Made by a program: the position numbers and the translations under genes
The notes under the pieces: generated by a model
What the model was told of the DNA's origin: nothing
Databases searched by the model: none
What the model saw: the letters and a program-made list of their open reading frames with translations, nothing else
NCBI GenBank assembly: GCA_030429585.1
Contig: JAUIEU010000001.1
Span: 491,994-555,993 of the forward strand
From: a bacterium
Lineage (GTDB): Bacteria; Cyanobacteriota; Vampirovibrionia; Vampirovibrionales; Vampirovibrionaceae
Length of the DNA: 64,000 bases
Direction: 5' to 3'
In this document: positions 1 through 64,000 of the stretch, piece by piece
Numbering within the stretch: the stretch's first letter is position 1
Layout of the letters: each line of letters begins with the position of its first letter

Positions 1-170
1 CGGCCCCCCACAGCCCATTCAATCACGCACCCCTGCAGTAGTTTAATTAGGCAGTGTAATCTTTAGATCTTCACAAAAAGGTCTGCAGAGAAGGCAACTG
101 TTTTAAAGCAAGTGGCCCTGGTACAACAAACTCCGAGCTTCAGTTGTGGAGAAGTCTCTAGAAAACTCAT

Positions 171-201
171 TCAGTTTTGTTATGTAGAGAAATAAAACTG
201 A
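171..201 (-). terminator. hairpin downstream of the orphan ORF
   Basis: TCAGTTTT and AAAACTGA form a perfect 8-bp inverted repeat around a 15-nt loop. It lies 37 bp beyond the stop of the minus-strand ORF at 238-456. There is no clean U-tract, only ATGAGTTTTC on the minus strand, so a terminator role is an inference. Nothing else was recognised between 1 and 237. Confidence 0.3.
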
Positions 202-237
202 GAATTAGCTGTTAAAGGAGTTGTTAGGTTATCGCCA

Positions 238-456
238 TTAACCAATAGTGAAAGATTTACCGCCCCTATTTTTACTTCTTTGCCCGCTACCGTTTGTGTT
301 ACCACCCACCCCTTTTACACTCTTAATTTTACCATCTCTTTCGGTAAGTTTAAGAAGAGTTGCTTCATCAGTTGGTACCTGACCTTCTTTAAATCTTCGC
401 TTAGCTGAAAAATTTGGGTTGAATATATAAAAATTAGAGTTTGATATAAAAGTTAT
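238..456 (-). CDS. orphan small basic protein with N-terminal NFSAKR motif; no standard start codon
   Basis: I do not recognise this protein. The frame is open for about 74 codons and ends at TAA (238-240). Read from an ATA codon at 456 it gives a 72-residue, Lys/Arg/Gly-rich chain. Residues about 12-21 read IFNPNFSAKR and the chain ends in GGKSFTIG. The FSAKR segment closely matches FSAKK near the start of the receiver-like protein at 59 kb and fits a motif shared by many orphans in this window. No ATG, GTG or TTG lies between the upstream stop and the motif. The gene may therefore use ATA or ATT, have lost its start, or contain a sequencing error. A TATAAT-like box (562-567 on the minus strand) and a downstream hairpin are compatible with expression. 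Composition is AT-rich, as in the other orphans. Real coding potential looks likely; functionality is uncertain. Confidence 0.4.
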   Translation of the reverse strand: MTFISNSNFYIFNPNFSAKRRFKEGQVPTDEATLLKLTERDGKIKSVKGVGGNTNGSGQRSKNRGGKSFTIG

Positions 457-627
457 AGTTAATTATCTTTACTTAACAAGCAGGCGGATGAATATATTAG
501 GATAAAGCTCGTCAATAATTTTTATTGCTAACGCTACTAACGCAAGCTTTAGAAAAACAGTATTATAAAATACAAATGTTGTTATTAAGGCTAACAAACA
601 TTTGTTTAAAAACTTATAAACATAAAA

Positions 628-703
628 TGGTGGGCGATGACAGGCTCGAACTGCCGACATCCTCGGTGTAAACGAGGCGCTCTACCAACTGAGCTAATCG
701 CCC
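628..703 (-). tRNA. tRNA-Val (UAC)
   Basis: On the minus strand the acceptor arms GGGCGAT and ATCGCCC pair. The D-arm region is TTAGCTCAGTTGGTAGAGC. The anticodon stem CCTCG/CGAGG encloses the loop TTTACAC (anticodon TAC), and the T-loop is TTCGAGC. CCA is encoded in the genome (628-630). Confidence 0.97.
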
Positions 704-805
704 ACCGGAGGTTACCCGATGTGGGGACAGTTATTAACCCAAAAAGGCGGCGTCAGTTCAAGCCCATAAGCGAAAAAAGATGCCATCAATTTTGAAAACC
801 GCGGC

Positions 806-1189
806 TTACTCGTCTTTTCCGCTAATTTTAGATAACGTTTCGCGGCCTTTGGTTTCGTAGTGTTGGGCCAGTTCTTCGGCAGATGTTTTTAGTTCGCTAA
901 CCTGCTTTTTAGCCGTGCTAGCGGCTTGGCTGACGTGCTCGGCAGCGTGGTCTTTTAGTTCTGCCACTTTGCTAGCCACTTGGTTGGCTTGGTCGGCAGC
1001 ATGCTCGCGGATATCCGAGACACGGTTACTGACTTCTTCGGCGGCGCGGTCAGATTTTTCTTTTAAATTAGTGCGGATAATATCGCGGGTTTCTTTACCG
1101 GTGCGCGGGGCGGTGAGTAGGCCGTAGGCAGCGCCGCCAAGTAGGCCTAGCAGTAAGCCAAATACAAATTTATCAGTAGATGAAGACAT
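806..1189 (-). CDS. YtxH domain-containing protein
   Basis: The 127-residue protein starts with a short hydrophobic, Gly-rich membrane segment (about residues 8-26, FGLLLGLLGGAAYGLLTAP). This is the hallmark of the YtxH family. A long alanine/lysine/glutamate-rich amphipathic coiled coil follows (residues 35-120) with heptad-like repeats such as VASKVAELKDHAAEHVSQA. The family is membrane-anchored and associated with general stress or envelope stabilisation; no catalytic residues are expected. It is the last of three same-strand genes (2046 to 806) that encode membrane-anchor proteins of similar build, so a shared envelope role is likely. The family call is good; the exact function is unknown. 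Confidence 0.75.
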   Translation of the reverse strand: MSSSTDKFVFGLLLGLLGGAAYGLLTAPRTGKETRDIIRTNLKEKSDRAAEEVSNRVSDIREHAADQANQVASKVAELKDHAAEHVSQAASTAKKQVSELKTSAEELAQHYETKGRETLSKISGKDE

Positions 1190-1305
1190 GGATGAGATTC
1201 CTTAAGGAGAGGGTGGATAATGCGGATGTGATGGGACCAATAGGTAAGGTAAGCCTATAATAGTGCGAAATACCACGGCGCACTATTACCCGGTTGGCGT
1301 GGGGC

Positions 1306-1671
1306 TTATTTTTTAAACAGGGTTTTAACCAGTAAGTTGCCAACAATACCTAAACCAGCAGAAGCGCCAGAAGACAACTTCGCCACACGCCCTACTTGCG
1401 AGCCGATAAATTGACCCGTTTTGGTGGCGCCTGCTTCTAAGGTGTCCATGTAGGTTTCTGCGCGGCGGGTTAGGCCTTCGGCACGGTGGGTTAGGCCACG
1501 CACATCGCGGAGCATGGGGTGCACCTCGTAGCGCAACTGAGAGATAAAGTCGCCTAAGTCATTCAGCACAAACAGCAAGCGAAAGATGACGGCAATTAAG
1601 AGTAAGCCCACCGGGATGGAGAGTACCCATAAAACCGTATAGAAGATGGCTTGTGCGTTTTCATTGTCCAT
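1306..1671 (-). CDS. DUF948-like single-span membrane protein
   Basis: The 121-residue protein has one hydrophobic segment at about residues 10-33 (FYTVLWVLSIPVGLLLIAVI). A helical region follows with LRDVRGLTHRAEGLTRRAET, resembling the repeated helices of DUF948 proteins. It ends in a Gly/Ser-rich segment and a hydrophobic basic tail. It lies between two YtxH-type genes on the same strand (49 bp after the upstream one), which is the usual company of DUF948 proteins. The DUF948 label rests on length, topology and context rather than a firm motif. Confidence 0.55.
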   Translation of the reverse strand: MDNENAQAIFYTVLWVLSIPVGLLLIAVIFRLLFVLNDLGDFISQLRYEVHPMLRDVRGLTHRAEGLTRRAETYMDTLEAGATKTGQFIGSQVGRVAKLSSGASAGLGIVGNLLVKTLFKK

Positions 1672-1719
1672 GGAGAGAGGATCCTAGATCTAATTAACCA
1701 ACAGCATAGTGGTTTAATA

Positions 1720-2046
1720 TTAGGGAAGATACTCGCTGCCACTGGCGGCGGCTTCACGCTCTTTAGCATCCCGTAGTTGGCGGGCGCTGCGCTGGGTTTG
1801 GTAGCGGTCAATGCGGTCTTCTAGCTTGTAGCGGGTTTTATCTAGCCACTGGCGGGTTTTGCTGTCGGGGGCCATTTCGTCGTCTAGCCGTTCAGGTAGG
1901 CTATCTAAAAAAATCTTGGCATCTTCTTGCAGTTCCGTCCCTTTTTTAGGGGCGTACAACATGCCTAGGACGACACCACCGGCGGCCCCAATAAGGGCGC
2001 CTAGTAAAAACTCTAGGGTATTGTCGGAAGAGGATGAATGGCTCAT
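1720..2046 (-). CDS. YtxH domain-containing protein (first of the trio)
   Basis: The 108-residue protein begins with a short polar stretch and a glycine-rich membrane anchor (about residues 11-30, FLLGALIGAAGGVVLGMLYA). The next residues, PKKGTELQEDAKIFLDSL, match the YtxH pattern of an anchor followed directly by a Pro-x-x-Gly turn and a helix. The remainder is a charged, mostly helical tail. The start at 2046 follows a GGAG-like site (CAGGAGCACCACCCC). It is the promoter-proximal gene of the YtxH, DUF948-like, YtxH set. Confidence 0.75.
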   Translation of the reverse strand: MSHSSSSDNTLEFLLGALIGAAGGVVLGMLYAPKKGTELQEDAKIFLDSLPERLDDEMAPDSKTRQWLDKTRYKLEDRIDRYQTQRSARQLRDAKEREAAASGSEYLP

Positions 2047-2155
2047 GGGGTGGTGCTCCTGTAATCAAAACCAGCAAAGGGTATGTATTGAGAAGACGCA
2101 GGGCCGTGGAATCGGTTCCCTGGGCGTTATATAGGGGATAACGGGTTAGTTTTGT

Positions 2156-3112
2156 CTAGTATTTGTCGTTATCGTAGCGGTTGCTGTAGGCCCCGCCAGA
2201 GTGGGTGTAATGATGTTGGTTGTAGGATTGCGGCGGTTGCTGCTGGGGGCCGCCATTGCTATCGCCGCGGGGGCGCGTGTTTTGCCCGCCAGTGTTAGGC
2301 CCTTGCTGTTGTTGGGGGTGATGAGGGGGCGGATAGTTGCCACCATCTTGTTGGGGCGGGTAGTGGGGTTGGTGTGGCGGGGGGTAACCATGCCCACCGT
2401 GAGATGGTGCATGAGCTGGGCCGTGGCCAGGGTAATGTTGGGGCGGGTACGGTGCGTAGTACGGTGGTGGTGGGTAGTAGTAACCACCGCCGCCATGTTG
2501 CGGGGGGGCACCGTGGTGGTAATCATGGCCGCCGCCATGGGGGTGCTGCTGAGGAAATTTGTTTTTGTTGGCATTAATACGGTTCGGGTCTGCAAATAAA
2601 ATTTGCAGGTCATCGCCTTCCAGCATGGTGCCGTTAAAGCGCTCTACAACAGTTTGAGCATCCTGGGTGTTGCTCATTTCTGCAAAGCCGTAGGTGCGTT
2701 GCTCGCCATTAAAATGGTCTACCGGTATTTTAACGGAAACCACTTTGCCGACCTGGGAGAACAGCTCAAAAATGTGTTCTTCAGTGGCGGTAGGGCTAAT
2801 GTTGCGCACAAACAACTTAGGGTTAGGAGCCGCGGCATACAGGCTCATTTCGTGCCGTTTTACCCGGTGCTCATCCTGAAAGTTGACGGCTAAGGGGCGA
2901 TTGTCCAGCGTCATCCCGTTGAGCTCATTAACGGCTTTTACGGCTTCTTCTTCGTTCACCATCTCAATAAAGGCATACCCTTTATGGCGGCCCGTAATAC
3001 GGTTCACCGGCATTTTCATGGAATCGATGGGGCCCTGAGCTGCAAATAGATTATATAGGTCGTCTTCGCCCACATTCCAGCTTACATTGGCCACAAATAA
3101 CTTGCGATTCAT
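2156..3112 (-). CDS. RNA-binding protein with two RRMs and a Pro/Gly/His/Gln-rich tail
   Basis: The protein has 318 residues from the chosen start. RRM1 (about 3-75) carries RNP2 LFVANVSW and RNP1 KGYAFIEM. RRM2 (about 98-173) carries RNP2 LFVRNISP and the RNP1-like RTYGFAEM. Residues about 185-318 form a low-complexity tail rich in Gly, His, Pro, Gln, Tyr and Asn, with runs such as HGGGGYYYPPPPYY. RRM proteins of this type are common in Cyanobacteria and bind single-stranded RNA. Two tandem RRMs plus a long disordered tail is more like eukaryotic hnRNP proteins than the usual one-RRM bacterial Rbp. The ATG at 3112 was preferred to one 21 bp upstream because it has GAGGG about 10 bases before it. 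The gene stands alone, between the YtxH set and rpmB. Confidence 0.85.
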   Translation of the reverse strand: MNRKLFVANVSWNVGEDDLYNLFAAQGPIDSMKMPVNRITGRHKGYAFIEMVNEEEAVKAVNELNGMTLDNRPLAVNFQDEHRVKRHEMSLYAAAPNPKLFVRNISPTATEEHIFELFSQVGKVVSVKIPVDHFNGEQRTYGFAEMSNTQDAQTVVERFNGTMLEGDDLQILFADPNRINANKNKFPQQHPHGGGHDYHHGAPPQHGGGGYYYPPPPYYAPYPPQHYPGHGPAHAPSHGGHGYPPPHQPHYPPQQDGGNYPPPHHPQQQQGPNTGGQNTRPRGDSNGGPQQQPPQSYNQHHYTHSGGAYSNRYDNDKY

Positions 3113-3196
3113 TGAGTGATGTCCCTCAGTCATTTAGTAAAAATGGGTTGACATGGTGTTGAGATAAAAACAGGTTAATAAAGAAGAGTGGTTAAG

Positions 3197-3214
3197 CCCT
3201 GCCCCAACGCAGGG
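3197..3214 (-). terminator. hairpin after rpmB
   Basis: CCCTGC and GCAGGG form a 6-bp GC-rich stem around CCCAAC, 7 bp beyond the rpmB stop. The following minus-strand sequence (CTTAACC) has no long U-tract, so it is only a plausible terminator. Confidence 0.4.
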
Positions 3215-3221
3215 GACACCG

Positions 3222-3464
3222 CTATTGAGATAGTATACTTTGGCTAGCACCATAACGCTTGATTGTGGCACGAAGACCAAACTTTTGGATGGTTTTTAAC
3301 GTTTTGGCAGAAACGCGCAACTTAACGGTACGGCCCGTTTCAGGGTCGATAAAGCGTTTGGTTTGCAGGTTGGCATTTTGTTGGTAGCGGTGGTGCTTGT
3401 TGGAAAAGCTAACCTTGTTGGCGCGGTTGTATTGCTTTTTGGAAATTTGGCAATGCTTGGCCAT
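3222..3464 (-). CDS. rpmB: 50S ribosomal protein bL28
   Basis: The 80-residue basic protein starts MAKHCQISKKQ and contains LRVSAKTLKTI, the conserved bL28 segment (E. coli has LRVSAKGMRVI at the same place). The expected pattern of an N-terminal C-x-x-[ST] stretch followed by NxxxxRYQ/FxPN is present as RYQQNANLQTKRF. Only one cysteine (Cys5) occurs, so this is a zinc-free version. AGGAG lies about 7 bases before the ATG. The gene is transcribed alone; the product joins the large ribosomal subunit. Confidence 0.93.
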   Translation of the reverse strand: MAKHCQISKKQYNRANKVSFSNKHHRYQQNANLQTKRFIDPETGRTVKLRVSAKTLKTIQKFGLRATIKRYGASQSILSQ

Positions 3465-3611
3465 GATGAATTAACTCCTAAAAATGAAAAATCGATAAAA
3501 ACGAATGATTAACAGAATGCTGTTAAAAAGCAAAAATAAGTGCCTACCAGTATACCGGTGGCTGGGTGGTTTTGCAAATTTTTGCGCCGCTTAGCCTATA
3601 ATTCAGCTTGT

Positions 3612-4865
3612 TTAGGGGGTGTTTACCCGTATAAATTTGCGCTTGCCCACCTGTAGTACGACACTGCTAGCGGCTGGAAGGTGGATGGTTAGGTCGGTAT
3701 CGCTTAATTTGGTGCCGTCTTGCTTAATGGCACCACTGTTTAGCAGGCGGCGGCCTTCGCTTTTGCTGGGGATAAGGCCGTGCTCTTGTAAAAAGGGCAG
3801 TAAATCCAAGGGCTCGGTGCTGGGCAGGGTTACTTCGGGTATATCGTCGGGTATTTCTTTGCGCTTAAATTGCTGCACAAAGCGCTCTTCGGCAGCGTCG
3901 GCGGCATCGGCATCAAAAAATTCTTGGGTTAGCCATTTGGCCAGGTAGGCTTTCACATCTCGTGGGTTTAGCTGGCCGTTGCCCATGGCCTCTACCTGTT
4001 GGGCAATTTGCTCTGCTGGCATGGGGGTTAATAGGGTTTCGTACCGCTCAATCAGGGTGTCCGGTATGGACATAATTTTGCCGTAAAAGTCGTGGGGCTT
4101 ATCGGTTAGGTTAATGCAATGCTCTGGGTAGCTTTTGCTCATTTTGACGACACCGTCGGTGCCTTCTAAAATAGGCGCCAAAATCACTAGCTGGGGGGCT
4201 TGTTCCAGCCCAAAGGCGCTTTGTAGTTCTCGGCCCATTAGGTTGTTAAAGCGTTGGTCGCTGCCGCCCAGTTCTACATCACTTTTTAGCATCACGCTAT
4301 CGTAGCCCTGCATTAGGGGGTAAAATAGCTCGTGCATGTAAATAGGGCGGCCTTCGGTGTAGCGCTTGTTAAAATCGTCGCGCTCTAGTATTTGGGCAAT
4401 GGTGGCCTTGGCGGATAGTTTTAGGAATTCGCCTAAATCCATGCCGCTAAACCACTCGTTGTTGCGCACAATGGTGGCTTTGTTTAAATCCAGTAGCTTG
4501 CCGGCTTGGGCCATGTAAGTATCGGCATTGGCTTGTACTTCCGCTTCCGTTAGGGGTGGGCGAGTATCGTTTTTACCGCTGGGGTCGCCAATCATGGCGG
4601 TGGCATCGCCAATAATTAAAATGGCTTGGTGGCCTAAATCTTGGAAGGCGCGCAACTTTTTAAGCACCACGGCATGGCCTAAGTGTAAATCGGGGCGGGT
4701 AGGGTCTAGGCCCAGCTTAATTTTTAGCGGGGTGTTGGTTTCGGCGGATTTTTGCAGGCGCTTGGCGAGATGCTCCACACTAGGCAAGCATTCGCCGCCT
4801 TTAACAATACCTTGGGCTTGTTGGAGGAAGATAGGGTCGATTGTGGTTTCGGTAGGGGTGGCCAT
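3612..4865 (-). CDS. tyrS: tyrosyl-tRNA synthetase
   Basis: The 417-residue class I aminoacyl-tRNA synthetase charges tRNA-Tyr. The HIGH-like signature is HLGH at residues 61-64. It follows GLDPTRPDL, which marks the longer TyrZ-like branch of the family. GGSDQRFNNL (200-209) belongs to the tyrosine and ATP site, and KMSKS is intact at 241-245. The C-terminal 65 residues form an S4 RNA-binding domain (LLNSGAIKQDG). Length is normal for the branch. The gene is monocistronic and sits about 150 bp upstream of rpmB on the same strand. Confidence 0.97.
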   Translation of the reverse strand: MATPTETTIDPIFLQQAQGIVKGGECLPSVEHLAKRLQKSAETNTPLKIKLGLDPTRPDLHLGHAVVLKKLRAFQDLGHQAILIIGDATAMIGDPSGKNDTRPPLTEAEVQANADTYMAQAGKLLDLNKATIVRNNEWFSGMDLGEFLKLSAKATIAQILERDDFNKRYTEGRPIYMHELFYPLMQGYDSVMLKSDVELGGSDQRFNNLMGRELQSAFGLEQAPQLVILAPILEGTDGVVKMSKSYPEHCINLTDKPHDFYGKIMSIPDTLIERYETLLTPMPAEQIAQQVEAMGNGQLNPRDVKAYLAKWLTQEFFDADAADAAEERFVQQFKRKEIPDDIPEVTLPSTEPLDLLPFLQEHGLIPSKSEGRRLLNSGAIKQDGTKLSDTDLTIHLPAASSVVLQVGKRKFIRVNTP

Positions 4866-4989
4866 TGGGTATGCTTACACGTCAATAGAACGCCACTAAT
4901 GTACCATAGCCATTAGCCCTAAGGGTATTGGTGATGCTTTGGGTTACGGTAGCTGGATGAAAATATGTAAGGGTAAGCTAAATAGGGAT

Positions 4990-5601
4990 TTATGACCGAT
5001 CAAAGTAAGGCATAAACGATTTTAAAAAAGGGATCTCGCCAGGAGGCTTTGGCCCATGTGTTGTCAGTACGTTTTTCATGTGGCGAAGGCCATTGTAAAA
5101 AGCAGCAGTAAAATCAGGCAGAACGGTTTTGGCCTGTATGTCTCTACCGGGTGTAAACACGTCTTCTGTGCTATTAATGGTATGGATAGGCTGGCCAGTT
5201 GGTGAATGTCCGTGGGTAATTTGATTGGGTTCAAAAATGCTTCTATAGTGTCCTTCGGGTCGCCATTCAGTATTTTGAATAAGAATTTTGTTAGGTGTAA
5301 ATTGAATTTGGGGGGTATTACGTGTCTGATGCTTACCAGCTCTAACCGACTTTTCATCACTATATTGCCTTAGATATAAGCCGTTTTCGTCTTTATCTAG
5401 TTCATATAAATTTCTATTATTTATATTTCTCTTTAAATTTACCTCGCGATCGCTAAAATATCGTTTAACATCATCGCCATATTGGCCCATAACATCGTCA
5501 TACTCCCCTTTGCTAATAACCTTTATTGAGTCTTGACCGAATTGCAAGGCAGCAGGCTTAGTAGCAGCATTAGAATAAGGGTTTGGTGATGTTAGGCGCA
5601 T
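4990..5601 (-). CDS. orphan protein with N-terminal LQFGQ motif
   Basis: I do not recognise this 203-residue protein. It has no signal peptide or membrane segment and is polar, with many Asn, Lys, Asp and Tyr residues. The N-terminus reads MRLTSPNPYSNAATKPAALQ followed by FGQ, which fits the aromatic-Phe-Gly leader of other orphans in this window. Residues about 110-150 (WRPEGHYRSIFEPNQITHG) look like a compact folded region. The ATG at 5601 was preferred to one 33 bp upstream because AAGGTTA lies at good spacing before it. The gene is AT-richer than tyrS and ugd on either side, which suggests a fast-evolving or acquired gene. Confidence 0.7.
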   Translation of the reverse strand: MRLTSPNPYSNAATKPAALQFGQDSIKVISKGEYDDVMGQYGDDVKRYFSDREVNLKRNINNRNLYELDKDENGLYLRQYSDEKSVRAGKHQTRNTPQIQFTPNKILIQNTEWRPEGHYRSIFEPNQITHGHSPTGQPIHTINSTEDVFTPGRDIQAKTVLPDFTAAFYNGLRHMKNVLTTHGPKPPGEIPFLKSFMPYFDRS

Positions 5602-5682
5602 AGGTTTAACCTTAATTGAGCAACGGAATGGCAATGTAATTAACTCTAAAAGCAGAAAAAGATTGCTTTAATTAGCTTTAAT

Positions 5683-7056
5683 TTATGCCCCAGGGATGCT
5701 TAAGGCAGGCTCGGAAGGTTTGGTGGCGGTGTCTTCAGCCATCATGTTTTGGCGGCCCACGCTCATGTAGTGGAAGCCACGCATCACCATACGATCTGGG
5801 TCGTATTGGTTGCGGCCATCAAAAATAACGGGGGCCTTTAGCAGGCGGCGTACCTTTTCAAAATCTGGCCGACGAAATTCGTTCCACTCGGTAACGAGTA
5901 CCAGCGCGTCAGCGCCTTCTAGGGCATCGTAGCTACTGTTGCAGTAGGTAATTTCATCGCCTAGGTAGTATTTTTGGCTGTTTTCCATGCCTTTGGGGTC
6001 AAAGGCTTGTACTTTGGCGCCTTTGGCAATTAGGCCGCGGGCCATATCCACGCTGGGGGCCTCGCGTAAGTCATCGGTGCGGGGCTTAAAGCTAAGGCCC
6101 CAAAAGGCAAAGGTTTTGCCTTTTACATCGCCATTATAAAAATTAAGCATTTTGTCTAAAAAGTGGTGGCGCATGGATTTATTCACCGCATCCACGCTGC
6201 GGATAATGGTGCCATCGCAGCCCACATCATCGGCGGTTTTAATCAGCGCTTTTACATCTTTAGGGAAACAGCTGCCGCCGTAGCCAAGGCCGGGGAACAA
6301 AAACTGCCCGCCAATACGGCGGTCGGTGCTCATGCCGACGCGTACTTGGGCAATATCCGCGCCCAGTTGTTCGCAAATTTGGCTCATTTCGTTAATAAAG
6401 CTAATTTTGGTGGCCAAAAAGGCGTTGCTGGCGTATTTGGTCATCTCCGCGCTGCGGATATCCATAATAATAACCGGGTTGCCGGTGCGCAAAAATGGCG
6501 AGTACAGCTCGCGCATAATATCCACAGCTTGCTGATCGTTGGGCATGGTGCCCACAATCACGCGGTCTGGCTTTAGGCAATCTTCTACTGCCGCGCCTTG
6601 TTTAAGGAATTCTGGGTTGGATACCACCGAAAAAGGCTGGGTGGTTTGTTCCGCCACAATGGCTTGGATTTTTTCTGCCGTACCGACGGGCACCGTGCTT
6701 TTGGTCACAATGGCTTTGTAGCCATCCATAGCTTGGCCAATGTTTTTGGCCACCGTGTACACCGCATTTAGGTCGGCGCTGCCATCATCGCCTTGGGGGG
6801 TGCCTACGGCAATAAAGCATACCAGTGATTCTTTAACAGCGGTGGCTAAATCGGTGGTAAAGGTTAAGCGGCCTTCGCTAACGTTACTGCGGATAATCTC
6901 ATCCAGGCCGGGTTCGTAAATGGGGCTAATGCCTTGGTGTAGCTTGGCTACTTTGTCGGCGTCAATATCCACGCAGGTTACATCATTGCCCATTTCTGCC
7001 AGGCAGGTTCCGGTGACGAGGCCAACGTATCCGGTGCCAACAACGCATAGTTTCAT
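5683..7056 (-). CDS. ugd: UDP-glucose 6-dehydrogenase
   Basis: The 457-residue cytoplasmic enzyme oxidises UDP-glucose to UDP-glucuronate with two NAD+, feeding cell-surface polysaccharide synthesis. The N-terminal Rossmann fold has GTGYVG at residues 7-12. The catalytic cysteine lies in GYGGSCFPKD (Cys263) with Lys266 close by. FWGLSFKPRTDDLREAPS belongs to the C-terminal UDP-binding domain. Length is typical for bacterial Ugd/TuaD, with a slightly long polar tail. No other polysaccharide genes adjoin it. Confidence 0.96.
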   Translation of the reverse strand: MKLCVVGTGYVGLVTGTCLAEMGNDVTCVDIDADKVAKLHQGISPIYEPGLDEIIRSNVSEGRLTFTTDLATAVKESLVCFIAVGTPQGDDGSADLNAVYTVAKNIGQAMDGYKAIVTKSTVPVGTAEKIQAIVAEQTTQPFSVVSNPEFLKQGAAVEDCLKPDRVIVGTMPNDQQAVDIMRELYSPFLRTGNPVIIMDIRSAEMTKYASNAFLATKISFINEMSQICEQLGADIAQVRVGMSTDRRIGGQFLFPGLGYGGSCFPKDVKALIKTADDVGCDGTIIRSVDAVNKSMRHHFLDKMLNFYNGDVKGKTFAFWGLSFKPRTDDLREAPSVDMARGLIAKGAKVQAFDPKGMENSQKYYLGDEITYCNSSYDALEGADALVLVTEWNEFRRPDFEKVRRLLKAPVIFDGRNQYDPDRMVMRGFHYMSVGRQNMMAEDTATKPSEPALSIPGA

Positions 7057-7159
7057 AGTGTGGGGGTCTCCGCGGGGGTAAATGCCAAACAGAAAGCCCC
7101 GATTGTACCAAAGACACGCCCATTGTGCAGAAAGCCGGCAAAGGGCTGTTACACCCGCT

Positions 7160-7339
7160 TTAAAATAACCAGCGGAAAAGAGCCGGTATGTTCTTTAGCT
7201 TAGTGTCTAGGTCGGTTTTCAAGGCGTCTAATTCTTTTAAGCATTTTCTTGAAAAGAGACCTTTGGTAACGGAAAGCTCGGCTACGCGCCTTTTTGCTTT
7301 GCGTACTTTAAGCTTTAAGTAGTTGCTAATTAATACCAA
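7160..7339 (-). CDS. possible small basic protein in the ugd-orphan gap
   Basis: The 367-bp gap between ugd and the next gene holds one coding-like frame of 59 codons from a TTG at 7339. Its product is lysine-rich and helical (KLKVRKAKRRVAELSVTKGL, then CLKELDALKTDLDTKLK). There is no clear ribosome-binding site and no recognised family. A decayed remnant or a chance ORF are both possible. I see nothing else in 7057-7423. Confidence 0.25.
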   Translation of the reverse strand: MVLISNYLKLKVRKAKRRVAELSVTKGLFSRKCLKELDALKTDLDTKLKNIPALFRWLF

Positions 7340-7423
7340 GCTGGGTGGTATTGGGTTGAATAAGTGGCATAGAAAACTAAAATACTATAGACGCAGCATG
7401 CAGCGGTTTGTTCTTTAGGTTGT

Positions 7424-7669
7424 TTAACGACCGCCTCTAACTCGTTTTATTGTTTCTTTCGATCGTTGATTCGCAGCATCTGTATCTGCTTGGATTTCTT
7501 TTAGAGTTCTACGTACAGTCCGTGGCCCTGTTGATAAATGAGTTGGCGGTGGTTCATAACTTGGCTCTGTATTATCCAATAGCGGGTTCCTTGGAATAGG
7601 CTTCCATTTCTTATGCCCGAAAGTAGTCGTGTTGTAGGGCGTTAGTCCGTAAGGGGTAATAGCTTGCAT
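7424..7669 (-). CDS. orphan small protein with N-terminal TTFGHKK motif
   Basis: I do not recognise this 81-residue protein. Its N-terminus is MQAITPYGLTPYNTTTFGHK, a clear member of the leader family that ends in Phe-Gly followed by basic residues. The next part is proline-rich (residues 25-50). The C-terminus is a charged helix, LKEIQADTDAANQRSKETIK, ending RVRGGR. There is no signal peptide or membrane span. A TAGGTAA sequence 9 bases before the ATG may be the ribosome-binding site; similar AGGTAA sequences precede other members. A promoter-like pair lies upstream. Confidence 0.65.
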   Translation of the reverse strand: MQAITPYGLTPYNTTTFGHKKWKPIPRNPLLDNTEPSYEPPPTHLSTGPRTVRRTLKEIQADTDAANQRSKETIKRVRGGR

Positions 7670-7716
7670 GTTGTTTACCTAAAGTTGTGGTTTAGTCTGA
7701 CGTTATTAATAACCAA

Positions 7717-7746
7717 AGTATAGCAAAATAAACGTGGCTCAACCAA
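7717..7746 (-). promoter_or_regulatory. sigma-70-like promoter for the orphan at 7.5 kb
   Basis: On the minus strand TTGGTT (-35) and TATACT (-10) are separated by 18 bp, ending 48 bp upstream of the ATG at 7669. Both boxes match the sigma-70 consensus at four or five of six positions. Inferred from sequence only. Confidence 0.35.
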
Positions 7747-7850
7747 GTAAATTGCCTAGTTAGGGTTTGGCTGGTTGCTGGCGAATGGGGTGTTTTTTTT
7801 GTATGCTACCCCTGCTTATTCCCTTGTATCCCTTAGTTTGGAGACGTTAA

Positions 7851-8816
7851 ATGACCCCCGCTGTACTGGAACGCCCCACCATGACGACAAATTACCCCGA
7901 CATTGCCCCTGGTACCCATACCCCGGTGCGCCCTACCTTAGAGCAAATGCACTTGCCCCTAGGTAAAAAAACCCGCCTGCACCGTATGTTGCACCAACAC
8001 GGCCCCGGTAATGGCACCTTGCTATTTCTACCTATCGACCAAGGCCTAGAGCATGGCCCTATGGATTTCTTTGTAAATCCTCCCTGTGGCGACCCTCACT
8101 ACCAGTGCCAGTTGGCCGCTAAAGGCAACTACTCTGCTGTGGTATTCCACGTAGGTATTGCAGAAAAATACATGCCTTACTACGCTGGCCATGTACCGTT
8201 GGTACTAAAAATTAATGGTAAAACTTGCGTACCTAACGATGACGCCGCATTTTCGCCCCTAACCAGCATGGTAGAAGATGCTGTGCGCTTGGGCGCCGAT
8301 GCTATTGGCTACACCTTATATGTGGGTTCGCCAAGCCAAGCCGAAGATATCCGCCAGTTTAACGAAGTGCGCCGCGAGTGCGAAGTGCTGGGCATGCCTA
8401 TTATTATGTGGGCCTACCCCCGTGGCGAATTTATTAACGAAAAAGGCGGCAAAGATAGCCTGTATGCCATTGATTATGCGGCTCGCGTAGCCAGCGAACT
8501 GGGCGCCGATATTGTAAAAATTAACTACCCTAAAGTAGAGACCAGCACCAAGGCCAACACCCCTAAGCCCTACAACGATTTACAATGGGAGGAAGCGGAA
8601 GCAGTGCGCCAAGTCGTGCGCAGTGCTGGCAGCCAAACCATGGTGGTTTTCAGCGGCGGTAGTAAAGTAGATGACGCTGAAATGATGAACATGGTACGCC
8701 TAGGGATGGATAATGGCGGTACTGGCCTAATTTATGGCCGTAACATGTGGCAGCGCCCCATGAACGAAGCCCTAGATACCACCCAAAAAGTAACCGCCGT
8801 AATGCGCGAGTACTAG
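7851..8816 (+). CDS. class I fructose-bisphosphate aldolase (DhnA/FbaB type)
   Basis: The 321-residue TIM-barrel enzyme cleaves fructose-1,6-bisphosphate into two triose phosphates through a Schiff base. LFLPIDQGLEHGP (about 59-71) is the DhnA-family signature. The Schiff-base lysine is expected in ADIVKINYPKVE. FSGGSKVDD and the GLIYGRNMWQR phosphate-binding stretch close the barrel. It is unrelated to eukaryotic class I aldolases. GGAG lies about 8 bases before the ATG. A second ATG (MTTNYPD) 30 bp downstream is a less likely start. The gene is transcribed alone ahead of mnmE. Confidence 0.92.
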   Translation: MTPAVLERPTMTTNYPDIAPGTHTPVRPTLEQMHLPLGKKTRLHRMLHQHGPGNGTLLFLPIDQGLEHGPMDFFVNPPCGDPHYQCQLAAKGNYSAVVFHVGIAEKYMPYYAGHVPLVLKINGKTCVPNDDAAFSPLTSMVEDAVRLGADAIGYTLYVGSPSQAEDIRQFNEVRRECEVLGMPIIMWAYPRGEFINEKGGKDSLYAIDYAARVASELGADIVKINYPKVETSTKANTPKPYNDLQWEEAEAVRQVVRSAGSQTMVVFSGGSKVDDAEMMNMVRLGMDNGGTGLIYGRNMWQRPMNEALDTTQKVTAVMREY

Positions 8817-8973
8817 TTGGCGCATGCATTTGGCACTATAGCTTGCATTTTCTTTGTTAAAGGCGTACTCGCTCAGTCACGTATTGTTATACGCTCCTGT
8901 CGCTGTGTGCGCCTTTGCCTTGAAACTACTGCGCTCTATCACCAAATGCCTCCCCCAACTCTTGTCTGGTTTA

Positions 8974-10380
8974 ATGATGTCTTCCCACCTGTTTGATAGC
9001 ACGATTGTAGCCTTGGCCACGCCGCCCGGTACGGGGGCGGTAGCGGTGGTGCGCCTAAGTGGGCCAAGTGCCTGGGCCATTGCCGCCAAACTATTTGCCC
9101 CCACTAGCGGTGAAGCGTTTTCGCCGTGGCAAGCGCAGCATGGTGTACTCCACACCGATAATACTAGTGATGATGGTAACGATGCCCTGTTAGATGAAGT
9201 GCTGGCGTTGTCCTTTAAAGCACCCAAAAGCTTTACCGGCGAAGATGTGGTGGAATTTCACCTGCACGGCAGCCCATATATTGCCCAGCGGGTGCTGGCG
9301 GCTTGCGTTGCTGCTGGGGCCACCATGGCAGGTAAGGGTGAGTTCAGCCAGCGGGCGTTTATTAATGGGCGATTGGATCTCTCTCAGGCGGAATCTATTT
9401 TAGAGCTGTTGAACGCAAGCGGCGATAAAGTGCTGGATGCGGCCACCAATAACCTTCGCCATCAAACCTTGGCAACCCATATTAATGGCCTGTGTGAGAC
9501 GTTAATTCACATACAAAGCCAAATTGTGGCCAGTGTGGATTTCCCTGATGAAGTGGACGAGCCCGACAGGCATAGCCTGTTAAAAGAGCTTGAAAATTTG
9601 GATACCCGCCTCCAAGCCTTAGAAGCCAGCGCGCAAGCCAGCCAAGTGATTCGGGGTGGCATACGGGTAGCCTTGTTGGGGCGGCCCAATGCGGGTAAAT
9701 CTAGCCTGTTTAACCGATTACTGGCTAGCGAGCGCGCCATTGTGACAGATATTGCCGGCACCACCCGCGATACGGTTGAAGAACCCCTAATGATAGAGGG
9801 TATCCCCGTCACCTTAGTAGATACCGCCGGGCTACGCCACGATACGGTGGATGCGGTAGAAAGCATTGGCATAGACCGAAGCTGGCAGGCGGCCAAGGGT
9901 GCATATGCGGCTTTGTATTTGGTAGATAGCTCCCAAGGCTTAAGCGATGATGATAATGCCGCACTGGCCACCCTTGCCAAAGATTACCCCCAGTTACCGG
10001 TGCAAATAGTATCTACCCACGCGGATATAGCTGACACCACGATACCTAATTCTATGGCGGTGTCGTCCGTAACAGGGCAAGGCATTGCAGATGTTGTGGC
10101 GGTGCTTAGCCAGTGGGTACAACAAGCCATGGCTACTGGTGCCCAGCAAGAAACCTTGCAGCAACAACTGTGCCTTAGCCAGCGCCAACACCAGTGTGTG
10201 ATTATTGCCCGTGTGGCCTTGGCTCAAACTGTCGAAGCGCTGGCTAACCCGCTTTCGCCGCTAGATTTGGCGACTGTGCCGCTAACCGATGTGCTGCGCC
10301 AGCTGGATGCCATGGTGGGCCGCGATACCACGGAAGACGTTCTCACTGCGGTATTCTCTCAATTTTGCGTAGGTAAGTAG
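8974..10380 (+). CDS. mnmE: tRNA modification GTPase MnmE
   Basis: The 468-residue protein works with MnmG to form 5-carboxymethylaminomethyl-uridine at the wobble position of tRNAs. The N-terminal formyl-THF-binding domain starts STIVALATPPGTGAVAVVRL. The G domain has GRPNAGKSS (G1), TTRD (G2) and DTAG (G3). The C-terminus ends FCVGK, matching the invariant CxGK motif. The ATG ATG pair at 8974/8977 was chosen because homology begins right after it. The frame is open further upstream, but that part is not MnmE-like. No strong ribosome-binding site is visible. Confidence 0.95.
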   Translation: MMSSHLFDSTIVALATPPGTGAVAVVRLSGPSAWAIAAKLFAPTSGEAFSPWQAQHGVLHTDNTSDDGNDALLDEVLALSFKAPKSFTGEDVVEFHLHGSPYIAQRVLAACVAAGATMAGKGEFSQRAFINGRLDLSQAESILELLNASGDKVLDAATNNLRHQTLATHINGLCETLIHIQSQIVASVDFPDEVDEPDRHSLLKELENLDTRLQALEASAQASQVIRGGIRVALLGRPNAGKSSLFNRLLASERAIVTDIAGTTRDTVEEPLMIEGIPVTLVDTAGLRHDTVDAVESIGIDRSWQAAKGAYAALYLVDSSQGLSDDDNAALATLAKDYPQLPVQIVSTHADIADTTIPNSMAVSSVTGQGIADVVAVLSQWVQQAMATGAQQETLQQQLCLSQRQHQCVIIARVALAQTVEALANPLSPLDLATVPLTDVLRQLDAMVGRDTTEDVLTAVFSQFCVGK

Positions 10381-10492
10381 CCCCTGTCTAACAAATAAAA
10401 TTTATACCTGTCTTAAAAAACTCTACCCAAACAGTGGAACCCAAGCGGCAAATAATCCGTTATGATAAGAGACGTTGATTATAGAGCCTGCC

Positions 10493-12136
10493 ATGACCGC
10501 CACCACCCCGCCGATAAGCGCCGATGATTTAACCTTAGAGCAACAGGTGGCCCTGCGCATGGTAGTAGGCGTGGATGCCTTTGACGCCCCGCGCACTCAA
10601 TGGCCGCAAACCAGCGAAACGCTAGACAAGCTTTTACTAATGGGGCTAGGCGGCGTTATATTTTTTCGGCAGGATTTTGAGCAGGCCCAAACCCCCGCCG
10701 ATATTGCGAGCTGGATGACAGAACTATCTGCCAAAGCACCTAGCAGCTTGTCTCGCCCATGGCTAAGTGTAGACGAAGAAGGCGGCCATATTACCCGCCT
10801 GCCTAGCCATTGCTTCCCTACTTTTCCGCATGCGGCGGGGGTAGCCCGTGCCCAAAAAACCATGGATAAGACCAAGGGTAAACCGAGTATCGAAATTGTG
10901 GGCGAGGTGTACGACCCTATTCCGTTTTATTTATCGCTACTGGGGCTTAATTGTAATTTTTGCCCCGTATTAGATGTGAATACCAACCCTAATAACCCCG
11001 TTATTAATATGCGCAGCTTTGGGCATAATGCTAAAACGGTTGTTAAATACGCCAAAATGGCCAAAGATCGGCACTTGGTGCGCGGGGTGCTGCCAGTGGC
11101 CAAGCATGCCCCCGGCCATGGTAGCAGTGGCGTGGATTCTCATAAAAGCTTGCCCACCTTAACGCCAGATGAGACAGAGCTGGGTGTGTTTAAAAAAATA
11201 TGCGGGCAACAAAACGATGATGGCGCCCCAGCATGGCCTGCGTTAATGCTGGCCCATGCGGTTTACCCCGAGCAAGATAGTAGTAACCTACCGGCCACGT
11301 TATCTGCCACTATGGTAGAAACCATGCGCAATGATTGGGGCTATAAGGGCGTGCTGTTTACCGATGATATGTGCATGGGCGCTATCACCGAACAATACGG
11401 CGCTGTAGATGCCGCCCTAATGGCCGCCAAGGCGGGTGTAGATGTGCTGCTATGGCGAGAGGCTACGGATAATCAGTGGCAGGCCCACCAAGCGTTGTGC
11501 GCGGCCATAGCGGCTGGCGATATTAATAAACAGGCCCATATAGATAGCGTGAACCGGATCTTAGCGGCAAAGCAGCTTTCTACCGCAACGCCTGTGGATG
11601 AGAAAAAGCTTAACGCCTTATTAAGCCCAGCGGCGATAGACGCCGTGAGTAGCCTGCTTGCCGAAAAAACCTGCTACTTGCCGGATAACGTGCCTTTTTT
11701 ACCCCTAACGCCAGAAAGCTGCATTGTGGTGGTAGAACCAAACCGTCAGACCTTTCCCCAATATGCCAACGATGTGGGACAGCCCACGTTTACCCAGTTG
11801 CTACAACACCAAGGTATAGAACCCCTGGTAACCTTATTGACGGCCCCTGGAGGCGATGTGGAAGGACTAAACGAGCTGGCTGAATTGCCCCGTGATACGG
11901 TAGACGGGGTTATTATTGTGGGGTTAGCCCCATTGGATGGTTTGGAATTTACCGTAAGCCACCAAGGTTTAATGGCGGCTATTGGGTGTGTAACGGATAT
12001 ACCGCCCTTGGTTATTGCGGCGGGCCAAACGTTACCAAAGATTAATGAAGATAACCCTTTGTCTACAGGGGCCATGGGGGCTTTTCGTCTCCTCCATATG
12101 GAGGTGTTGGTAAATCGAATGGTAGGTTTAGACTAA
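10493..12136 (+). CDS. glycoside hydrolase family 3 beta-N-acetylhexosaminidase-like protein
   Basis: The 547-residue protein belongs to GH3 and resembles NagZ. It probably removes N-acetylglucosamine from muropeptides or other glycans. Signatures: VDEEGGHITRLP (about 95-106), the NagZ-type loop KHAPGHGSSGVDSHKSLP, and the nucleophile region GVLFTDDMCMGAI, in which the first Asp of TDDM is the expected nucleophile. NagZ is about 340 residues; here a C-terminal second domain of about 170 residues is present, as in larger GH3 enzymes. No signal peptide is seen, so it would act in the cytoplasm. The ATG at 10493 was preferred to a TTG 18 bp earlier. Confidence 0.88.
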   Translation: MTATTPPISADDLTLEQQVALRMVVGVDAFDAPRTQWPQTSETLDKLLLMGLGGVIFFRQDFEQAQTPADIASWMTELSAKAPSSLSRPWLSVDEEGGHITRLPSHCFPTFPHAAGVARAQKTMDKTKGKPSIEIVGEVYDPIPFYLSLLGLNCNFCPVLDVNTNPNNPVINMRSFGHNAKTVVKYAKMAKDRHLVRGVLPVAKHAPGHGSSGVDSHKSLPTLTPDETELGVFKKICGQQNDDGAPAWPALMLAHAVYPEQDSSNLPATLSATMVETMRNDWGYKGVLFTDDMCMGAITEQYGAVDAALMAAKAGVDVLLWREATDNQWQAHQALCAAIAAGDINKQAHIDSVNRILAAKQLSTATPVDEKKLNALLSPAAIDAVSSLLAEKTCYLPDNVPFLPLTPESCIVVVEPNRQTFPQYANDVGQPTFTQLLQHQGIEPLVTLLTAPGGDVEGLNELAELPRDTVDGVIIVGLAPLDGLEFTVSHQGLMAAIGCVTDIPPLVIAAGQTLPKINEDNPLSTGAMGAFRLLHMEVLVNRMVGLD

Positions 12137-12320
12137 GGGTGTTCAGAAGGAGATTAACATTTGGTCTCTTCCTCAAAATGTTAATAACCTGTTACAATTT
12201 TCGAGGTTTCTGTCAATTGTTCCGATACCTAAGGGTGAAGACAACAACTTGGCAAAAAAGTATCTCAAAGTTCTATTATCCCCTGTGGATTGCAGTGGGC
12301 GACAACTAAGGAGGCATTTC

Positions 12321-12689
12321 ATGTCCTTAACACAACACAAATCAAGCGGTTTCACCCTTATCGAACTGGCCATCGTAATTGCCATTATCGGTATTTTGGC
12401 GGGTGCAGCAGTATTCAACTTTTCTAACAACCTAATTAGCGCAGAAAATGCCAAGGCAGATGCCATTGGTTCAGCCTTAAACAGTGGTGTGGCCATGTCT
12501 ATTGCCAACAACCTTATTGTACCGGCTAACTTTGCAGCGTTTGTAGGGACGGATGCATCAGATACGATTGATATCCCTGATACGGATTGTGTCGTAGGCG
12601 CAACGGTTGTTTGTGACTGGAGCTACCGTCTAGCCACCTATACGTTAGGTTCGGATGGTTCGGTTACCTGGGTTGTTACGGATACCTAG
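12321..12689 (+). CDS. type IV pilin-like prepilin
   Basis: The 122-residue protein has a short basic leader (MSLTQHKSSG) cut by prepilin peptidase before FTLIELAIVIAIIGILAGAA. Glu5 of the mature protein and the N-terminal hydrophobic assembly helix are intact. The C-terminal globular part has a Cys pair (DTDCVVGATVVCDWSY) that may form a disulfide. It probably assembles into a type IV pilus or a pseudopilus; no other pilus genes lie nearby. The start is set by AAGGAGG at 7-bp spacing, 72 bp inside a longer open frame. A hairpin terminator follows. Confidence 0.88.
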   Translation: MSLTQHKSSGFTLIELAIVIAIIGILAGAAVFNFSNNLISAENAKADAIGSALNSGVAMSIANNLIVPANFAAFVGTDASDTIDIPDTDCVVGATVVCDWSYRLATYTLGSDGSVTWVVTDT

Positions 12690-12736
12690 GCCTTAACCGC
12701 ATAGCCACTTAGGCGACGCACATAATATAGCTTTAT

Positions 12737-12768
12737 GCCCGGTCAGCTTGCTGGCCGGGTATTTTGTT
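12737..12768 (+). terminator. rho-independent terminator after the prepilin gene
   Basis: CCCGGTCAGC and GCTGGCCGGG form a GC-rich stem with one G-U pair, followed by TATTTTGTT. It lies about 50 bp beyond the prepilin stop. Confidence 0.8.
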
Positions 12769-12855
12769 GTGTGGGTTCTGGTTCGCAGGGGCCTCTATAA
12801 GTAAGTATCGCCTTACCCGTAGACTTTTTTTGAAATTGCCCTACAATACAAATAC

Positions 12856-14493
12856 ATGAGTATGGGTAGTTTAGAGTACATGAGCACTGTTAATCACCTT
12901 ATAACACGTATGGCTGGCATCGCTGGGGCGGTGACGGCCGTTGTATGGTTGTCTACCATGGGGTCGCTGGTTCAGGCGGCCACGCTAGAAAAATTTACGA
13001 TGTCCACAGCAGGTAACGGCCAACAATTGGTGGTTAAACTGCAAACAGATGCGGATACCACTGCTAAGGTAGAATATGGGGCCAAGGGCGCCATTGTGCA
13101 TTTAAAGGATGCCACCTTATCGCCAGCGATGGTGGAAGCGGGCTTACCCATGGTGATGGACGAAAATAATCGGTTTATTGGCCGTGCAGTCCCTGGCGGC
13201 GAGGGTGGCGGTGTAAAGCTGGTTATCCCTAATGTGCGCCCTGGGGATGTGCAGTTACAGGTGCAACAAGTGCGCCAACTGCAAGCCATTGGGTCTATAG
13301 AGCCCCTGCAGGCTCAACCGGAGGCGGTAGGGCAGTTTAGGGCAGCAGCCAATGCCGCCCAGGCCAGTTTAAACAAGGTGGATACGCCTCCAGCATTGCC
13401 TCGGCGGGCGCCGCCTAAGGCTATTGCGGCGCGCCCTGTAGTCAAGCAGCCTACCCGTATGCCGGTTACAACGCCGTCATCGACAACCAGTGTCACCCTT
13501 AAGCCCCAGGTGGTGCCTTACAAGGCAGCGAATACAGCTAAAAAAACACGCATGGCTACCACAGTGGCCCGTACTAAAACCCGGCGCCTACCGAAGGTGG
13601 TATCCCTATCATCGCCTGTAGAGGCTGCTAAACCAACCGCTACAGTGGCCACCGTGCCTGCAACAGAACAGGCCTCCCCCCAGCAAAAAACAGGGTATTC
13701 TGCTGATACGAGCTGGTTTAGCGATGATGAGCTACCTACCGTGGCGGGGAATGATTATGGCGTCCTTGCCGTACCTTCTGTGGCAACAGCCCCACCAGAG
13801 CCCCATACCAGCAGCATATTTAGCGGCTTGGCCTCCTTTTTAGATAATGTGTCTGGTAATTTGTTTTCTCGCCCGTATGGCTTGGCCTTTTGGGGCCTAA
13901 TGCTAGGGGTTGTGTTATTTGGGGCCTTGGGCTTTGTACTGCTGGCGGTTGGGGTGTACTTGTTCCGCGTGTCCTTGCGGGCCACGTCATCGGCGTCAGC
14001 CCCTCAGCCAGAAACGTCGCCGTCATCGACTAATTCACGTTATCAGGGAAATCCGCAGCGCAATTTGCCTTATGGTGCCACGGTGGATAAGTATAGTAAC
14101 CGTCCGTCGCCGCAGCGGCCATCGCCGTTTGCTACCATGCGTCAGGCGCGCGCTAAAGGTGCTTCTGCGTTTCAGGCGATTATGCCCGTGCTGCAATCTC
14201 GCGGTTCTTTGCGCGAGCGCTTACGGGCGGTGGGCATGGAACAACCATCGGGTGCCACCAGCACAGCTCGGCAAGAGGGGCTACGCGCACGTCTTAAATC
14301 CACTTCGTCCACACGGGGCGAACGGTCTGGTACTCGTGGGGTTACATCGCCTATGCCAAAGCCTGCCCTGCAACCTTTGGCGGGCCGATTGCCGGTAGGG
14401 GCTGGTGTCGGTGGTGGGCATGCCCAATCGCCACGGGCCACGGGCGCCGCTACGGTAAAAGATGCCGTTAGCAGTGTACTAAAGTGGATTTAA
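12856..14493 (+). CDS. AMIN-domain-like membrane protein
   Basis: The 545-residue protein has an N-terminal signal or anchor (about 16-41, ending VQAATLEKF). A beta-rich domain follows at about 42-140 (QQLVVKLQTDADTTAKVEYG, then LVIPNVRPGDVQLQVQQV). This resembles AMIN domains, which bind peptidoglycan or target proteins to the septum and pilus secretins. Residues 150-330 are a Pro/Thr/Ala-rich linker. A second strong membrane span lies at about 345-372 (LAFWGLMLGVVLFGALGFVL). A basic low-complexity tail of about 170 residues follows. This places the AMIN part outside and the tail in the cytoplasm. It follows a prepilin gene but has its own promoter region. The AMIN label is by eye; the start may be 24 bp downstream. 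Confidence 0.6.
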   Translation: MSMGSLEYMSTVNHLITRMAGIAGAVTAVVWLSTMGSLVQAATLEKFTMSTAGNGQQLVVKLQTDADTTAKVEYGAKGAIVHLKDATLSPAMVEAGLPMVMDENNRFIGRAVPGGEGGGVKLVIPNVRPGDVQLQVQQVRQLQAIGSIEPLQAQPEAVGQFRAAANAAQASLNKVDTPPALPRRAPPKAIAARPVVKQPTRMPVTTPSSTTSVTLKPQVVPYKAANTAKKTRMATTVARTKTRRLPKVVSLSSPVEAAKPTATVATVPATEQASPQQKTGYSADTSWFSDDELPTVAGNDYGVLAVPSVATAPPEPHTSSIFSGLASFLDNVSGNLFSRPYGLAFWGLMLGVVLFGALGFVLLAVGVYLFRVSLRATSSASAPQPETSPSSTNSRYQGNPQRNLPYGATVDKYSNRPSPQRPSPFATMRQARAKGASAFQAIMPVLQSRGSLRERLRAVGMEQPSGATSTARQEGLRARLKSTSSTRGERSGTRGVTSPMPKPALQPLAGRLPVGAGVGGGHAQSPRATGAATVKDAVSSVLKWI

Positions 14494-14661
14494 GCAGCTG
14501 TCCAACTCGTTTGAGGGTTAGAAGATCTCTCTCGTTGTAGGGCGCGCTTTTTTTAAAGGCAATGGTGGTGTCTTGCAACATCGCCCCCAGTAGGTCGGCA
14601 TTCGATTAGTAAGCGTAATACGCTACTCGTCTCTGTCTCTATGTGGGTCTCTATAGTGATA

Positions 14662-14684
14662 GCCAGCCCCATTATGAGGCTGGC
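14662..14684. terminator. bidirectional hairpin between convergent genes
   Basis: GCCAGCC and GGCTGGC form a perfect 7-bp stem with a 9-nt loop, between the convergent genes ending at 14493 and 14728. Downstream on the plus strand comes ATTAATTTTT. The rest of the 234-bp gap shows no gene. Confidence 0.5.
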
Positions 14685-14727
14685 GATAAGTATTAATTTT
14701 TGGTTTAACCTAGGCCTAGTAAAGGCC

Positions 14728-15066
14728 TTAGGCGGAATGCTGGGTAGACGAACTATCAGCAGCCATATCCTGGTTTGCCAGTAGGTCACTATCCAGGATG
14801 TCGTTAGACGCCATCCATTTAACCTTAAGGGCCAGGGTGTTTAGTTGGCGCGATTCCGAGACGAACTCGGTAACCGTGCTAAGCTGTATGGTCCAGCAGG
14901 CGGCAGGGTTGCCATCGGCCTGGTAAGTTTGTAGTTGCAGGGCATCTTCATCGACGGATAATAACCGGCCGACATACATTTGCCCTAAGTTACCTTGGCG
15001 CACCATTAAAAAACGGTTCACCAGTGGGTGAAGTTTCCGATACACGAACTGACCTTTCCTTAGCAT
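14728..15066 (-). CDS. conserved-looking small protein of unknown function
   Basis: The 112-residue soluble protein has a beta-rich core: FVYRKLHPLVNRFLMVRQGN, then YVGRLLSVDEDALQLQTYQ and CWTIQLSTVTEFV. The pattern of small barrel strands suggests an SH3-like or Sm-like fold, but I cannot name a family. The last 15 residues are polar. It faces the AMIN-domain gene and is followed upstream by a TPR protein gene in the same direction, about 150 bp away. Confidence 0.6.
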   Translation of the reverse strand: MLRKGQFVYRKLHPLVNRFLMVRQGNLGQMYVGRLLSVDEDALQLQTYQADGNPAACWTIQLSTVTEFVSESRQLNTLALKVKWMASNDILDSDLLANQDMAADSSSTQHSA

Positions 15067-15214
15067 GATTGGCTAAGCGGTATTGACTGGGGAGATAATT
15101 AAAGTGTTGCTCCGTAACTCTTACAACATAGTGTAAGGCCTAATAGCCAAAATAGGGAAGAGGTTTAGATTGTTTTAAAAATCTTGTAACATTTATTTGT
15201 AAAACGATAAGCGC

Positions 15215-16096
15215 TTAACGGTTGTTGTTGCTGGTGCCAAAGTCCATGCCACTCATCATTTGGTTCATCATCATGCTGCTCATTATGTCGGGGTCCATGC
15301 CGTTGCTGCCGTTGGGCCCGTAACCGTTTCCACCGGTTTGTTGTTGCCCCATCAGTGCAGGCATCATCAGCATCATGGGGTTTAGGCCCATTTGTTGGGT
15401 GTTATTACCATTGCCACCCATCATATTCGCCCCCATACCGCCTAAGGGGTTTTGTTGTTGGCTATTACCGCCCATCATCATGCTCATTAGCATCATTTGC
15501 TGCATGGCGGCTGGGTCCATGCCGGTTTGCTGGGCTGTAGGCTGCGGCGCAGGTTGGGTTTGTTGGGTTGCTACACGTGCGGTTTGTGTCACGGGGGTAG
15601 ATTGCTTTGCTGGGGCATCACCACCGGAGGTTTCCCAAGGGTACTTATACGTATGATAGTTATCGTCTTTTGCCGGGCTGGCCGCGGGGGGGGCTGTTTT
15701 TGTGGCTATGGCGTTAATAGCCGGTAATGAAGGCGCTGGAGTAGTGGTGGTTGTGGCGGGTGCCGTTAGCTGATTCACCCAGCGTGCTTCCATACTGTTG
15801 GGGAAGTGCTGCTGTAGCTGCTGTTTGTAGTGGTTGGCGTGTTGTTGTTCGCCAAGGCGGGTATGTACAGTGGCCAGATCTAGCAAAATGCGGGGTTGTT
15901 GGGGGTGTTTTTGGCGTAATTGCCCTAGCAATTGTTTGGCTTGGCCATAGTTTTGCTGCTGCATGGCGCCTAGGGCGGCCATATAATCGTTGCTGTTAAA
16001 CCAAGAACCACCACCGGCGTGGGCAGGGATGGCGATTATTGCTGCCAAGAGGACAGAAAAAAGAAGAGAGAGACACGTACGGCGAGAAAAAATCAT
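15215..16096 (-). CDS. secreted TPR protein with a Met/Gln/Gly-rich C-terminal tail
   Basis: The 293-residue protein has a signal peptide (MIFSRRTCLSLLFSVLLAAI, cleaved after AHA). Two or three TPR-like helical pairs follow at about 30-95 (YMAALGAMQQQNYGQAKQLL and RILLDLATVHTRLGEQQHAN). Then comes a Pro/Thr-rich linker. The tail, from about 190 to the end, is dominated by Met, Gln, Gly and Asn, with GLNPMMLMMPALMGQQ. TPRs bind partner proteins; the Met-rich tail resembles segments in two other proteins here. The ATG at 16096 was preferred to a start 12 bp upstream because the signal peptide begins there. Confidence 0.65.
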   Translation of the reverse strand: MIFSRRTCLSLLFSVLLAAIIAIPAHAGGGSWFNSNDYMAALGAMQQQNYGQAKQLLGQLRQKHPQQPRILLDLATVHTRLGEQQHANHYKQQLQQHFPNSMEARWVNQLTAPATTTTTPAPSLPAINAIATKTAPPAASPAKDDNYHTYKYPWETSGGDAPAKQSTPVTQTARVATQQTQPAPQPTAQQTGMDPAAMQQMMLMSMMMGGNSQQQNPLGGMGANMMGGNGNNTQQMGLNPMMLMMPALMGQQQTGGNGYGPNGSNGMDPDIMSSMMMNQMMSGMDFGTSNNNR

Positions 16097-16269
16097 AATA
16101 TACAGCAAGGTGTGGTGGGGGTAGTACTAGTGTAGGTATCGGTGGCGGGTTGGCAACCGCGCAGGGCTATTTGGGGGATATTTAGGGTGGCCTGACGCCC
16201 ACTAGCAGGTGATTTTAGGGCTTATCTGTGATGGAATGGTTAGGTTAAATACATAGGGAAACCACACTT

Positions 16270-19266
16270 GTGAGTGATACAGCCGTAGAGACTTCCACCA
16301 AAAAACGATTGGTATTAATCGATGGCCATTCGTTGGCGTTTAGGGTGTATTACGGCTTAGAGCGCACCAATATGCGCATTGAAGACGGTACGCCGGTGTG
16401 GGCTGTGTACGGGTTTTTAAATTCGTTGTTTCGCTTGCTGCAAAAAATAAAACCCGATGCGCTGGCGATGGCGTTTGACGTGAGTAAAGAGACCTTCCGT
16501 ACCCGGCAATATAGCGAGTACAAAGCCAATCGCGGCAGCATGCCAGAAGACATGAAAGTGCAGATGGATTTGATTTATGAATCCGTTGAATTGCTAGGGA
16601 TTCCTGTCTACAAACTAGATGATTATGAAGCCGATGATGTGATTGGTACCCTGTGCGGGCAAGCGGTAAACGAGGGCTACCAAGTGGATATCCTCACTGG
16701 CGATCAGGATGCCTTTCAGTTGGTGGACGATGGCAACGTGCATGTGTTAATTCCGCCGCGCACCGTTAAAGATGAGATGAAAACCTACACGCGCGATGCG
16801 GTGTTTGAAAAAATGGGCGTGTGGCCCGAGCAAGTGATTGATTTTAAGGGCCTAAAGGGCGATACCAGCGATAACATCCCTGGCGTGCCGGGCGTGGGCG
16901 ATAAAACGGCCTCTAAACTACTCGGCCAATTTGAGACCTTAGAGGGCGTCTATCAAAACCTAGATACCCAAAAAGGAAAGCTACTAGAACGCCTTACGGA
17001 ATTTAAAGACCAAGCCGAACTGAGCAAGGACTTGGCTACCATTCGGCGTGATGCACCCGTAACAGGCGATTTTAGCCATGCCACCCTAAGCGTGCCCAAT
17101 TTAGAAGCCTTGTTTGAATTTTTAGGCCGCATGGAATTTAAAAACTTTCAGCGCCAAGCGGTAGACCTACTGAAGCCCTTTGTGGGCGACCGCATGGATG
17201 AGGTTGATTTGCCTGCCGCCGCAATGGCGTCAAACGGTAATAATGCGGGCAATCAGGGGCAGCTGGCGTTAGGGGCTACCGCAGATGGTGGCGGCGGTGT
17301 GGGCGCTTTGGGCCATTTAACTATTCCGTATACGTTAATTCAAACCGAATCGGCCTTAAATGACTGGGTAAAAACGGTACAAGCTGCCGGTATTTGCTCG
17401 CTGGATATTGAAACTACCGGCTTGGATATTTTTGGCGATAAACTTGTCGGCATCTCTATGGCGGTGTATGCGCCAGAGAATAGTAAGCAAGGCTGGCAAC
17501 TAGCGGATATTCCGGCTAAAAATCCACTGGGTATTACTGATGATTACCCGGAGACCATTCCCCATGTGGTGGTGAATGACGCGACCCAGCTTACGGATGA
17601 TGCCATTCAAACCGTTTACATCCCCATGGCCCACGAAACGGATGAGACCCAACTCTCGCAAGATATAGTGCTAACAGCGCTTAAACCGCTACTGACCAAT
17701 AAATCCATTGTTAAAATTGCCCATAATGCCAAGTTTGAACTGAATTTTTTACGGAACCTTGGTGTGTGCTGGCAAGGCCTAGTGCTGGATACCATGGTGA
17801 TGAGTTACGTGGATGTGCCGGAGCGTCGCCACGGGCTTAAAAGTGTGGTGGAAACCCTGTTTGGCACACCGATGCAGCCCATTACCGAACTCATTGGCAA
17901 AGGCGCCAAGCAAATCCCCTTTAGCCAAGCCGAATTTAAACCGGCTTGCGATTATGCGGCGTGTGATTCGTGGACCACTTTAAAACTGGCGGCGTATTTA
18001 GCCGGACGGTTAAACGCGGAGCAATTCCCCGCTAAAGCCACTTTGTACAGCGAACTAGAAGGCCCCACCATGCGGGTGCTAGCCGTAATGGAATACCACG
18101 GCATTGCACTGGATGACGGGTATTTAAACGACTATAGCAAAGCACTCGGCGATAAACTCGGTGGTATTGAGCAAGAAATTTACACCTTGGCTGGGCTGCC
18201 CTTTAATATTAATTCGCCAAAGCAAGTGGGCGAACTACTATTTGAGCGCATGGGTATTGAACCCACCAAAAAAACCAAGGGCAAAACCGGTTACAGCACG
18301 GATGCCAAAGTGCTGGAAAAATTGGCCCCCGATTACCCTATTGTGGCTAAAATTCAGCATTATCGGCAGCTGGCTAAATTAAAAAACACCTATGTGGATA
18401 GTTTGCCCACCATGGTAAACGCCAAAACCGGTCACATCCACACTAGCTTTAATCAAACCGTAGTGGCCACCGGGCGCCTAAGCAGTAGCGACCCCAACCT
18501 GCAAAACATCCCCATTCGGAGTGAAGAAGGCCGCCAGATTCGTAGGGCGTTTATCCCTCGGGTGGGTAGCGATGTATTGCTGTCGGCAGATTATTCGCAA
18601 ATTGAATTGCGCTTGCTAGCCCATGTGGCCCAAGATGAACAATTGATTGCCGCCTTTAACGCCGGCCAAGATATCCACAGCGCCACCGCCGCATTGGTGT
18701 TTGATGTGCCGTTAGACCAAGTGACGAAAGAACAACGCTACGGCGCCAAGGCGGTTAACTTTGGGGTGATTTACGGGCAAACGCCGCATGGGCTTTCGCA
18801 ACAACTCAACGTGGGCTATGGTGAGGCCGCCGATTTTATTAGCCGCTATTTTGAGCGTTACCCACGGGTGAAAAGCACTATTGAGCGAATTCAAGCAGAA
18901 GCCGAACTGACGGGCAAGGTCACCACCCTGTTTGGCCGCGTGCGAGATTTAAGCCGCGACTTAAAAAGTAGTAATCGCAATGTGCGAGAATTTGCCCTGC
19001 GCGCCGCCTTTAACACGGTACTGCAAGGTAGCGCCGCCGATTTAATGAAACTGGCCATGATTCGACTAGATAAGGCGTTGGATGCGAGCGGGCTAAATTC
19101 GCGTTTGTTATTACAGGTACACGATGAAATGGTGTTTGGCGTACCCAACAGCGAACTGGAAACCCTAACCCCCATGGTGGTAACAGCCATGGAGCTAGGC
19201 CAACCCCTGCGCGTGCCACTGGTGATTGATGTGGAAGTGGGCCCCAATTGGATGGAGCAGGATTAA
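16270..19266 (+). CDS. polA: DNA polymerase I
   Basis: The 998-residue enzyme fills gaps in repair and removes Okazaki primers. Residues 1-310 are the 5'-3' exonuclease (LVLIDGHSLAFRVYY, YEADDVIGTL, GLKGDTSDNIPGVPGVGDKT). Residues about 350-610 are a 3'-5' proofreading exonuclease. It appears active, since LDIETTGLD (Asp379, Glu381), AHNAKFELNFL and CDYAACDSWTTLKL keep the metal ligands. The polymerase domain has LSADYSQIELRLLAHV (motif A), the O helix KAVNFGVIYG and LQVHDEMVFGVP (motif C). It is longer than E. coli Pol I by about 70 residues, partly from a Gly/Asn-rich linker around 317-345. The start is GTG. It is followed closely by def. Confidence 0.97.
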   Translation: MSDTAVETSTKKRLVLIDGHSLAFRVYYGLERTNMRIEDGTPVWAVYGFLNSLFRLLQKIKPDALAMAFDVSKETFRTRQYSEYKANRGSMPEDMKVQMDLIYESVELLGIPVYKLDDYEADDVIGTLCGQAVNEGYQVDILTGDQDAFQLVDDGNVHVLIPPRTVKDEMKTYTRDAVFEKMGVWPEQVIDFKGLKGDTSDNIPGVPGVGDKTASKLLGQFETLEGVYQNLDTQKGKLLERLTEFKDQAELSKDLATIRRDAPVTGDFSHATLSVPNLEALFEFLGRMEFKNFQRQAVDLLKPFVGDRMDEVDLPAAAMASNGNNAGNQGQLALGATADGGGGVGALGHLTIPYTLIQTESALNDWVKTVQAAGICSLDIETTGLDIFGDKLVGISMAVYAPENSKQGWQLADIPAKNPLGITDDYPETIPHVVVNDATQLTDDAIQTVYIPMAHETDETQLSQDIVLTALKPLLTNKSIVKIAHNAKFELNFLRNLGVCWQGLVLDTMVMSYVDVPERRHGLKSVVETLFGTPMQPITELIGKGAKQIPFSQAEFKPACDYAACDSWTTLKLAAYLAGRLNAEQFPAKATLYSELEGPTMRVLAVMEYHGIALDDGYLNDYSKALGDKLGGIEQEIYTLAGLPFNINSPKQVGELLFERMGIEPTKKTKGKTGYSTDAKVLEKLAPDYPIVAKIQHYRQLAKLKNTYVDSLPTMVNAKTGHIHTSFNQTVVATGRLSSSDPNLQNIPIRSEEGRQIRRAFIPRVGSDVLLSADYSQIELRLLAHVAQDEQLIAAFNAGQDIHSATAALVFDVPLDQVTKEQRYGAKAVNFGVIYGQTPHGLSQQLNVGYGEAADFISRYFERYPRVKSTIERIQAEAELTGKVTTLFGRVRDLSRDLKSSNRNVREFALRAAFNTVLQGSAADLMKLAMIRLDKALDASGLNSRLLLQVHDEMVFGVPNSELETLTPMVVTAMELGQPLRVPLVIDVEVGPNWMEQD

Positions 19267-19352
19267 TAACGCTTTATTAAGGGGATGCAGTTGGCCTAAA
19301 TCCTATGCTAAGCTAGAAAAACGGTATTTATTAATATAAAAGGGTATTCACC

Positions 19353-19916
19353 ATGGCGGTGTTAAAAGTACTAGAATATGGCGACCCGGTGTTGCGCAAA
19401 GAAGCGGAAAAAGTTCACAAGGTGTCTGCTAAAATACAAAAGCTTATTAGCGATATGTTTGACACCATGTACGACCAGCAGGGCGTGGGTCTAGCCGCCC
19501 CCCAAGTAGGTGTGCTAAAGCGCCTGTTTGTACTGGATTGCACCACCCCCGAACAAAACCTGCCCCAAATGGTGATGATTAACCCGGCAATCGTCAAAAA
19601 ATCCGGCGCTATTCGTAGTAAAGAAGGCTGCTTGAGTTTCCCCGGTGTGTGGACGGAAGTAAAACGCTACGAAAATATTGTAGTGCGCTACATGGACCAA
19701 AAAGGCAAACGCCAAGAGCTGGCCGTGGATGGCGGCGGCTTACTATCGCGGGCTATTCAACACGAGCTAGACCACCTAAACGGTGTGCTGTTTGTGGACC
19801 ACGCCTTAGACGAAACCGAGGCCAACGAACAATTAGGCGAGCATAACCTGCCCCCCATTGACCCCACCCGGATTGTGGAAGAGCCAGACCTAGACCACGT
19901 GCTAATGGGCAATTAA
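19353..19916 (+). CDS. def: peptide deformylase
   Basis: The 187-residue metalloenzyme removes the formyl group from nascent proteins. All three motifs are intact: GVGLAAPQVG, EGCLSFPG (metal-binding Cys) and QHELDHLNGVLF (HExxH). It works together with fmt, found 1.5 kb downstream; the two are often neighbours, but here two orphan genes on the opposite strand lie between them. The stop overlaps the stop region of the convergent orphan gene by 4 bp. Confidence 0.97.
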   Translation: MAVLKVLEYGDPVLRKEAEKVHKVSAKIQKLISDMFDTMYDQQGVGLAAPQVGVLKRLFVLDCTTPEQNLPQMVMINPAIVKKSGAIRSKEGCLSFPGVWTEVKRYENIVVRYMDQKGKRQELAVDGGGLLSRAIQHELDHLNGVLFVDHALDETEANEQLGEHNLPPIDPTRIVEEPDLDHVLMGN

Positions 19917-20614
19917 TTTTTGTTTTGTAATTTAAGTAATTCACCTACAGAGGTATACATTTTTTTTGCGGCAAATTTCTCCATATCAGCTTTTTGTTTA
20001 TGGAATACGGTGGCATCGTATTGGCTATAATTAATAACTTGGGTGGGGTTTTTGCCAATAAATGTGTCCGTTTTTACCTGTATGCCTTTAAATAAGTTTT
20101 TAACCATACCGTACATGGTGTCTATTAGTAGTTGTTCTTCTTGGTCTTCAACACTCTTTTTTGTATCTTCTAAATTTAATAGGCTGCCCATATCAGCATT
20201 GGCAGAAAGTGACCCTTGAGCTGTTTTTTTGTAATGGTTATTAGATAACTCTTCACTCAGTTGAAAGTACTCTTGTGCCGCTTGTTTAGAATCAAATTCC
20301 ATGACAGTAAGTAAGTTTAATGTGTCTTGGTCAAAAATTTTGGCGTTGAGTTTGAATTTATCTGCAATTTGGCTGGCTAGTTGTGTGTCGTCAATATTTA
20401 AGTTGTTGTCGATGGCTTTTTTTAATGAAGCGCTGTTTTTATGTTTTAGAGGCCCTTTGTAGGTGTATTTTATGTATTCGGTGTCTGGGGCAATCTCAAT
20501 GCCTTTCGCTTTTAATTCAGCCTGGAGCTCTGCGGGTACCTGGTTTTTGTTGGCAGCCACAGGGGCCACTTTGCCAAAGTAGGGGGTAGCAGTTGGGGTA
20601 ATAGCAGTAATCAT
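19913..20614 (-). CDS. orphan protein with N-terminal TPYFGK leader, paralogue A
   Basis: I do not recognise this 233-residue protein. It starts MITAITPTATPYFGKVAPVA, then NQVPAELQAELKAKGI. It shares this leader and much of its length with the next gene: LQAELK, YKGP, EFDS-QxAQxY, IGxNPxQ and the final Phe/His segment align. It is hydrophilic, with no signal peptide and no membrane span. A central EFDSKQAAQEYFQLSEELSN helix and DTFIGKNPTQVINYS are the best conserved parts. AGGTAA precedes the ATG. The gene is AT-richer than def and fmt and interrupts what is usually a def-fmt block. Confidence 0.7.
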   Translation of the reverse strand: MITAITPTATPYFGKVAPVAANKNQVPAELQAELKAKGIEIAPDTEYIKYTYKGPLKHKNSASLKKAIDNNLNIDDTQLASQIADKFKLNAKIFDQDTLNLLTVMEFDSKQAAQEYFQLSEELSNNHYKKTAQGSLSANADMGSLLNLEDTKKSVEDQEEQLLIDTMYGMVKNLFKGIQVKTDTFIGKNPTQVINYSQYDATVFHKQKADMEKFAAKKMYTSVGELLKLQNKN

Positions 20615-20664
20615 GAGAACTTACCTAGCCATGGGTTATGTGTAAAGCCGACCGATTAAATGAA

Positions 20665-21291
20665 TTACTTCTGGTCGTTAATATTTTTCATCATGGTATT
20701 TAGCAGGCTTATAAAGTTTTTTGTGCCTGGCGAGGCATGCTTATTAAATTCGGTAACGTCAATATTAGTAACGGTGACAAATTGTTTTGGGTTGTTGCCA
20801 ATAAAGTAAGTGGATGACATTTTTATGCCGGCTAAATCTGGGGTTGAAGGTGCTGTAATGGTATCGTTTTCGGACTCACCTAAATTAAGACTAATGGAGT
20901 TTTTCATATCTACTTCATATTGATAAATCCCTTTTTTAATTTCCTTGCCTACGTTATTTATTAATGTATTACTTAATGTTAGGTAGGCTTGGGCATCTTG
21001 GGCGGAATCAAATTCAATGACACTAACCGTTGTTTTGTGGCCACTGGTGGGGATTAGTTCATCCCCCATGGCTTGTTTTAAAAGGTTAACAATTTGTTTG
21101 TCTTCTGCAAAATTGTTGGGGTTAAAGGGGCCTTTGTAGTTGTTGTGCCAATAGTTAGCATCATTAGGAATAGTCAATCCTTTTTCCTTAAGTTCGGCTT
21201 GGAGCTTTTCTGGGACGCCACTTTTGGTGGGAGCTACAGGGGCTACCTTGCCAAAGTAGGGAGTAGAAGTTAGGGCAATGGCGTTAAGCAT
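20665..21291 (-). CDS. orphan protein with N-terminal TPYFGK leader, paralogue B
   Basis: The 208-residue protein starts MLNAIALTSTPYFGKVAPVA, then KSGVPEKLQAELKEKGL. It is a diverged tandem copy of the preceding gene in sequence order (50-bp gap, same strand). Shared blocks: the leader, LQAELKxKG, YKGPxxxxN, EFDSAQDAQAYLTLSNTL, and STYFIGNNPKQFVTVTN. It has no signal peptide or membrane span. The leader is more conserved between the copies than most of the body, which suggests selection on it. AAGGTAA lies upstream of the ATG. Function unknown. Confidence 0.7.
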   Translation of the reverse strand: MLNAIALTSTPYFGKVAPVAPTKSGVPEKLQAELKEKGLTIPNDANYWHNNYKGPFNPNNFAEDKQIVNLLKQAMGDELIPTSGHKTTVSVIEFDSAQDAQAYLTLSNTLINNVGKEIKKGIYQYEVDMKNSISLNLGESENDTITAPSTPDLAGIKMSSTYFIGNNPKQFVTVTNIDVTEFNKHASPGTKNFISLLNTMMKNINDQK

Positions 21292-21322
21292 ATCGGGGGT
21301 TACCTTTTAAATATGGCGTAGA

Positions 21323-21377
21323 GTTGCTTATACTATGCTAAATGTCCCTCAATCATAAATGTTGCTTATACTATGCT
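21323..21377 (+). repeat. two 17-bp direct repeats at the fmt start
   Basis: GTTGCTTATACTATGCT occurs at 21323-21339 and again at 21361-21377, 38 bp apart. The ATG inside the second copy is the fmt start codon. The ATG inside the first copy opens a 7-codon ORF (MLNVPQS) resembling the start of Fmt (MLNIIFL). TATACT and TATGCT inside the unit also resemble -10 boxes. Confidence 0.7.
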
Positions 21378-22356
21378 TAACATTATTTTTCTTGGTACAC
21401 CGGATTTTTCTGTACCGTGCTTTAACCACTGCCATCAATCGCAGCAACTTAATATTTTGGCGGTGGTAACCCAGCCAGATAGGCCTAGCGGGCGCGGGCA
21501 AAAACTGGTGGAAACCCCTGTTAAGCAGGCAGCGTTAGCCCATGGCTACAGGGTGTATCAGCCTAGTAAAATCCGTAATGACGAGGAGTTACTGGCCACC
21601 TTGCGTGATTTAAAGCCAGACTTTTTCGTTACCATTGCCTTTGGCCAAATCTTAAGCCAGGAGGTGCTGGATATTCCTAAGCATGGCACGGTTAATGTGC
21701 ATGCCAGCTTGCTGCCTAAGTACCGGGGCGCTAACCCTATCCAAGCCAGCATTGTGGCCGGAGAGACCGAAACCGGCCTAACTACTATGATGACGGAATT
21801 AGGCGTGGATACGGGCCCCATGTTGTTGAAGCATACCGAAGCTATTGGCCCCACCGATACCAGCGCCGAATTGTTCGAGCGTTTATCGCAGGCGGGCGGC
21901 ACGCTGCTAGAAAATAGCTTGGTGGCATTGGCCGCTGGTGAGATTACCCCCCAGCAGCAAGATGATGCCTTGACGACCCACGCCCCCAAAGCTAAAAAAG
22001 AAGACGCGATTATTGATTGGGCCCAACCCGCCCAACAGCTAGATTGGAAAATCCGGGGGCAGCAACCGTGGCCGGGGGCAAGCACCCTGGTTAATGGCGA
22101 GGTGCTTAAGCTGCGCCGAAGCTGTATGCCCAGCGCCTACGAGTATGACCTTACCGATACAACGCCGGGGACTGTTATTGGCCCGACAGATAGTGGCGTG
22201 CTGGTGCAATGCGCCGATGGCCCCTTGTGCTTGTTAGAGGTTCAGCCCGCAGGCAAGGCTACCATGCCAGCTAAAAGCTGGTGGAATGGGCTGCAAGGTA
22301 AGCTAAACGGCCAGCCGTTAATACTAACTGCGCCACAACCGGTGGGGGCACGCTAA
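21373..22356 (+). CDS. fmt: methionyl-tRNA formyltransferase
   Basis: The 327-residue enzyme formylates initiator Met-tRNA using 10-formyl-THF. It starts LNIIFLGTPDFSVP. Residues about 34-46 (VTQPDRPSGRGQK) form the tRNA-contacting loop. NVHASLLPKYRGANPIQASI (Asn, His) and the DTGPML catalytic segment are intact. The C-terminal domain is present. No ribosome-binding site precedes the ATG, which lies in a duplicated 17-bp sequence. rsmB begins 3 bp after the stop, so they form an operon. Confidence 0.96.
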   Translation: MLNIIFLGTPDFSVPCFNHCHQSQQLNILAVVTQPDRPSGRGQKLVETPVKQAALAHGYRVYQPSKIRNDEELLATLRDLKPDFFVTIAFGQILSQEVLDIPKHGTVNVHASLLPKYRGANPIQASIVAGETETGLTTMMTELGVDTGPMLLKHTEAIGPTDTSAELFERLSQAGGTLLENSLVALAAGEITPQQQDDALTTHAPKAKKEDAIIDWAQPAQQLDWKIRGQQPWPGASTLVNGEVLKLRRSCMPSAYEYDLTDTTPGTVIGPTDSGVLVQCADGPLCLLEVQPAGKATMPAKSWWNGLQGKLNGQPLILTAPQPVGAR

Positions 22357-22359
22357 CCT

Positions 22360-23778
22360 ATGGAATCCGCCCCAGAAAAATCGGCCTCTAAATCGTATAC
22401 CCATTCGCCAGCGCGTATGGCCGCCTTTGATGTGCTGTTTTTGGTAGATCAACGTCGCCGCCGCCGTAAGCTAAAGCTAGATAAGCTAATGGATGATATT
22501 CGGCAAGAATACCAAGGCCGAGGCAAGTGGGGCGGCGAAGAACAAGCCTTGTTCCATGCGCTGTGTACCGGTGTGGTACGCCATTGGTGGGGGCTAGAAA
22601 GCCGCATTATGGAACTAACCGAGCGCGATATGCGCCGGATTACGCCCCAAGTGCGCACGTTACTACGGATGGGCCTATTCCAGCTGCTGTGCTGCGATGG
22701 CATCCCTGATTATGCCGCAGTTAGCGAAGCAGCGGCACTGGCCCAACGCCGAAAATTCAGCCAAAAAACGGTGGGCTTTGTTAATGCGGTACTGCGCAAC
22801 GCCGCCCGTAAACGAGATGCCAACGCGTTATTACAACCCGACTTGCATGACGATGCTTACGGTTACCTAATGCGGGTGGGCGGGCTGCCTAATTGGTGGG
22901 CGCGCCGTTTACTAGATGCCCACACCACCGACGATGGCCGAGAAACCTTGGCGGCTATGTGTGTGGCGCAACAAACCCCGGTGCCGCTTAGTTTGCGGAT
23001 TAATACGTTAAAAATATCTACCGAGGCTGCCGATGCCGCCCTTAAAGCGGCGGATGTGGACGTGGCTACCTTGCCCGGTGAATTAGGCGAGTTGTTGCCA
23101 GAAATGCGCCGCTTAGAAGGGTTTATGGGTAGCCCTACTCAACTTCCCGGTTATATGGAAGGCCACCTGTACGCCCAAGATGTGAGCTCGGCCCGAGTGA
23201 CTGGGTTTTCTGGCGTGCAACCCGGCAATACTGTGATTGACCTGTGTGCCGCCCCCGGCAGTAAAACCACCCATATGGCGGCAAAAATGGAAAATACCGG
23301 CCGTATTATCGCCTTAGATAATAGCGAAAAACGGCTAGAAGACCTTACTAAAATAGCAGATACCCTTGGTGCCACGTGCATCCACAGCAAACTAGGCGAT
23401 GCCAAAACCATAACCTTGGAGGCCCTAGCATTAACAGAAGGCGCCGATGTGGTGCTGGTGGATACGCCCTGTAGTGGGTTGGGTACGGTGCGCAAACACC
23501 CAGAAATTTTGCTAAACCTCCGCGAGCAAGATATGGCCGGGTTTGCCGATACCCAACAGGCAATTTTAGCCAATGCGGCTACACTTGCTAAGCCTGGCGG
23601 AACTCTGGTATATAGCACTTGCAGCGTGGATAAAGCTGAGAATCAGGCTGTTGTGCAGGCGTTTATGGCTAAAAACCCTAGCTATACGTTAGAAGACGAG
23701 CTTGCCCTGCTAACCCATGCCGATGATACCGTGCATTGGGATGGCTTTTACATGGCCCGCCTGCGCAAACAAGGCTAG
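22360..23778 (+). CDS. rsmB: 16S rRNA (cytosine-C5)-methyltransferase RsmB
   Basis: The 472-residue protein methylates C967 of 16S rRNA (E. coli numbering). The N-terminal NusB-like domain covers about 15-170 (RMAAFDVLFLVDQRRRRR, LLRMGLFQLL). The SAM-dependent domain has VIDLCAAPGSKTTHMA (motif I), DTPCSGLGTVRKHPE (motif IV with the PC motif) and LVYSTCSVDKAENQAVV (catalytic Cys in motif VI). All key residues are present. It is coupled to fmt. Confidence 0.96.
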   Translation: MESAPEKSASKSYTHSPARMAAFDVLFLVDQRRRRRKLKLDKLMDDIRQEYQGRGKWGGEEQALFHALCTGVVRHWWGLESRIMELTERDMRRITPQVRTLLRMGLFQLLCCDGIPDYAAVSEAAALAQRRKFSQKTVGFVNAVLRNAARKRDANALLQPDLHDDAYGYLMRVGGLPNWWARRLLDAHTTDDGRETLAAMCVAQQTPVPLSLRINTLKISTEAADAALKAADVDVATLPGELGELLPEMRRLEGFMGSPTQLPGYMEGHLYAQDVSSARVTGFSGVQPGNTVIDLCAAPGSKTTHMAAKMENTGRIIALDNSEKRLEDLTKIADTLGATCIHSKLGDAKTITLEALALTEGADVVLVDTPCSGLGTVRKHPEILLNLREQDMAGFADTQQAILANAATLAKPGGTLVYSTCSVDKAENQAVVQAFMAKNPSYTLEDELALLTHADDTVHWDGFYMARLRKQG

Positions 23779-23830
23779 AGGTGATAAACTAGCAAACAAT
23801 CGTTAACTGCTAGCCAATACTAACCACCCC

Positions 23831-24571
23831 ATGCCAGAACTAATTGCGCTTTTATACGAGCCCGCCACCTACGTTAGCCTTATTACCCTGATTTTTCTTG
23901 AAATTGTGCTGGGCGTAGACAATATTATTTTTATTGCTATTTTGGCAGGTAAATTGCCAAAACAACAACAGCAATCGGCGCGGGCATGGGGGCTAAGCCT
24001 TGCCATTATTGGCCGCATTGGTATGTTGTTGGGCATTGCTTGGATGGCGCACCTTACCGACCCTATTTTAAATGTGGGCCCCGTGCATATGTCTGGCAGA
24101 GATATGATTTTGCTGGCAGGTGGCTTGTTCTTAATCTACAAAAGCGCCATGGAAATTTACGAAAAAGTAGAACTAAAAGAAGAGGGAGAATTAAATGTAG
24201 CCCGAGAAACCTTTGGCGCCATTGTGGGGCAAATTATTATTATTGATATGGTGTTCTCGTTAGATTCGGTTATTACGGCGGTGGGTTTGGTAGATGAAGT
24301 ACCCATTATGATTGCCGCTGTAATGGTGGGCCTAGTGGTAATGATTATTGCCAGCGGTAAAATTGCGGATATTTTAGACGAGCACCCCTCGCTTAAGATG
24401 TTAGGGCTAAGCTTTTTGCTGATGATTGGCACCATGTTGGTAGCCGAAGGTTTCCACCAAGAGATTCCGCGTGGGTATATCTACTTTTCGTTGGCCTTTA
24501 GTGTGCTGGTAGAAATATTCAATATTAAACATAATACCAATGTTAAAAAACAATCCTCCCAGCCAAACTGA
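23831..24571 (+). CDS. TerC/YgdQ-family integral membrane protein
   Basis: The 246-residue protein has about seven membrane spans. Family motifs: FLEIVLGVDNIIFIAILAG at about 22-40 and the second acidic repeat IIIIDMVFSLDSVITAVG at about 135-152. Each carries intramembrane Asp/Glu residues. Family members export Mn2+ and relieve metal stress during exoenzyme secretion. The short variable loop (KVELKEEGEL) faces one side. It stands alone between rsmB and a permease gene. Confidence 0.88.
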   Translation: MPELIALLYEPATYVSLITLIFLEIVLGVDNIIFIAILAGKLPKQQQQSARAWGLSLAIIGRIGMLLGIAWMAHLTDPILNVGPVHMSGRDMILLAGGLFLIYKSAMEIYEKVELKEEGELNVARETFGAIVGQIIIIDMVFSLDSVITAVGLVDEVPIMIAAVMVGLVVMIIASGKIADILDEHPSLKMLGLSFLLMIGTMLVAEGFHQEIPRGYIYFSLAFSVLVEIFNIKHNTNVKKQSSQPN

Positions 24572-24641
24572 GTCATCTTAAACAAAACAGCTATTATGTA
24601 ACGGATTAGTATGGTTTGTGGCGCTCGCCCGTGTCTGTAAC

Positions 24642-24660
24642 CTGTTTATGGTATAAACAG
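24642..24660. promoter_or_regulatory. perfect inverted repeat upstream of the APC permease gene
   Basis: CTGTTTAT-GGT-ATAAACAG is a perfect 8-bp dyad about 90 bp before the permease start. Its short spacer and position suit a repressor operator rather than a terminator, though a stop-proximal role for terC cannot be excluded. Confidence 0.45.
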
Positions 24661-24750
24661 TAGCTAATTGGTCTACACCGTCTTTCTTTATTAGGTTGAA
24701 GATATGACATAGGCCACAACTGTCTACTATATATCAGGGGCCCTAATTAA

Positions 24751-26337
24751 ATGAGTTCTACGGATGTGATGGAAGCACCCAAGAGTGGTGGGTTTAGTCG
24801 GTTATTTCGCCGCAAAAATTTAGATAAAATTTTAGAGCAATCTCAAAACCAAGAGCACAGCCTTAAAAAAACCTTAGGCGCCTTCGATTTGGTTATTTTT
24901 GGTGTGGGCGCCATGATTGGGGCCGGCATTTTTGTACTAACGGGTGCTGCGGCAGCCGGCAGTGGCAGCAGTTTAGGGGCGGGCCCGGCGCTAACCCTTA
25001 GCTTTGTTATTACGGGCATGGTGTGTGCTTTTTGCGCTATGTGTTATAGCGAATTTGCCTCCATGGTGCCTATTTCTGGCTCGGCGTATACCTATACATT
25101 TTCTACCTTAGGCGAATTTGCCGCTTGGATTATCGGTTGGGCGCTAGTACTCGAGTATTCTGTGGGTAATATGGCGGTAGCCGTTGGCTGGACCGGTAGC
25201 ATTAAAGAGCTATTACATGCTAGCTTTGGCATTACTGTGCCACCGTGGATGGTGAACAACACAGTCAGTACCGTCCATAGTATGGAGGCCATAAAAAACC
25301 CAGATTTGCTGGTTAAGGCCATTCCGTTTACCTTCCCCTTCACGGATGTAAGCGAAATTCTGATTGTTCAAAAAGCTTTTAACTTGCCTGCATGCCTCAT
25401 TATTTTATGCGTGACCTGGCTGCTGGTGCGCGGCGTTAGCGAAAGTGCCAAAACCGCCGCTGTAATGGTATTTATTAAAACCGCCGTAGTGCTGCTATTT
25501 ATTGTAATGAGTGGCTGGTTTTTGTTTGGTGGCGGCAATATGCACGTGCTGCACACCAACTGGTTTGCCGATGGCTGGAATACCTTTGCCCCCAATGGGT
25601 GGAAGGGTATTATTACCGGCGCATCCCTAATTTTCTTTGCCTACATTGGTTTTGATGCGGTATCCACCGCAGCAGAAGAAACCAAGAATCCGCAAAAAGA
25701 TATCCCTATTGGGATTATTGGTTCGCTGATTATTTGTACCTTACTGTACATTTTAGTTACTGCAGCCATTACCGCCATTGTTCCTTTGGATCAAATCAAC
25801 ACCGAAGCTGCCGTGGTGGGTGCCATGTACAGCATGGGTATCGAGTGGGCCTCCATTATTATTAGCCTAGGTGCTATTGCCGGCCTAACCAGCGTGTTGT
25901 TGGTACTGCAAATGGGCGGAACCCGCGTGTTTTATGCCATTGCCCGAGATGGCTTGCTACCTAAGCTGCTATCCAAGGTTCATCCAAAATTCCAAACGCC
26001 CCACGTGTGCACCATTATTACGGGCGTCTTTGTGGCTATCGGCGCTGGCTTGTTGCCCATTAACTTGCTTGCCGAAATGTGTAATATCGGTACGCTCGGC
26101 GCATTCTTGGTGGTGTGCTTGGGCGTGATGTTGCTTCGCTTTACGGACCCTAACCGTCCTCGGCCTTTCCGCACCCCGATGGGCTTAACCTTCCCAATTT
26201 TGGGTATTATTGGTTGCCTGGTGGTTATGAGTGGTCTGCCGCTCACCACATGGGTGGTTACCATTGGCTGGTTTATTATCGGCATGGTCATTTACTTTGG
26301 CTACAGCTACCGTATGCCCATTAAGGAAGACGCTTAA
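24751..26337 (+). CDS. APC-superfamily amino acid permease
   Basis: The 528-residue transporter has 12 predicted spans. The first span carries GVGAMIGAGIFVLTG, the APC substrate-site motif, at about 51-66. FFAYIGFDAVSTAAEETKNPQKDIP, after about residue 295, is typical of the cationic amino acid transporter branch. The N-terminal 45 residues are basic and cytoplasmic (RLFRRKNLDKILEQ). The substrate cannot be read from sequence; lysine or arginine uptake is plausible. The start is ATG with no strong ribosome-binding site. Confidence 0.9.
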   Translation: MSSTDVMEAPKSGGFSRLFRRKNLDKILEQSQNQEHSLKKTLGAFDLVIFGVGAMIGAGIFVLTGAAAAGSGSSLGAGPALTLSFVITGMVCAFCAMCYSEFASMVPISGSAYTYTFSTLGEFAAWIIGWALVLEYSVGNMAVAVGWTGSIKELLHASFGITVPPWMVNNTVSTVHSMEAIKNPDLLVKAIPFTFPFTDVSEILIVQKAFNLPACLIILCVTWLLVRGVSESAKTAAVMVFIKTAVVLLFIVMSGWFLFGGGNMHVLHTNWFADGWNTFAPNGWKGIITGASLIFFAYIGFDAVSTAAEETKNPQKDIPIGIIGSLIICTLLYILVTAAITAIVPLDQINTEAAVVGAMYSMGIEWASIIISLGAIAGLTSVLLVLQMGGTRVFYAIARDGLLPKLLSKVHPKFQTPHVCTIITGVFVAIGAGLLPINLLAEMCNIGTLGAFLVVCLGVMLLRFTDPNRPRPFRTPMGLTFPILGIIGCLVVMSGLPLTTWVVTIGWFIIGMVIYFGYSYRMPIKEDA

Positions 26338-26355
26338 TAAGTCAGTTGATGCTTG

Positions 26356-26715
26356 ATGAATGACTTACGTCCAGATATCTTTCGGCAGCGCCTGTTAATT
26401 GAAGCCAACACCGATGGCGAAACCTATACGCCTGAACGGGTAAAAGCGTTGTTGTTGGATTTGGCGGCAACGCTGGAATTACAAACTTATGGCGAGCCAA
26501 TCGTTCACTATACTAGTGGTGTAGGTAAGGCAGAAAACCAAGGCTATGATGCTTTTTTACCGCTGATCGACAGTGGGATTGCTTTGTATGTTTGGGAATC
26601 AACGCAATTTGTTTCTTTCGTTTTGTATACCTGCAAAGCTTTTTCTTCGGAAAAGGCGATACAATGGGTTGAAACAACCCTTAATACTACGGAAATCGAA
26701 AGCCACGCTTTTTAG
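26356..26715 (+). CDS. S-adenosylmethionine decarboxylase-like small protein
   Basis: The 119-residue protein resembles the SpeD fold in its second half: SGIALYVWESTQFVSFVLYT, then CKAFSSEKAIQWVETTL. SpeD proteins have a similar strand (SGxxIHTWPExxFASVDIYTC) at this position. The ESHIS-type autoprocessing serine that makes the pyruvoyl cofactor is not recognisable: the expected segment reads AFLPLIDSGIALYVWE. A paralogue that lacks decarboxylase activity is therefore likely. The ATG at 26356 directly follows a TTG in frame. rimI starts 2 bp after the stop. Confidence 0.4.
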   Translation: MNDLRPDIFRQRLLIEANTDGETYTPERVKALLLDLAATLELQTYGEPIVHYTSGVGKAENQGYDAFLPLIDSGIALYVWESTQFVSFVLYTCKAFSSEKAIQWVETTLNTTEIESHAF

Positions 26716-26717
26716 TC

Positions 26718-27320
26718 ATGTCGGATCAGCCTTCATCATCGCCAGAGAGAACCACGATTGCTATGGCCAATTGCCGCATTCGGCGCTTGCGCGATGATGA
26801 CATTGCCCCAGCCACTGGGGGCGGCATTATGGCCATTGAGTCCGTGTCTTTTGGCGAGCACCATTGGTCGCCCCAATCCTTTAAAACGGAGCTGAACAAT
26901 AACCACGGCCGCTACTTTGTATTAGTAGATAGCGATAACACGGTACTGGGCTATTGTGGCCTGTGGTTAGTGGTAGACGAAGGCCATATAACCACGGTGG
27001 CCATTGACCCGGCCTTTCGGGGTAATGCCTTAGGCGAAGTAATGCTAGTGCATATGCTGGATTACTGCATGGGTAAAACCATCCACACCTTAACGTTAGA
27101 GGTGCGCACCAGTAACCATGCCGCCCAAAACCTGTATTATAAGTATGGGTTCACGTCTCAGGGGCTGCGCAAAAAGTATTACCAAGATACCCGCGAAGAT
27201 GCCTTGATTATGACGACGCCGGATATTTTAACGGACGAGTACCGCACCTTATTTAAAAAACAGCGCGCCGTGTTACTGACACGACTAGGTAGTTTGCCGG
27301 CTGGCACGGGAGAAGGGTAA
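26718..27320 (+). CDS. rimI: ribosomal-protein-alanine N-acetyltransferase RimI-like
   Basis: The 200-residue GNAT protein acetylates the N-terminus of a ribosomal protein (S18 in E. coli). ITTVAIDPAFRGNALGEVML is the acetyl-CoA-binding motif A (R-G-x-x-x-G). LTLEVRTSNHAAQNLYYKYGF is the RimI signature, including the NxxAxxLYxxxGF pattern. The N-terminal 15 residues are polar and may not be translated, since an internal ATG (MANCRIRR) is possible. It is part of the 26356-28629 gene string. Confidence 0.85.
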   Translation: MSDQPSSSPERTTIAMANCRIRRLRDDDIAPATGGGIMAIESVSFGEHHWSPQSFKTELNNNHGRYFVLVDSDNTVLGYCGLWLVVDEGHITTVAIDPAFRGNALGEVMLVHMLDYCMGKTIHTLTLEVRTSNHAAQNLYYKYGFTSQGLRKKYYQDTREDALIMTTPDILTDEYRTLFKKQRAVLLTRLGSLPAGTGEG

Positions 27321-27324
27321 ACGC

Positions 27325-28629
27325 ATGGCAGATTCTCGATTTACCAAGCCCCAATCCCCAGCCCCTACGTTACCTGGCGAGCCCTTGGCCAACCCAACGG
27401 CTACGACCCCGTTGATTGATTTGCCGGATGCCGCGCGTGTGTCTGAAGTAACGCCGCCGGTAAAGCAGGCCTTGCCAACAGATAAGCAATTGCTAAAAGA
27501 GGCTAGTAACACCAAGCAAACAAAGCCAAAACCCGGTGCTTCATCCAAAAAACTACCGAAGAATCTGTCTGGCGCTAAGGCGGCCAAGGGCCGTATACCT
27601 GCCCGCGGCGTTCGGGAGCCCCAGGTAATACCCCAAACATCTGCGGAAAGAGCCCGTCCAAAGCAGTCGTGGGCAACATGCTCGGCGGCGTGGACGCCGC
27701 TGCCACTAGCCAGTCCTTTAACCTGGGGGCTGTTGGCCATTGCAGCCATCGGCTACGTGGTAGCCTTATGGTTGGCAGCCCCTGTTCCGCCGGTGGCCAA
27801 CCCCTTGGTAGAACCTTTGCTGGGGGCTCCGTTAAGCCCTACCTACTTGCCTGGCGATGCCTTGCCGCCCCCTGTTACCTATGTGCCTGCGTTGGCCAGT
27901 TTGGTGCTGGGCACTGCTGTGTTTGGCCCGCGCCCCATGGTGTGGGTGTTGGGGGTAACGCTACTGGCCCAGTGGGTGTTTGGGGTGCCGTTATATGCCA
28001 ATATGGGCTCTGTGCCGCAGGGTGCCATTGGCCCTACGTGGGGCTATGTGGTTGGTTTGTGGGCGGCGATTGCCTTGGCGGGGCAAGGCCTGTGCCAACC
28101 CGCAGGCCAGGGCAACCCTGTAACGATGGCACGATCACGCAGCTGGTGGCCTTTTACGGTGCAATCATCGGCAGGGCAAGTGATACGGCAAAAAAAGGAA
28201 TCGCGGCGGAGTACCTTACTGGCCAAAAAGCAGGCTGCCCGCGCGGCCCAGGCCAAGCCGTTTTGGCAGCAAGGCATGCTAAGGGTGTGGCATATTATTC
28301 AGCAAACCAGCGCAAAGATTCTTCAAGGCGGTCAATGGCTAGGTCGCGTGTTCTGGCAACGGTACCAGCCCCCTATGGTAACCCCTTTGCCTACATGGGC
28401 CTGGGTAGCCCAACTGGTATGGGCTAGCGTTATTTCCGTGGGGGCAGCCCATGCGTTGGGCACCCTTGGATTAATGGCCTGGCTAGGCTGGCAGGGTATC
28501 CCTACGGTGGCGTGGGATGCCTGGTTATTGTGGCCGTTAAACGCCGCCCTGTATGACATCCCTATTGCGGTGGCGTTACTAATGTTTGTGCGGCCGTGCC
28601 GCGCTGCTCTTCGCTGGCTACTGTATTAA
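27325..28629 (+). CDS. BioY-like membrane protein with long N-terminus and internal basic insert
   Basis: The 434-residue protein has a polar Pro/Lys-rich N-terminus (1-125), then about six membrane spans in two blocks. Block one ends FGVPLYANMGSVPQGAIGPT with WGYVVGLW, strongly reminiscent of the BioY segment GLPVFAxxxGGxxxxxGPTxGY. Block two includes AAHALGTLGLMAWLGWQ and ends near ALYDIPIAVALLMFVRPCR, in the place of the BioY C-terminal span. Between them lie about 100 residues of basic cytoplasmic sequence. BioY is the biotin S-component of ECF transporters and is usually about 190 residues. The relationship is by eye only. It starts 4 bp after rimI. Confidence 0.4.
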   Translation: MADSRFTKPQSPAPTLPGEPLANPTATTPLIDLPDAARVSEVTPPVKQALPTDKQLLKEASNTKQTKPKPGASSKKLPKNLSGAKAAKGRIPARGVREPQVIPQTSAERARPKQSWATCSAAWTPLPLASPLTWGLLAIAAIGYVVALWLAAPVPPVANPLVEPLLGAPLSPTYLPGDALPPPVTYVPALASLVLGTAVFGPRPMVWVLGVTLLAQWVFGVPLYANMGSVPQGAIGPTWGYVVGLWAAIALAGQGLCQPAGQGNPVTMARSRSWWPFTVQSSAGQVIRQKKESRRSTLLAKKQAARAAQAKPFWQQGMLRVWHIIQQTSAKILQGGQWLGRVFWQRYQPPMVTPLPTWAWVAQLVWASVISVGAAHALGTLGLMAWLGWQGIPTVAWDAWLLWPLNAALYDIPIAVALLMFVRPCRAALRWLLY

Positions 28630-28650
28630 TGCCCTTGGTTTAAGGCATTA
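28627..28650 (+). terminator. hairpin at the end of the rimI gene string
   Basis: TAATGCC and GGCATTA form a 7-bp stem that includes the stop codon of the BioY-like gene. Only TAAAT follows, so termination efficiency is uncertain. The convergent rpsA gene could also use it. Confidence 0.4.
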
Positions 28651-28742
28651 TAAATCGGCAAAGCTATATTGTTAAGCGCCTGTAATTGATAGCATCGTCA
28701 CTAAAGAGTAACGAGCCCAATCATGTGAGAAACGAATGCGGC

Positions 28743-29933
28743 TTATTCAGCGGCAGCTACTTCTTCCACGTCAGCCTCAGGGGCCACAGCATCGTCGCTA
28801 TTGTTGGCAACATCAGCGCTTGGGGTGTCTTCGCCACTAAAGCTTAGGGCAATCCGACGCTCTTCTGGCGAGAATTTGCTGATTTGAACCACGATACGAT
28901 CGTTTTGTTTAAGTTGTTTGCTTAGGCGGTGCTCTTCGTCGGTCAGCTCTTTGCTTGGCAGCAAGGCTTCCACACCAGGGAACACTTCTACAAAGGCGCC
29001 AAAGTGCTTAATGCGAGTAATGGTGCCTTCAACTTCATCGCCTAAGCCCAGTTCGTTGCCCACTAAGGTCCAGGGGTCTTCGTACTGGCTTTTAACGGAA
29101 AGGCTGACGCGCTGGCGTTCTGGGTCTACCCCGATTACTTCCACGCGAACTTTATCGCCAATGTTATAAATATCAGAAGGATGCTCTACCCAGCGCCAAG
29201 ACATTTGGGATAGAGGCAGTAAGCCATCCACGCCGCCTAGGTCGACAAAGGCGCCAAAATCGGTCAGGCGAACCACTTGGCCTTCTACCAAGGTACCTTC
29301 GTCTAGGGTGTCAAAGATGTCTTTGCGTTGCTCGGCCAGTTGCTCATTTACCACTTTTTTGTGGCTCATAATCAAGTTGTTGTTTTGTGGCTCAATGCTT
29401 AAGATTTTGAGGGGGATTTCTTTGCCAATCAGGTCATCAATGCCATCACGAAGGCGCAGGTGGCTGGCGGGCACAAAGCCGCGGATGCCTTTAGCATCAA
29501 CGAGAACCCCACCTTTTACCGTGTTGGTAATGGTGCAGCTAATCACATCGCCCTTGTCGGCAATCTCTTGTAAATCTTCCCAGCTGCGGGCTTGGGCCAC
29601 GCGCTTGCGAGAGACGATAATACGCTCGTCGCTTTCGTTAAACCGAAGGACGTAAACGTCAATCTTTTCGCCAATCGGCAGTAATTCTTCTATGTTGGTG
29701 TCCCGGTTGTCGCTGACTTCTCGTTTGGGGAGAAGGGCCATGCTTTTGGCGCCAATATCCACGGCGACCCCATTGTTCTCAAACCCGGTAACCACAGCAC
29801 CGACGATATCCGCGCGGTCAAACTTATGGTCGTAGGTTTCCAGTAAGGTTTCAAACTCCTGGGCAAGAGGGTTATTTTCGGTGGACTCGGTTTCCTCCAG
29901 ATTGAGCCGAGCCTTTTTGTTGGCGGCTGACAT
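28743..29933 (-). CDS. rpsA: 30S ribosomal protein S1 (four-repeat form)
   Basis: The 396-residue protein delivers mRNA to the ribosome. Four S1 repeats can be seen, beginning near GAVVTGFENNGVAVDIGAKS, VISCTITNTVKGGVLVDAKG, GQVVRLTDFGAFVDLGGVDG and GTITRIKHFGAFVEVFPGVE. The third and fourth carry the strongest RNA-binding FGAFV motifs. E. coli S1 has six repeats; short forms occur in Cyanobacteria and Gram-positives. The C-terminus is acidic. The second of two in-frame ATGs (29933) was chosen, because AAGGA directly abuts the first and is 12 bases from the second. Confidence 0.92.
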   Translation of the reverse strand: MSAANKKARLNLEETESTENNPLAQEFETLLETYDHKFDRADIVGAVVTGFENNGVAVDIGAKSMALLPKREVSDNRDTNIEELLPIGEKIDVYVLRFNESDERIIVSRKRVAQARSWEDLQEIADKGDVISCTITNTVKGGVLVDAKGIRGFVPASHLRLRDGIDDLIGKEIPLKILSIEPQNNNLIMSHKKVVNEQLAEQRKDIFDTLDEGTLVEGQVVRLTDFGAFVDLGGVDGLLPLSQMSWRWVEHPSDIYNIGDKVRVEVIGVDPERQRVSLSVKSQYEDPWTLVGNELGLGDEVEGTITRIKHFGAFVEVFPGVEALLPSKELTDEEHRLSKQLKQNDRIVVQISKFSPEERRIALSFSGEDTPSADVANNSDDAVAPEADVEEVAAAE

Positions 29934-30369
29934 GGGTGGGGGCATTCCTTAGAATATAACAGTGACAGGGTTAAAACCCGTACAAAGGTGTCTTGGGGAT
30001 TCAACAGGAAGGGGGAGTATCCGTATCCCTTACCATTGAAAATAAAGACATTATCATTGTAGCGAACTTTGCCAAAAGATGCTACCGGTAACGGGTAAAA
30101 GCCTTGTTTAGGGGCTAACTAGGTAACAGTATGGCGTTATTCGCCGGGTTCACATAGCGAAGCGTATTGATGATGGTAACGTTTTGTTACATCACCACCG
30201 ACAATAGGCTAGCCTTACCATACGGGGTTGAGGTGATGCCTGCAATTGTTTTATCAATTTATCCCCTATTCAAAGGAGGGTTAGCCCCTTGGTTTGGCTG
30301 CCATACCTGTAACAGGTACCGACTAAGGGCTAGCCAGTACCTGCGCTTGTTGGGTGCCTTGCCTGTGCA
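29934..30369. other. intergenic region between the sigma factor gene and rpsA
   Basis: This 436-bp gap should contain the sigma gene terminator and the rpsA promoter, both on the minus strand. Visible structures are a GTAAC-GTTTT-GTTAC dyad at about 30177-30191 and an imperfect pair of GGTTAGCCCCTT and AAGGGCTAGCC near 30279 and 30326. I see no convincing ORF and no recognisable small RNA. Confidence 0.4.
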
Positions 30370-31332
30370 TTATGCAGAGAGTGCCTTTTTTAGCTTGCTT
30401 AGAGCACGCTTTTCCGCTTTGCGTATGGCTTCTCGGCTAACGTTGTAGTGCTGGCCAATGGCGTGTAAGGGTTCGGGTATGGTGGTGCCGGTGGTAAATC
30501 GCTGCTGTTGGGGGCTGCCCGCGTCAGTGTAGGTGATAATATCGATGCCGAAGTGGCGCTTTAAAATATCTTGTTCTTTTGGGTTAAGCGCCGTGTGGAA
30601 GGCCTGCGCCAGTTGGGCTGATTGCTGGTTGGCACTGGCCACGTCGGCCAGGGGGCAGGATGGGTCGGCCAGTTGAATGGGGGCCATATCATCGTTGTGG
30701 TGGGTGGCCATGCCGGATTCGATGGAAATGGCACGCTCTTGGATGCCCATTAGATTCATTACTTTTTGGGGGCTCCAGGCTAGGGCGCTGGCAAGCTGAG
30801 GAATGGTAGGCGCTTTGCCGTGGGTATCAATGTGATCCGCCTGGGCGCGCTTTAGGGTGTTAAGGTGGGTAAGGGCGTTGCCAGGCACTCGGTATGGCCT
30901 GTGTACACCCTGCATGTGGGTTTGCATGGCTTGGTATATCCACCAGGTGGCATAGGTGCTTAGTTTTATGTTGCGGCTGGGGTCAAATTTATCTATGGCG
31001 TGGATAAGGGCCGCGTTGCCTTCCTGGATGAGATCCGTCATTTCGCCCCGGTGTTGGGGGTATTGGTAGAGCCATTTGTTGGCAATGGCCACCACTAACC
31101 GTAAATTTGCCTGAATGAGTTTTTCTCGGCTGGTGTGGTTACCGGCTTGGGCGTCTTTGGCCAGTTGTTGCTCTTGTTGGCGGGTTAAAATTCTGGTATC
31201 CAGCTCCCGTAGTTCGATTAGGTAAGGTATGGCGTCGCCCCCGCCCATGTGGTTGTAGCTTGCCCCTTGGGCTAGTACTCGCTTGCCTGCGCCAAATGTT
31301 GTTCCTGGTGTATTCGTTGTGGTTGTTGTCAT
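30370..31332 (-). CDS. RNA polymerase sigma-70 family factor
   Basis: The 320-residue factor has region 1.2 (DAIPYLIELRELDTRILTRQ), region 2 (LIQANLRLVVAIANKWLYQ, then IDKFDPSRNIKLSTYATWWI, which covers the -10 recognition helix), region 3 and region 4. The region 4.2 helix-turn-helix is HYNVSREAIRKAEKRALSKL. It lacks the long RpoD N-terminus, so it is an alternative group 2/3 type factor. Region 4.1 has an unusual insert (ITYTDAGSPQQQRFTTGTTI). The N-terminus contains TTFGAGKRV, resembling the leader motif of the orphans here. GGAGGG precedes the ATG. It diverges from the large calcium-binding-type gene, which it may control. Confidence 0.88.
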   Translation of the reverse strand: MTTTTTNTPGTTFGAGKRVLAQGASYNHMGGGDAIPYLIELRELDTRILTRQQEQQLAKDAQAGNHTSREKLIQANLRLVVAIANKWLYQYPQHRGEMTDLIQEGNAALIHAIDKFDPSRNIKLSTYATWWIYQAMQTHMQGVHRPYRVPGNALTHLNTLKRAQADHIDTHGKAPTIPQLASALAWSPQKVMNLMGIQERAISIESGMATHHNDDMAPIQLADPSCPLADVASANQQSAQLAQAFHTALNPKEQDILKRHFGIDIITYTDAGSPQQQRFTTGTTIPEPLHAIGQHYNVSREAIRKAEKRALSKLKKALSA

Positions 31333-31676
31333 GCACGTAACCCTCCGTTGTTGTGTGGTGACTGTACCCAGGCTGGAGACATGATTAACAGCAATAACAA
31401 GTTACCCTTACGTGGCATTGCCTAAGGGGCTGATAGCACAGCGTAGGCACCGGTTCCATCCGGTGCAGGTGGTGTATGCCCGTTTGTGTTGTTGTTAATT
31501 TCCCAATAACCCAGATAAAACAAATATACCACATTTGTCGTATATATATACTTTATATATAAATAATGTTACAAAAAACCGTGGTTTCGTAACATTTCTA
31601 AATATTACAGACAGGTGTCCGATACCCACCGTACTACACGTTTTTTTTACGCCATCTATCTTTGGGGACTATCACT
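31333..31676. promoter_or_regulatory. divergent regulatory region between sigma factor and large surface-type gene
   Basis: This 344-bp region must hold two promoters. GCACCGG-TTCCAT-CCGGTGC at 31447-31466 is a perfect 7-bp hairpin. ATGTTAC and GTAACAT at 31566-31595 are the arms of a longer imperfect dyad with inner AAAACC/GGTTT pairing. Between them lies a very AT-rich stretch containing the palindrome GTATATATATAC. These look like operator and promoter elements; no ORF is present. Confidence 0.5.
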
Positions 31677-34600
31677 ATGTCTATAGGATCTTCTGTTAAC
31701 TCAGGTAAATCTTACCCGTGGAGCAAAACTAATACGCAAACGACAACGACGCGTAATGCCAAAACGGCATCTAACACTACTACCACGACAGCTACTGCAG
31801 CAGCTACACCGCCACCTGTTATTACCCCAGGGTCTGGTGTTGCCCACCCTAATGGTTTAACGGAAGTGGCTACTTATTCTGCCCAAGGTAAATCTTTAAT
31901 TCATCTCACCACCCCTGGTGGTAAGGATGTGTATTTTGCAGGCCCAGCAACGGGGTTGCAAAATGTAGACCCTATTGCGTTACCCGCTGCTATTGTGGCC
32001 GGCATTGATAATCACCCAGGTAGTGCCCCGTTTATTGTGGACCGCTTTGATACCCCAGAAAACCCTTATGGCAATGGAACAGCGAGTACGTTGGTTAATT
32101 TTCTTATTCCAGGGTCTATTGATTTAAATCAAGCTAACAGTCATTTCATGGTGGTTCAAAATCACCCTAATGATACTAACCCTAATGACTTTTTTAGTTA
32201 TGATTATCAGCCTAACCAAGGGTACCGTTATCGTAATGGTGCGGGCAATTCGGCAGCACCTATAATCGGTGGTACTGTTCCTGGTACAGTAGGGCGCCGT
32301 TATATTTACCAAGTGAATAATGGCGGTACCATCCAATTTGGCACCGGGCAGCAAAGCCAGTTCTTTTACGACCAAACTGCCGCCCAAACCTTTGCCCAGG
32401 CCAATAACGGCACGGTAAAACCCGGCGTGGTAGAAACCCACCCGACCCCTGTAATGCCTGATGACTTTACTAATACCTTCCAACCTAATGGCTGGAGCAT
32501 TAGCAATATATTAACCAGCTGGGTAGCCACTAACCTGAATAATATTTTAGAAGGTTCCACTGAGTATAACCAGTATATTAACAACCCAGAGTACCAATGG
32601 GTGCAAACTGGTATTCGCCAAGTACTCGTTTCTAGCGGTACGGATGAACAAACCTGGAATGGGCTAAGTGCTGCTGCTAAAGATGCCTTGGTAGCCCAGC
32701 ATGGTGAGCCGCCTCTTATTGTTACCTCGAATCAGGTGCAAATTGGCACCAACACGGTTACTTACAATAATGGCGAAACCCTGGCCAAAGATTCTGCCCA
32801 ATATCTAGACCTGGTGAACAATGGGTGGACGCCCAAGTACTCGCATACGGTACAAGGCACGGCCACGACTGTAACCCTGGGTGAATTAACCCCAGAGCAA
32901 ATTGCCAACTACCAGGCCGACCCAACGACCTATAAAAACTTCCGTATTATAGATTACCGTGAAGAAAACCATCCAGGCGATACCACCACGTATACCAAGT
33001 ATTACAACAACCCAGTGGTGGGCACCTTAATTGCTGGTATGAATGCCGATGATGATGGTGTACTCACTGGTGCCGAACTATCTGCCATTTACAACGACCC
33101 GAAATACTGTATTGATGACATCCACACCAAGGGTACGTTAGCGGATGGTGTTACGGCTGTTACAGACCATGAAAACTGCGACTTTGATGATACCTATGTG
33201 GCAGGCGACCCGTATTCGGGTGGTATGGATACCGCTTACGCGGCGACCGAGTTTATGCCAGGTACCCAAAAAGCTTATGTAATGGCTAAAAACGAGAGCG
33301 AAGGCAATTTTAGCTTTCAGCTCAACGGTCAGGCATCAGAAATTAATGACCACCAGCCTGTCGGCGTGGCCTTTACCCAGTACAACCATATGTTGGAAAC
33401 CTCTGATGGTAGTAAAACCAACATTTTATTTGATGACGGCCTAATTTATGTGACGGAAAATGCCGGCACCGCGAATGAAACCGTTGTTACCCTGGATGCT
33501 GCTGCCGGTGACTTGCCATATGCCGTGTACGACCCCGCCTTTCCTAACGCCCCGGTATATGAGCTAACCGTTAATGCCGCCAATGGCGCCGGTAAAGATG
33601 GTGCTACGGAACAACGCGTATACGCTAAAATGGTATCCTTACCAGAACAAGCCATTATTGATGACTTGGTATCTAAGGGTATACCTTTAGATAAAATTTA
33701 TTCTGAAGCAGGCACGGTTGAAATGAGCATTGGTGTCCGTGCCGTTACCGAAGAAGGCGGCGATGCGTACGGTAAATCCTTAGGTGGTGCTGCTGTTAAA
33801 GGCCAGCTTGCCGATGGTATTTTAGATACTTGGTATGACATCCACATCTTAGAAGATGAATGTGTAGAGCATACCTATACCGTAACTACCGATCCAACGT
33901 GCGATAAATTCCCGATTTACGGGTATGACGAGTGCGATGAGATTGAGATGTACGAGTTTTGTAAAGACGAACCCGTTTATGAAACCCAGTACGATGTGAC
34001 GCTACCGGCCACCGATGCGGTATACGAAGATGTGCCGGAAGGTAAATTCTTAAAGAAAGAAATTGAATACGAAATTAGCCGCACGGAATATGAAGTATGC
34101 TACGGCGAAGACTTTGATGTGAACTGCTTTACGGCGGGTTCTATCTCTCCCTTGGCGCTGGATTTAAACGGTAATGGGGTTACCACTACCAACAACGTTT
34201 GGCAAAATTTTGACCTAGATGGCAGTGGCCAGGCTAAAAACTGGAATGCGAGCCTAGACCTAGGCGATGGCTGGTTAGTTTGGGATAAAAATGCCGACGG
34301 TGTAATGAATAACGGCACCGAGCTGTTTGGTAATGTAACTGGCGGCGGTAGTTACCCCGATGGTTTGGCAGCTCTTCGTGATTTTGCTGAACAAGGCTTG
34401 GTAAATTCCACGGCAGATGGGGTGCTCTCTTTAGTAGAGCTACAAACCCTAGAAGCGAACAGTAATCTTCGTATCCAAGTTACAGATCCGCAAGGTAACC
34501 CACAATTGGTGGCACCCACCAGCTTAGGCATTACAGAGATCAATGTGTATGCCGACCCGAATCGTCAACCCTTTGTGGATGCCAATAATGTTGTCCATAA

Positions 34601-35246
34601 CCCGCGTACTTCCTTTACTCGTGATGGCCAAGAGTTTGACATGAACGATTTGTGGATGTACCAGGTCAGTGGTGGCACCGCCGCAGCAACGGATACGGTG
34701 GCCAATAAGGCGGCTGACGTGGCCAAAAAATCGGATGATACTGTTAAAACAACGACTGTGTCCGATAAAAAATCGGATGCGGTTAGCACCGATGCCTTGC
34801 GCAATAACGACGTGATTGGTAACCGAACTACTACTAGCGAACCCGTTAAGCAATCAGCGGCTACCCATGTTAAACAACCTGATGCTGTCGATGATGCTGG
34901 CCAGGCCAATGCGGCTAACCAACAAAGTGCCGCTAATTCGAGCCAAGCAGCTATTAATGCTGCTGTGCGGCAGGCGATGTCTCAGTTATTTGCCCAGCCG
35001 CAAGAGGCCCAAAATACGGCACCACAATATAACCCAGTTGATATGCTGGGCTATATGGGCCAGCAAGCGGCCTTCAACCCTATGATGGGGATGATGCAAC
35101 AGCCTGCTAGCTTCCAGCAGCAAATGAATGTTATGTTCCAAATGATGTACATGATGACCATGTTGCAATCCATGATGGGTACAGGGTTTAACCCCTTTAT
35201 GATGGGGATGCCACTGCCAGGCCGTCAACCAGAAGGTAGCCAATAG
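31677..35246 (+). CDS. large calcium-binding-type surface or secreted protein
   Basis: The 1,189-residue protein has no classical signal peptide and a Thr/Ala-rich start (about 15-55). A long body follows with Gly/Asn/Thr-rich stretches and a cysteine-rich patch (about 730-815, with C-x-n spacings around HTYTVTTDPTCDKFPIYGYD). Then comes the block SPLALDLNGNGVTTTN ... NFDLDGSG ... DGWLVWDKNADGVMNNGTEL with FG (about 822-885). This block is typical of EF-hand-like calcium sites in RTX and FrpC-type secreted proteins. The C-terminal 110 residues are Ala/Gln-rich and end in a Met-rich segment (FNPMMGMMQQPASFQQQ). Type I secretion is plausible but no such genes are nearby. The ATG at 31677 follows GGGGA; an upstream start is 15 bp earlier. 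Confidence 0.65.
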   Translation: MSIGSSVNSGKSYPWSKTNTQTTTTRNAKTASNTTTTTATAAATPPPVITPGSGVAHPNGLTEVATYSAQGKSLIHLTTPGGKDVYFAGPATGLQNVDPIALPAAIVAGIDNHPGSAPFIVDRFDTPENPYGNGTASTLVNFLIPGSIDLNQANSHFMVVQNHPNDTNPNDFFSYDYQPNQGYRYRNGAGNSAAPIIGGTVPGTVGRRYIYQVNNGGTIQFGTGQQSQFFYDQTAAQTFAQANNGTVKPGVVETHPTPVMPDDFTNTFQPNGWSISNILTSWVATNLNNILEGSTEYNQYINNPEYQWVQTGIRQVLVSSGTDEQTWNGLSAAAKDALVAQHGEPPLIVTSNQVQIGTNTVTYNNGETLAKDSAQYLDLVNNGWTPKYSHTVQGTATTVTLGELTPEQIANYQADPTTYKNFRIIDYREENHPGDTTTYTKYYNNPVVGTLIAGMNADDDGVLTGAELSAIYNDPKYCIDDIHTKGTLADGVTAVTDHENCDFDDTYVAGDPYSGGMDTAYAATEFMPGTQKAYVMAKNESEGNFSFQLNGQASEINDHQPVGVAFTQYNHMLETSDGSKTNILFDDGLIYVTENAGTANETVVTLDAAAGDLPYAVYDPAFPNAPVYELTVNAANGAGKDGATEQRVYAKMVSLPEQAIIDDLVSKGIPLDKIYSEAGTVEMSIGVRAVTEEGGDAYGKSLGGAAVKGQLADGILDTWYDIHILEDECVEHTYTVTTDPTCDKFPIYGYDECDEIEMYEFCKDEPVYETQYDVTLPATDAVYEDVPEGKFLKKEIEYEISRTEYEVCYGEDFDVNCFTAGSISPLALDLNGNGVTTTNNVWQNFDLDGSGQAKNWNASLDLGDGWLVWDKNADGVMNNGTELFGNVTGGGSYPDGLAALRDFAEQGLVNSTADGVLSLVELQTLEANSNLRIQVTDPQGNPQLVAPTSLGITEINVYADPNRQPFVDANNVVHNPRTSFTRDGQEFDMNDLWMYQVSGGTAAATDTVANKAADVAKKSDDTVKTTTVSDKKSDAVSTDALRNNDVIGNRTTTSEPVKQSAATHVKQPDAVDDAGQANAANQQSAANSSQAAINAAVRQAMSQLFAQPQEAQNTAPQYNPVDMLGYMGQQAAFNPMMGMMQQPASFQQQMNVMFQMMYMMTMLQSMMGTGFNPFMMGMPLPGRQPEGSQ

Positions 35247-35253
35247 CTGGCTA

Positions 35254-35269
35254 GGGTACTGTAATACCC
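35254..35269 (+). terminator. short hairpin after the large surface-type gene
   Basis: GGGTA and TACCC pair around a 6-nt loop and are followed by ATTTTTATC, 8 bp beyond the stop. The stem is short but the T-rich run supports termination. Confidence 0.45.
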
Positions 35270-35292
35270 ATTTTTATCACTCTACTGTTTTG

Positions 35293-35589
35293 TTATCGCT
35301 TGCCTTGCTGCCGGTTTACCGGCTGGTTGTAGGGCAGGCGATAACTATAGTAGGCCATGGTGGCTATCCAGGCAATGGTTAGCATTAGACCGCTTGGGTT
35401 AAGGGCCGCTGCCCAAATAAGCAACCCTGCCCCCATGGCCGGGATACAATCGCCGAGTTGCTCTTTAAATAAGGCCATGGCGGCAATGTGTTGGCTGGCT
35501 TGGGCAGTTTGCTGCCAGTTGCGCACGGCACTGTAGCCCACAATGCTGCCGAGCAACACAAATTGAATTAGTAAGAGTGTATTGGTCAT
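35293..35589 (-). CDS. small membrane protein of unknown function
   Basis: The 98-residue protein has an N-terminal span (LLLIQFVLLGSIVGYSAV), a polar middle and one or two more spans (about 48-80, MGAGLLIWAAALNPSGLMLT). The C-terminus is basic and Gln-rich. It begins 8 bp after hemW on the same strand, so the two are probably co-transcribed. I do not recognise the family. Confidence 0.6.
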   Translation of the reverse strand: MTNTLLLIQFVLLGSIVGYSAVRNWQQTAQASQHIAAMALFKEQLGDCIPAMGAGLLIWAAALNPSGLMLTIAWIATMAYYSYRLPYNQPVNRQQGKR

Positions 35590-35597
35590 GGCGGGTA

Positions 35598-36725
35598 TTA
35601 TACCGAATCTGCCAGCCCAATAAAATGGGATAAAATCGTATTGCTCACCGGCCAGTAGCTGGGGTGAAGGGTTAGGGTGCCGTTATCCATGCGTAAGGCC
35701 TGCGGGTATTGCTTAACCAAATCAATCATAAACGGCATTAACGATTTTTGGTAATCGGCTTCTAACTGAGGGATGTTGACCCCTGTGTGGGTGCGTAGGC
35801 CAAAAATCAGGGTGTTCTCTAGGCGTTCCATGGTGCTAACGGTTTGGGCTGTGCTGTTGCCAATAGGGTTGGCTTGCCAATGGGCGACTGTGCTGCTATT
35901 GGCATACCGGTGTGGGTGTAAGTGACCATGCGCCCCAGGGCCAATGGCTAAAAAGTTACCCTGCTGCCACGTGTTGGTATTATGGCGACTATGGTAGCCG
36001 GGTTTAGCAAAATTGCTTACTTCATAATGGGTATAGCCGTGGTTGGCCAAGGTTTGGGCGGCGGCGGCTTTCATGTCGCCGTAAGTATCGTCGTTGGGCA
36101 TAGGGTAGGCGGGTGTCGAAACAAGGGTTTCCATGGGGGTGCCGGGTTCTACCTGTAAGCCGTATAAGGAAATATGTTGAATGGGTAGGGTGCAGGCACC
36201 ATCCAAAGTTTTCTGCCAGCTTGCCAAGGTTTGATGGGGGAAGCCATACATAAGATCCACAGAGACATTGCTAAACCCGCCGTGGATAAAATCGTTGATA
36301 CATTGTAAAGCGGCTTGTTGGCTGTGGTTGCGGCTAAGGGTTTTTAGTTCAGCGTCATCCAGGCTTTGGATGCCGATACTCACCCGATTAAACCCAGCAG
36401 CGCGATAGGCGGCGGGGGCATCCGTCACGGCATTGGGGTTGGCCTCTAGGGTAACTTCTGCGGTGGGGGCAATGCGGCAGTGGTGTTGGATACGCTGAAA
36501 TAGCCGATGGTAGAAGGCGGCAGGCAACAGCGAGGGGGTGCCACCGCCAATGTAAATCCCATCCAGCGTTGTACCCTTTAGCTCAAAGTGCTTAACCCGT
36601 TCATCCAGTTCGTTAAACAAACTTTCTTCAAATACCTTATGGTTACCGTATTTATTTAACTGCACCGTAAAATCGCAGTAAATACATTTACTGGCACAGA
36701 AAGGGATATGAATATATAGGTGCAC
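35598..36725 (-). CDS. hemW: radical SAM heme chaperone HemW
   Basis: The 375-residue protein carries the radical SAM cluster motif CASKCIYCDF at about 10-19, with the CxxxCxxC spacing. LDGIYIGGGTPSLLP is the SAM-binding GGGTP segment. The C-terminal HemN_C domain is present (FGLRTHTGVNIPQLEADYQ). HemW-type proteins lack the extra N-terminal part of true coproporphyrinogen oxidase HemN, as here, and insert heme into targets. The start ATG has no strong ribosome-binding site. Confidence 0.9.
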   Translation of the reverse strand: MHLYIHIPFCASKCIYCDFTVQLNKYGNHKVFEESLFNELDERVKHFELKGTTLDGIYIGGGTPSLLPAAFYHRLFQRIQHHCRIAPTAEVTLEANPNAVTDAPAAYRAAGFNRVSIGIQSLDDAELKTLSRNHSQQAALQCINDFIHGGFSNVSVDLMYGFPHQTLASWQKTLDGACTLPIQHISLYGLQVEPGTPMETLVSTPAYPMPNDDTYGDMKAAAAQTLANHGYTHYEVSNFAKPGYHSRHNTNTWQQGNFLAIGPGAHGHLHPHRYANSSTVAHWQANPIGNSTAQTVSTMERLENTLIFGLRTHTGVNIPQLEADYQKSLMPFMIDLVKQYPQALRMDNGTLTLHPSYWPVSNTILSHFIGLADSV

Positions 36726-36742
36726 AAATTAACAACTTAAAC

Positions 36743-37078
36743 TTAGGTATTTTGAAGGCCTTTATTATAGGCTTTTAAAAACCGTTCAAGTCGTTCATAC
36801 CATTTTTTTTCTGTTTTAGGATTTTTAGTGGTGTGTCCTGTTCGGTAAGGTCTGACTGACTCATCTGAATTTGTTGAACCCATAATATATGATTTTTTAG
36901 GGCCTTCAATGCATACATCTAGGTGAATTTCATCTTTTTTACCATTTGTTGTTAAATTTCCATCAATATCACCATATTTTTTTTCTAATTTTACTAATGC
37001 ATGCGTCACGTTCCGGTCCTGGCCGTCGTAAGATGTGTTTAAACCAAAATAGGGAGTGCTATTATTGATACTCAGCAT
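36743..37078 (-). CDS. orphan small protein with N-terminal TPYFG leader
   Basis: I do not recognise this 111-residue protein. It starts MLSINNSTPYFGLNTSYDGQ, so it shares TPYFG exactly with the tandem pair at 20-21 kb while the rest is unrelated. It is highly charged and AT-rich, with KLEKKYGDIDGN and a C-terminal helix KKWYERLERFLKAYNKG. No signal peptide or span is present. AGGAA lies 7-8 bases before the ATG. Confidence 0.65.
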   Translation of the reverse strand: MLSINNSTPYFGLNTSYDGQDRNVTHALVKLEKKYGDIDGNLTTNGKKDEIHLDVCIEGPKKSYIMGSTNSDESVRPYRTGHTTKNPKTEKKWYERLERFLKAYNKGLQNT

Positions 37079-37123
37079 AAGATATTCCTGTAAGGGTTAG
37101 TAACTTATAAATACCTAAAAATT

Positions 37124-38422
37124 TTATAAATTGCCTTCATAAGTAAAGCCGTCGGCGGTCATGCGGTCCAGCACTTCTTGGAGCTCTTCGCGGGGGTTTA
37201 CCAGGCTTAGGCGCACGTAGCCTTCGCCGTTAGGGCCAAAGGCGGTGCCGGGCACCACTACAATGCCGCTGGTTTCCAGCAGTTGGGTGGCAAAGCTGTC
37301 GCAGTTGTCAAAACGAGGGGGGATGGGTATCCAAAAATAGAAGGTGGCCTTGGGCACGTTAAGGGCTTCGGTAGGCCAACCTAATTTTTTAAAGCCAGCC
37401 ACCATAAATTGTTGGTTGGCTTCGTAAACCTTGTTCATGGTTTGGATAAATTGGGCGCACTCGGGACTGGTCATGGCAAAGGCGCCGGCGCGTTGCAGGG
37501 CCTTCCAAATGCCGCTATCCATGGTGCTTTTAACGGTGCCTAGCATGCCAACGGCATCCTTGTTGCCCACAGCAAACCCAAGGCGCCAGCCAGTAATGGC
37601 ATAGGGCTTACTTAGGCTATGGAACTCAATAGCGATGTCTTTAGCGCCGTCTACCTCTAAAATGCTGTGGGGCTTTTCGGTATCGCCAAATACCATTTCG
37701 CTGTAGGCAATATCGCTAATAATTAAAATATTGTGCTCGCGGGCAAAGGTGACCACGTCTTTAAAATAATCCATGGTGGCCATGGCCCCAATGGGGTTGC
37801 TGGGGTAGTTAATCACCAGGGCTTTAATGTTGTTGGGGTTGTAGCCGCGGTTGTTCAGTTCCTGCATAACCCGGCGAAGGTTAGGCATGTAGTTGTTGTC
37901 TGGGTTTAGGGGCATGCTGTAGGGGGTGCCGCCGGCAATGTTAATGGCATCCACATAGCTGGCATAACCCGGGTCCGGGATGAGGATAATATCTTTATCC
38001 ATGGGCTCGGTTTTAGGGGTAATCACGGCCCGGAACATGGCGGCCAAGCCTTCCTTACTGCCCAGTAACGAGCAGGTTTCCGTGGCCCAGTCTACATCCA
38101 CGCCAAAGCGTTCGCTCATGCGTTGTTGCACCGCCTGGCGGAAGAAGGGTTCGCCCTTGCTGGTGCTGTAGGTGTGTACCGGCTCATCCATGGCCTTTAG
38201 GAGAACGTCTTTTAGGGCCTTGGGGGGCTGCACGGTGGGGGCGCCGATGCTCATTTTAATGGGGCTGCGGTTTTTGGCCTCTAGCTCGGGGGTTAAATCC
38301 GCCACACGCTGGGCAATGCGGAACATAATATAAGGCTGCATGCTGGCACACAGGGTGGAAAACAGCTTTTTGACGTCTGGTTTTTGGGTGGAGGGGGTAT
38401 CAGTGGGGGCCATGGTGGTCAT
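37124..38422 (-). CDS. dapL: LL-diaminopimelate aminotransferase-type enzyme
   Basis: The 432-residue fold-type I PLP enzyme probably converts tetrahydrodipicolinate to LL-DAP for lysine and peptidoglycan synthesis. PLP-site residues: IPDPGYASYVDAI, VINYPSNPIGAMA, IISDIAYSEMVFG and the lysine in SLSKPYAITGWRLGF. C-terminal GEGYVRLSLV carries the substrate-carboxylate arginine. The sequence fits the DapL group but other class I aminotransferases share these motifs, so the substrate is not certain. An N-terminal extension of about 25 residues precedes the usual start; internal ATGs are possible. Confidence 0.75.
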   Translation of the reverse strand: MTTMAPTDTPSTQKPDVKKLFSTLCASMQPYIMFRIAQRVADLTPELEAKNRSPIKMSIGAPTVQPPKALKDVLLKAMDEPVHTYSTSKGEPFFRQAVQQRMSERFGVDVDWATETCSLLGSKEGLAAMFRAVITPKTEPMDKDIILIPDPGYASYVDAINIAGGTPYSMPLNPDNNYMPNLRRVMQELNNRGYNPNNIKALVINYPSNPIGAMATMDYFKDVVTFAREHNILIISDIAYSEMVFGDTEKPHSILEVDGAKDIAIEFHSLSKPYAITGWRLGFAVGNKDAVGMLGTVKSTMDSGIWKALQRAGAFAMTSPECAQFIQTMNKVYEANQQFMVAGFKKLGWPTEALNVPKATFYFWIPIPPRFDNCDSFATQLLETSGIVVVPGTAFGPNGEGYVRLSLVNPREELQEVLDRMTADGFTYEGNL

Positions 38423-38546
38423 TGGGTTTCTCTAATTAGGGATAATTCAAGGAGGAAATACGGCCCTATCTTACCGTAAAGGCAGGGTAGGCCCAACGGT
38501 TACTGGCAATAGACAGCAGCACCGGATTTGGGTAGAGTAAGCGCTT

Positions 38547-38562
38547 ATCAGTGTTTACTGAT
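38547..38562. repeat. small dyad upstream of tRNA-Arg
   Basis: ATCAGT-GTTT-ACTGAT is a perfect 6-bp dyad 14 bp before the tRNA-Arg 5' end. It could be a protein-binding site or the terminator of some transcript; no function can be assigned. Confidence 0.3.
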
Positions 38563-38576
38563 GAACTTTGCTTTCT

Positions 38577-38650
38577 GCGCTCGTAGCTCAGCTGGATAGA
38601 GTGACGGCCTCCGAAGCCGTAGGTCGCGCGTTCGAATCGCGCCGAGCGCA
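38577..38650 (+). tRNA. tRNA-Arg (CCG)
   Basis: Acceptor arms GCGCTCG and CGAGCGC pair. The D-arm includes TAGCTCAGCTGGATAGAG. The anticodon stem ACGGC/GCCGT encloses CTCCGAA (anticodon CCG), and the T-loop is TTCGAAT. CCA is not encoded; TTTTTT follows. Its last 16 bases recur at 40108-40124 with one inserted base. Confidence 0.97.
38635..38650 (+). other. possible attachment-site half in tRNA-Arg (left)
   Basis: The tRNA 3' end AATCGCGCCGAGCGCA is repeated as AATCGGCGCCGAGCGCA at 40108-40124. The last 12 bases are identical and the rest align with one inserted G. Such 3'-end copies are the classic mark of integration into a tRNA gene. Confidence 0.4.
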
Positions 38651-38773
38651 TTTTTTCCTATAGGGATTACTGTGGGGTTTGCTAGATTTACCTAATAAAA
38701 GGCAATTCTAGCTTTGCTTGGGGTTTGTTGGGGTACAAGCAATTGTTATTTTAGTAGGGGAGATACATAGGTA

Positions 38774-40099
38774 ATGCAGATTAACCAACACCAGCCACAG
38801 TTTGCCAGCCATTTAATATTGGATGTTGGCCAAAGCAACCTAACCAAAGGCTCACTAAAGTTGTATTTAAATAATGATAAAGGCGAGGAGCTGGATACCT
38901 TTTTTGGCACCGTTGCGGATGAGCCTTTTGAAAATGAGCAAAGCTTTGAGAACGGCTTAGCCCAGCGCATGGCTGATATTGTGACGAAAAACAAGCAAGC
39001 CTTGCTGGATACAAAGGACCCGATTGATGGGATTGTTGGCTTTTTACCCGGCCATGTAGCCCACTCGGATAGTGGCGATACCATGGTGGCCACCGTGGGC
39101 AATTTAAGGCGTGCCCAAGATTTACCGGATGGGTCACCTCATATTCTTAAAAATATTAACTTATCTAACACGTTGGCGGCGTTTCGTAAGGCAGTGGGGG
39201 CTATTTCTGGCAAGTTGCTGGCGGATGACATCCCGATTACGGGGGCCAATGATATGGTGGGCGGTGCTGCCTTTGTGGCCAAAGCCTTGTGGAAAGACCG
39301 CGACCAGTACGGCATTAAGCCTAACGATGCAGTCACCCTTATTATGACAGGTGGTGGCCTGGGTGTTGCGGAAATTCAATTTAACGACGAAACCAAATTT
39401 AACCCCGCATCGATTGTGATTAATGGCTCTGAGCATGGCCAAATTATGCCCACACCTGAGATGAATTCTATTGAGCAAGAGGGCGCGTGTGTAAATGCCT
39501 TAACCACCAACTTTACTCAAAAATTATCTGAGATGGGTATGGCGCTTACGGATGAGCAACAAGAAGCCATTAAGGGTAAAGGCGAAGTGATTACGGTGTA
39601 CGATAAGGCGAAAGAGCATTTAGGTATAGAAAAAGAGCCTTATTTACAGGCGGCTAATGCTGCAATATTTGCCTATATCGATAATTTGGCCAGGTATTCC
39701 GCGGTGCCTGCTTTGCGGCATACCCAAAAATTTGTCCTTACAGGCCCTGTGGTCAATGGTATTAAGCAGTTTTTAGAAGAAGACAGCAACTTGCAGGGCC
39801 CCTTGAAGGAGCAGATGGATGCGCTTAGCGCAGCTGATGACCCGAAACTAACCACCTTGCTTAATGCGCAAGATAGTGTGCTGGCTAAGCTAATGACGTA
39901 TCGGATGTGGGATAAGTATTTATCCGGCCACGGACGCTCTACGGTTGCGGCAAACCACCCTATTAGCCCTTTCCAAATTATTACCACCATCGTCTTGGAA
40001 AATAACGCAAAGGGTGGCTCCTTGATTAAACAAGGGTTGCCGGTGGGCTTAAATGGCGGGTTTAACCGCTACATTATCCCTTTTAACCCTAATGAATAG
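38774..40099 (+). CDS. ROK/glucokinase-like ASKHA protein
   Basis: The 441-residue protein starts with an ASKHA-like phosphate loop, LILDVGQSNLTKGSLKLYL (about 14-32). GANDMVGGAAFVAKAL and LIMTGGGLGVAEIQF match the ROK segments that hold the catalytic Asp and the nucleotide-binding glycines. KFVLTGPVVNGI is the C-terminal adenosine motif. The ROK zinc motif (CxCGxxGC) is absent, and the chain is over 100 residues longer than a usual ROK kinase. A sugar kinase of unknown substrate, or a regulatory relative, is the best reading. It is the only gene between tRNA-Arg and the copy of its 3' end. The ATG at 38774 lies 12 bp after AGGGGAG. Confidence 0.6.
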   Translation: MQINQHQPQFASHLILDVGQSNLTKGSLKLYLNNDKGEELDTFFGTVADEPFENEQSFENGLAQRMADIVTKNKQALLDTKDPIDGIVGFLPGHVAHSDSGDTMVATVGNLRRAQDLPDGSPHILKNINLSNTLAAFRKAVGAISGKLLADDIPITGANDMVGGAAFVAKALWKDRDQYGIKPNDAVTLIMTGGGLGVAEIQFNDETKFNPASIVINGSEHGQIMPTPEMNSIEQEGACVNALTTNFTQKLSEMGMALTDEQQEAIKGKGEVITVYDKAKEHLGIEKEPYLQAANAAIFAYIDNLARYSAVPALRHTQKFVLTGPVVNGIKQFLEEDSNLQGPLKEQMDALSAADDPKLTTLLNAQDSVLAKLMTYRMWDKYLSGHGRSTVAANHPISPFQIITTIVLENNAKGGSLIKQGLPVGLNGGFNRYIIPFNPNE

Positions 40100-40107
40100 G
40101 CTGTTCT

Positions 40108-40124
40108 AATCGGCGCCGAGCGCA
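40108..40124 (+). other. possible attachment-site half (right), copy of tRNA-Arg 3' end
   Basis: AATCGGCGCCGAGCGCA repeats the 3' end of the tRNA-Arg gene 1.46 kb upstream, in the same orientation. It also contains the palindrome TCGGCGCCGA and is followed by ATTTTTT, so a terminator explanation is possible for part of it. Confidence 0.4.
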
Positions 40125-40134
40125 GGGCAATTTT

Positions 40135-41475
40135 TTACTTTTTCTCGGTTCTTTTCCTTCTTCGTTTTGCTACTTTTTTTATTATAGCGGTGCCTTTGCG
40201 TTTATTTTCTTTTTGGATGATCTCTCGGACGGTTTTATTAGGGTCTTCTAGGGCTTTTTTCACTTTAGGGTGGTTGGCATAGTCTTCGTCTACAAAGCCA
40301 GTTTTAATTAAGTGAGCTACAACAGCCTTTGTATAAGCTTTTGGGTCTCTAACCATTTGTAGGTAACGCTTTTTGGATGCTGGCTTTGTAGGGTGTTGTA
40401 ATGTTTTAGCGCTGTGGTCGGCATCTAGTTCTACAAAGGTCACATTTTTGAATGCTCCGGATTCTTTAATGTTTTGTTGAGCAGAAGGCAGTGTGTATGT
40501 ATCTTTTTTGCCGTGTACCTCTAGTATGGGGATTTGGGCCAGCCTGCTGCCTGTTACTAATTCTAGAGGTTTATAATCTTTTAAGGGTACGTTAGTGCCT
40601 AAGTATTTTGCAGAGGTGTTTTCGTTAAACTCGCCTATGATTTTAAACAATCGCTCAGTGGCTTCTTTTTCCGAACCAAAAATCAGCTTGCCCAAATTAC
40701 TTTTTGCGAACTCTCTAATTTTTTTTCGTGTTTCTTCTTTTTTCATTAGCTTTAATTCGTCATAGGGCGCATCAAAAATGTAGGTTTTGATGCGGTTTTC
40801 AAATAAGTCCTTTAGTTTGTCTAGCCCTTCTTGGCTTATGTTCTTTCGCCGAGATTCTGGAAAGGATTCGAGGGCGAGCCGCTTTAAATACATCATTAAT
40901 CCAGACGCACTCATGGAGTACCCCATTACGCCCAGTGTTTGCCCTGGGTGGCGTTTCTCATGGTTTTGAATAACGGCTCCCATATCAAGGGGGGTATTAA
41001 AACCAACCCCCGTTACAAGCCCATACCGATTCCACTTTTTGCTAGCCCCGTGCCCCCGGCTATCATATGTTAGAGCATTATTGCGGAGTATTTGGCATAT
41101 GCTATAAAAAGTTATGGGAGAAGTGACTGAGGAGCTATACCCATGCCCAGTAACGATTGTTTTGTCAGAGTGCAGCTCTCGTTGATCTTTACTTGCCATG
41201 ACCCTTCCGCTCATAACATCAACAGCAGGGTTCAGGTAATCTCTAATACGAATGTCATCAATGGTTTTTGACCAATCACGCCATGGCTGGTGGTGCTTAA
41301 TATAGGTACGGCGTGGTAAGTTATCTGGGTTAAAAACGCCTAATGTTGCCTCAATTGTTGGTACTAGCTGGTTTAAGGCAATGTATTCTTGTATTAATTT
41401 GTCACGCTTGGATAATCCTTTTCGGTTACTCGAAAACCTTGGCAAAGTTATAGCGCTGTTAATAGTAGTAATCAT
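40135..41475 (-). CDS. alpha/beta hydrolase-fold protein
   Basis: The 446-residue protein shows an alpha/beta hydrolase core: IVTGHGYSSS (oxyanion loop, about 107-116), ALTYDSRGHGAS, then the nucleophile elbow GYSMS with Ser187. IPILEVHGKKDTY supplies the likely acid Asp, and VELDADHSAKTL the likely His. The triad seems complete. There is no signal peptide. The N-terminus, MITTINSAITLPRFSSNRKG, is a weaker match to the leader family (PRFSSNRK), and about 100 residues precede the core. The C-terminus ends in a strongly basic tail (KKVAKRRRKR). The gene is AT-richer than its neighbours. Substrate unknown. Confidence 0.65.
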   Translation of the reverse strand: MITTINSAITLPRFSSNRKGLSKRDKLIQEYIALNQLVPTIEATLGVFNPDNLPRRTYIKHHQPWRDWSKTIDDIRIRDYLNPAVDVMSGRVMASKDQRELHSDKTIVTGHGYSSSVTSPITFYSICQILRNNALTYDSRGHGASKKWNRYGLVTGVGFNTPLDMGAVIQNHEKRHPGQTLGVMGYSMSASGLMMYLKRLALESFPESRRKNISQEGLDKLKDLFENRIKTYIFDAPYDELKLMKKEETRKKIREFAKSNLGKLIFGSEKEATERLFKIIGEFNENTSAKYLGTNVPLKDYKPLELVTGSRLAQIPILEVHGKKDTYTLPSAQQNIKESGAFKNVTFVELDADHSAKTLQHPTKPASKKRYLQMVRDPKAYTKAVVAHLIKTGFVDEDYANHPKVKKALEDPNKTVREIIQKENKRKGTAIIKKVAKRRRKRTEKK

Positions 41476-41530
41476 ACGTACTGATTATAAAGAGTATAAA
41501 GAGCTGTTATTGCCAGGGCTGAGTAGGAGA

Positions 41531-42775
41531 TTATTGGAAGGGCTTTGGGCAAAATAGATTGTAAGCCGTGGTTAATTCTGGGCTTTTTTTAACCTTGCCT
41601 TTGCTTATATCGCCTTCTTGTAAGGGGTACGCTGTAACGGCAAAGAGGCCTTCCTTAGGTATTAGCGGGCTAAATAGTTGCTTGTAATGGGCCGTTTGTG
41701 TACCGCAATTTAATGAAAATTGGGTTACTATGCTAAGCCCAGTACTTTGGTTTGTTTTTGGGTGGATATAGAAAACAAACCGAAAATCTTGGGTGGGCCC
41801 TGTAGCACTAGAGGAACTAATGAATAAGGAAGCCCACTCTTTTTCTTTAGTATCTGGGTAAAAGTCTGCTTTTTTAGAGGAAAAATACAGTAAGGTAGGG
41901 TGTTGCTTTAATAATGCATTAATAGGCTCAAGGTCTTTAGTAGAAATATCGTTTAGAGTGTCAGAAGCAAGTACTTCCGTAGGTTTTGTGATGATGTAGC
42001 TGAAAATCTTTGCTTTCTTTATAGGGTCATGTAGCCCCCCGAGAAAATAATTATGTGTATCGATATCGATATCGATATTGATACTATGTGCTTGCCTATA
42101 CTGGGCGAGCGATGGGTGGGCCGGTATTTTTAGTAAGGGTGTTTTGGTGTATTGGCTGGCAATACTCGTCACATCATTGGGGCTAAGGTGTATTTTGTTA
42201 GGATGGGTATTATTAAAGGTGTGGTCATAATACATAACATCCTGGGGGTGAGGGCTATGGTTAGCGCCTAATGCATGCCCTACCTGGTGGAGTAAATTAG
42301 CATTGACCGTTTTCCAGTGCGCTTCTTTTCTTAATACAATAGTCGCCATTACATGGCTTAACGTATCGTTCCACGGGTGGGCACTGTGTTGTGCGTTATA
42401 TTTTTTGTCTTTCCAAGGTTTTGTGTAGCTACGTGTAAAATGTATGGTGATATCGGCATTATCGGCGGTGGTGGTGTAATTCAATACAAGCTGGCCCGGT
42501 AGTGCTTTTTGCCACTGGGTAAATGCGTTTTTGGTGGCTTGGGTTAGCCGGGCATGGCTGTTTTGCCTTATGCCACTAAATTTAATGTATATGTTAATGG
42601 GTCTGCCAATTAATGCCCAATGAAATTTTGGCTCTGCTACGCTGTAATCGGCGCCTTTGGGTGTCGCTGTTTTGGCGGCAGAGGGGGGTGCGCTATTGTC
42701 GGCGTAAATAGAGGGGGCCAGCAAACAGCAGCTTGTTAGTAGTGATAATAGTAGCGCTAACAACAATCTAGGCAT
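41531..42775 (-). CDS. metzincin-like protein with Gln in place of the catalytic Glu
   Basis: The 414-residue protein has a signal peptide or lipoprotein-like start (about 1-25, with CC at 16-17). The matrixin-type zinc motif is HQVGHALGANHS at 163-174, where the family has HExGHxxGxxHS. The Met-turn is VMYY at 180-183. Three zinc-binding histidines remain (163, 167, 173), but the general-base Glu is Gln164 (CAG codon). Upstream, DADITIHF-like strand NADITIHFTRSY and a Trp-rich stretch fit the metzincin fold. A C-terminal domain of about 200 residues is unrecognised. Either an inactive zinc protein or a weak protease; probably exported. It lies between a hydrolase gene and tRNA-Gly. Confidence 0.65.
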   Translation of the reverse strand: MPRLLLALLLSLLTSCCLLAPSIYADNSAPPSAAKTATPKGADYSVAEPKFHWALIGRPINIYIKFSGIRQNSHARLTQATKNAFTQWQKALPGQLVLNYTTTADNADITIHFTRSYTKPWKDKKYNAQHSAHPWNDTLSHVMATIVLRKEAHWKTVNANLLHQVGHALGANHSPHPQDVMYYDHTFNNTHPNKIHLSPNDVTSIASQYTKTPLLKIPAHPSLAQYRQAHSINIDIDIDTHNYFLGGLHDPIKKAKIFSYIITKPTEVLASDTLNDISTKDLEPINALLKQHPTLLYFSSKKADFYPDTKEKEWASLFISSSSATGPTQDFRFVFYIHPKTNQSTGLSIVTQFSLNCGTQTAHYKQLFSPLIPKEGLFAVTAYPLQEGDISKGKVKKSPELTTAYNLFCPKPFQ

Positions 42776-42816
42776 GGGTGCTCCGCATGAAGGGGCTGGG
42801 GTTGTATTTGGTTAAA

Positions 42817-42891
42817 TGGAGCGGGAGAGGAGGTTCGAACTCCCGACATCCTCCTTGGCAAGGAGGCATTCTACCACTGAATTACTCCCGC
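42817..42891 (-). tRNA. tRNA-Gly (GCC)
   Basis: On the minus strand the acceptor arms GCGGGAG and CTCCCGC pair. The D-arm contains TAATTCAGTGGTAGAAT. The anticodon stem CCTCC/GGAGG encloses TTGCCAA (anticodon GCC), and the T-loop is TTCGAAC. CCA is encoded (817-819 of this block). Confidence 0.97.
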
Positions 42892-42966
42892 TCGCAGAGT
42901 GACGGCCCTTAGTGGGCTGCCTTCAGGGTGGATGGAATTCTAGCGCAGCCTATGTGGGTTTGTAAA

Positions 42967-42986
42967 GCCAAACCAGAGAGTTTGGC
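42967..42986 (-). terminator. terminator after the flavoprotein gene
   Basis: GCCAAAC and GTTTGGC form a perfect 7-bp stem right after the stop codon of the flavoprotein gene, followed on the minus strand by TTTACAAA. Confidence 0.6.
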
Positions 42987-42987
42987 C

Positions 42988-44325
42988 CTAATTGGCGCTT
43001 AACCCAGTGGTGGCAGTGGTTAATAGCTGTTGGGCGGCGTGGGTGCCAGCCAGGTAGCCGCTTGTCCACGCATGTTGAAAGTTAAACCCACCGGTAACGC
43101 CATCAATGTTGACGGCCTCGCCAATGGCCCACACGTGGGGCACGTGTTTGGCGCTAAAATGGGCTAATTTCAGCTGATTGAGGGCAACGCCGCCGGCAGT
43201 GACAAATTCTTCTTTAAACGGGCCTTTGCCCTGTATAGGGCAGTGCCAGTGCTTTAAGTGGGTGGCCAGGGTGTGTAAGGCTTTGTTGGGTTGCTCTCGC
43301 CAAGGGGTGGCCAGCAGTTGGGTGTGGTGCTGGGTATCGCAATCGCTTAGTAAGGCTTCCCACAAGCGCTTAGGGAAGGCGGCGTTGGGTTGCGTGGCTA
43401 AGGGGGTGTTTTTAAGCAGCTTATCGCCCTGGGTGGCTTTGTAGCCGAGTAAGGCTTGCCGTAGGGCTTCGGTGTGGGTGTGGGGGCACCAATCCATGGT
43501 GAGGGTGGCCTGGTATTGGGTGGCGGCTAGGGCACGGGCCCCTAGGGCAGAGAGTTTAAGGATGGCGGGCCCGCTAAAGCCCCAATGGGTTAATAGTACG
43601 GGGCCGGTGGTGGTAATGCTTTTTTGGCGTTTGCCATCTACGCTTAAGGTGGGGTCAAATTGTAGGGTGGCAGCGACGCTTGCCATGCTTAACCCGCTTA
43701 GGGCGTGGAGGTCTTTGCGTTGGGTATTAAAGGTAAACAGGGATGGACAGGGGGCTACTGTGGTTAGGCCAAGGTGTGTGGCAAGGGTTTGGCCGCTGGC
43801 GCTACTGCCGCTGGCCAGTATAATGCCGCGGGTAGTAAAGCGCTGGCTGGGGGTAATTAAGGTGTAGTGGGTGCTGTGTTGTTGGATAGATTGTACCGGT
43901 TGACCGATCATAAGGGGGATGTTGTGGTGGTGTAGTTGGCCGAGGAGGCAATCAATAATGCTTTGGCTGTCATCGCTGGTGGGGAACATCCGCCCGTCGG
44001 CTTCTGTTTTTAGGGGGACGCCGTGTTGCGTAAACCACGCAATGGTTTCTGTTGGGCCAAATTGGCGAAAGTTGTTTTCCATGGCCCGATGCGAGCGGGG
44101 GTAATGGGTAAGCAGTTGGGCAGGGTCCATGCAGTGATGGGTAACATTGCAGCGCCCTCCACCGGATATTTTGACTTTGCCCAGGGGCTTTTGCCCGGCT
44201 TCTAACACGGCAATACGTAGCGTGTTGCCGTGTTGTTTGGCGGCTTCGGCGGCGTGTATGGCAGCAAAAACCCCAGCGGCGCCAGCGCCAATAATCAGTA
44301 AATCGTAGGTGTGGGTGGGTGTCAT
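42988..44325 (-). CDS. BaiN/YhiN (HI0933)-family FAD-dependent oxidoreductase
   Basis: The 445-residue flavoprotein has the N-terminal dinucleotide motif LLIIGAGAAGVFAAIHAA. The HI0933 hallmark is GKVKISGGGRCNVTH at about 48-62. The C-terminal FAD segment is WAIGEAVNIDGVTGGFNFQHAW, with GEAxNxDGxTGGFN typical of the family. Members are NAD(P)H-linked reductases with few known substrates. The gene is bounded by hairpins at both ends (42967 and 44334), so it is probably monocistronic. Confidence 0.92.
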   Translation of the reverse strand: MTPTHTYDLLIIGAGAAGVFAAIHAAEAAKQHGNTLRIAVLEAGQKPLGKVKISGGGRCNVTHHCMDPAQLLTHYPRSHRAMENNFRQFGPTETIAWFTQHGVPLKTEADGRMFPTSDDSQSIIDCLLGQLHHHNIPLMIGQPVQSIQQHSTHYTLITPSQRFTTRGIILASGSSASGQTLATHLGLTTVAPCPSLFTFNTQRKDLHALSGLSMASVAATLQFDPTLSVDGKRQKSITTTGPVLLTHWGFSGPAILKLSALGARALAATQYQATLTMDWCPHTHTEALRQALLGYKATQGDKLLKNTPLATQPNAAFPKRLWEALLSDCDTQHHTQLLATPWREQPNKALHTLATHLKHWHCPIQGKGPFKEEFVTAGGVALNQLKLAHFSAKHVPHVWAIGEAVNIDGVTGGFNFQHAWTSGYLAGTHAAQQLLTTATTGLSAN

Positions 44326-44333
44326 GGTGGTTT

Positions 44334-44377
44334 AAAAAAGTAACGCCGCCGTACCTGGTGTAGGCATGGCGGCGTTA
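44334..44377 (-). terminator. strong rho-independent terminator after ndk
   Basis: TAACGCCGCC and GGCGGCGTTA form a perfect 10-bp GC-rich stem with a 17-nt loop, followed on the minus strand by CTTTTTT. It ends ndk transcription just upstream of the flavoprotein gene. Confidence 0.88.
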
Positions 44378-44395
44378 AGGCTTAATGGCTAGGGC

Positions 44396-44872
44396 TTACA
44401 CGGAGCAAGCTTGGGGCATGTTTTCGTATACCCAGCTATCGGTGCTGCGTTTCCAGTTGCTAACCAGCTCGTTAGGGCTAAAAAACAGACCGATTTCGCG
44501 CTTAGCACTCTCGGTGCTATCGCTACCGTGTACAATGTTACGGCCTAGGTCGGCAGCATAATCACCACGAATGGTGCCTGGGGCGGCATCTTTTGGGTTG
44601 GTGGCGCCCATCATTTTGCGGCATTCAGCCACCACGTTTTGGCCTTCCCATACCATGGCCACGATGGGGCCACTGGTAATAAAGTCTACTAGCCCGCCAA
44701 AAAAGGGCTTGTCGGCATGTTCGCCATAGTGGTTTTTAGCCAGTTCTTCTGTCACGTGCATTAGTTTTAGGCCAACCAGCTTAAAGCCTTTGCGCTCAAA
44801 GCGGGCAATAATGTCGCCGCTTAGGCTGCGTTGTACGGCATCTGGCTTTAGGGCGATAAATGTTTGTTCCAT
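44396..44872 (-). CDS. ndk: nucleoside diphosphate kinase
   Basis: The 158-residue enzyme transfers the gamma phosphate between nucleoside triphosphates and diphosphates. It starts [14 protein letters not shown]. The active-site histidine is in [20 protein letters not shown]. Length is slightly above the usual 140-150 residues through a C-terminal extension (SVYENMPQ-like tail). A strong terminator follows. GGAAA precedes the ATG. Confidence 0.97.
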
Positions 44873-44944
44873 GGGGTAATTTCCTTTAAATAACAGGGGT
44901 GTTTAACAAGATTGTAGCCTCCTTACACTACCCAAAAGATAGGC

Positions 44945-44977
44945 TATAGGCAAAAAAGCCCTGATTTGTTGCCTATA
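44945..44977. promoter_or_regulatory. inverted repeat upstream of the four-gene cassette
   Basis: TATAGGCAA and TTGCCTATA are perfect 9-bp arms with a 15-nt spacer, in the AT-rich region between ndk and the cassette. It may be an operator, or a terminator-like structure. No ORF lies in 44873-45095. Confidence 0.4.
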
Positions 44978-45095
44978 AAATTGTTTACATAAAGATACAT
45001 AATATCACTAATCCCCTAATAAATGTTTTTATGCAAACACAACAAATACAAACCCCTTAATTAACCCACTGTTGGAGTTGGAGGAGCCCCCTACC

Positions 45096-45872
45096 ATGCC
45101 ACCTAGCAATTATGGCCAGTATCAACAACCGATACAACGGTATTACCCCACAACAAATAATTTTACGAGCAATCGCTATACCTCTAACCGGTATACCAGT
45201 AATCGCAACTACAGCTTTACGGATAACCGCCGTTTATATAACCAGCGCCAAGCGTTAAGTCAGCGGTTAAGCAACTACCAAAACTTTAACCCTAGCTTTA
45301 ACAATGGTGGCAGAAGCAGCTTTTTTAGCCCCCATTACTTTGCGGACAAAACGGCACAAACCACCATTAAAGCCCATACGATTGGTGATGTTATTAAAAC
45401 CGGCTTGATGGTGATTTTAGGCCTAAAGCTCTTTAACCGAGTGTTCCCTAAGCCTGCTAAACAAACAAAAAGCAGCGTTGATAACGCGAAATTGACTGAT
45501 GTGAATATCGAAACCGAATCGGATCAGTTAAAAACGCTAAAAAGTGAAATGCGTAAGAACATTAAAAGTTATGACCATCAATATACGAAGCTTAAGAACC
45601 AAGTAAATGGTAGTAGCCTTGATGGTAAGGATAAACGCACACTTAGGAAAGAGCTTAAACAAGATATTAAAAAAGATATGAAAGCTTTGGAAAAAGAATA
45701 TGAGCTTGTAAAAACGGAGCTTGAGAAAGCTAGGAAAAAAGAGGATTATGACAGACTAGCAAAACGTATTGAAGATCTTAATAATAAGGTTGATGCTTCT
45801 TTAGAAAAGATTAAAACGGATAAATCTCGTGTTTTAGACCCTACGGGTATTGATGGAGGCGATGGCGACTAA
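45096..45872 (+). CDS. one-span protein with Asn/Tyr-rich N-terminus and C-terminal coiled coil (cassette gene 1)
   Basis: I do not recognise this 258-residue protein. Residues 1-80 are rich in Asn, Tyr, Gln and Ser, with the tandem repeat TSNRYTSNRYTSNRN. A hydrophobic segment of about 18 residues follows at about 96-113 (DVIKTGLMVILGLKLFNRVF). The C-terminal 130 residues form a Lys/Glu-rich coiled coil (KALEKEYELVKTELEKARKK). A polar N-terminus, one span and a variable C-terminal part is the plan of all four proteins in the cassette. The ATG at 45096 was chosen because GGAGGAG precedes it at about 9 bp. The next gene starts 2 bp after the stop. Confidence 0.7.
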   Translation: MPPSNYGQYQQPIQRYYPTTNNFTSNRYTSNRYTSNRNYSFTDNRRLYNQRQALSQRLSNYQNFNPSFNNGGRSSFFSPHYFADKTAQTTIKAHTIGDVIKTGLMVILGLKLFNRVFPKPAKQTKSSVDNAKLTDVNIETESDQLKTLKSEMRKNIKSYDHQYTKLKNQVNGSSLDGKDKRTLRKELKQDIKKDMKALEKEYELVKTELEKARKKEDYDRLAKRIEDLNNKVDASLEKIKTDKSRVLDPTGIDGGDGD

Positions 45873-45874
45873 TT

Positions 45875-46504
45875 ATGTGCTGCTTCCCCCAACAGTATGG
45901 CCAACAGGTGAATAACTTTTATGGTTCGCCACAAACGCCACAACTAAACGCATTGGTAAACCCCATGCAGGCCAACGGCCTAGGTGCGATGGGGTATCAA
46001 CAAGCGGTTAATCAATTTACTAACCCACTATTTAGTAACCCAGCTAGCGCTAGGCTGCTAAGCAGCCTGCCGGTAACCAGTGCCATTTTAGGTGGCGGCA
46101 ACCAGTTTGGTAGCGGTTTTGGCCAGCCAGGCTTTGGTGCCAACCCCATGATGGGCGGCGGCTTTGGAATGGGTATGCCCGGTATGGGTATGAACAGTTT
46201 TGGTGCTAACCCAATGATGGGTGGCGGATTAAGCCCATTTAGTATGGCTACCATGCCGTTTGGCAACCCCATGCTAACGCCCCAAGCTTTGCAACAACAA
46301 CAAATGATGCAACAAGCGCAACAGCAACAACAGCCTAAAAAAGCAGACCCACTAAAAATATTTGGTATTGCCCTTGGCGGTATATTACTACTAAACATGC
46401 TAACCAAAGGTGGCGAAGAAGGCAGCAATAATGGTGGCGGCCTTGGTAATATCTTAAAATCGATAGCGCCTATGCTTGGCGGCCTATTTGGCGGCGGTAA
46501 ATAA
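45875..46504 (+). CDS. Met/Gly/Gln-rich one-span protein (cassette gene 2)
   Basis: The 209-residue protein starts MCCFPQQYGQQVNNFYG. Residues 85-155 are low complexity with two copies of FGANPMMGGG separated by FGMGMPGMGMNS, then a Gln run. The single span is IFGIALGGILLLNMLTKGG (about 164-182), followed by a Gly/Asn-rich tail ending LGGLFGGGK. The Cys-Cys pair at residues 2-3 might be lipidated or disulfide-bonded; there is no signal peptide. It is tightly coupled to gene 1 (2 bp). Function unknown. Confidence 0.65.
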   Translation: MCCFPQQYGQQVNNFYGSPQTPQLNALVNPMQANGLGAMGYQQAVNQFTNPLFSNPASARLLSSLPVTSAILGGGNQFGSGFGQPGFGANPMMGGGFGMGMPGMGMNSFGANPMMGGGLSPFSMATMPFGNPMLTPQALQQQQMMQQAQQQQQPKKADPLKIFGIALGGILLLNMLTKGGEEGSNNGGGLGNILKSIAPMLGGLFGGGK

Positions 46505-46586
46505 TCCACTACATAAGTTTTTACACTAACCACTCGTCTTACTTACTTTCACCCTAATTAAATTACATTTAAGGAGAACCTTTATT

Positions 46587-46925
46587 ATGGGATTCAATAA
46601 TTGTCGTCCACGCCCAAGAATGCACTGTATGCCCCGCCCATGCCCACCACGGCCACATTGCCCACCGCGCCAACAGTGTGCGCCCCAGGTCATTAATAAT
46701 TACTACCCACCTATGCCACCAATGTTTCCACCACCACCGATGGGCAACTTTTTTGACCCAAATATGTTTAACCCCGGTTTTCCGCCGGTGCCACCACCGG
46801 TAGCACAACCACCTAAAAAGAATAACTGGATGCTTTGGTTACTGGGCGGTTTAGGCCTGTTTCTACTTACCAACGGCGATAAAGATAAGTCTCAAGGCCA
46901 AAACTCTGGCAACAAAGACGGTTAA
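46587..46925 (+). CDS. Cys/Pro-rich one-span small protein (cassette gene 3)
   Basis: The 112-residue protein starts with MGFNNCRPRPRMHCMPRPCP and has five cysteines in its first 35 residues, interleaved with Pro, Arg and His. A polyproline stretch (PPMPPMFPPPPMGNFF) follows. One membrane span lies at about 78-95 (NNWMLWLLGGLGLFLLTNGD), then a short polar tail. The Cys/His pattern could bind metal. AAGGAGAA lies 8-10 bp before the ATG. It has its own 80-bp leader after gene 2. Confidence 0.65.
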   Translation: MGFNNCRPRPRMHCMPRPCPPRPHCPPRQQCAPQVINNYYPPMPPMFPPPPMGNFFDPNMFNPGFPPVPPPVAQPPKKNNWMLWLLGGLGLFLLTNGDKDKSQGQNSGNKDG

Positions 46926-46943
46926 TCGATACTTAGTTTACTA

Positions 46944-46995
46944 TCAGGCGGCGATAACACGCTAACTTAATTATACCGGCGGTTATCGCACCTGA
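46944..46995 (+). terminator. long inverted repeat between cassette genes 3 and 4
   Basis: TCAGG-CG-GCGATAAC and GTTATCGC-A-CCTGA form a 13-bp stem with a small internal loop and a 23-nt terminal loop. No U-tract follows directly. It could act as a terminator, an mRNA stabiliser or an operator for gene 4. The rest of the gap to 47104 is AT-rich and probably holds a promoter. Confidence 0.45.
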
Positions 46996-47104
46996 CTTAG
47001 TAACTACTCAATTTATTATTGAATTATTTATCACAATTATTTTACGTTACTTTTTTTACAGTATCACTAAGGATTTACACACCAAGTTTTCATCAGGGGG
47101 GATC

Positions 47105-48130
47105 ATGATGAACATACCGATGGGATATCTACATAGGCCACAACCGTGGCCCACTATATTCCATCCACAGCGTTGGATGGGCCTGCAGGGGCAACCTCTG
47201 CACCCGTCACACGTTTCCAGGGCTCCCGGCCTTTCGACTGGGGGGAAGATCGCGCTCGGAGCCCTGCTTTTTTTACTTGTAACTAATATGTTTGGTAACA
47301 AAAGCGGACGATTAAACACCCTAACCGCCAAAAGCGTACGAGTAAAAAACCGAAATTGGCAGCCCAACCATGCGGGCAATAATTTTTCACCAAGCTACTA
47401 TGCGCCGCTAAAACAAAGCCAGCGTATGCGCCTCGTTCGGGATAAGCAAGGCAACTTGTTTAGCGAGGGCTTAACAGACCTTGGCAACAAAATGCGACAA
47501 ACACGCAGCCTGCAAGAGGCCTTAACCCTGCAATCCAAAAAAGGATATGCCGATTGGCATGTAAAAAATAATAGCCGCGATGGCAAAGCCGACGATTATA
47601 TTGGCAAAGGCCGAAACCACGGCGTGCAATCTGCCACTGGGTTTGATGGCTTTAGAAAAGATGATAACGGCAATCCAAACAAGCCACGTTTTGTATTAAT
47701 GATTGGGGGCAAAAATAAACATGCCCAATTTAACGAGCTATCTGGCGTGTTTAAGAAGGAATACGGCGTTAAAAAAGATAATGTGTTGTACACCAATGGC
47801 ACTGATAAGGCCAGCGTTCAGGCGGGCCTTGCCAAACTAAAAGAGCTAAGCACCCAATACCCACACGCCGAAATTGTGACCATGATTATGCCAGACCATA
47901 CCGACCGCATTGATGGGGCTTTGTATGGAAAGATTGATGAACGGGTCGCTGAAGGTGGCCATACCGTTAAGTTTTGGGATGGCAAGGCCAGTAATGGCGC
48001 CAATGCCATGACGGAGAAGGATTACAAAGCTATGGAAAACCATTACTTAGGGGGTAAAAACCGTCTTACCGTTTTTGCGTCCTGTCGCGCCGGGGCATTT
48101 GTGGGGGATAGTCTTCCACCGCCTGCGTAA
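47105..48130 (+). CDS. membrane-anchored caspase-fold-like protein (cassette gene 4)
   Basis: The 341-residue protein has a Pro/His/Trp-rich N-terminus (1-42), one span (about 46-64, GGKIALGALLFLLVTNMFG), a linker, and a C-terminal domain at about 190-341. That domain resembles clan CD peptidases (caspase/legumain): RFVLMIGGKNKHAQFNELSG, an alternating strand-helix pattern, a His in IMPDHTDRID (His265) and a Cys in TVFASCRAGAF (Cys327). These correspond to the His-Cys dyad in legumain-type TDHG and EACxSG motifs. The Gly after His is replaced by Thr. The match is by eye and no substrate is known. The start has AGGGGGG just before ATGATG. Confidence 0.5.
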   Translation: MMNIPMGYLHRPQPWPTIFHPQRWMGLQGQPLHPSHVSRAPGLSTGGKIALGALLFLLVTNMFGNKSGRLNTLTAKSVRVKNRNWQPNHAGNNFSPSYYAPLKQSQRMRLVRDKQGNLFSEGLTDLGNKMRQTRSLQEALTLQSKKGYADWHVKNNSRDGKADDYIGKGRNHGVQSATGFDGFRKDDNGNPNKPRFVLMIGGKNKHAQFNELSGVFKKEYGVKKDNVLYTNGTDKASVQAGLAKLKELSTQYPHAEIVTMIMPDHTDRIDGALYGKIDERVAEGGHTVKFWDGKASNGANAMTEKDYKAMENHYLGGKNRLTVFASCRAGAFVGDSLPPPA

Positions 48131-48326
48131 GGGATAAACGTTAATAATAAGTAATTTACACTTAATTTGGGGGATTTACCCGAAGGGGCTGCCCACACAC
48201 GGCCATCCAGTGATACGATACAATCATATCACGTCTATCTAAATCGGTAACAGCGTTCTCTGTGGCATAGGACACCACGAAGACAGGCTGGATAACATGC
48301 TGTACCGAACGATACAAGGATGACCC

Positions 48327-49379
48327 GTGCACAAGGCAGCCCCTTTAACCCCAAGCGCGTTGGCGCTTATTGCGCCGTTATATCAGCAATTTGCTGAGGT
48401 GGCTCAAACTGCGTATGGCTGGCATTTGCCCGCCCCAGAGCTGGAGGAAGTGACCCGTCTGTTAGACGCGGGGTCGTTGATGGGGGTGTATGTATACCAT
48501 GTGGCAGAGCAATCGCCCCAAGGGTTTATGCTGTATGCCGTAGAGCCCCATGGGGCTGTTGAAATTAATGTGCTCCACATCCCGGGTGAAGATGATTGGC
48601 AGACGGTGTTTGATGTGTTGATGCGCGAATTTATTGTGCAGATTAGGGATAGAGAAGACTGGGAAACCGTTAGCTTTGCCATGCTTGGTCGTCACCAGCG
48701 TTTTGCACTAACCGCCCCGTGGTATGGCTTTATGCCAGAAGGCCAGGCGGTACAAACCTTCAACCTAATGACGGAAATCTCTTTGCCTATTTTGCAAAAA
48801 CAACATACCCAATTGGGCCCGTTAGACCCTGATTTTGACCTTCGTACCTGGCAGCCAGAAGATGCGGATAAGCTACCCAAGCTTATTTACGATTGTTTTC
48901 ACCAGCAGGCGGATGCCCAATGGGACCCACGGTTTGCCAGTGTGGCGGGTGCCACACAAGCATTAACCGCCATTACAACAGGTGCCATGGGTATATTTAA
49001 GCCGGAGTGGCAAACGGTGCTGCTAAAAGGGGATACCCCGATTGGTTTTTGCTTTTTATTGCAAACCACCGAAATGGAAGGCAACATTGCCTTGATTGGT
49101 GTGCACCCCACGTATAAACGCCAGGGCCTGGGGGCCCAGGTAATGCGCCATGCGCTGGTAAACTTTGTAAAAGGGGTGGCCAACCAACAATGGATGCTAA
49201 GCCATATTACCGCCACCATGAGTACGGATAGTATCCCTGCGATTCATTTGTATCGGCGGTTTGGCTTCCAAGAGACGGACTGTTACCCCCACTGCTATCT
49301 AACCCGAGAATCCGCTGCCCGATCGTACTACGGCAAAGCTTTATTTAACCCATCTACACCGGCTGGATGTTGCCACTAG
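48327..49379 (+). CDS. tandem GNAT-domain acetyltransferase
   Basis: The 350-residue protein appears to hold two GNAT folds. The C-terminal one is intact: IALIGVHPTYKRQGLGAQVM (acetyl-CoA loop) and SIPAIHLYRRFGFQETD. The N-terminal one (about 1-160) has the fold pattern (MGVYVYHVAEQSPQGFMLYA, then VEINVLHIPGEDDWQTV) but a degenerate acetyl-CoA loop. The start is GTG with AAGGA 7 bp before it. A PRMT-like gene begins 16 bp after the stop, so the two are probably co-transcribed. Confidence 0.75.
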   Translation: MHKAAPLTPSALALIAPLYQQFAEVAQTAYGWHLPAPELEEVTRLLDAGSLMGVYVYHVAEQSPQGFMLYAVEPHGAVEINVLHIPGEDDWQTVFDVLMREFIVQIRDREDWETVSFAMLGRHQRFALTAPWYGFMPEGQAVQTFNLMTEISLPILQKQHTQLGPLDPDFDLRTWQPEDADKLPKLIYDCFHQQADAQWDPRFASVAGATQALTAITTGAMGIFKPEWQTVLLKGDTPIGFCFLLQTTEMEGNIALIGVHPTYKRQGLGAQVMRHALVNFVKGVANQQWMLSHITATMSTDSIPAIHLYRRFGFQETDCYPHCYLTRESAARSYYGKALFNPSTPAGCCH

Positions 49380-49395
49380 GTAAAATGCTGGAATA

Positions 49396-50691
49396 ATGAA
49401 AGCCATGGTAGAAAAAACACCTAAATCCGACTTAATGCCAAAAAGCACCTTTGCTCGCCGTCACACGCGGGTAAAAATTAACCCGGAAACCTATATTCGC
49501 TTTGATGGAACCAAAGAGCTGTTGCTAAGCAATGTGTATAGCGATGGCCAGGCTCTACAGATTCAGTCGGATATTATGTTGATTCTGTGGGATATTACCG
49601 AGTGGAAGGCCATTGGCGAAATTACCGATACATGGCCGGATCCGTCGGATCACCCCAAGATTATTGATCACTTGTATAACCTGTATTCCATCCAAGTGGT
49701 GGTGGTAGAGAGTGAAATGGCAGAAGGCGGCACGACCGACGCCAAATCAAGTACCGCTATGGAGCAGGGAGGCATTGCCAGCAACCTGCATAAAGGCCTC
49801 CACTTTAATACGGATAACCATGTCACCATGCTTGGCGACCATGTGCGCCTTAGCAGTTACCGCCGTGCTATAGAACGCAGCGTGGGGCCAGAGAGTGTGG
49901 TAATGGATTTAGGCTGCGGCACCGGCGTGTTAGGCTTTTTTGCCGCCAAAGCAGGCGCCAAAAAGGTGTACGCCATAGAAAAACGCCAAGATATTTTAGC
50001 CCTAGCGAGCGAAATTGGCCGCCGAAGCCATGTTGAAAATGTGGATTTTATTTTTGGGGCCAGCAGCCAGCTAGAGCCAGACCGCTTTGACCCCAAGCCC
50101 AATATTTTAGTGGCCGAAATTTTAGGGAACCAGATTTTAGAAGAGCATGTGCTGGAATTTACCATGGATGCCCGCGACCGGTTGCTGGCACCGAATGCAA
50201 CGCTTATTCCATATAAGCTAGGTATTGATGTGTTTGCCTTTGAAAGTAAACGCGTGCCCCAGCGGGGTGCCCGTGTGCATGCTTACAGCGAGCTGTACAA
50301 CCTGGATTTTAGCCCACTTGCCGATATTGTGGATGCTAAGCATATGCGCCATACCATGCGCTATAACCCACAAATGGATGCCCCTTTATCCGAGCCAACC
50401 ACAATTAAAGAGCTGGACTTACGCACCCTGGACAACCCTATTTTTAGTGCGGAGTATGACTTAACCGTAACCCAGGATGGCCACTTTGGTGGGTATTGTG
50501 CCTACTTTAATGCCTGGCTAGATGAAGATACGATTTTAACCAATTCGCCCTGGGCACCAGAAACCCACTGGACACAATTGGTACATATGCTCCCCAAACC
50601 TATTTTGGTAAACGAGGGTGACGTGATTCAAATGGATGTGGTGTACGACGGTATATTGCGCTTTCAGCTTAAGGGTATTAAGCGCAATTAA
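49396..50691 (+). CDS. protein arginine methyltransferase-like SAM enzyme
   Basis: The 431-residue protein has an N-terminal domain of about 110 residues resembling PqqD-type winged helices (VKINPETYIRFDGTKELLLS, then ILWDITEWKAIGEI). A PRMT-type catalytic core follows. Motif I is VMDLGCGTGVLGFFAAKAGA (169-188), followed by KKVYAIE. The double-E loop is AEILGNQILEEHVLEF, with Glu241 and Glu250 nine residues apart as in PRMTs. RDRLLAPNATLIPYKL follows. The THW loop is SPWAPETHWTQLVHML near residue 385. All three PRMT hallmarks are thus present; this family is common in eukaryotes and scarce in bacteria. It pairs with the GNAT gene upstream and ends in a terminator. Confidence 0.78.
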   Translation: MKAMVEKTPKSDLMPKSTFARRHTRVKINPETYIRFDGTKELLLSNVYSDGQALQIQSDIMLILWDITEWKAIGEITDTWPDPSDHPKIIDHLYNLYSIQVVVVESEMAEGGTTDAKSSTAMEQGGIASNLHKGLHFNTDNHVTMLGDHVRLSSYRRAIERSVGPESVVMDLGCGTGVLGFFAAKAGAKKVYAIEKRQDILALASEIGRRSHVENVDFIFGASSQLEPDRFDPKPNILVAEILGNQILEEHVLEFTMDARDRLLAPNATLIPYKLGIDVFAFESKRVPQRGARVHAYSELYNLDFSPLADIVDAKHMRHTMRYNPQMDAPLSEPTTIKELDLRTLDNPIFSAEYDLTVTQDGHFGGYCAYFNAWLDEDTILTNSPWAPETHWTQLVHMLPKPILVNEGDVIQMDVVYDGILRFQLKGIKRN

Positions 50692-50705
50692 CCACGCGGG
50701 CAAGG

Positions 50706-50725
50706 GTAACCCTGAGTAGGGTTAC
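50706..50725. terminator. terminator between convergent PRMT-like and lipocalin genes
   Basis: GTAACCC and GGGTTAC form a perfect 7-bp stem with loop TGAGTA, 15 bp after the PRMT-like stop. TGTGGGGTGTTTTTT follows on the plus strand. It overlaps the lipocalin stop codon. Confidence 0.7.
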
Positions 50726-51381
50726 TGTGGGGTGTTTTTTAGTCCCCAGGGGGATTCATCTAGGTATTGGCACAACGGTAATGGCTCGCCATCAGGGGTG
50801 GTAAAGCCATTCTTTTGGGGCGTTAGGATGAAGTGACAGGTGTTGTAGCCTTCTTCTTCTAGCTGGTGGCTAATGGTTTTAAAGGTGGCTTTTTCCAAGG
50901 TGCGGGTGCGGGCTAAAATCCAGCCGTATTGGTGTTTGGGGTGGCCTATAATGGCCCACTGGTAATCTTTATCCAAGCCAATTACCCAATAATCGCCGCT
51001 AAACCAGGGTATCGTCCAGCCAAACAGGCTGGCAAACCCTACTTTTAGCTTGGCGTTGGTGTCGTCTGTGGCCCAGGCCTTACCTTCGGCGTTGATAATA
51101 TCGCCATTGGTTTTTTGGCATTGGTTTAGTACGGTTAATTTATTGCTGCCTTCCTTTAGGGTGTAAGTGGCCTGGGTATTGGCCACGCAATGGCGTTGGA
51201 ACCACATAGGCATGCTGGCCATTTCATACCAAACCCCGGCATAGCGGTTTATATCCAGGGATTCCACCACCGTGGGTGGGTAGTCGGGGGTATCCGCATT
51301 ACTGGTGGGCAGCCACCCTAGCTGGAAGGCAATAAACCCAGCAAGAAGGGCGAATAGTAAGGTAGTAAGGGTGCAGCGCAT
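50722..51381 (-). CDS. bacterial lipocalin (Blc-like)
   Basis: The 219-residue protein has an N-terminal membrane segment or uncleaved signal (CTLTTLLFALLAGFIAFQLG). The lipocalin start motif is DINRYAGVWYEMASMP at about 44-59. The beta-barrel strands include GDYWVIGLDKDYQWAIIGHP and YGWILARTRTLE, which match the Blc signature. The lipobox Cys of E. coli Blc is absent; the protein seems anchored by its N-terminal helix. It binds small lipids or fatty acids in the envelope. The ATG at 51381 was preferred to a TTG 12 bp upstream. Confidence 0.88.
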   Translation of the reverse strand: MRCTLTTLLFALLAGFIAFQLGWLPTSNADTPDYPPTVVESLDINRYAGVWYEMASMPMWFQRHCVANTQATYTLKEGSNKLTVLNQCQKTNGDIINAEGKAWATDDTNAKLKVGFASLFGWTIPWFSGDYWVIGLDKDYQWAIIGHPKHQYGWILARTRTLEKATFKTISHQLEEEGYNTCHFILTPQKNGFTTPDGEPLPLCQYLDESPWGLKNTPQ

Positions 51382-51541
51382 AGCAATAGGCAATCGTATG
51401 GTAATGGAATACCGTACTAGTGTAGGCCAATGTAACAGTTCACTTCAAACCCCCGCACAAAAATTAAGGTGCCTGCGTTAATGCCACCATAGAGAGATCC
51501 ACCTGAGAACCCCACATTTTTTTAAGAAAGAGAGTACGTAT

Positions 51542-52249
51542 ATGAGCATTGCTAGTACTGCTGGTGCTTTAGGAAAAGAAGTTGTTGCTGGTGTACAATC
51601 AGCTGCTAAAGTTGCTGATGATGCCGCTATTAAAATTGCAGCTAATAATGTTGAACGTGTTCCATCTGGAACAGTCGTTAAAGATACCTTTACCCACACA
51701 GCGCCTGCCTCTGCCGCTACTAGCGCAGCCACGGAGGCCGTAGAAACGACGTTAAAAGCCCCTGGTTTTATTGCTAAAAACTTTTCTGCCGGTAAGGCAA
51801 GCACCCACCTAAAAACCATTGAAGCTGTAGACACCAGCGCCCTAAAAATAGTGACGGGTACTGCGGATGAAGTGGTGCTGCTAGGGCCAGAAGGTGCCAA
51901 ATTCACCTTTAAAAAATCTGATGATGGGGTGGTTACATTAACGACCCAATACCCAGAAGGCTTTGGCTTAAAAGGCAAAACAGACATGGTGGTTAAGGAA
52001 GAAACGATTCCTACCAACGTGGCGTCTTTGTTAGAAGAAAAGCAATTCCTGACGAAGCCACCGGTAGGCGAGGCAGCCCCACCAACTGCCGCAGCTGCTG
52101 AAGGCGCTGCACCGACACCCGCGGCAGCAGCAGCGGAGACACCACTACCAGTTACAGCTAGCCCAGAGGCGCCTGCACAGGGCGAAGCTATTGTGAAAAA
52201 TATGACCCCAACGCAACCTCAATCTCAGCCGTTAGCCCAAGCCGGTTAG
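51542..52249 (+). CDS. Ala-rich orphan protein
   Basis: The 235-residue protein has no signal peptide and no strong span. Residues 1-75 are Ala-rich and helical. The centre (about 75-165) could form a small beta-rich domain (GTADEVVLLGPEGAKFTFKK and GVVTLTTQYPEGFG). The last 65 residues are Ala/Pro/Thr-rich and disordered. AGAAAGAGAG precedes the ATG. It converges on flhA with only 7 bp between the stops. I do not recognise the family. Confidence 0.6.
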   Translation: MSIASTAGALGKEVVAGVQSAAKVADDAAIKIAANNVERVPSGTVVKDTFTHTAPASAATSAATEAVETTLKAPGFIAKNFSAGKASTHLKTIEAVDTSALKIVTGTADEVVLLGPEGAKFTFKKSDDGVVTLTTQYPEGFGLKGKTDMVVKEETIPTNVASLLEEKQFLTKPPVGEAAPPTAAAAEGAAPTPAAAAAETPLPVTASPEAPAQGEAIVKNMTPTQPQSQPLAQAG

Positions 52250-52256
52250 TGAATTT

Positions 52257-54389
52257 TTAACCCGCGGCAGGGGCTGGAAAGAAGGCGCCACCAAAATCGT
52301 CATTGCCGCCAATGGTGCCTAGGGCTTGTACCTGAATTTCTGGAATCAGTTCGCTGTAGCTAAGCACGGCCACCATGGGTACATGGCGGTCTAACAGCTG
52401 GTACAGTGGCAAGCGGATGCGTGGCGAACATAGTACTACCGGCATACGGCCAGCCATTTCGTTGGCGGTTAAGGATTCGCCGACGCTTTCAATCAGTTCT
52501 TGCACTTGGAGTGGGTTTAGCAAAAACATGGTGCCCAGTTCTGTGCGTTGGCAGCTGTCATCCAGTATTTTTTCCCACTCGTTGCTTAGTGTTACGGCGT
52601 ACAGGTTTTTTTCGTGGTCGCTGTGGGTAATGCAAATTTGCCGGCCCATGGCGGCACGCAATCGTTCGCTCAACACATCAGGCTCTTTGCTAAAGCGGGC
52701 GTAATCGCTCAAGCGCTCAAACACAAACATAATATCTTTAATGCTTACTTTTTCTCGGATGAGGTTGACGAAGATTTTACGTAGATCGTTAGGCGTTAAA
52801 ACGTTAGGCACCAGCTCTTGCACCAAGGCTTGGTCTTGCTGGCGCACCAGCTCCATGAGCTTGAGGATGTCCATTTTGGTCATCACATCGTCTACGTACT
52901 TTACAGAAATTTCGCCTAAGTGAGCCACCACGGCATCGGTGGCTTCAATCACGCGGTCTTGTAAATCTGGGGGGATGCTATCCGGGGTGAGCCACAAGGC
53001 TTCGGCGCCAAAGGTGGGGTCCACGCCTTCAATGGCATCCTCGGGGATGGGGATGCCGGCTTCTTCCACCAGGTTTTTAAGCAGCATAAATCGGTCCGGG
53101 TACACCAGGCCAGTAGCAACGGGGTTATTACGAATGGAAATGAGATACTCATTCGGCCCTAAATTCATGCTATCCATAATGCGGACGTTGGGCAGAATAT
53201 AACCTAATTCATCGGTGAGTCGGCTCCGTAACCCGGCGACTTTACCGAGTAGTTGGCCATCTTGCTCAGGGTCGGCAATGCGCAGTAGCTCGCCCCCTAC
53301 TTGGATGCTCAAAATATCCACGCCGAGTTTTTCGTACATGCGGTTGGGGTTAATCAACTCGCTCATGTTTTGCTTGGTTTCTTCTAACTGGCCTAGCTGT
53401 TGTTGCACATCGGTGGCAAGGAATACACTAAAACTTATCCCAATTAAAATTAAGGCAATGGGTAAAAACGTCCACCATGGTAGGCCGGTAAACCCACTGG
53501 AAACAGCAATAAGTAGCAAAAATCCGGCGGCAAATAACAAGCCATAGGGCTTACTTTGTACCTGGCTAAATAAATCTTTCGCCAAGCTATCGCCGCTGGC
53601 GGTGGAACGGGTCATCATTAGGCCGCTGGCAATAGACATGAGTAGGGCGGGTATTTGCGAGGCCAAGCCATCCCCAACGGTTAGGATGGTGTAGCGCCCA
53701 ACAGCGGTACCAATATCCAGGCCTTTCATCCCCATCCCAATGGCCAAGCCACCAATAATGTTAATCACAGTAATAATAATACCGGCGATACTATCCCCTT
53801 TGACGAACTTCATGGCACCATCCATGGAACCATACAGGCTGGATTCTCGTTGCAGGTCTTCCCGCTTTTTCACCGCTTCTTCTGGGCCAATGAGGCCACT
53901 GTTAAAATCGGCATCAATGGTCATTTGCTTACCCGGCATGGCATCCAGGGCAAAACGGGCGCCTACTTCTGCAATCCGCTCGGAACCTTTGGTAATTACC
54001 AAAAATTGCACGATGGTAATAATAATAAAGATAACCGCCCCTACAATCAGGTTGCCCCCCGTTACAAAGTTACCGAAGGCTTCTACCATGGCCCCGGCGT
54101 TACCTTTAGCCAAAATAGAGCGGGTGGTGGCAATACCCAACGCCAAACGGAACATGGTGGCTACCACAATGATGGACGGAAATGACGCCATATCCAGTGG
54201 TTTTTTAACATAGAGGGACATCATGAGGAGGATAACGCCCAAGGCCACGTTCATGGAAATGCAGATATCGATGAGGAAATCTGGCAGGGGCATAATAACG
54301 ATTAAAACAAGGCATAGCACCAGTATCGCCAGCAATAATTCGCTGATTGGCGGAATGGCAAAGGCTTGTTGTTCGTTAGGGGCGCCCAC
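52257..54389 (-). CDS. flhA: flagellar biosynthesis protein FlhA
   Basis: The 710-residue inner-membrane export-gate protein has about eight spans in the N-terminal half. The FHIPEP signature region is GSERIAEVGARFALDAMPGK, then QMTIDADFNSGLI (about 136-168). The large C-terminal cytoplasmic domain (about 350-710) binds chaperone-substrate complexes. It resembles flagellar FlhA more than virulence SctV in its PDRFM and PNVLTPNDLRKIF segments. The gene lies 88 bp after fliH with no fliI between them. The start (54389) lacks a strong ribosome-binding site. Confidence 0.92.
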   Translation of the reverse strand: MGAPNEQQAFAIPPISELLLAILVLCLVLIVIMPLPDFLIDICISMNVALGVILLMMSLYVKKPLDMASFPSIIVVATMFRLALGIATTRSILAKGNAGAMVEAFGNFVTGGNLIVGAVIFIIITIVQFLVITKGSERIAEVGARFALDAMPGKQMTIDADFNSGLIGPEEAVKKREDLQRESSLYGSMDGAMKFVKGDSIAGIIITVINIIGGLAIGMGMKGLDIGTAVGRYTILTVGDGLASQIPALLMSIASGLMMTRSTASGDSLAKDLFSQVQSKPYGLLFAAGFLLLIAVSSGFTGLPWWTFLPIALILIGISFSVFLATDVQQQLGQLEETKQNMSELINPNRMYEKLGVDILSIQVGGELLRIADPEQDGQLLGKVAGLRSRLTDELGYILPNVRIMDSMNLGPNEYLISIRNNPVATGLVYPDRFMLLKNLVEEAGIPIPEDAIEGVDPTFGAEALWLTPDSIPPDLQDRVIEATDAVVAHLGEISVKYVDDVMTKMDILKLMELVRQQDQALVQELVPNVLTPNDLRKIFVNLIREKVSIKDIMFVFERLSDYARFSKEPDVLSERLRAAMGRQICITHSDHEKNLYAVTLSNEWEKILDDSCQRTELGTMFLLNPLQVQELIESVGESLTANEMAGRMPVVLCSPRIRLPLYQLLDRHVPMVAVLSYSELIPEIQVQALGTIGGNDDFGGAFFPAPAAG

Positions 54390-54477
54390 AGGCTAGTGTC
54401 TCTCTTTAGGGGGATTTAGGGATGAGTCTCCACACTCTATTTTACCTGTACTCCTTCAAAAAAGGGGGGTAATGGGC

Positions 54478-55554
54478 CTAAACTCCCTCATCTACGGGAG
54501 GAAAGGGATTAGGGCTGGTATCGTGCGGTAATGGCGGCGCTACATCAGCGGTGTTGGCCGGTAAATGCTGGCCGTCTAGCACGGGTGGGTTTTCCACAAC
54601 AAACCCTGTCCCAGAGTCCTGCAGAGCGTCTGATATGGCTTGGGTATCCATGGTCTCGTCTGGCGTTATGTTGTTGCTACTGCCGGGCAGTTGGTTGTGG
54701 GGTGCTGGGGGTGGTTGGGTGTTATCTTTCCAGCTGGTTACTTCGTCAATAAATTCTTTACCCATCACCTTCTCTGCCGATTCTTGGATCAGTTCGTTCA
54801 TGGGTTTAGGGGCGGGCTGATAGGTGCCAAACATTTCTTTCAAAATCGTCAACCGCGTGCTAAAACTGGCGTCAATAAGGCCACTATCGGTTTCCACCAC
54901 GCAACCACCGGGTTCTACGGTGGGCTCATCAATCACAATAATTTCTGCTTTTAGGTGGGTAGGCGGGTGCTCGTTTAGGTGGGCACGAACTTGGGCTTTA
55001 TCATCTGGGTTGACTTTAATCAGTACACTTTTGGAATGACGATCCAGCTTTTGCAGGGTGTCATCCACAATGGTGTTGACGAGTTCTTCATCGCAGCTAA
55101 GTTCTACCTTAATCAGCCGCTCGGCAATTTCCACGGCAATGGGGGCAATGTCATCGGTTAATGCGCCCAGTGCTTTGGTGCGGGTTAGTAATAATTCGCC
55201 AAATTGTTGCCGTAAGTCTTCCAGTTGGTCGTTGACTAGCATTAGGCCTTTTTCAAAGCCTTCTTCAAAGGCTTTTTCTTTAATGCGGCGGGCTTCTTCG
55301 TGGGCCTTGCTAATAAGGTGCCTATCTTCAATGCGGCGATAGCCACGGCGGCGGTCGTCGTAGGCGGTTTGGTTCACGCGGCGGTCTTCTGCCAGGCCTT
55401 GCTGAATATTTTCTGCTGTTACGGGGATGATGGGCTCTGGCGTTGGGGTTGCCGTCTGTGCTATGGCAGGGCCTGGCACGCCTAATTGGCCCGCAGGGTC
55501 ATTTTGAGAGGGAGCAGGGGGCGGCTGTTTGACGTGGTGTTTTTTTATTAGCAC
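54478..55554 (-). CDS. fliH: flagellar assembly protein FliH
   Basis: The 358-residue protein normally binds and regulates the export ATPase FliI. The helical middle (ISKAHEEARRIKEKAFEEGF, EKGL) contains the FliH-type AxxxGxxxG-like stretch. The C-terminal domain carries APIAVEIAERLIKVELSCDE and the conserved turn EPGGCVVETDSGLIDAS. Length is above the usual 230-270 residues because of polar extensions at both ends. The start is GTG with no clear ribosome-binding site. It follows the fliG-like gene by 48 bp. Confidence 0.85.
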   Translation of the reverse strand: MLIKKHHVKQPPPAPSQNDPAGQLGVPGPAIAQTATPTPEPIIPVTAENIQQGLAEDRRVNQTAYDDRRRGYRRIEDRHLISKAHEEARRIKEKAFEEGFEKGLMLVNDQLEDLRQQFGELLLTRTKALGALTDDIAPIAVEIAERLIKVELSCDEELVNTIVDDTLQKLDRHSKSVLIKVNPDDKAQVRAHLNEHPPTHLKAEIIVIDEPTVEPGGCVVETDSGLIDASFSTRLTILKEMFGTYQPAPKPMNELIQESAEKVMGKEFIDEVTSWKDNTQPPPAPHNQLPGSSNNITPDETMDTQAISDALQDSGTGFVVENPPVLDGQHLPANTADVAPPLPHDTSPNPFPPVDEGV

Positions 55555-55602
55555 AGGCGGTGCGCTCGTTATTGATAAGGAGGGGGAGGATAGTTTTTAA
55601 AA

Positions 55603-56799
55603 TTAGTAGTGAACGAGTTGTTCTAAATGGTGGCTAAGGATGTGTTGAATGGCCTTGGGTAGCTGCACCGGTGGGGTATCGATGGGGTCTAATAGGTGCT
55701 TGCCATTGTCTTCTTCAAACAGGGCGTTTACATAGTCTCTAATATGGGGCCGTTCTAATTGTACAACCGTTCGCATCACGTCTTTAGGTACCTGTTGGGC
55801 GAGGGCCTGTAGATGAGTGGTGGGGGCTGGTGACGTAGGTTCGTTGGCTTTTTCGGCATCGGTAGGGTGCGTTTGTGTTGCTTGGTGTTGGTTAAAGCGT
55901 TGGTGCAGCTTACCTAGCTGGGATTGCACCACTTTAATATCCAGCCCGGCGTTGGCAATATGGATGGGGTTTTGGAATTGAATGATGGCTTGCTGCTCTG
56001 CGGTGGTAAAACGCTGCAGGATAGGTTGGCCTTTTGCCTGTGGAATAACATTCAGTAGTAACGCCAGTGCCGCGTATTTTTCTGGTTTGTGGGGTAGTTG
56101 CTGTGGCGGCGCTGGGGCGTGTTCGGTTTGTTGAATTCGTTCTGAAATAGTGGCTGGCGCTGGCGGTGGTGCTGTAGGGGCGGGTTGAGGGGCCGGTAAT
56201 TCTTCAGGTGCCTCCGCTTCCATGGCAGCCAGTTGGCTGTCATCGTTATCAAAATCTTCGCCTAGCATGTCATCGGCATCGAGGCCGTGTTCATCACGTT
56301 CAAAGGCGCCATGCTGTGCTTCGTATTCTGCAATAAAGTGGTTTAGGGCGTTTTCTGCCGTTTGGGTTACCATGTCCACCTGCTGCTCGCGGGGGATTTG
56401 GAGCTCTGGGGTGTGCTCTTGCCCAAAGGTAGAAAGAACGACTTGCTTAGAGCTCTCATACACATACAGGGCCACGTTTTGCAGAATCTCGCCTCGGGCT
56501 TCATCGGGGATGTTATCGGCGGCGGTTTTTTCTAAGGAAAAGGCCAACCCTTCGGCAAACATCCACACCGTGTCTTGTTGCATTTCGGGTTCAAAGGGGA
56601 TGGTGTGCTCTGTATTGGGGATTTCGATTTCGTCTTCCTGGGTCACCATCTGTACCGATACTTCGCACATGCGCGCCAAAAAGCTCACCATTATGTCGGC
56701 AGTTTCTTCATCTTGCCCATTGTCAACAAAGCGTTGGGCAAAGGTTTGGCAAATCTGCTGAATCAGTTCTTCGGCGTTAAAGGCGGGTGTATCAGCCAT
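55603..56799 (-). CDS. FliG-like flagellar switch protein with a novel N-terminal domain
   Basis: The 398-residue protein is in the fliG position between fliF and fliH. Residues 1-165 are helical and acidic and unlike FliG (QQICQTFAQRFVDNGQDEET). A Pro/Glu-rich linker follows (about 165-245). From 245, KYAALALLLNVIPQAKGQPI, LQRFTTAEQQAII resembles the FliG helix that packs on FliF. The last 65 residues resemble the FliG C-terminal domain: VQLERPHIRDYVNALFEEDN, then DTPPVQLPKAIQHIL against FliG LREKF...GPVRLxxVExxQ. Of the torque residues, the Arg of LREKF is kept (IRDYV) while the Arg of PVRL is Gln. The start overlaps the fliF stop as TAATG. Confidence 0.55.
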   Translation of the reverse strand: MADTPAFNAEELIQQICQTFAQRFVDNGQDEETADIMVSFLARMCEVSVQMVTQEDEIEIPNTEHTIPFEPEMQQDTVWMFAEGLAFSLEKTAADNIPDEARGEILQNVALYVYESSKQVVLSTFGQEHTPELQIPREQQVDMVTQTAENALNHFIAEYEAQHGAFERDEHGLDADDMLGEDFDNDDSQLAAMEAEAPEELPAPQPAPTAPPPAPATISERIQQTEHAPAPPQQLPHKPEKYAALALLLNVIPQAKGQPILQRFTTAEQQAIIQFQNPIHIANAGLDIKVVQSQLGKLHQRFNQHQATQTHPTDAEKANEPTSPAPTTHLQALAQQVPKDVMRTVVQLERPHIRDYVNALFEEDNGKHLLDPIDTPPVQLPKAIQHILSHHLEQLVHY

Positions 56800-58670
56800 T
56801 AATTAGTCTGCATCCAGTTATCAATTTCTTCGTGTACTTGGGCGTCATCCGCATCAGTGCCAATGCGGGTACCCAGGTCATCTAGGGTTTGTTGTAAATC
56901 CATCGCAGCCGCTTCATTATCTCCTGGGCCGCTGCCTTGGCCTGGGGTAGGGCCTAAGGGTAAGTTGTCTAAATCCAATCCATCCATATTGGGTAAGTTT
57001 TGTTGGTTGCCTGCGGGTACGGCAGCCATGGCCGGTGCGGGGCCCCTGTTTTGGTTTAGGGCTTGCCCGGCAGCTAGTGGGAGAGCCTGTGGCCCCTGCT
57101 GCATCAGTTGTTGGGTTTGCTGTTGGGTGGCTTGCAGTTGCTCTTGTTGTTGGCGAGACATTTCTTGCAAACGTTGGATTTCTGCCGCCTGCATGGAGAG
57201 TGCTTCGCTGTTACTGCCGCTGGATTGGCTTATTCGGGTAACCAAGGCACCCAGTATACCAAGGCCAGCTAAACCGCCTAGGCCCCACAGTACCCATACC
57301 CACCATTGGGTGCCATCGCCATTGGTGTTGGCGGCATCCGCTCCGCTGGCATTGGTGTCGTCATCGCCAAACACGGGGCTGCCTGCCATGCCACCACCAA
57401 AGTTTATACGGGCTAGGCTAACGCTGTTTAGCCGTACTTTGGGGCTGGCCGCATTGGCAATAAGTTGCTTTAGGCTGCTTTCGTTGAGTTCTTTCATGTT
57501 GCCATCCGACCCGGTGGTTTTGGGGTAATGGTCTTCATCAATCGTTACGGCAATGGAAATATCTTCCACCACGCCAGGCCCTAAGGTTTCTAAGGTTTGG
57601 GTTTTGGTGTTGGCGTAGCTCACTTCTTCGCCGCTGCGGTTATAGCTGCGTTGGTGCTCGGGGCCGTCGGCATCTACCACTGTGGCCATCTGGCGTGGCA
57701 CGTAGGTGGTGGTTAGGCCGCCGGTTTCCATGGTGTCGCTTTCGCTGGCTAACCGCTCGCTGAATTGTTGCTTGCTGGCCACCACACTTTGGTTGGGGTC
57801 AAAGGCCTGCATCAGTACTTCTCGTGTGGATTGGCGCAACTGGGTGCTAACGGTTACCACATAGTGACCGTTGCCTACCAACTTATCCAGTTGGCTGGCT
57901 ACCTTTTGGCGCATGTATTGGTCTTGTTCTTCCAGTTTGTTTTCTAGCCCGTTGTTGTTGCCTAGCACGCTGTTGTAGGTGCTGCCGTTAGTATCGGAAA
58001 GAGCAACATGGCTAACATCTAACCCCTGAACACTGCCAACCACCAGGTTAATAATGGCTCGCACTTGCTGATTGGTTAGCCGTACGCCGTTGGCAAGTGT
58101 GACTTGTACCGAAGCTGACATGGGGTGCTCGTTGGCACGGAAAATACTGGGCTCTGGGATGGATAAGCTGACGGTGGCATCTTCCACCGGGTCCATTTTG
58201 CGGATCAATCGGGCTAGTTCGCCTTGTTGGGCGCGGATAAGCTTAATGCGTTTTTCTTCTCGGCTGGCGGTTAGGTCGCCTTTATCAAAGGCTTCCAAGC
58301 CCATGTTTTTATCCATTAGGCCACTTTGCACTAAAGAGAGTAAGGCACGGTCGCGTTGGCATACATCAGCGCCGGTTCTAAAGCGTAGTTCTGCTTTGCC
58401 GCCATCCAAGTCCACGCGGTCTACCACAATGCTTTCGCGGGCTAGTAGGGCTTGTACTTCAATGGCGCGGCCCACGTTGGGCACGCTAACTAAGGATAAC
58501 TGGCTTTTATCCAGCTTAATGCCGCAGGGGCTATCCGAATTATTGCCGTCACCGCCAAAGGGGTTAAACAGTACCAAGGTTAAAATTAGGCCAACAAGGG
58601 CGACCCCAACACCAATTAGTATTTGGGGTTTTTCGCGGACGATTTGGATAATTTGTTGTGGGTTGGCCAT
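56799..58670 (-). CDS. fliF: flagellar MS-ring protein FliF
   Basis: The 623-residue protein forms the MS ring. It has an N-terminal span (about 17-35), the YscJ/FliF domain (VPNVGRAIEVQALLARESIV, KMDPVEDATVSLSIPEPSIF), and the FliF C-terminal domain (VVTVSTQLRQSTREVLMQAF). The second span is near 457-475 (WWVWVLWGLGGLAGLGILGA). A Gln-rich cytoplasmic tail ends in an acidic FliG-binding type segment (MDLQQTLDDLG ... NWMQTN). A 40-residue Asn/Ser/Gly insert precedes the second span. It is the first gene of the fliF, fliG-like, fliH, flhA set. Confidence 0.92.
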   Translation of the reverse strand: MANPQQIIQIVREKPQILIGVGVALVGLILTLVLFNPFGGDGNNSDSPCGIKLDKSQLSLVSVPNVGRAIEVQALLARESIVVDRVDLDGGKAELRFRTGADVCQRDRALLSLVQSGLMDKNMGLEAFDKGDLTASREEKRIKLIRAQQGELARLIRKMDPVEDATVSLSIPEPSIFRANEHPMSASVQVTLANGVRLTNQQVRAIINLVVGSVQGLDVSHVALSDTNGSTYNSVLGNNNGLENKLEEQDQYMRQKVASQLDKLVGNGHYVVTVSTQLRQSTREVLMQAFDPNQSVVASKQQFSERLASESDTMETGGLTTTYVPRQMATVVDADGPEHQRSYNRSGEEVSYANTKTQTLETLGPGVVEDISIAVTIDEDHYPKTTGSDGNMKELNESSLKQLIANAASPKVRLNSVSLARINFGGGMAGSPVFGDDDTNASGADAANTNGDGTQWWVWVLWGLGGLAGLGILGALVTRISQSSGSNSEALSMQAAEIQRLQEMSRQQQEQLQATQQQTQQLMQQGPQALPLAAGQALNQNRGPAPAMAAVPAGNQQNLPNMDGLDLDNLPLGPTPGQGSGPGDNEAAAMDLQQTLDDLGTRIGTDADDAQVHEEIDNWMQTN

Positions 58671-59000
58671 AGGGGTGGCGTTTCTGTTGGGTTGGCTACA
58701 TACGGTGCCCCCTGGTGGGTTAGGGAGATGCCGTTAGTATAGGGCTGTTTCCTCGATTGTCACGGTATGTGGTGATGGGCCACGGTACGGTAACAAGGTC
58801 TCTATCCGGATGTATCGGCCTGAGGTTGGCCAACAACTAGGGTGCACGCTACGATAATACGGGATGGAGTGGAGGAGCGGGCCAGTTTTGCCCTAAAAAC
58901 CCAACAGGTAATCTACAGTATGTTATGTAGAAGACCCTATGAAGTAGTGTGAAGCAATAAATAAATAGGGGGCGTTTTATAAGGAAAGAGGCTTATAACC
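58671..59000. promoter_or_regulatory. divergent intergenic region between fliF and the receiver-domain gene
   Basis: This 330-bp region carries the promoters for the flagellar set (minus) and the receiver gene (plus). GTAGAAGACCC-like AT-poor and AT-rich patches alternate, and TATGTTATGTAGAA near 58918 resembles a -10 region. AAGGAAAGAGG (58981-58991) is a ribosome-binding site 9 bp before the ATG at 59001. No ORF was found. Confidence 0.35.
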
Positions 59001-59010
59001 ATGGGGTTTT

Positions 59011-59820
59011 TTGATTGTGGTACAAGGCATTCGTAATTTTTTTACCGGTAGCGTTCAGTTTTCAGCAAAAAAACGAAAAAAGCCTCCAGTCGTATTGATT
59101 GAAGATGAACCAGACTTTCGGACGGATATGAAACATGTGCTTGGGGATACATTTGAAATATACCCTTTAACGAGATTGGCAGCTTTAGGCGATGTAAGCG
59201 CATTAATATCTGAAGCAACCAAACAGAATGTTCCCCCTAGAGTTTTGGTTGATTATAATTTAAATAAGTACCCCAATAATAATCGAGAACTTACTGGTGC
59301 TGATATTATCAGCCTTTTAGACAAAAGAAAATTCCCAATGCGTAATATTGGGTTGATTTCTGGAGATGAGACCAATAATTCTAAAATATTAAGGCTTACG
59401 CAAAATTATGGTAATCGGGATGATACTCTACCTAACAATGCAATAGCATTTAGTGATAAAGGCAGGCTCAGCCAGAAAAATATAGAAATAGACAATAAAG
59501 TTCACGCTATAAATGAATATCCTAATAAATTTCGTGGCTTTGTAAAGGCATTAGGCATGCCAAGCGATGTGCAGCAATTCCTTCTTGACCTAACAAAGGG
59601 AGTATACAATATTCCCAGGTTTCCCAACAAACCAAAAAAATCAAAAAACGCTCAAAAAGCCTATGAAAGGATGCTAGGTGGAAAGCCTCCTAGTAAGTGG
59701 GAGGATAGCATAGCAATAGAGTTAAAAGATGGTGGCATACTTCAGAAACTAACTAGTAATCAACAGCTGTTTGTTGACGAATATATTGAGTTTATGAAAA
59801 AAAATAAATACCGTCACTAA
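59011..59820 (+). CDS. receiver-domain-like protein with QFSAKK leader; start disrupted by a T6 run
   Basis: The frame from TTG 59011 gives 269 residues. Leader: VQGIRNFFTGSVQFSAKKRK. A response-regulator-like fold follows: VLIEDEPDFRTDMKHVLG (acidic pair), VLVDYNLNK (phospho-acceptor Asp), IGLISGDET (Ser) and FSDKGRLS (Lys). The C-terminal 100 residues are unknown (MLGGKPPSKWEDSIAIELKD). The ideal ribosome-binding site points to ATG 59001, but that frame stops after 11 codons. Removing one T from the T6 run at 59007-59012 would join ATG 59001 to this frame. No histidine kinase is nearby. AT-rich. Confidence 0.6.
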   Translation: MIVVQGIRNFFTGSVQFSAKKRKKPPVVLIEDEPDFRTDMKHVLGDTFEIYPLTRLAALGDVSALISEATKQNVPPRVLVDYNLNKYPNNNRELTGADIISLLDKRKFPMRNIGLISGDETNNSKILRLTQNYGNRDDTLPNNAIAFSDKGRLSQKNIEIDNKVHAINEYPNKFRGFVKALGMPSDVQQFLLDLTKGVYNIPRFPNKPKKSKNAQKAYERMLGGKPPSKWEDSIAIELKDGGILQKLTSNQQLFVDEYIEFMKKNKYRH

Positions 59821-61073
59821 GGGTATAAGCCGCGGAGTTCTTTGGCTTTGGCCACACGGCCCACGCCCAGCATCATGGCGGCACTGCGGGGGTCCACGCC
59901 TTTTTCCACGTGCAGCTGGTACACTTCGTCAAAGGCGTTGGCCATTAGGCTGTTGAGTTTGCTAACAATCTCGTCTTCTTTCCAAAATAGGCGCTGAATA
60001 TCCTGCACCCACTCAAAGTAGCTCACCACCACACCACCGGCATTGGCTAAAATCCCAGGGATGATGAACACGCCTTTATCAATTAGGATTTTATCCGCTT
60101 TGGGGGTTAGGGGGCCGTTGGCGCCTTCTGCAATAATTTTGGCTTGAATACGGTCGGCATTGTCTTCCGTAATCACGTTGGCCACTGCCGCGGGCACTAA
60201 AATATCCACGGGCAGTTCCAGCATGTCGCTGGCGTCAATCTTCTCACTATCCGGGAAGCCCACAATACTGCCGGTTTGCTTAACATGGGTCATCAAACTT
60301 TGGATATTAATGCCCTGCTCGTTATAAATAGCGCCTTGTACATCGCTAATGGCTTGGATGCGGCAGCCGCCTTGGTGGAGGTATTTGGCGCTAACACTGC
60401 CCACATTACCAAAGCCTTGTACCACAACGGTGGGGCTTTCCAGCTTAGGGTGTAGGCGTTCTAAGGCACGCAGTACAGTATAGGCAACCCCACGGCCAGT
60501 GGCTTCCACCCGGCCTTCTGTGCCCCCTACTTGCACGGGTTTGCCGGTTACCACGCCGGGTACGGCATAGCCTACAAAGTTGCTGTAGGTATCCATAATC
60601 CAGGCCATGGTGCGCTCGTTGGTGTACATATCCGGCGCAGGGATGTCTTTTTCTGGCCCAATGCTGGATAAAATTTCAGTGGTATAGCGGCGGGCCACCC
60701 GTTCTAGCTCGTGGTCGCTCATTTCTTCAGGGAAGCAGCACACTCCGCCCTTGGCGCCACCGTATGGCAGGTTGAGCAAGGCGCATTTCCAGGTCATCCA
60801 CATGGCCAGGGCAGATACCTCGCCCAGGCTAACATCGTGGTGGAAGCGAATACCGCCCTTGGTGGGCCCTAGGGTTTGGTCGTGCTGTACTCGGTAGCCG
60901 GTATACACCTTGGTGCGGCCATTATCTTGCCGAATAGGCACGGAAACGATGATAGATCGGCGCGGGTAGCGTAGGCGCTCATGGATGCCGGAATCCAGGT
61001 TCATGAGCTGGGCCACATCGTCTAATTGCTGTTGGGCCATCCGAAAAGTAGGGTCTAGGTGGAATTCATGCAT
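59817..61073 (-). CDS. gdhA: Glu/Leu/Phe/Val family dehydrogenase (glutamate dehydrogenase)
   Basis: The 418-residue NAD(P)-dependent enzyme interconverts glutamate and 2-oxoglutarate plus ammonia. The catalytic block is GGAKGGVCCFPEEMSDHELE (Lys in GGAKGG), preceded by GPTKGGIRFH. The nucleotide fold has VVQGFGNVGSVSAKYLHQGG, and IIAEGANGPLTPKADKIL is conserved. Length matches bacterial GDH (about 420) when the ATG at 61073 is used; a GTG at 61133 would add 20 unconserved residues. It overlaps the receiver gene stop by 4 bp. Confidence 0.94.
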   Translation of the reverse strand: MHEFHLDPTFRMAQQQLDDVAQLMNLDSGIHERLRYPRRSIIVSVPIRQDNGRTKVYTGYRVQHDQTLGPTKGGIRFHHDVSLGEVSALAMWMTWKCALLNLPYGGAKGGVCCFPEEMSDHELERVARRYTTEILSSIGPEKDIPAPDMYTNERTMAWIMDTYSNFVGYAVPGVVTGKPVQVGGTEGRVEATGRGVAYTVLRALERLHPKLESPTVVVQGFGNVGSVSAKYLHQGGCRIQAISDVQGAIYNEQGINIQSLMTHVKQTGSIVGFPDSEKIDASDMLELPVDILVPAAVANVITEDNADRIQAKIIAEGANGPLTPKADKILIDKGVFIIPGILANAGGVVVSYFEWVQDIQRLFWKEDEIVSKLNSLMANAFDEVYQLHVEKGVDPRSAAMMLGVGRVAKAKELRGLYP

Positions 61074-61180
61074 GGTGGTTGCTTTAGGCGCCTTTATTAA
61101 CAAATAACTGCAAGGCAGTTGATTAAGGTACACCTATCCTTATAGACTGAATTCTCTCAAAACCACAGGAAAAAATCAGC

Positions 61181-61336
61181 ATGACACTATTAATTCAACC
61201 TGTTTTCTACCCAAAACAAGTATTATTTAAAGGTGGCGATACCGCAGCGGCGCCACCACCACCTCCTCCGCCAGGTGGTGGGGGGAAGTCTGATTCAGGC
61301 CCCGCTACAGCTAGCGATACTGTTAATACAAAATAG
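61181..61336 (+). CDS. 51-residue orphan with LFKGG leader and Pro/Gly-rich body
   Basis: I do not recognise this small protein. It starts MTLLIQPVFYPKQVLFKGGD, which fits the orphan leader family (aromatic Phe followed by Lys-Gly-Gly). The rest is low complexity: AAAPPPPPPPGGGG then a polar tail ending DTVNTK. ACAGGA lies about 10 bases before the ATG. It lies between gdhA (divergent) and the S4 protein gene, 28 bp before the latter's start. Confidence 0.55.
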   Translation: MTLLIQPVFYPKQVLFKGGDTAAAPPPPPPPGGGGKSDSGPATASDTVNTK

Positions 61337-61364
61337 TTTTTGTGATGAGTAATGTGTGGTTTTT

Positions 61365-61631
61365 ATGCGACTGGATAAATATTTAAAGGTATCCCGCTTG
61401 GTGAAGCGCCGCACGGTGGCCAACCAACTGTGCGATGCCGGCCAGGTATGGGTAAACGACAAAGCGGCTAAGGCGGGCTATGTGGTGGTGCAAGGGGATG
61501 AATTGGCGATTCAATATGGTAACACCCTAACCCGAGTAACGGTGGACACGGTGCCGGAAAAAGCGGTACCCGCCCAACTCGCGGATAGCTTGTACACGGT
61601 TATAGAGCGAGGGTCGGTTGAGGCGCCATAG
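61365..61631 (+). CDS. S4-domain RNA-binding protein, RqcP/HslR-like
   Basis: The 88-residue protein starts MRLDKYLKVSRLVKRRTVAN, then QLCDAGQVWVNDKAAKAGYV. This is the whole S4 fold of the RqcP (YabO)/Hsp15 family, which binds stalled 50S-peptidyl-tRNA in ribosome quality control. The ATG at 61365 was chosen because family members begin exactly with MRLDKYL. The last 32 bp overlap the end of the convergent DUF3326 gene. Confidence 0.88.
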   Translation: MRLDKYLKVSRLVKRRTVANQLCDAGQVWVNDKAAKAGYVVVQGDELAIQYGNTLTRVTVDTVPEKAVPAQLADSLYTVIERGSVEAP

Positions 61632-62763
61632 ACCCGTGTAGGGTAGCTTGTGCAGGAGGGTGTGTGGGCCTAATTGCGGGGGATAAGGGGAAATGGTGCT
61701 TTAGGGCCAGCAATACTCCGGCCGCTTCGGCATAATTGGCCACGGGTATAACGTTGGGGGGCATGGGGGCGTCGCCCATTAAGGTGGGCCAGGTCATGCT
61801 TAAGGTGGTGGTGTTGTTTTCCACCAGTATTAGCGGGGTGTTTTGTTCTAATGCGGTAAGGGCTGGCACACCACCTAGGCAATCGGCAGGCAACACCATG
61901 GCGTGGATGGTGCCAGCAGTGATATCGGTGGGCTGCCACTCCGCTTTATTGGTAATAATAGCGGGGGCTTGTTGCAGGCCGGTTAACACGCAGGGCAAAA
62001 AGGTAGGCGCAATAAACTCGGCGGCCACGCGTGGGTCCAGTAACGTGTCTGTCTCTGGGGCGCTATCTGCCATGCTAAGCACGGGGGCATGGGCGGCAGG
62101 CACGTGGCAGGCCTTTACCACCGCATGAGACAGCAAGGCTTCCAGGGCGCCAATGGGGTCGGCACCCCCACCGGCCTTGTAGGCGGCTTCGTCGTCGTCG
62201 CTTAATTCTGGCATAAAGGCCGCAATGGCAATGGCCCTTGCCCCATGGGCGATTAATCGCTTGGCGGAAGCGATTAAAACAGGGTGGTTGGCTAATTCAC
62301 CAAGCACGTTGCCGCTGGCCATCGGGGTAAACCCAAGCTGGAGTGGTTCATAGGTAGTGTCAATGCCGCTAATGCTAACCCCATGTATGGTTTGGCAGGC
62401 GGCAATAGCGTTTAAAGTTAAGGTTCTGGCATCTGATGGAATACCAGCATCGAGTACGACCCCAATAGGCTGATGAGACATGGCCCGTAGGGCCCATTGG
62501 CTGGTGAGCATGGCATCTAGGGTGGCACCTTCTGTATAGTACACGTTGCTGGGCAGGTGTTGCAGTACGGCGGCATTGGCCACGTTAGGGTGGGTTACCA
62601 GCCGGTCGCAGGTTTTGGCTAGTAAATTCATGGCCATGCTGGCATCGCCGGCAAAGCCACCAATGCTAGCGCCAACACCAGTGGGCACCACCATGCAGGC
62701 GGTAAAGGGGGTGTTTAAATCGTGGGGGGCACCAATCACCGGTGCCATAGCAGCCATGGCCAT
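61600..62763 (-). CDS. DUF3326 protein
   Basis: The 387-residue protein matches the DUF3326 pattern known from Cyanobacteria and plants: VVPTGVGASIGGFAGDAS (about 26-43), THPNVANAAVLQHLPSNVYY with TEGATLD, and GGADPIGALEALLSHAV. Function is unknown; the Gly-rich motif suggests a nucleotide or cofactor site. It follows hpt by 17 bp on the same strand, so the two are co-transcribed. Its presence supports a cyanobacterial-lineage origin of the window. Confidence 0.82.
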   Translation of the reverse strand: MAMAAMAPVIGAPHDLNTPFTACMVVPTGVGASIGGFAGDASMAMNLLAKTCDRLVTHPNVANAAVLQHLPSNVYYTEGATLDAMLTSQWALRAMSHQPIGVVLDAGIPSDARTLTLNAIAACQTIHGVSISGIDTTYEPLQLGFTPMASGNVLGELANHPVLIASAKRLIAHGARAIAIAAFMPELSDDDEAAYKAGGGADPIGALEALLSHAVVKACHVPAAHAPVLSMADSAPETDTLLDPRVAAEFIAPTFLPCVLTGLQQAPAIITNKAEWQPTDITAGTIHAMVLPADCLGGVPALTALEQNTPLILVENNTTTLSMTWPTLMGDAPMPPNVIPVANYAEAAGVLLALKHHFPLSPAIRPTHPPAQATLHGSMAPQPTLAL

Positions 62764-62780
62764 AAGGGGGAACGACTCGG

Positions 62781-63392
62781 TTATTGGGTGGGGGTGGCCG
62801 GTACGGTTTGATCTTCTGGCAAAATGGCCACGTAGGGTAGGTTGCGGTACAGGCCAGCGTAATCTAGGCCGTAGCCCACTAAAAACTCGTTCGCCACTTC
62901 AAAGCCGACAAAATCCACCGGGAATTTAGGAATTTCTTCGCTGCGGGCTTCCTTTTTATCCAGCAGTACCGCTAGCCGCAGGGTACGGATTTTGTGTAGT
63001 GATTTTAGGTAGTGCATAAAAAAGTGAAGGGTGAGGCCGGTATCAATAATATCTTCTACAATCAGCACGTTCTTATCGTTTAAATCAGGCAAGGTTAGGT
63101 CTACTGGTTTTACCTCACCAGTGCTTTTGGTACCCGCGCCATAGCTGGCCAGGCGCACAAACTCAATCTGGCAGGGCATATCTAAATGCCGAACCAAATC
63201 GCTAGTAAACATAAACGACCCTTTTAAAATGGAAATAATCACCAAGCGATCCACACCGGCATAGCGCTTGTTAATATCGGCTGCCATGGCCTGTATGCGC
63301 TCTTGTAGCTGGCCTTCCGTAAAATAGGGTTCTAGCGTATCAATATTGTACAGTTTGGCGGGGTCGGTATCGGTAATGGCAGTCATTGTCAT
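62781..63392 (-). CDS. hpt: hypoxanthine phosphoribosyltransferase
   Basis: The 203-residue enzyme salvages hypoxanthine and guanine to IMP and GMP. The PRPP-binding motif is VLIVEDIIDTGLTLHFFMHY. The pyrophosphate loop region is ISILKGSFMFTSDLVRHL. VDFVGFEVANEFLVGYGLDY is the purine-binding segment. It follows tilS by 62 bp, an arrangement well known from other bacteria (tilS-hpt). Confidence 0.95.
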   Translation of the reverse strand: MTMTAITDTDPAKLYNIDTLEPYFTEGQLQERIQAMAADINKRYAGVDRLVIISILKGSFMFTSDLVRHLDMPCQIEFVRLASYGAGTKSTGEVKPVDLTLPDLNDKNVLIVEDIIDTGLTLHFFMHYLKSLHKIRTLRLAVLLDKKEARSEEIPKFPVDFVGFEVANEFLVGYGLDYAGLYRNLPYVAILPEDQTVPATPTQ

Positions 63393-63454
63393 TGGGTGGG
63401 TTCCTACATTTTAGAAGGGGATAAAAAAGAGAAGGTTGATGAGGGCAGGCAGGC

Positions 63455-64000
63455 CTACGGGTTGGCGGGCGGGTTAGGGATTTCGTGGGCTTCTAAGGTG
63501 CGCCAGGTTAGCCGGTGGGTGGGGCGTTTTTCAATGCGGAATAATTCGCTAAAGCCAATGCCAACCGCCCATAACACATCGCTACCGGTGGTTAGTAGCG
63601 GTATGGTGCCACGGCGTTCTTGGGGTAGGCCGCGGTTAATAAAGTAATTTTTTAGGCGCATGGCGTTCATCATGCCTAAGGGGTGGATACGGTCGCCGCT
63701 GCGGCGGGTACGAATACTCAGGGTATCGTTGATGAGCAGCTTAAGGTTGGCGTAAATGGTGGTTTCCGTTGGGTTGGGTAAGGGCTCCGGGATAACTTCA
63801 TCGGGCCCAAGTCGGGTAATTTCCAGTTCAGCCCCATAATCGGGTAGGGCAATATACTGGGTACGAGACTGATGCAGTGCGGGGGTGGCAATTAGCTTGC
63901 CCGGCGAATCCGTGTCGGACGCGTCGTCGTCGGCCTCTTTATCCGTATTATCGTCGTCATCGCTATCGTCGTCAGTGGGCGCTTCTTCTGTGTTGTCGCT
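63455..64000 (-). CDS. tilS: tRNA(Ile)-lysidine synthase, C-terminal part (runs off the window)
   Basis: The frame is open from the window edge to 63455 (181 codons). IRTRRSGDRIHPLGMMNAMR, then LKNYFINRGLPQERRGTIPL is the C-terminal TilS signature (RTRRPGDRxxPLG ... LKxxFxxxxIPxxxRxxxPLL). TilS makes lysidine at C34 of the CAU tRNA-Ile. The part nearest the window edge is an acidic run of Asp, Glu, Ser and Thr of about 40 residues that is not usual in TilS. The ATP pyrophosphatase domain lies beyond the edge. Confidence 0.85.
   Translation of the reverse strand, partial: SDNTEEAPTDDDSDDDDNTDKEADDDASDTDSPGKLIATPALHQSRTQYIALPDYGAELEITRLGPDEVIPEPLPNPTETTIYANLKLLINDTLSIRTRRSGDRIHPLGMMNAMRLKNYFINRGLPQERRGTIPLLTTGSDVLWAVGIGFSELFRIEKRPTHRLTWRTLEAHEIPNPPANP

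Follow-up and report, generated by a model that had tools for sequence, protein, structure and literature searches.

The window, a stretch of DNA of 64,000 nucleotides, is part of a 2.21 Mb single-contig genome whose nearest named relatives are Vampirovibrionales MAGs. It contains four consecutive open reading frames on the plus strand (Table 1), at the positions given in the initial annotation. Each of the four products combines a polar low-complexity N-terminus with a single hydrophobic segment, and the 2-bp junction described between genes 1 and 2 is present. The remaining intergenic gaps are 82 bp (genes 2 and 3) and 179 bp (genes 3 and 4), so that close co-transcription is plain for genes 1 and 2 only. 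Searches of Pfam and NCBIfam gave no above-threshold match for any of the four products, and family searches with genes 1 to 4 singly returned nothing useful.

Table 1. Genes of the cassette and predicted features of the gene 4 product (window coordinates; z values from composition-preserving shuffles against the G003 counterpart)
Feature	Position	Strand	Description
Gene 1	45096..45872	+	258 aa; Asn/Arg/Tyr-rich N-terminus, one weak span, charged coiled-coil-like C-terminus; conserved by position only
Gene 2	45875..46504	+	209 aa; Gly/Met/Gln-rich N-terminus, one span, Gly-rich tail; orthologue in G003 (z=8.9)
Gene 3	46587..46925	+	112 aa; Cys-Pro-Pro-rich N-terminus, one span, short Lys/Asp tail; orthologue in G003 (z=5.6)
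Gene 4	47105..48130	+	341 aa; caspase homologue, probably membrane-anchored and circularly permuted; orthologue in G003 (42% identity, z=74)
Membrane span of gene 4	47246..47299	+	approximately residues 48-65; single; predicted by hydropathy; model helix 48-62
p10-like segment of gene 4	47393..47632	+	approximately residues 97-176; ahead of p20
p20-like catalytic segment of gene 4	47678..48127	+	residues 192-341; ends 14 residues past Cys
His265 codon	47897..47899	+	aligned with the catalytic His of caspases; motif DHT for GHG
Cys327 codon	48083..48085	+	aligned with the catalytic Cys; motif ASCRAG for DSCHSG; invariant in 15/15 aligned relatives

Organization and conservation of the cassette

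Similarity between the membrane spans and flanking inverted repeats had both been proposed as features of this locus, and neither was upheld. The span pairs S2-S3, S2-S4, and S3-S4 score 28 each, a value reached by 4.1% of background pairs. Against a background of 119 membrane segments, the three-span score lies at the 96th percentile of random membrane segments, which is hardly above chance. In the counterparts from G003, a genome of a second genus of the same family, these pairs score 14, 21, and 29, and the likeness is thus not kept in orthologues; the orthologous spans of the two genomes score 41, 27, and 37. Spans 1 and 3 stay below a Kyte-Doolittle mean of 1.6 over 17 residues. A shared span module was rejected, the likeness being what hydrophobic Gly/Leu-rich segments yield. 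The supposed inverted repeats are separate hairpins, at 44945/44977 upstream and at 48183/48345 downstream, with unrelated sequences. A mobile element bounded by inverted repeats was also rejected, as the hairpins are unrelated and are not the terminal repeats of a mobile unit.

Two other features were observed near the cassette. A strongly structured leader RNA (window 48182-48346, plus strand; -65.8 kcal/mol, z=-6.6) precedes the GNAT gene, and its 3' arm pairs with both the ribosome-binding site and the GTG start codon (48327) of that gene. It had no Rfam match and no relative in 29 genomes, and it is possibly a cis-regulator confined to this species. On the minus strand, window 41531-42775 encodes a matrixin-type metalloprotease with a signal-like N-terminus (PF00413, E=6e-13).

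The order of the four genes and their flanks are the same in G003, with NDK on one side and GNAT and methyltransferase genes on the other. The NDK gene of G003 is presumed, from position and composition, to be read on the strand opposite to the listed ORF L005:12505-13080. Composition-preserving shuffles support orthology of genes 2, 3, and 4 (Table 1). The similarity of gene 1 to its positional counterpart is not significant (z=2.6), and this match is one of position and architecture only. A reduced version is found in G002, in which one Gly/His-rich one-span protein adjoins a span-less caspase-like protein. Most other genomes of the family that were examined have no cassette and carry a helicase-like gene upstream of GNAT instead.

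Profile searches of 18 genomes of the order detected homologues of genes 2 and 3 only in the genome of the window and in G003, in both cases inside the cassette. The caspase gene stands alone, without the cassette, in most relatives. The expectation that the genes do not occur independently is therefore borne out for genes 2 and 3 and fails for gene 4. Four unrelated low-complexity membrane genes placed side by side by chance, without forming a functional unit, would be in keeping with the two wider gaps, the lack of a common span motif, and the lack of sequence conservation in gene 1. However, the order and flanks are the same in a second genus, and the 18 genomes of the order contain genes 2 and 3 at no other place, which makes a chance arrangement unlikely. 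The cassette is a real conserved unit and ends, as first described, in a protease-like component. A surface or effector apparatus, as first suggested, would be a speculative reading of this unit.

Caspase identity of gene 4

The caspase-fold domain suggested for the end of the cassette was confirmed by a profile of relatives and by Foldseek searches with structure models. The 15-sequence profile of relatives matches the metacaspase structures AtMC4 (6w8s, E=2e-9) and yeast Mca1 (4f6o, E=8e-8). Foldseek ranks caspase chains first for both the window protein and the G003 domain, whose models are weak (probability 0.99-1.00; E 0.018 and 4e-4, respectively). A scan of all genome contigs with the three-sequence alignment matched G003 and G002 only, and a three-sequence profile reaches G005 (9.6e-9) and G010 (5.1e-6). 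The relatives in these last two genomes keep canonical motifs (IASHG ... LDSCHAG). PF00656 exceeds its gathering score (21.4) in two relatives, one from G005 or G010 (24.6) and the other a G002 paralogue (21.5), and has no match in the window protein itself. Gene 4 is a caspase-fold homologue (clan CD, C14-like) with the identity of a p20 domain.

Caspase-like proteases act in several bacterial defence systems, and one conceivable role for the caspase is that of effector in a cassette for anti-phage defence or cell suicide. PADLOC models matched neither the caspase nor genes 2 and 3; gene 1 gave weak coiled-coil matches only, and a relative gave one weak 'caspase' match. The cassette also occupies a fixed site between housekeeping genes in two genera, with no mobile or other defence genes adjoining. 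A known defence system was rejected, because neither the PADLOC models nor defence neighbours match, and a role in defence is considered very improbable.

Order of the p10-like and p20 segments

A terminal p20 preceded by a p10-like segment was found in 23 proteins of the class Vampirovibrionia; the genomes searched with the deep profile all belonged to the cyanobacterial phylum. The PF00656 matches span profile positions ~23-135 of 233, and the protein ends where they stop or shortly after. The p10 half is absent from its usual place behind p20. In the aligned relatives the chain ends 0-25 residues past the Cys, so that there is no space for the strands that come after the Cys in other caspases. 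The chain of gene 4 likewise stops right after the catalytic Cys, and the explanation proposed here is that its caspase domain is circularly permuted.

The segment ahead of p20 in the relatives has the pattern W-P-x-N-x-K-V-x-A-S-S-x-Q ... Y-S-x-x-L ... S-L-x-x-A ... P-V-x-S. It mirrors the canonical p10 of the same bacterial class, V-I-C-S-S-x-x-x-Q-x-S-W-E ... F-T-x-x-L ... L-x-x-A ... Q-x-P-V. When the N-segments were compared with canonical p10 by hhalign, they matched in register with P=1.1e-6 and a score of 39.5, and with P=1.6e-5 when the cassette trio was left out. Control scores were 12.1 for the reversed comparison, 8.6 for the N-segment against canonical p20, and 11.6 for the C-terminal part against canonical p10. 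Column-shuffled controls scored 18.9 or less, except for 3 of 500 that scored ~130 (two of them over 3-8 columns, and all ending at the last template column) and were treated as artefacts; one more occurred in a separate set of 200. Low-stringency realignment extends the match towards the Q-x-P-V motif.

The reverse search gave a similar result. An HMM built from the N-segments alone and run against 895 six-frame ORFs retrieved the family, and the next 17 matches, the best of them at E=0.0049, were all in-register matches to p10 regions of caspases in canonical order; most of these canonical proteins are relatives of each other, so that the matches do not amount to 17 independent confirmations. 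L106, a family member left out of the training of this HMM, scores 2e-5. The HMM of canonical p10 gave weak in-register matches to single permuted proteins, and one shuffled decoy scored higher. Because single-sequence matches are weak, the reverse HMM search and the profile-profile comparison were relied on. The cassette trio alone does not match canonical p10 significantly in hhalign (P=0.07) and is tied in through the permuted family (P=8.6e-8). A tree of 52 p20 domains places all 23 permuted domains on one side of a branch with support of 98/91, a topology that would allow a single origin of the permuted family.

In an orthocaspase without p10, p20 alone would be the enzyme and the N-terminal segment an unrelated prodomain. 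Most prokaryotic caspase homologues have been classed as lacking p10 (PMC6426788). Pfam, searched with the full PF00656, found nothing in the N-segments, and AlphaFold models from three-sequence alignments are poor in the p10-like region, where confidence is <50. This explanation is nevertheless opposed by the in-register match of the N-segments to canonical p10, by the reverse HMM search, and by the position of the chain end in the aligned relatives, and it appears distinctly unlikely. We conclude with considerable confidence that gene 4 is a natural circular permutant in which p10 comes before p20, and it is one member of a diverse permuted family in the class Vampirovibrionia.

Gene 4 is also probably both permuted and membrane-anchored. 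In the window protein, positive charges lie mainly after the span and fewer lie before it, and the G002 relative is span-less, so that the domain may face either side of the membrane. The locations predicted for the permuted family are mixed. The two G005 members have lipobox-like N-termini, one G012 member has a twin-arginine-like signal, and others have an N-terminal span; these predicted features suggest that the family is located at the cell envelope.

Several further caspase genes were recorded. The genome of the window encodes a second permuted caspase at L102:1503-2216 (minus strand; G000:C1 ~2211002-2211715), which is degenerate, has lost the His, and ends GANCHAVRLIPSER. The region L069:4961-7151 of G005 contains a tandem pair of permuted caspases, each with a lipobox-like N-terminus, and these are the best candidates for biochemistry. 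Large-genome members of the class (family f4; L040-L056 and L071) encode several conventional p20-p10 caspases, often as TPR-like fusions and sometimes in tandem.

Catalysis, control, and relation to known caspases

The two complete cassettes, those of the window and of G003, retain both His265 and Cys327. In these two copies, DHT or DHS replaces GHG and ASC or TAC replaces DSC; the G002 relative and the second member from the genome of the window have lost the His. Because the flanking motifs are degenerate, gene 4 may be a regulatory pseudo-protease. Catalysis would then have been lost in the cassette lineage, and the permuted fold would act together with genes 1 to 3 in binding or as a scaffold. 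Prokaryotes commonly have pseudo-orthocaspases (PMC6426788). The retention of both residues in the complete cassettes and the invariant Cys of the 15 aligned relatives argue against a loss of catalysis, which we rate slightly below an even chance. Catalytic activity of the window protein, the least certain element of the proposed reading, is rated at about an even chance.

Activation of ordinary caspases involves a cut in the chain between the Cys strand and the small subunit, and the order of the subunits is tied to how caspases stay inactive until cut. The exchange of subunits would place a free C-terminus at the site where caspases are cut for activation. The gene 4 protein could then fold straight into the 'already cut' conformation with no autoprocessing, and it may be controlled via anchoring, expression, or partners instead of zymogen cleavage. 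A caspase-2 engineered into a permuted form is constitutively active and needs no cleavage to fold (PMC7760212). Since the chain end lies at the activation site and engineered permutants are active uncut, we infer that natural permutants would need no zymogen cleavage; a natural family with the catalytic Cys at the end of the chain would bypass the zymogen step, as the engineered permutants do. Genes 1 to 3 are tentatively given the role of a membrane scaffold that might place the caspase or present its substrate, because they occur solely with gene 4.

Engineered permuted caspases (reverse caspases-3/-6 and cpCasp2; PDB 8vp4, 9c2y) have the same subunit order as the natural family and a new C-terminus at the activation site. 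They are man-made from animal caspases, whereas the natural family is very divergent and often membrane-anchored. The G003 model aligns with the cpCasp2 chain 8vp4_B over 257 columns at an rmsd of 10.6, and with other chains over ~150, which is a weak similarity. Orthocaspases and bacterial type I metacaspases share with the permuted family a p20 with a His-Cys dyad, and conventional members occur in the same class. In those proteins, however, the rest of the chain follows p20, while in the permuted family p20 is C-terminal and the p10-like segment lies ahead of it. On profile evidence only, the gene 4 family departs from the orthocaspase definition of p20 present and p10 absent.

The p10-p20 order defines type III metacaspases, which have been described from algae of secondary endosymbiosis (PMC5756287, PMC6426788). 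A survey from 2019 reported this order in some algae and in no prokaryotes, using a cut-off score of 30 or more with a C14-derived p10 model (PMC6426788), and this cut-off probably misses the bacterial permuted family. No later report of a bacterial p10-p20 caspase was found in the literature searched, which covered few subscription journals or preprints. Type III metacaspases, such as those of Guillardia theta, have p10 N-terminal to p20, as the bacterial family has at profile level. They are eukaryotic and calcium-dependent, however, and the p10 of the bacterial family is probably far too divergent for the published p10 model. The bacterial family, as judged from its sequences, is organized like a type III metacaspase and is not classed as one, the likeness being that of domain order.

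Gene 4 represents a new form of the caspase fold in bacteria, in which the domains come in reverse order, and in this lineage it is part of a conserved membrane cassette. The p10-p20 order, so far reported only from secondary-plastid algae, is thereby placed in a non-photosynthetic class related to cyanobacteria, and the origin of type III metacaspases becomes open to testing. A more far-reaching and rather doubtful scenario is that the permuted caspases of Vampirovibrionia are a diverse family of long standing and are active uncleaved, and that in one lineage a member of this family forms the core of a four-gene membrane complex; the permutation would then be bacterial, and either the source of the algal type III metacaspases or parallel to them. 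Annotation that expects the usual domain order, as with Pfam and NCBIfam, overlooks most of the permuted caspases.

A recurrent N-terminal F-x-G or F-G motif (e.g., MRFQGK, LRFSGS, IYFGQK, PYFGLN) was also observed in L057, L059, L061, and L069, in their neighbours, and at window 36743-37078. The loose F-x-G/F-G pattern occurs within residues 1-60 in 32 of 165 ORFs, compared with 15 within residues 61-120, and the motif could be a sorting signal of the class Vampirovibrionia.
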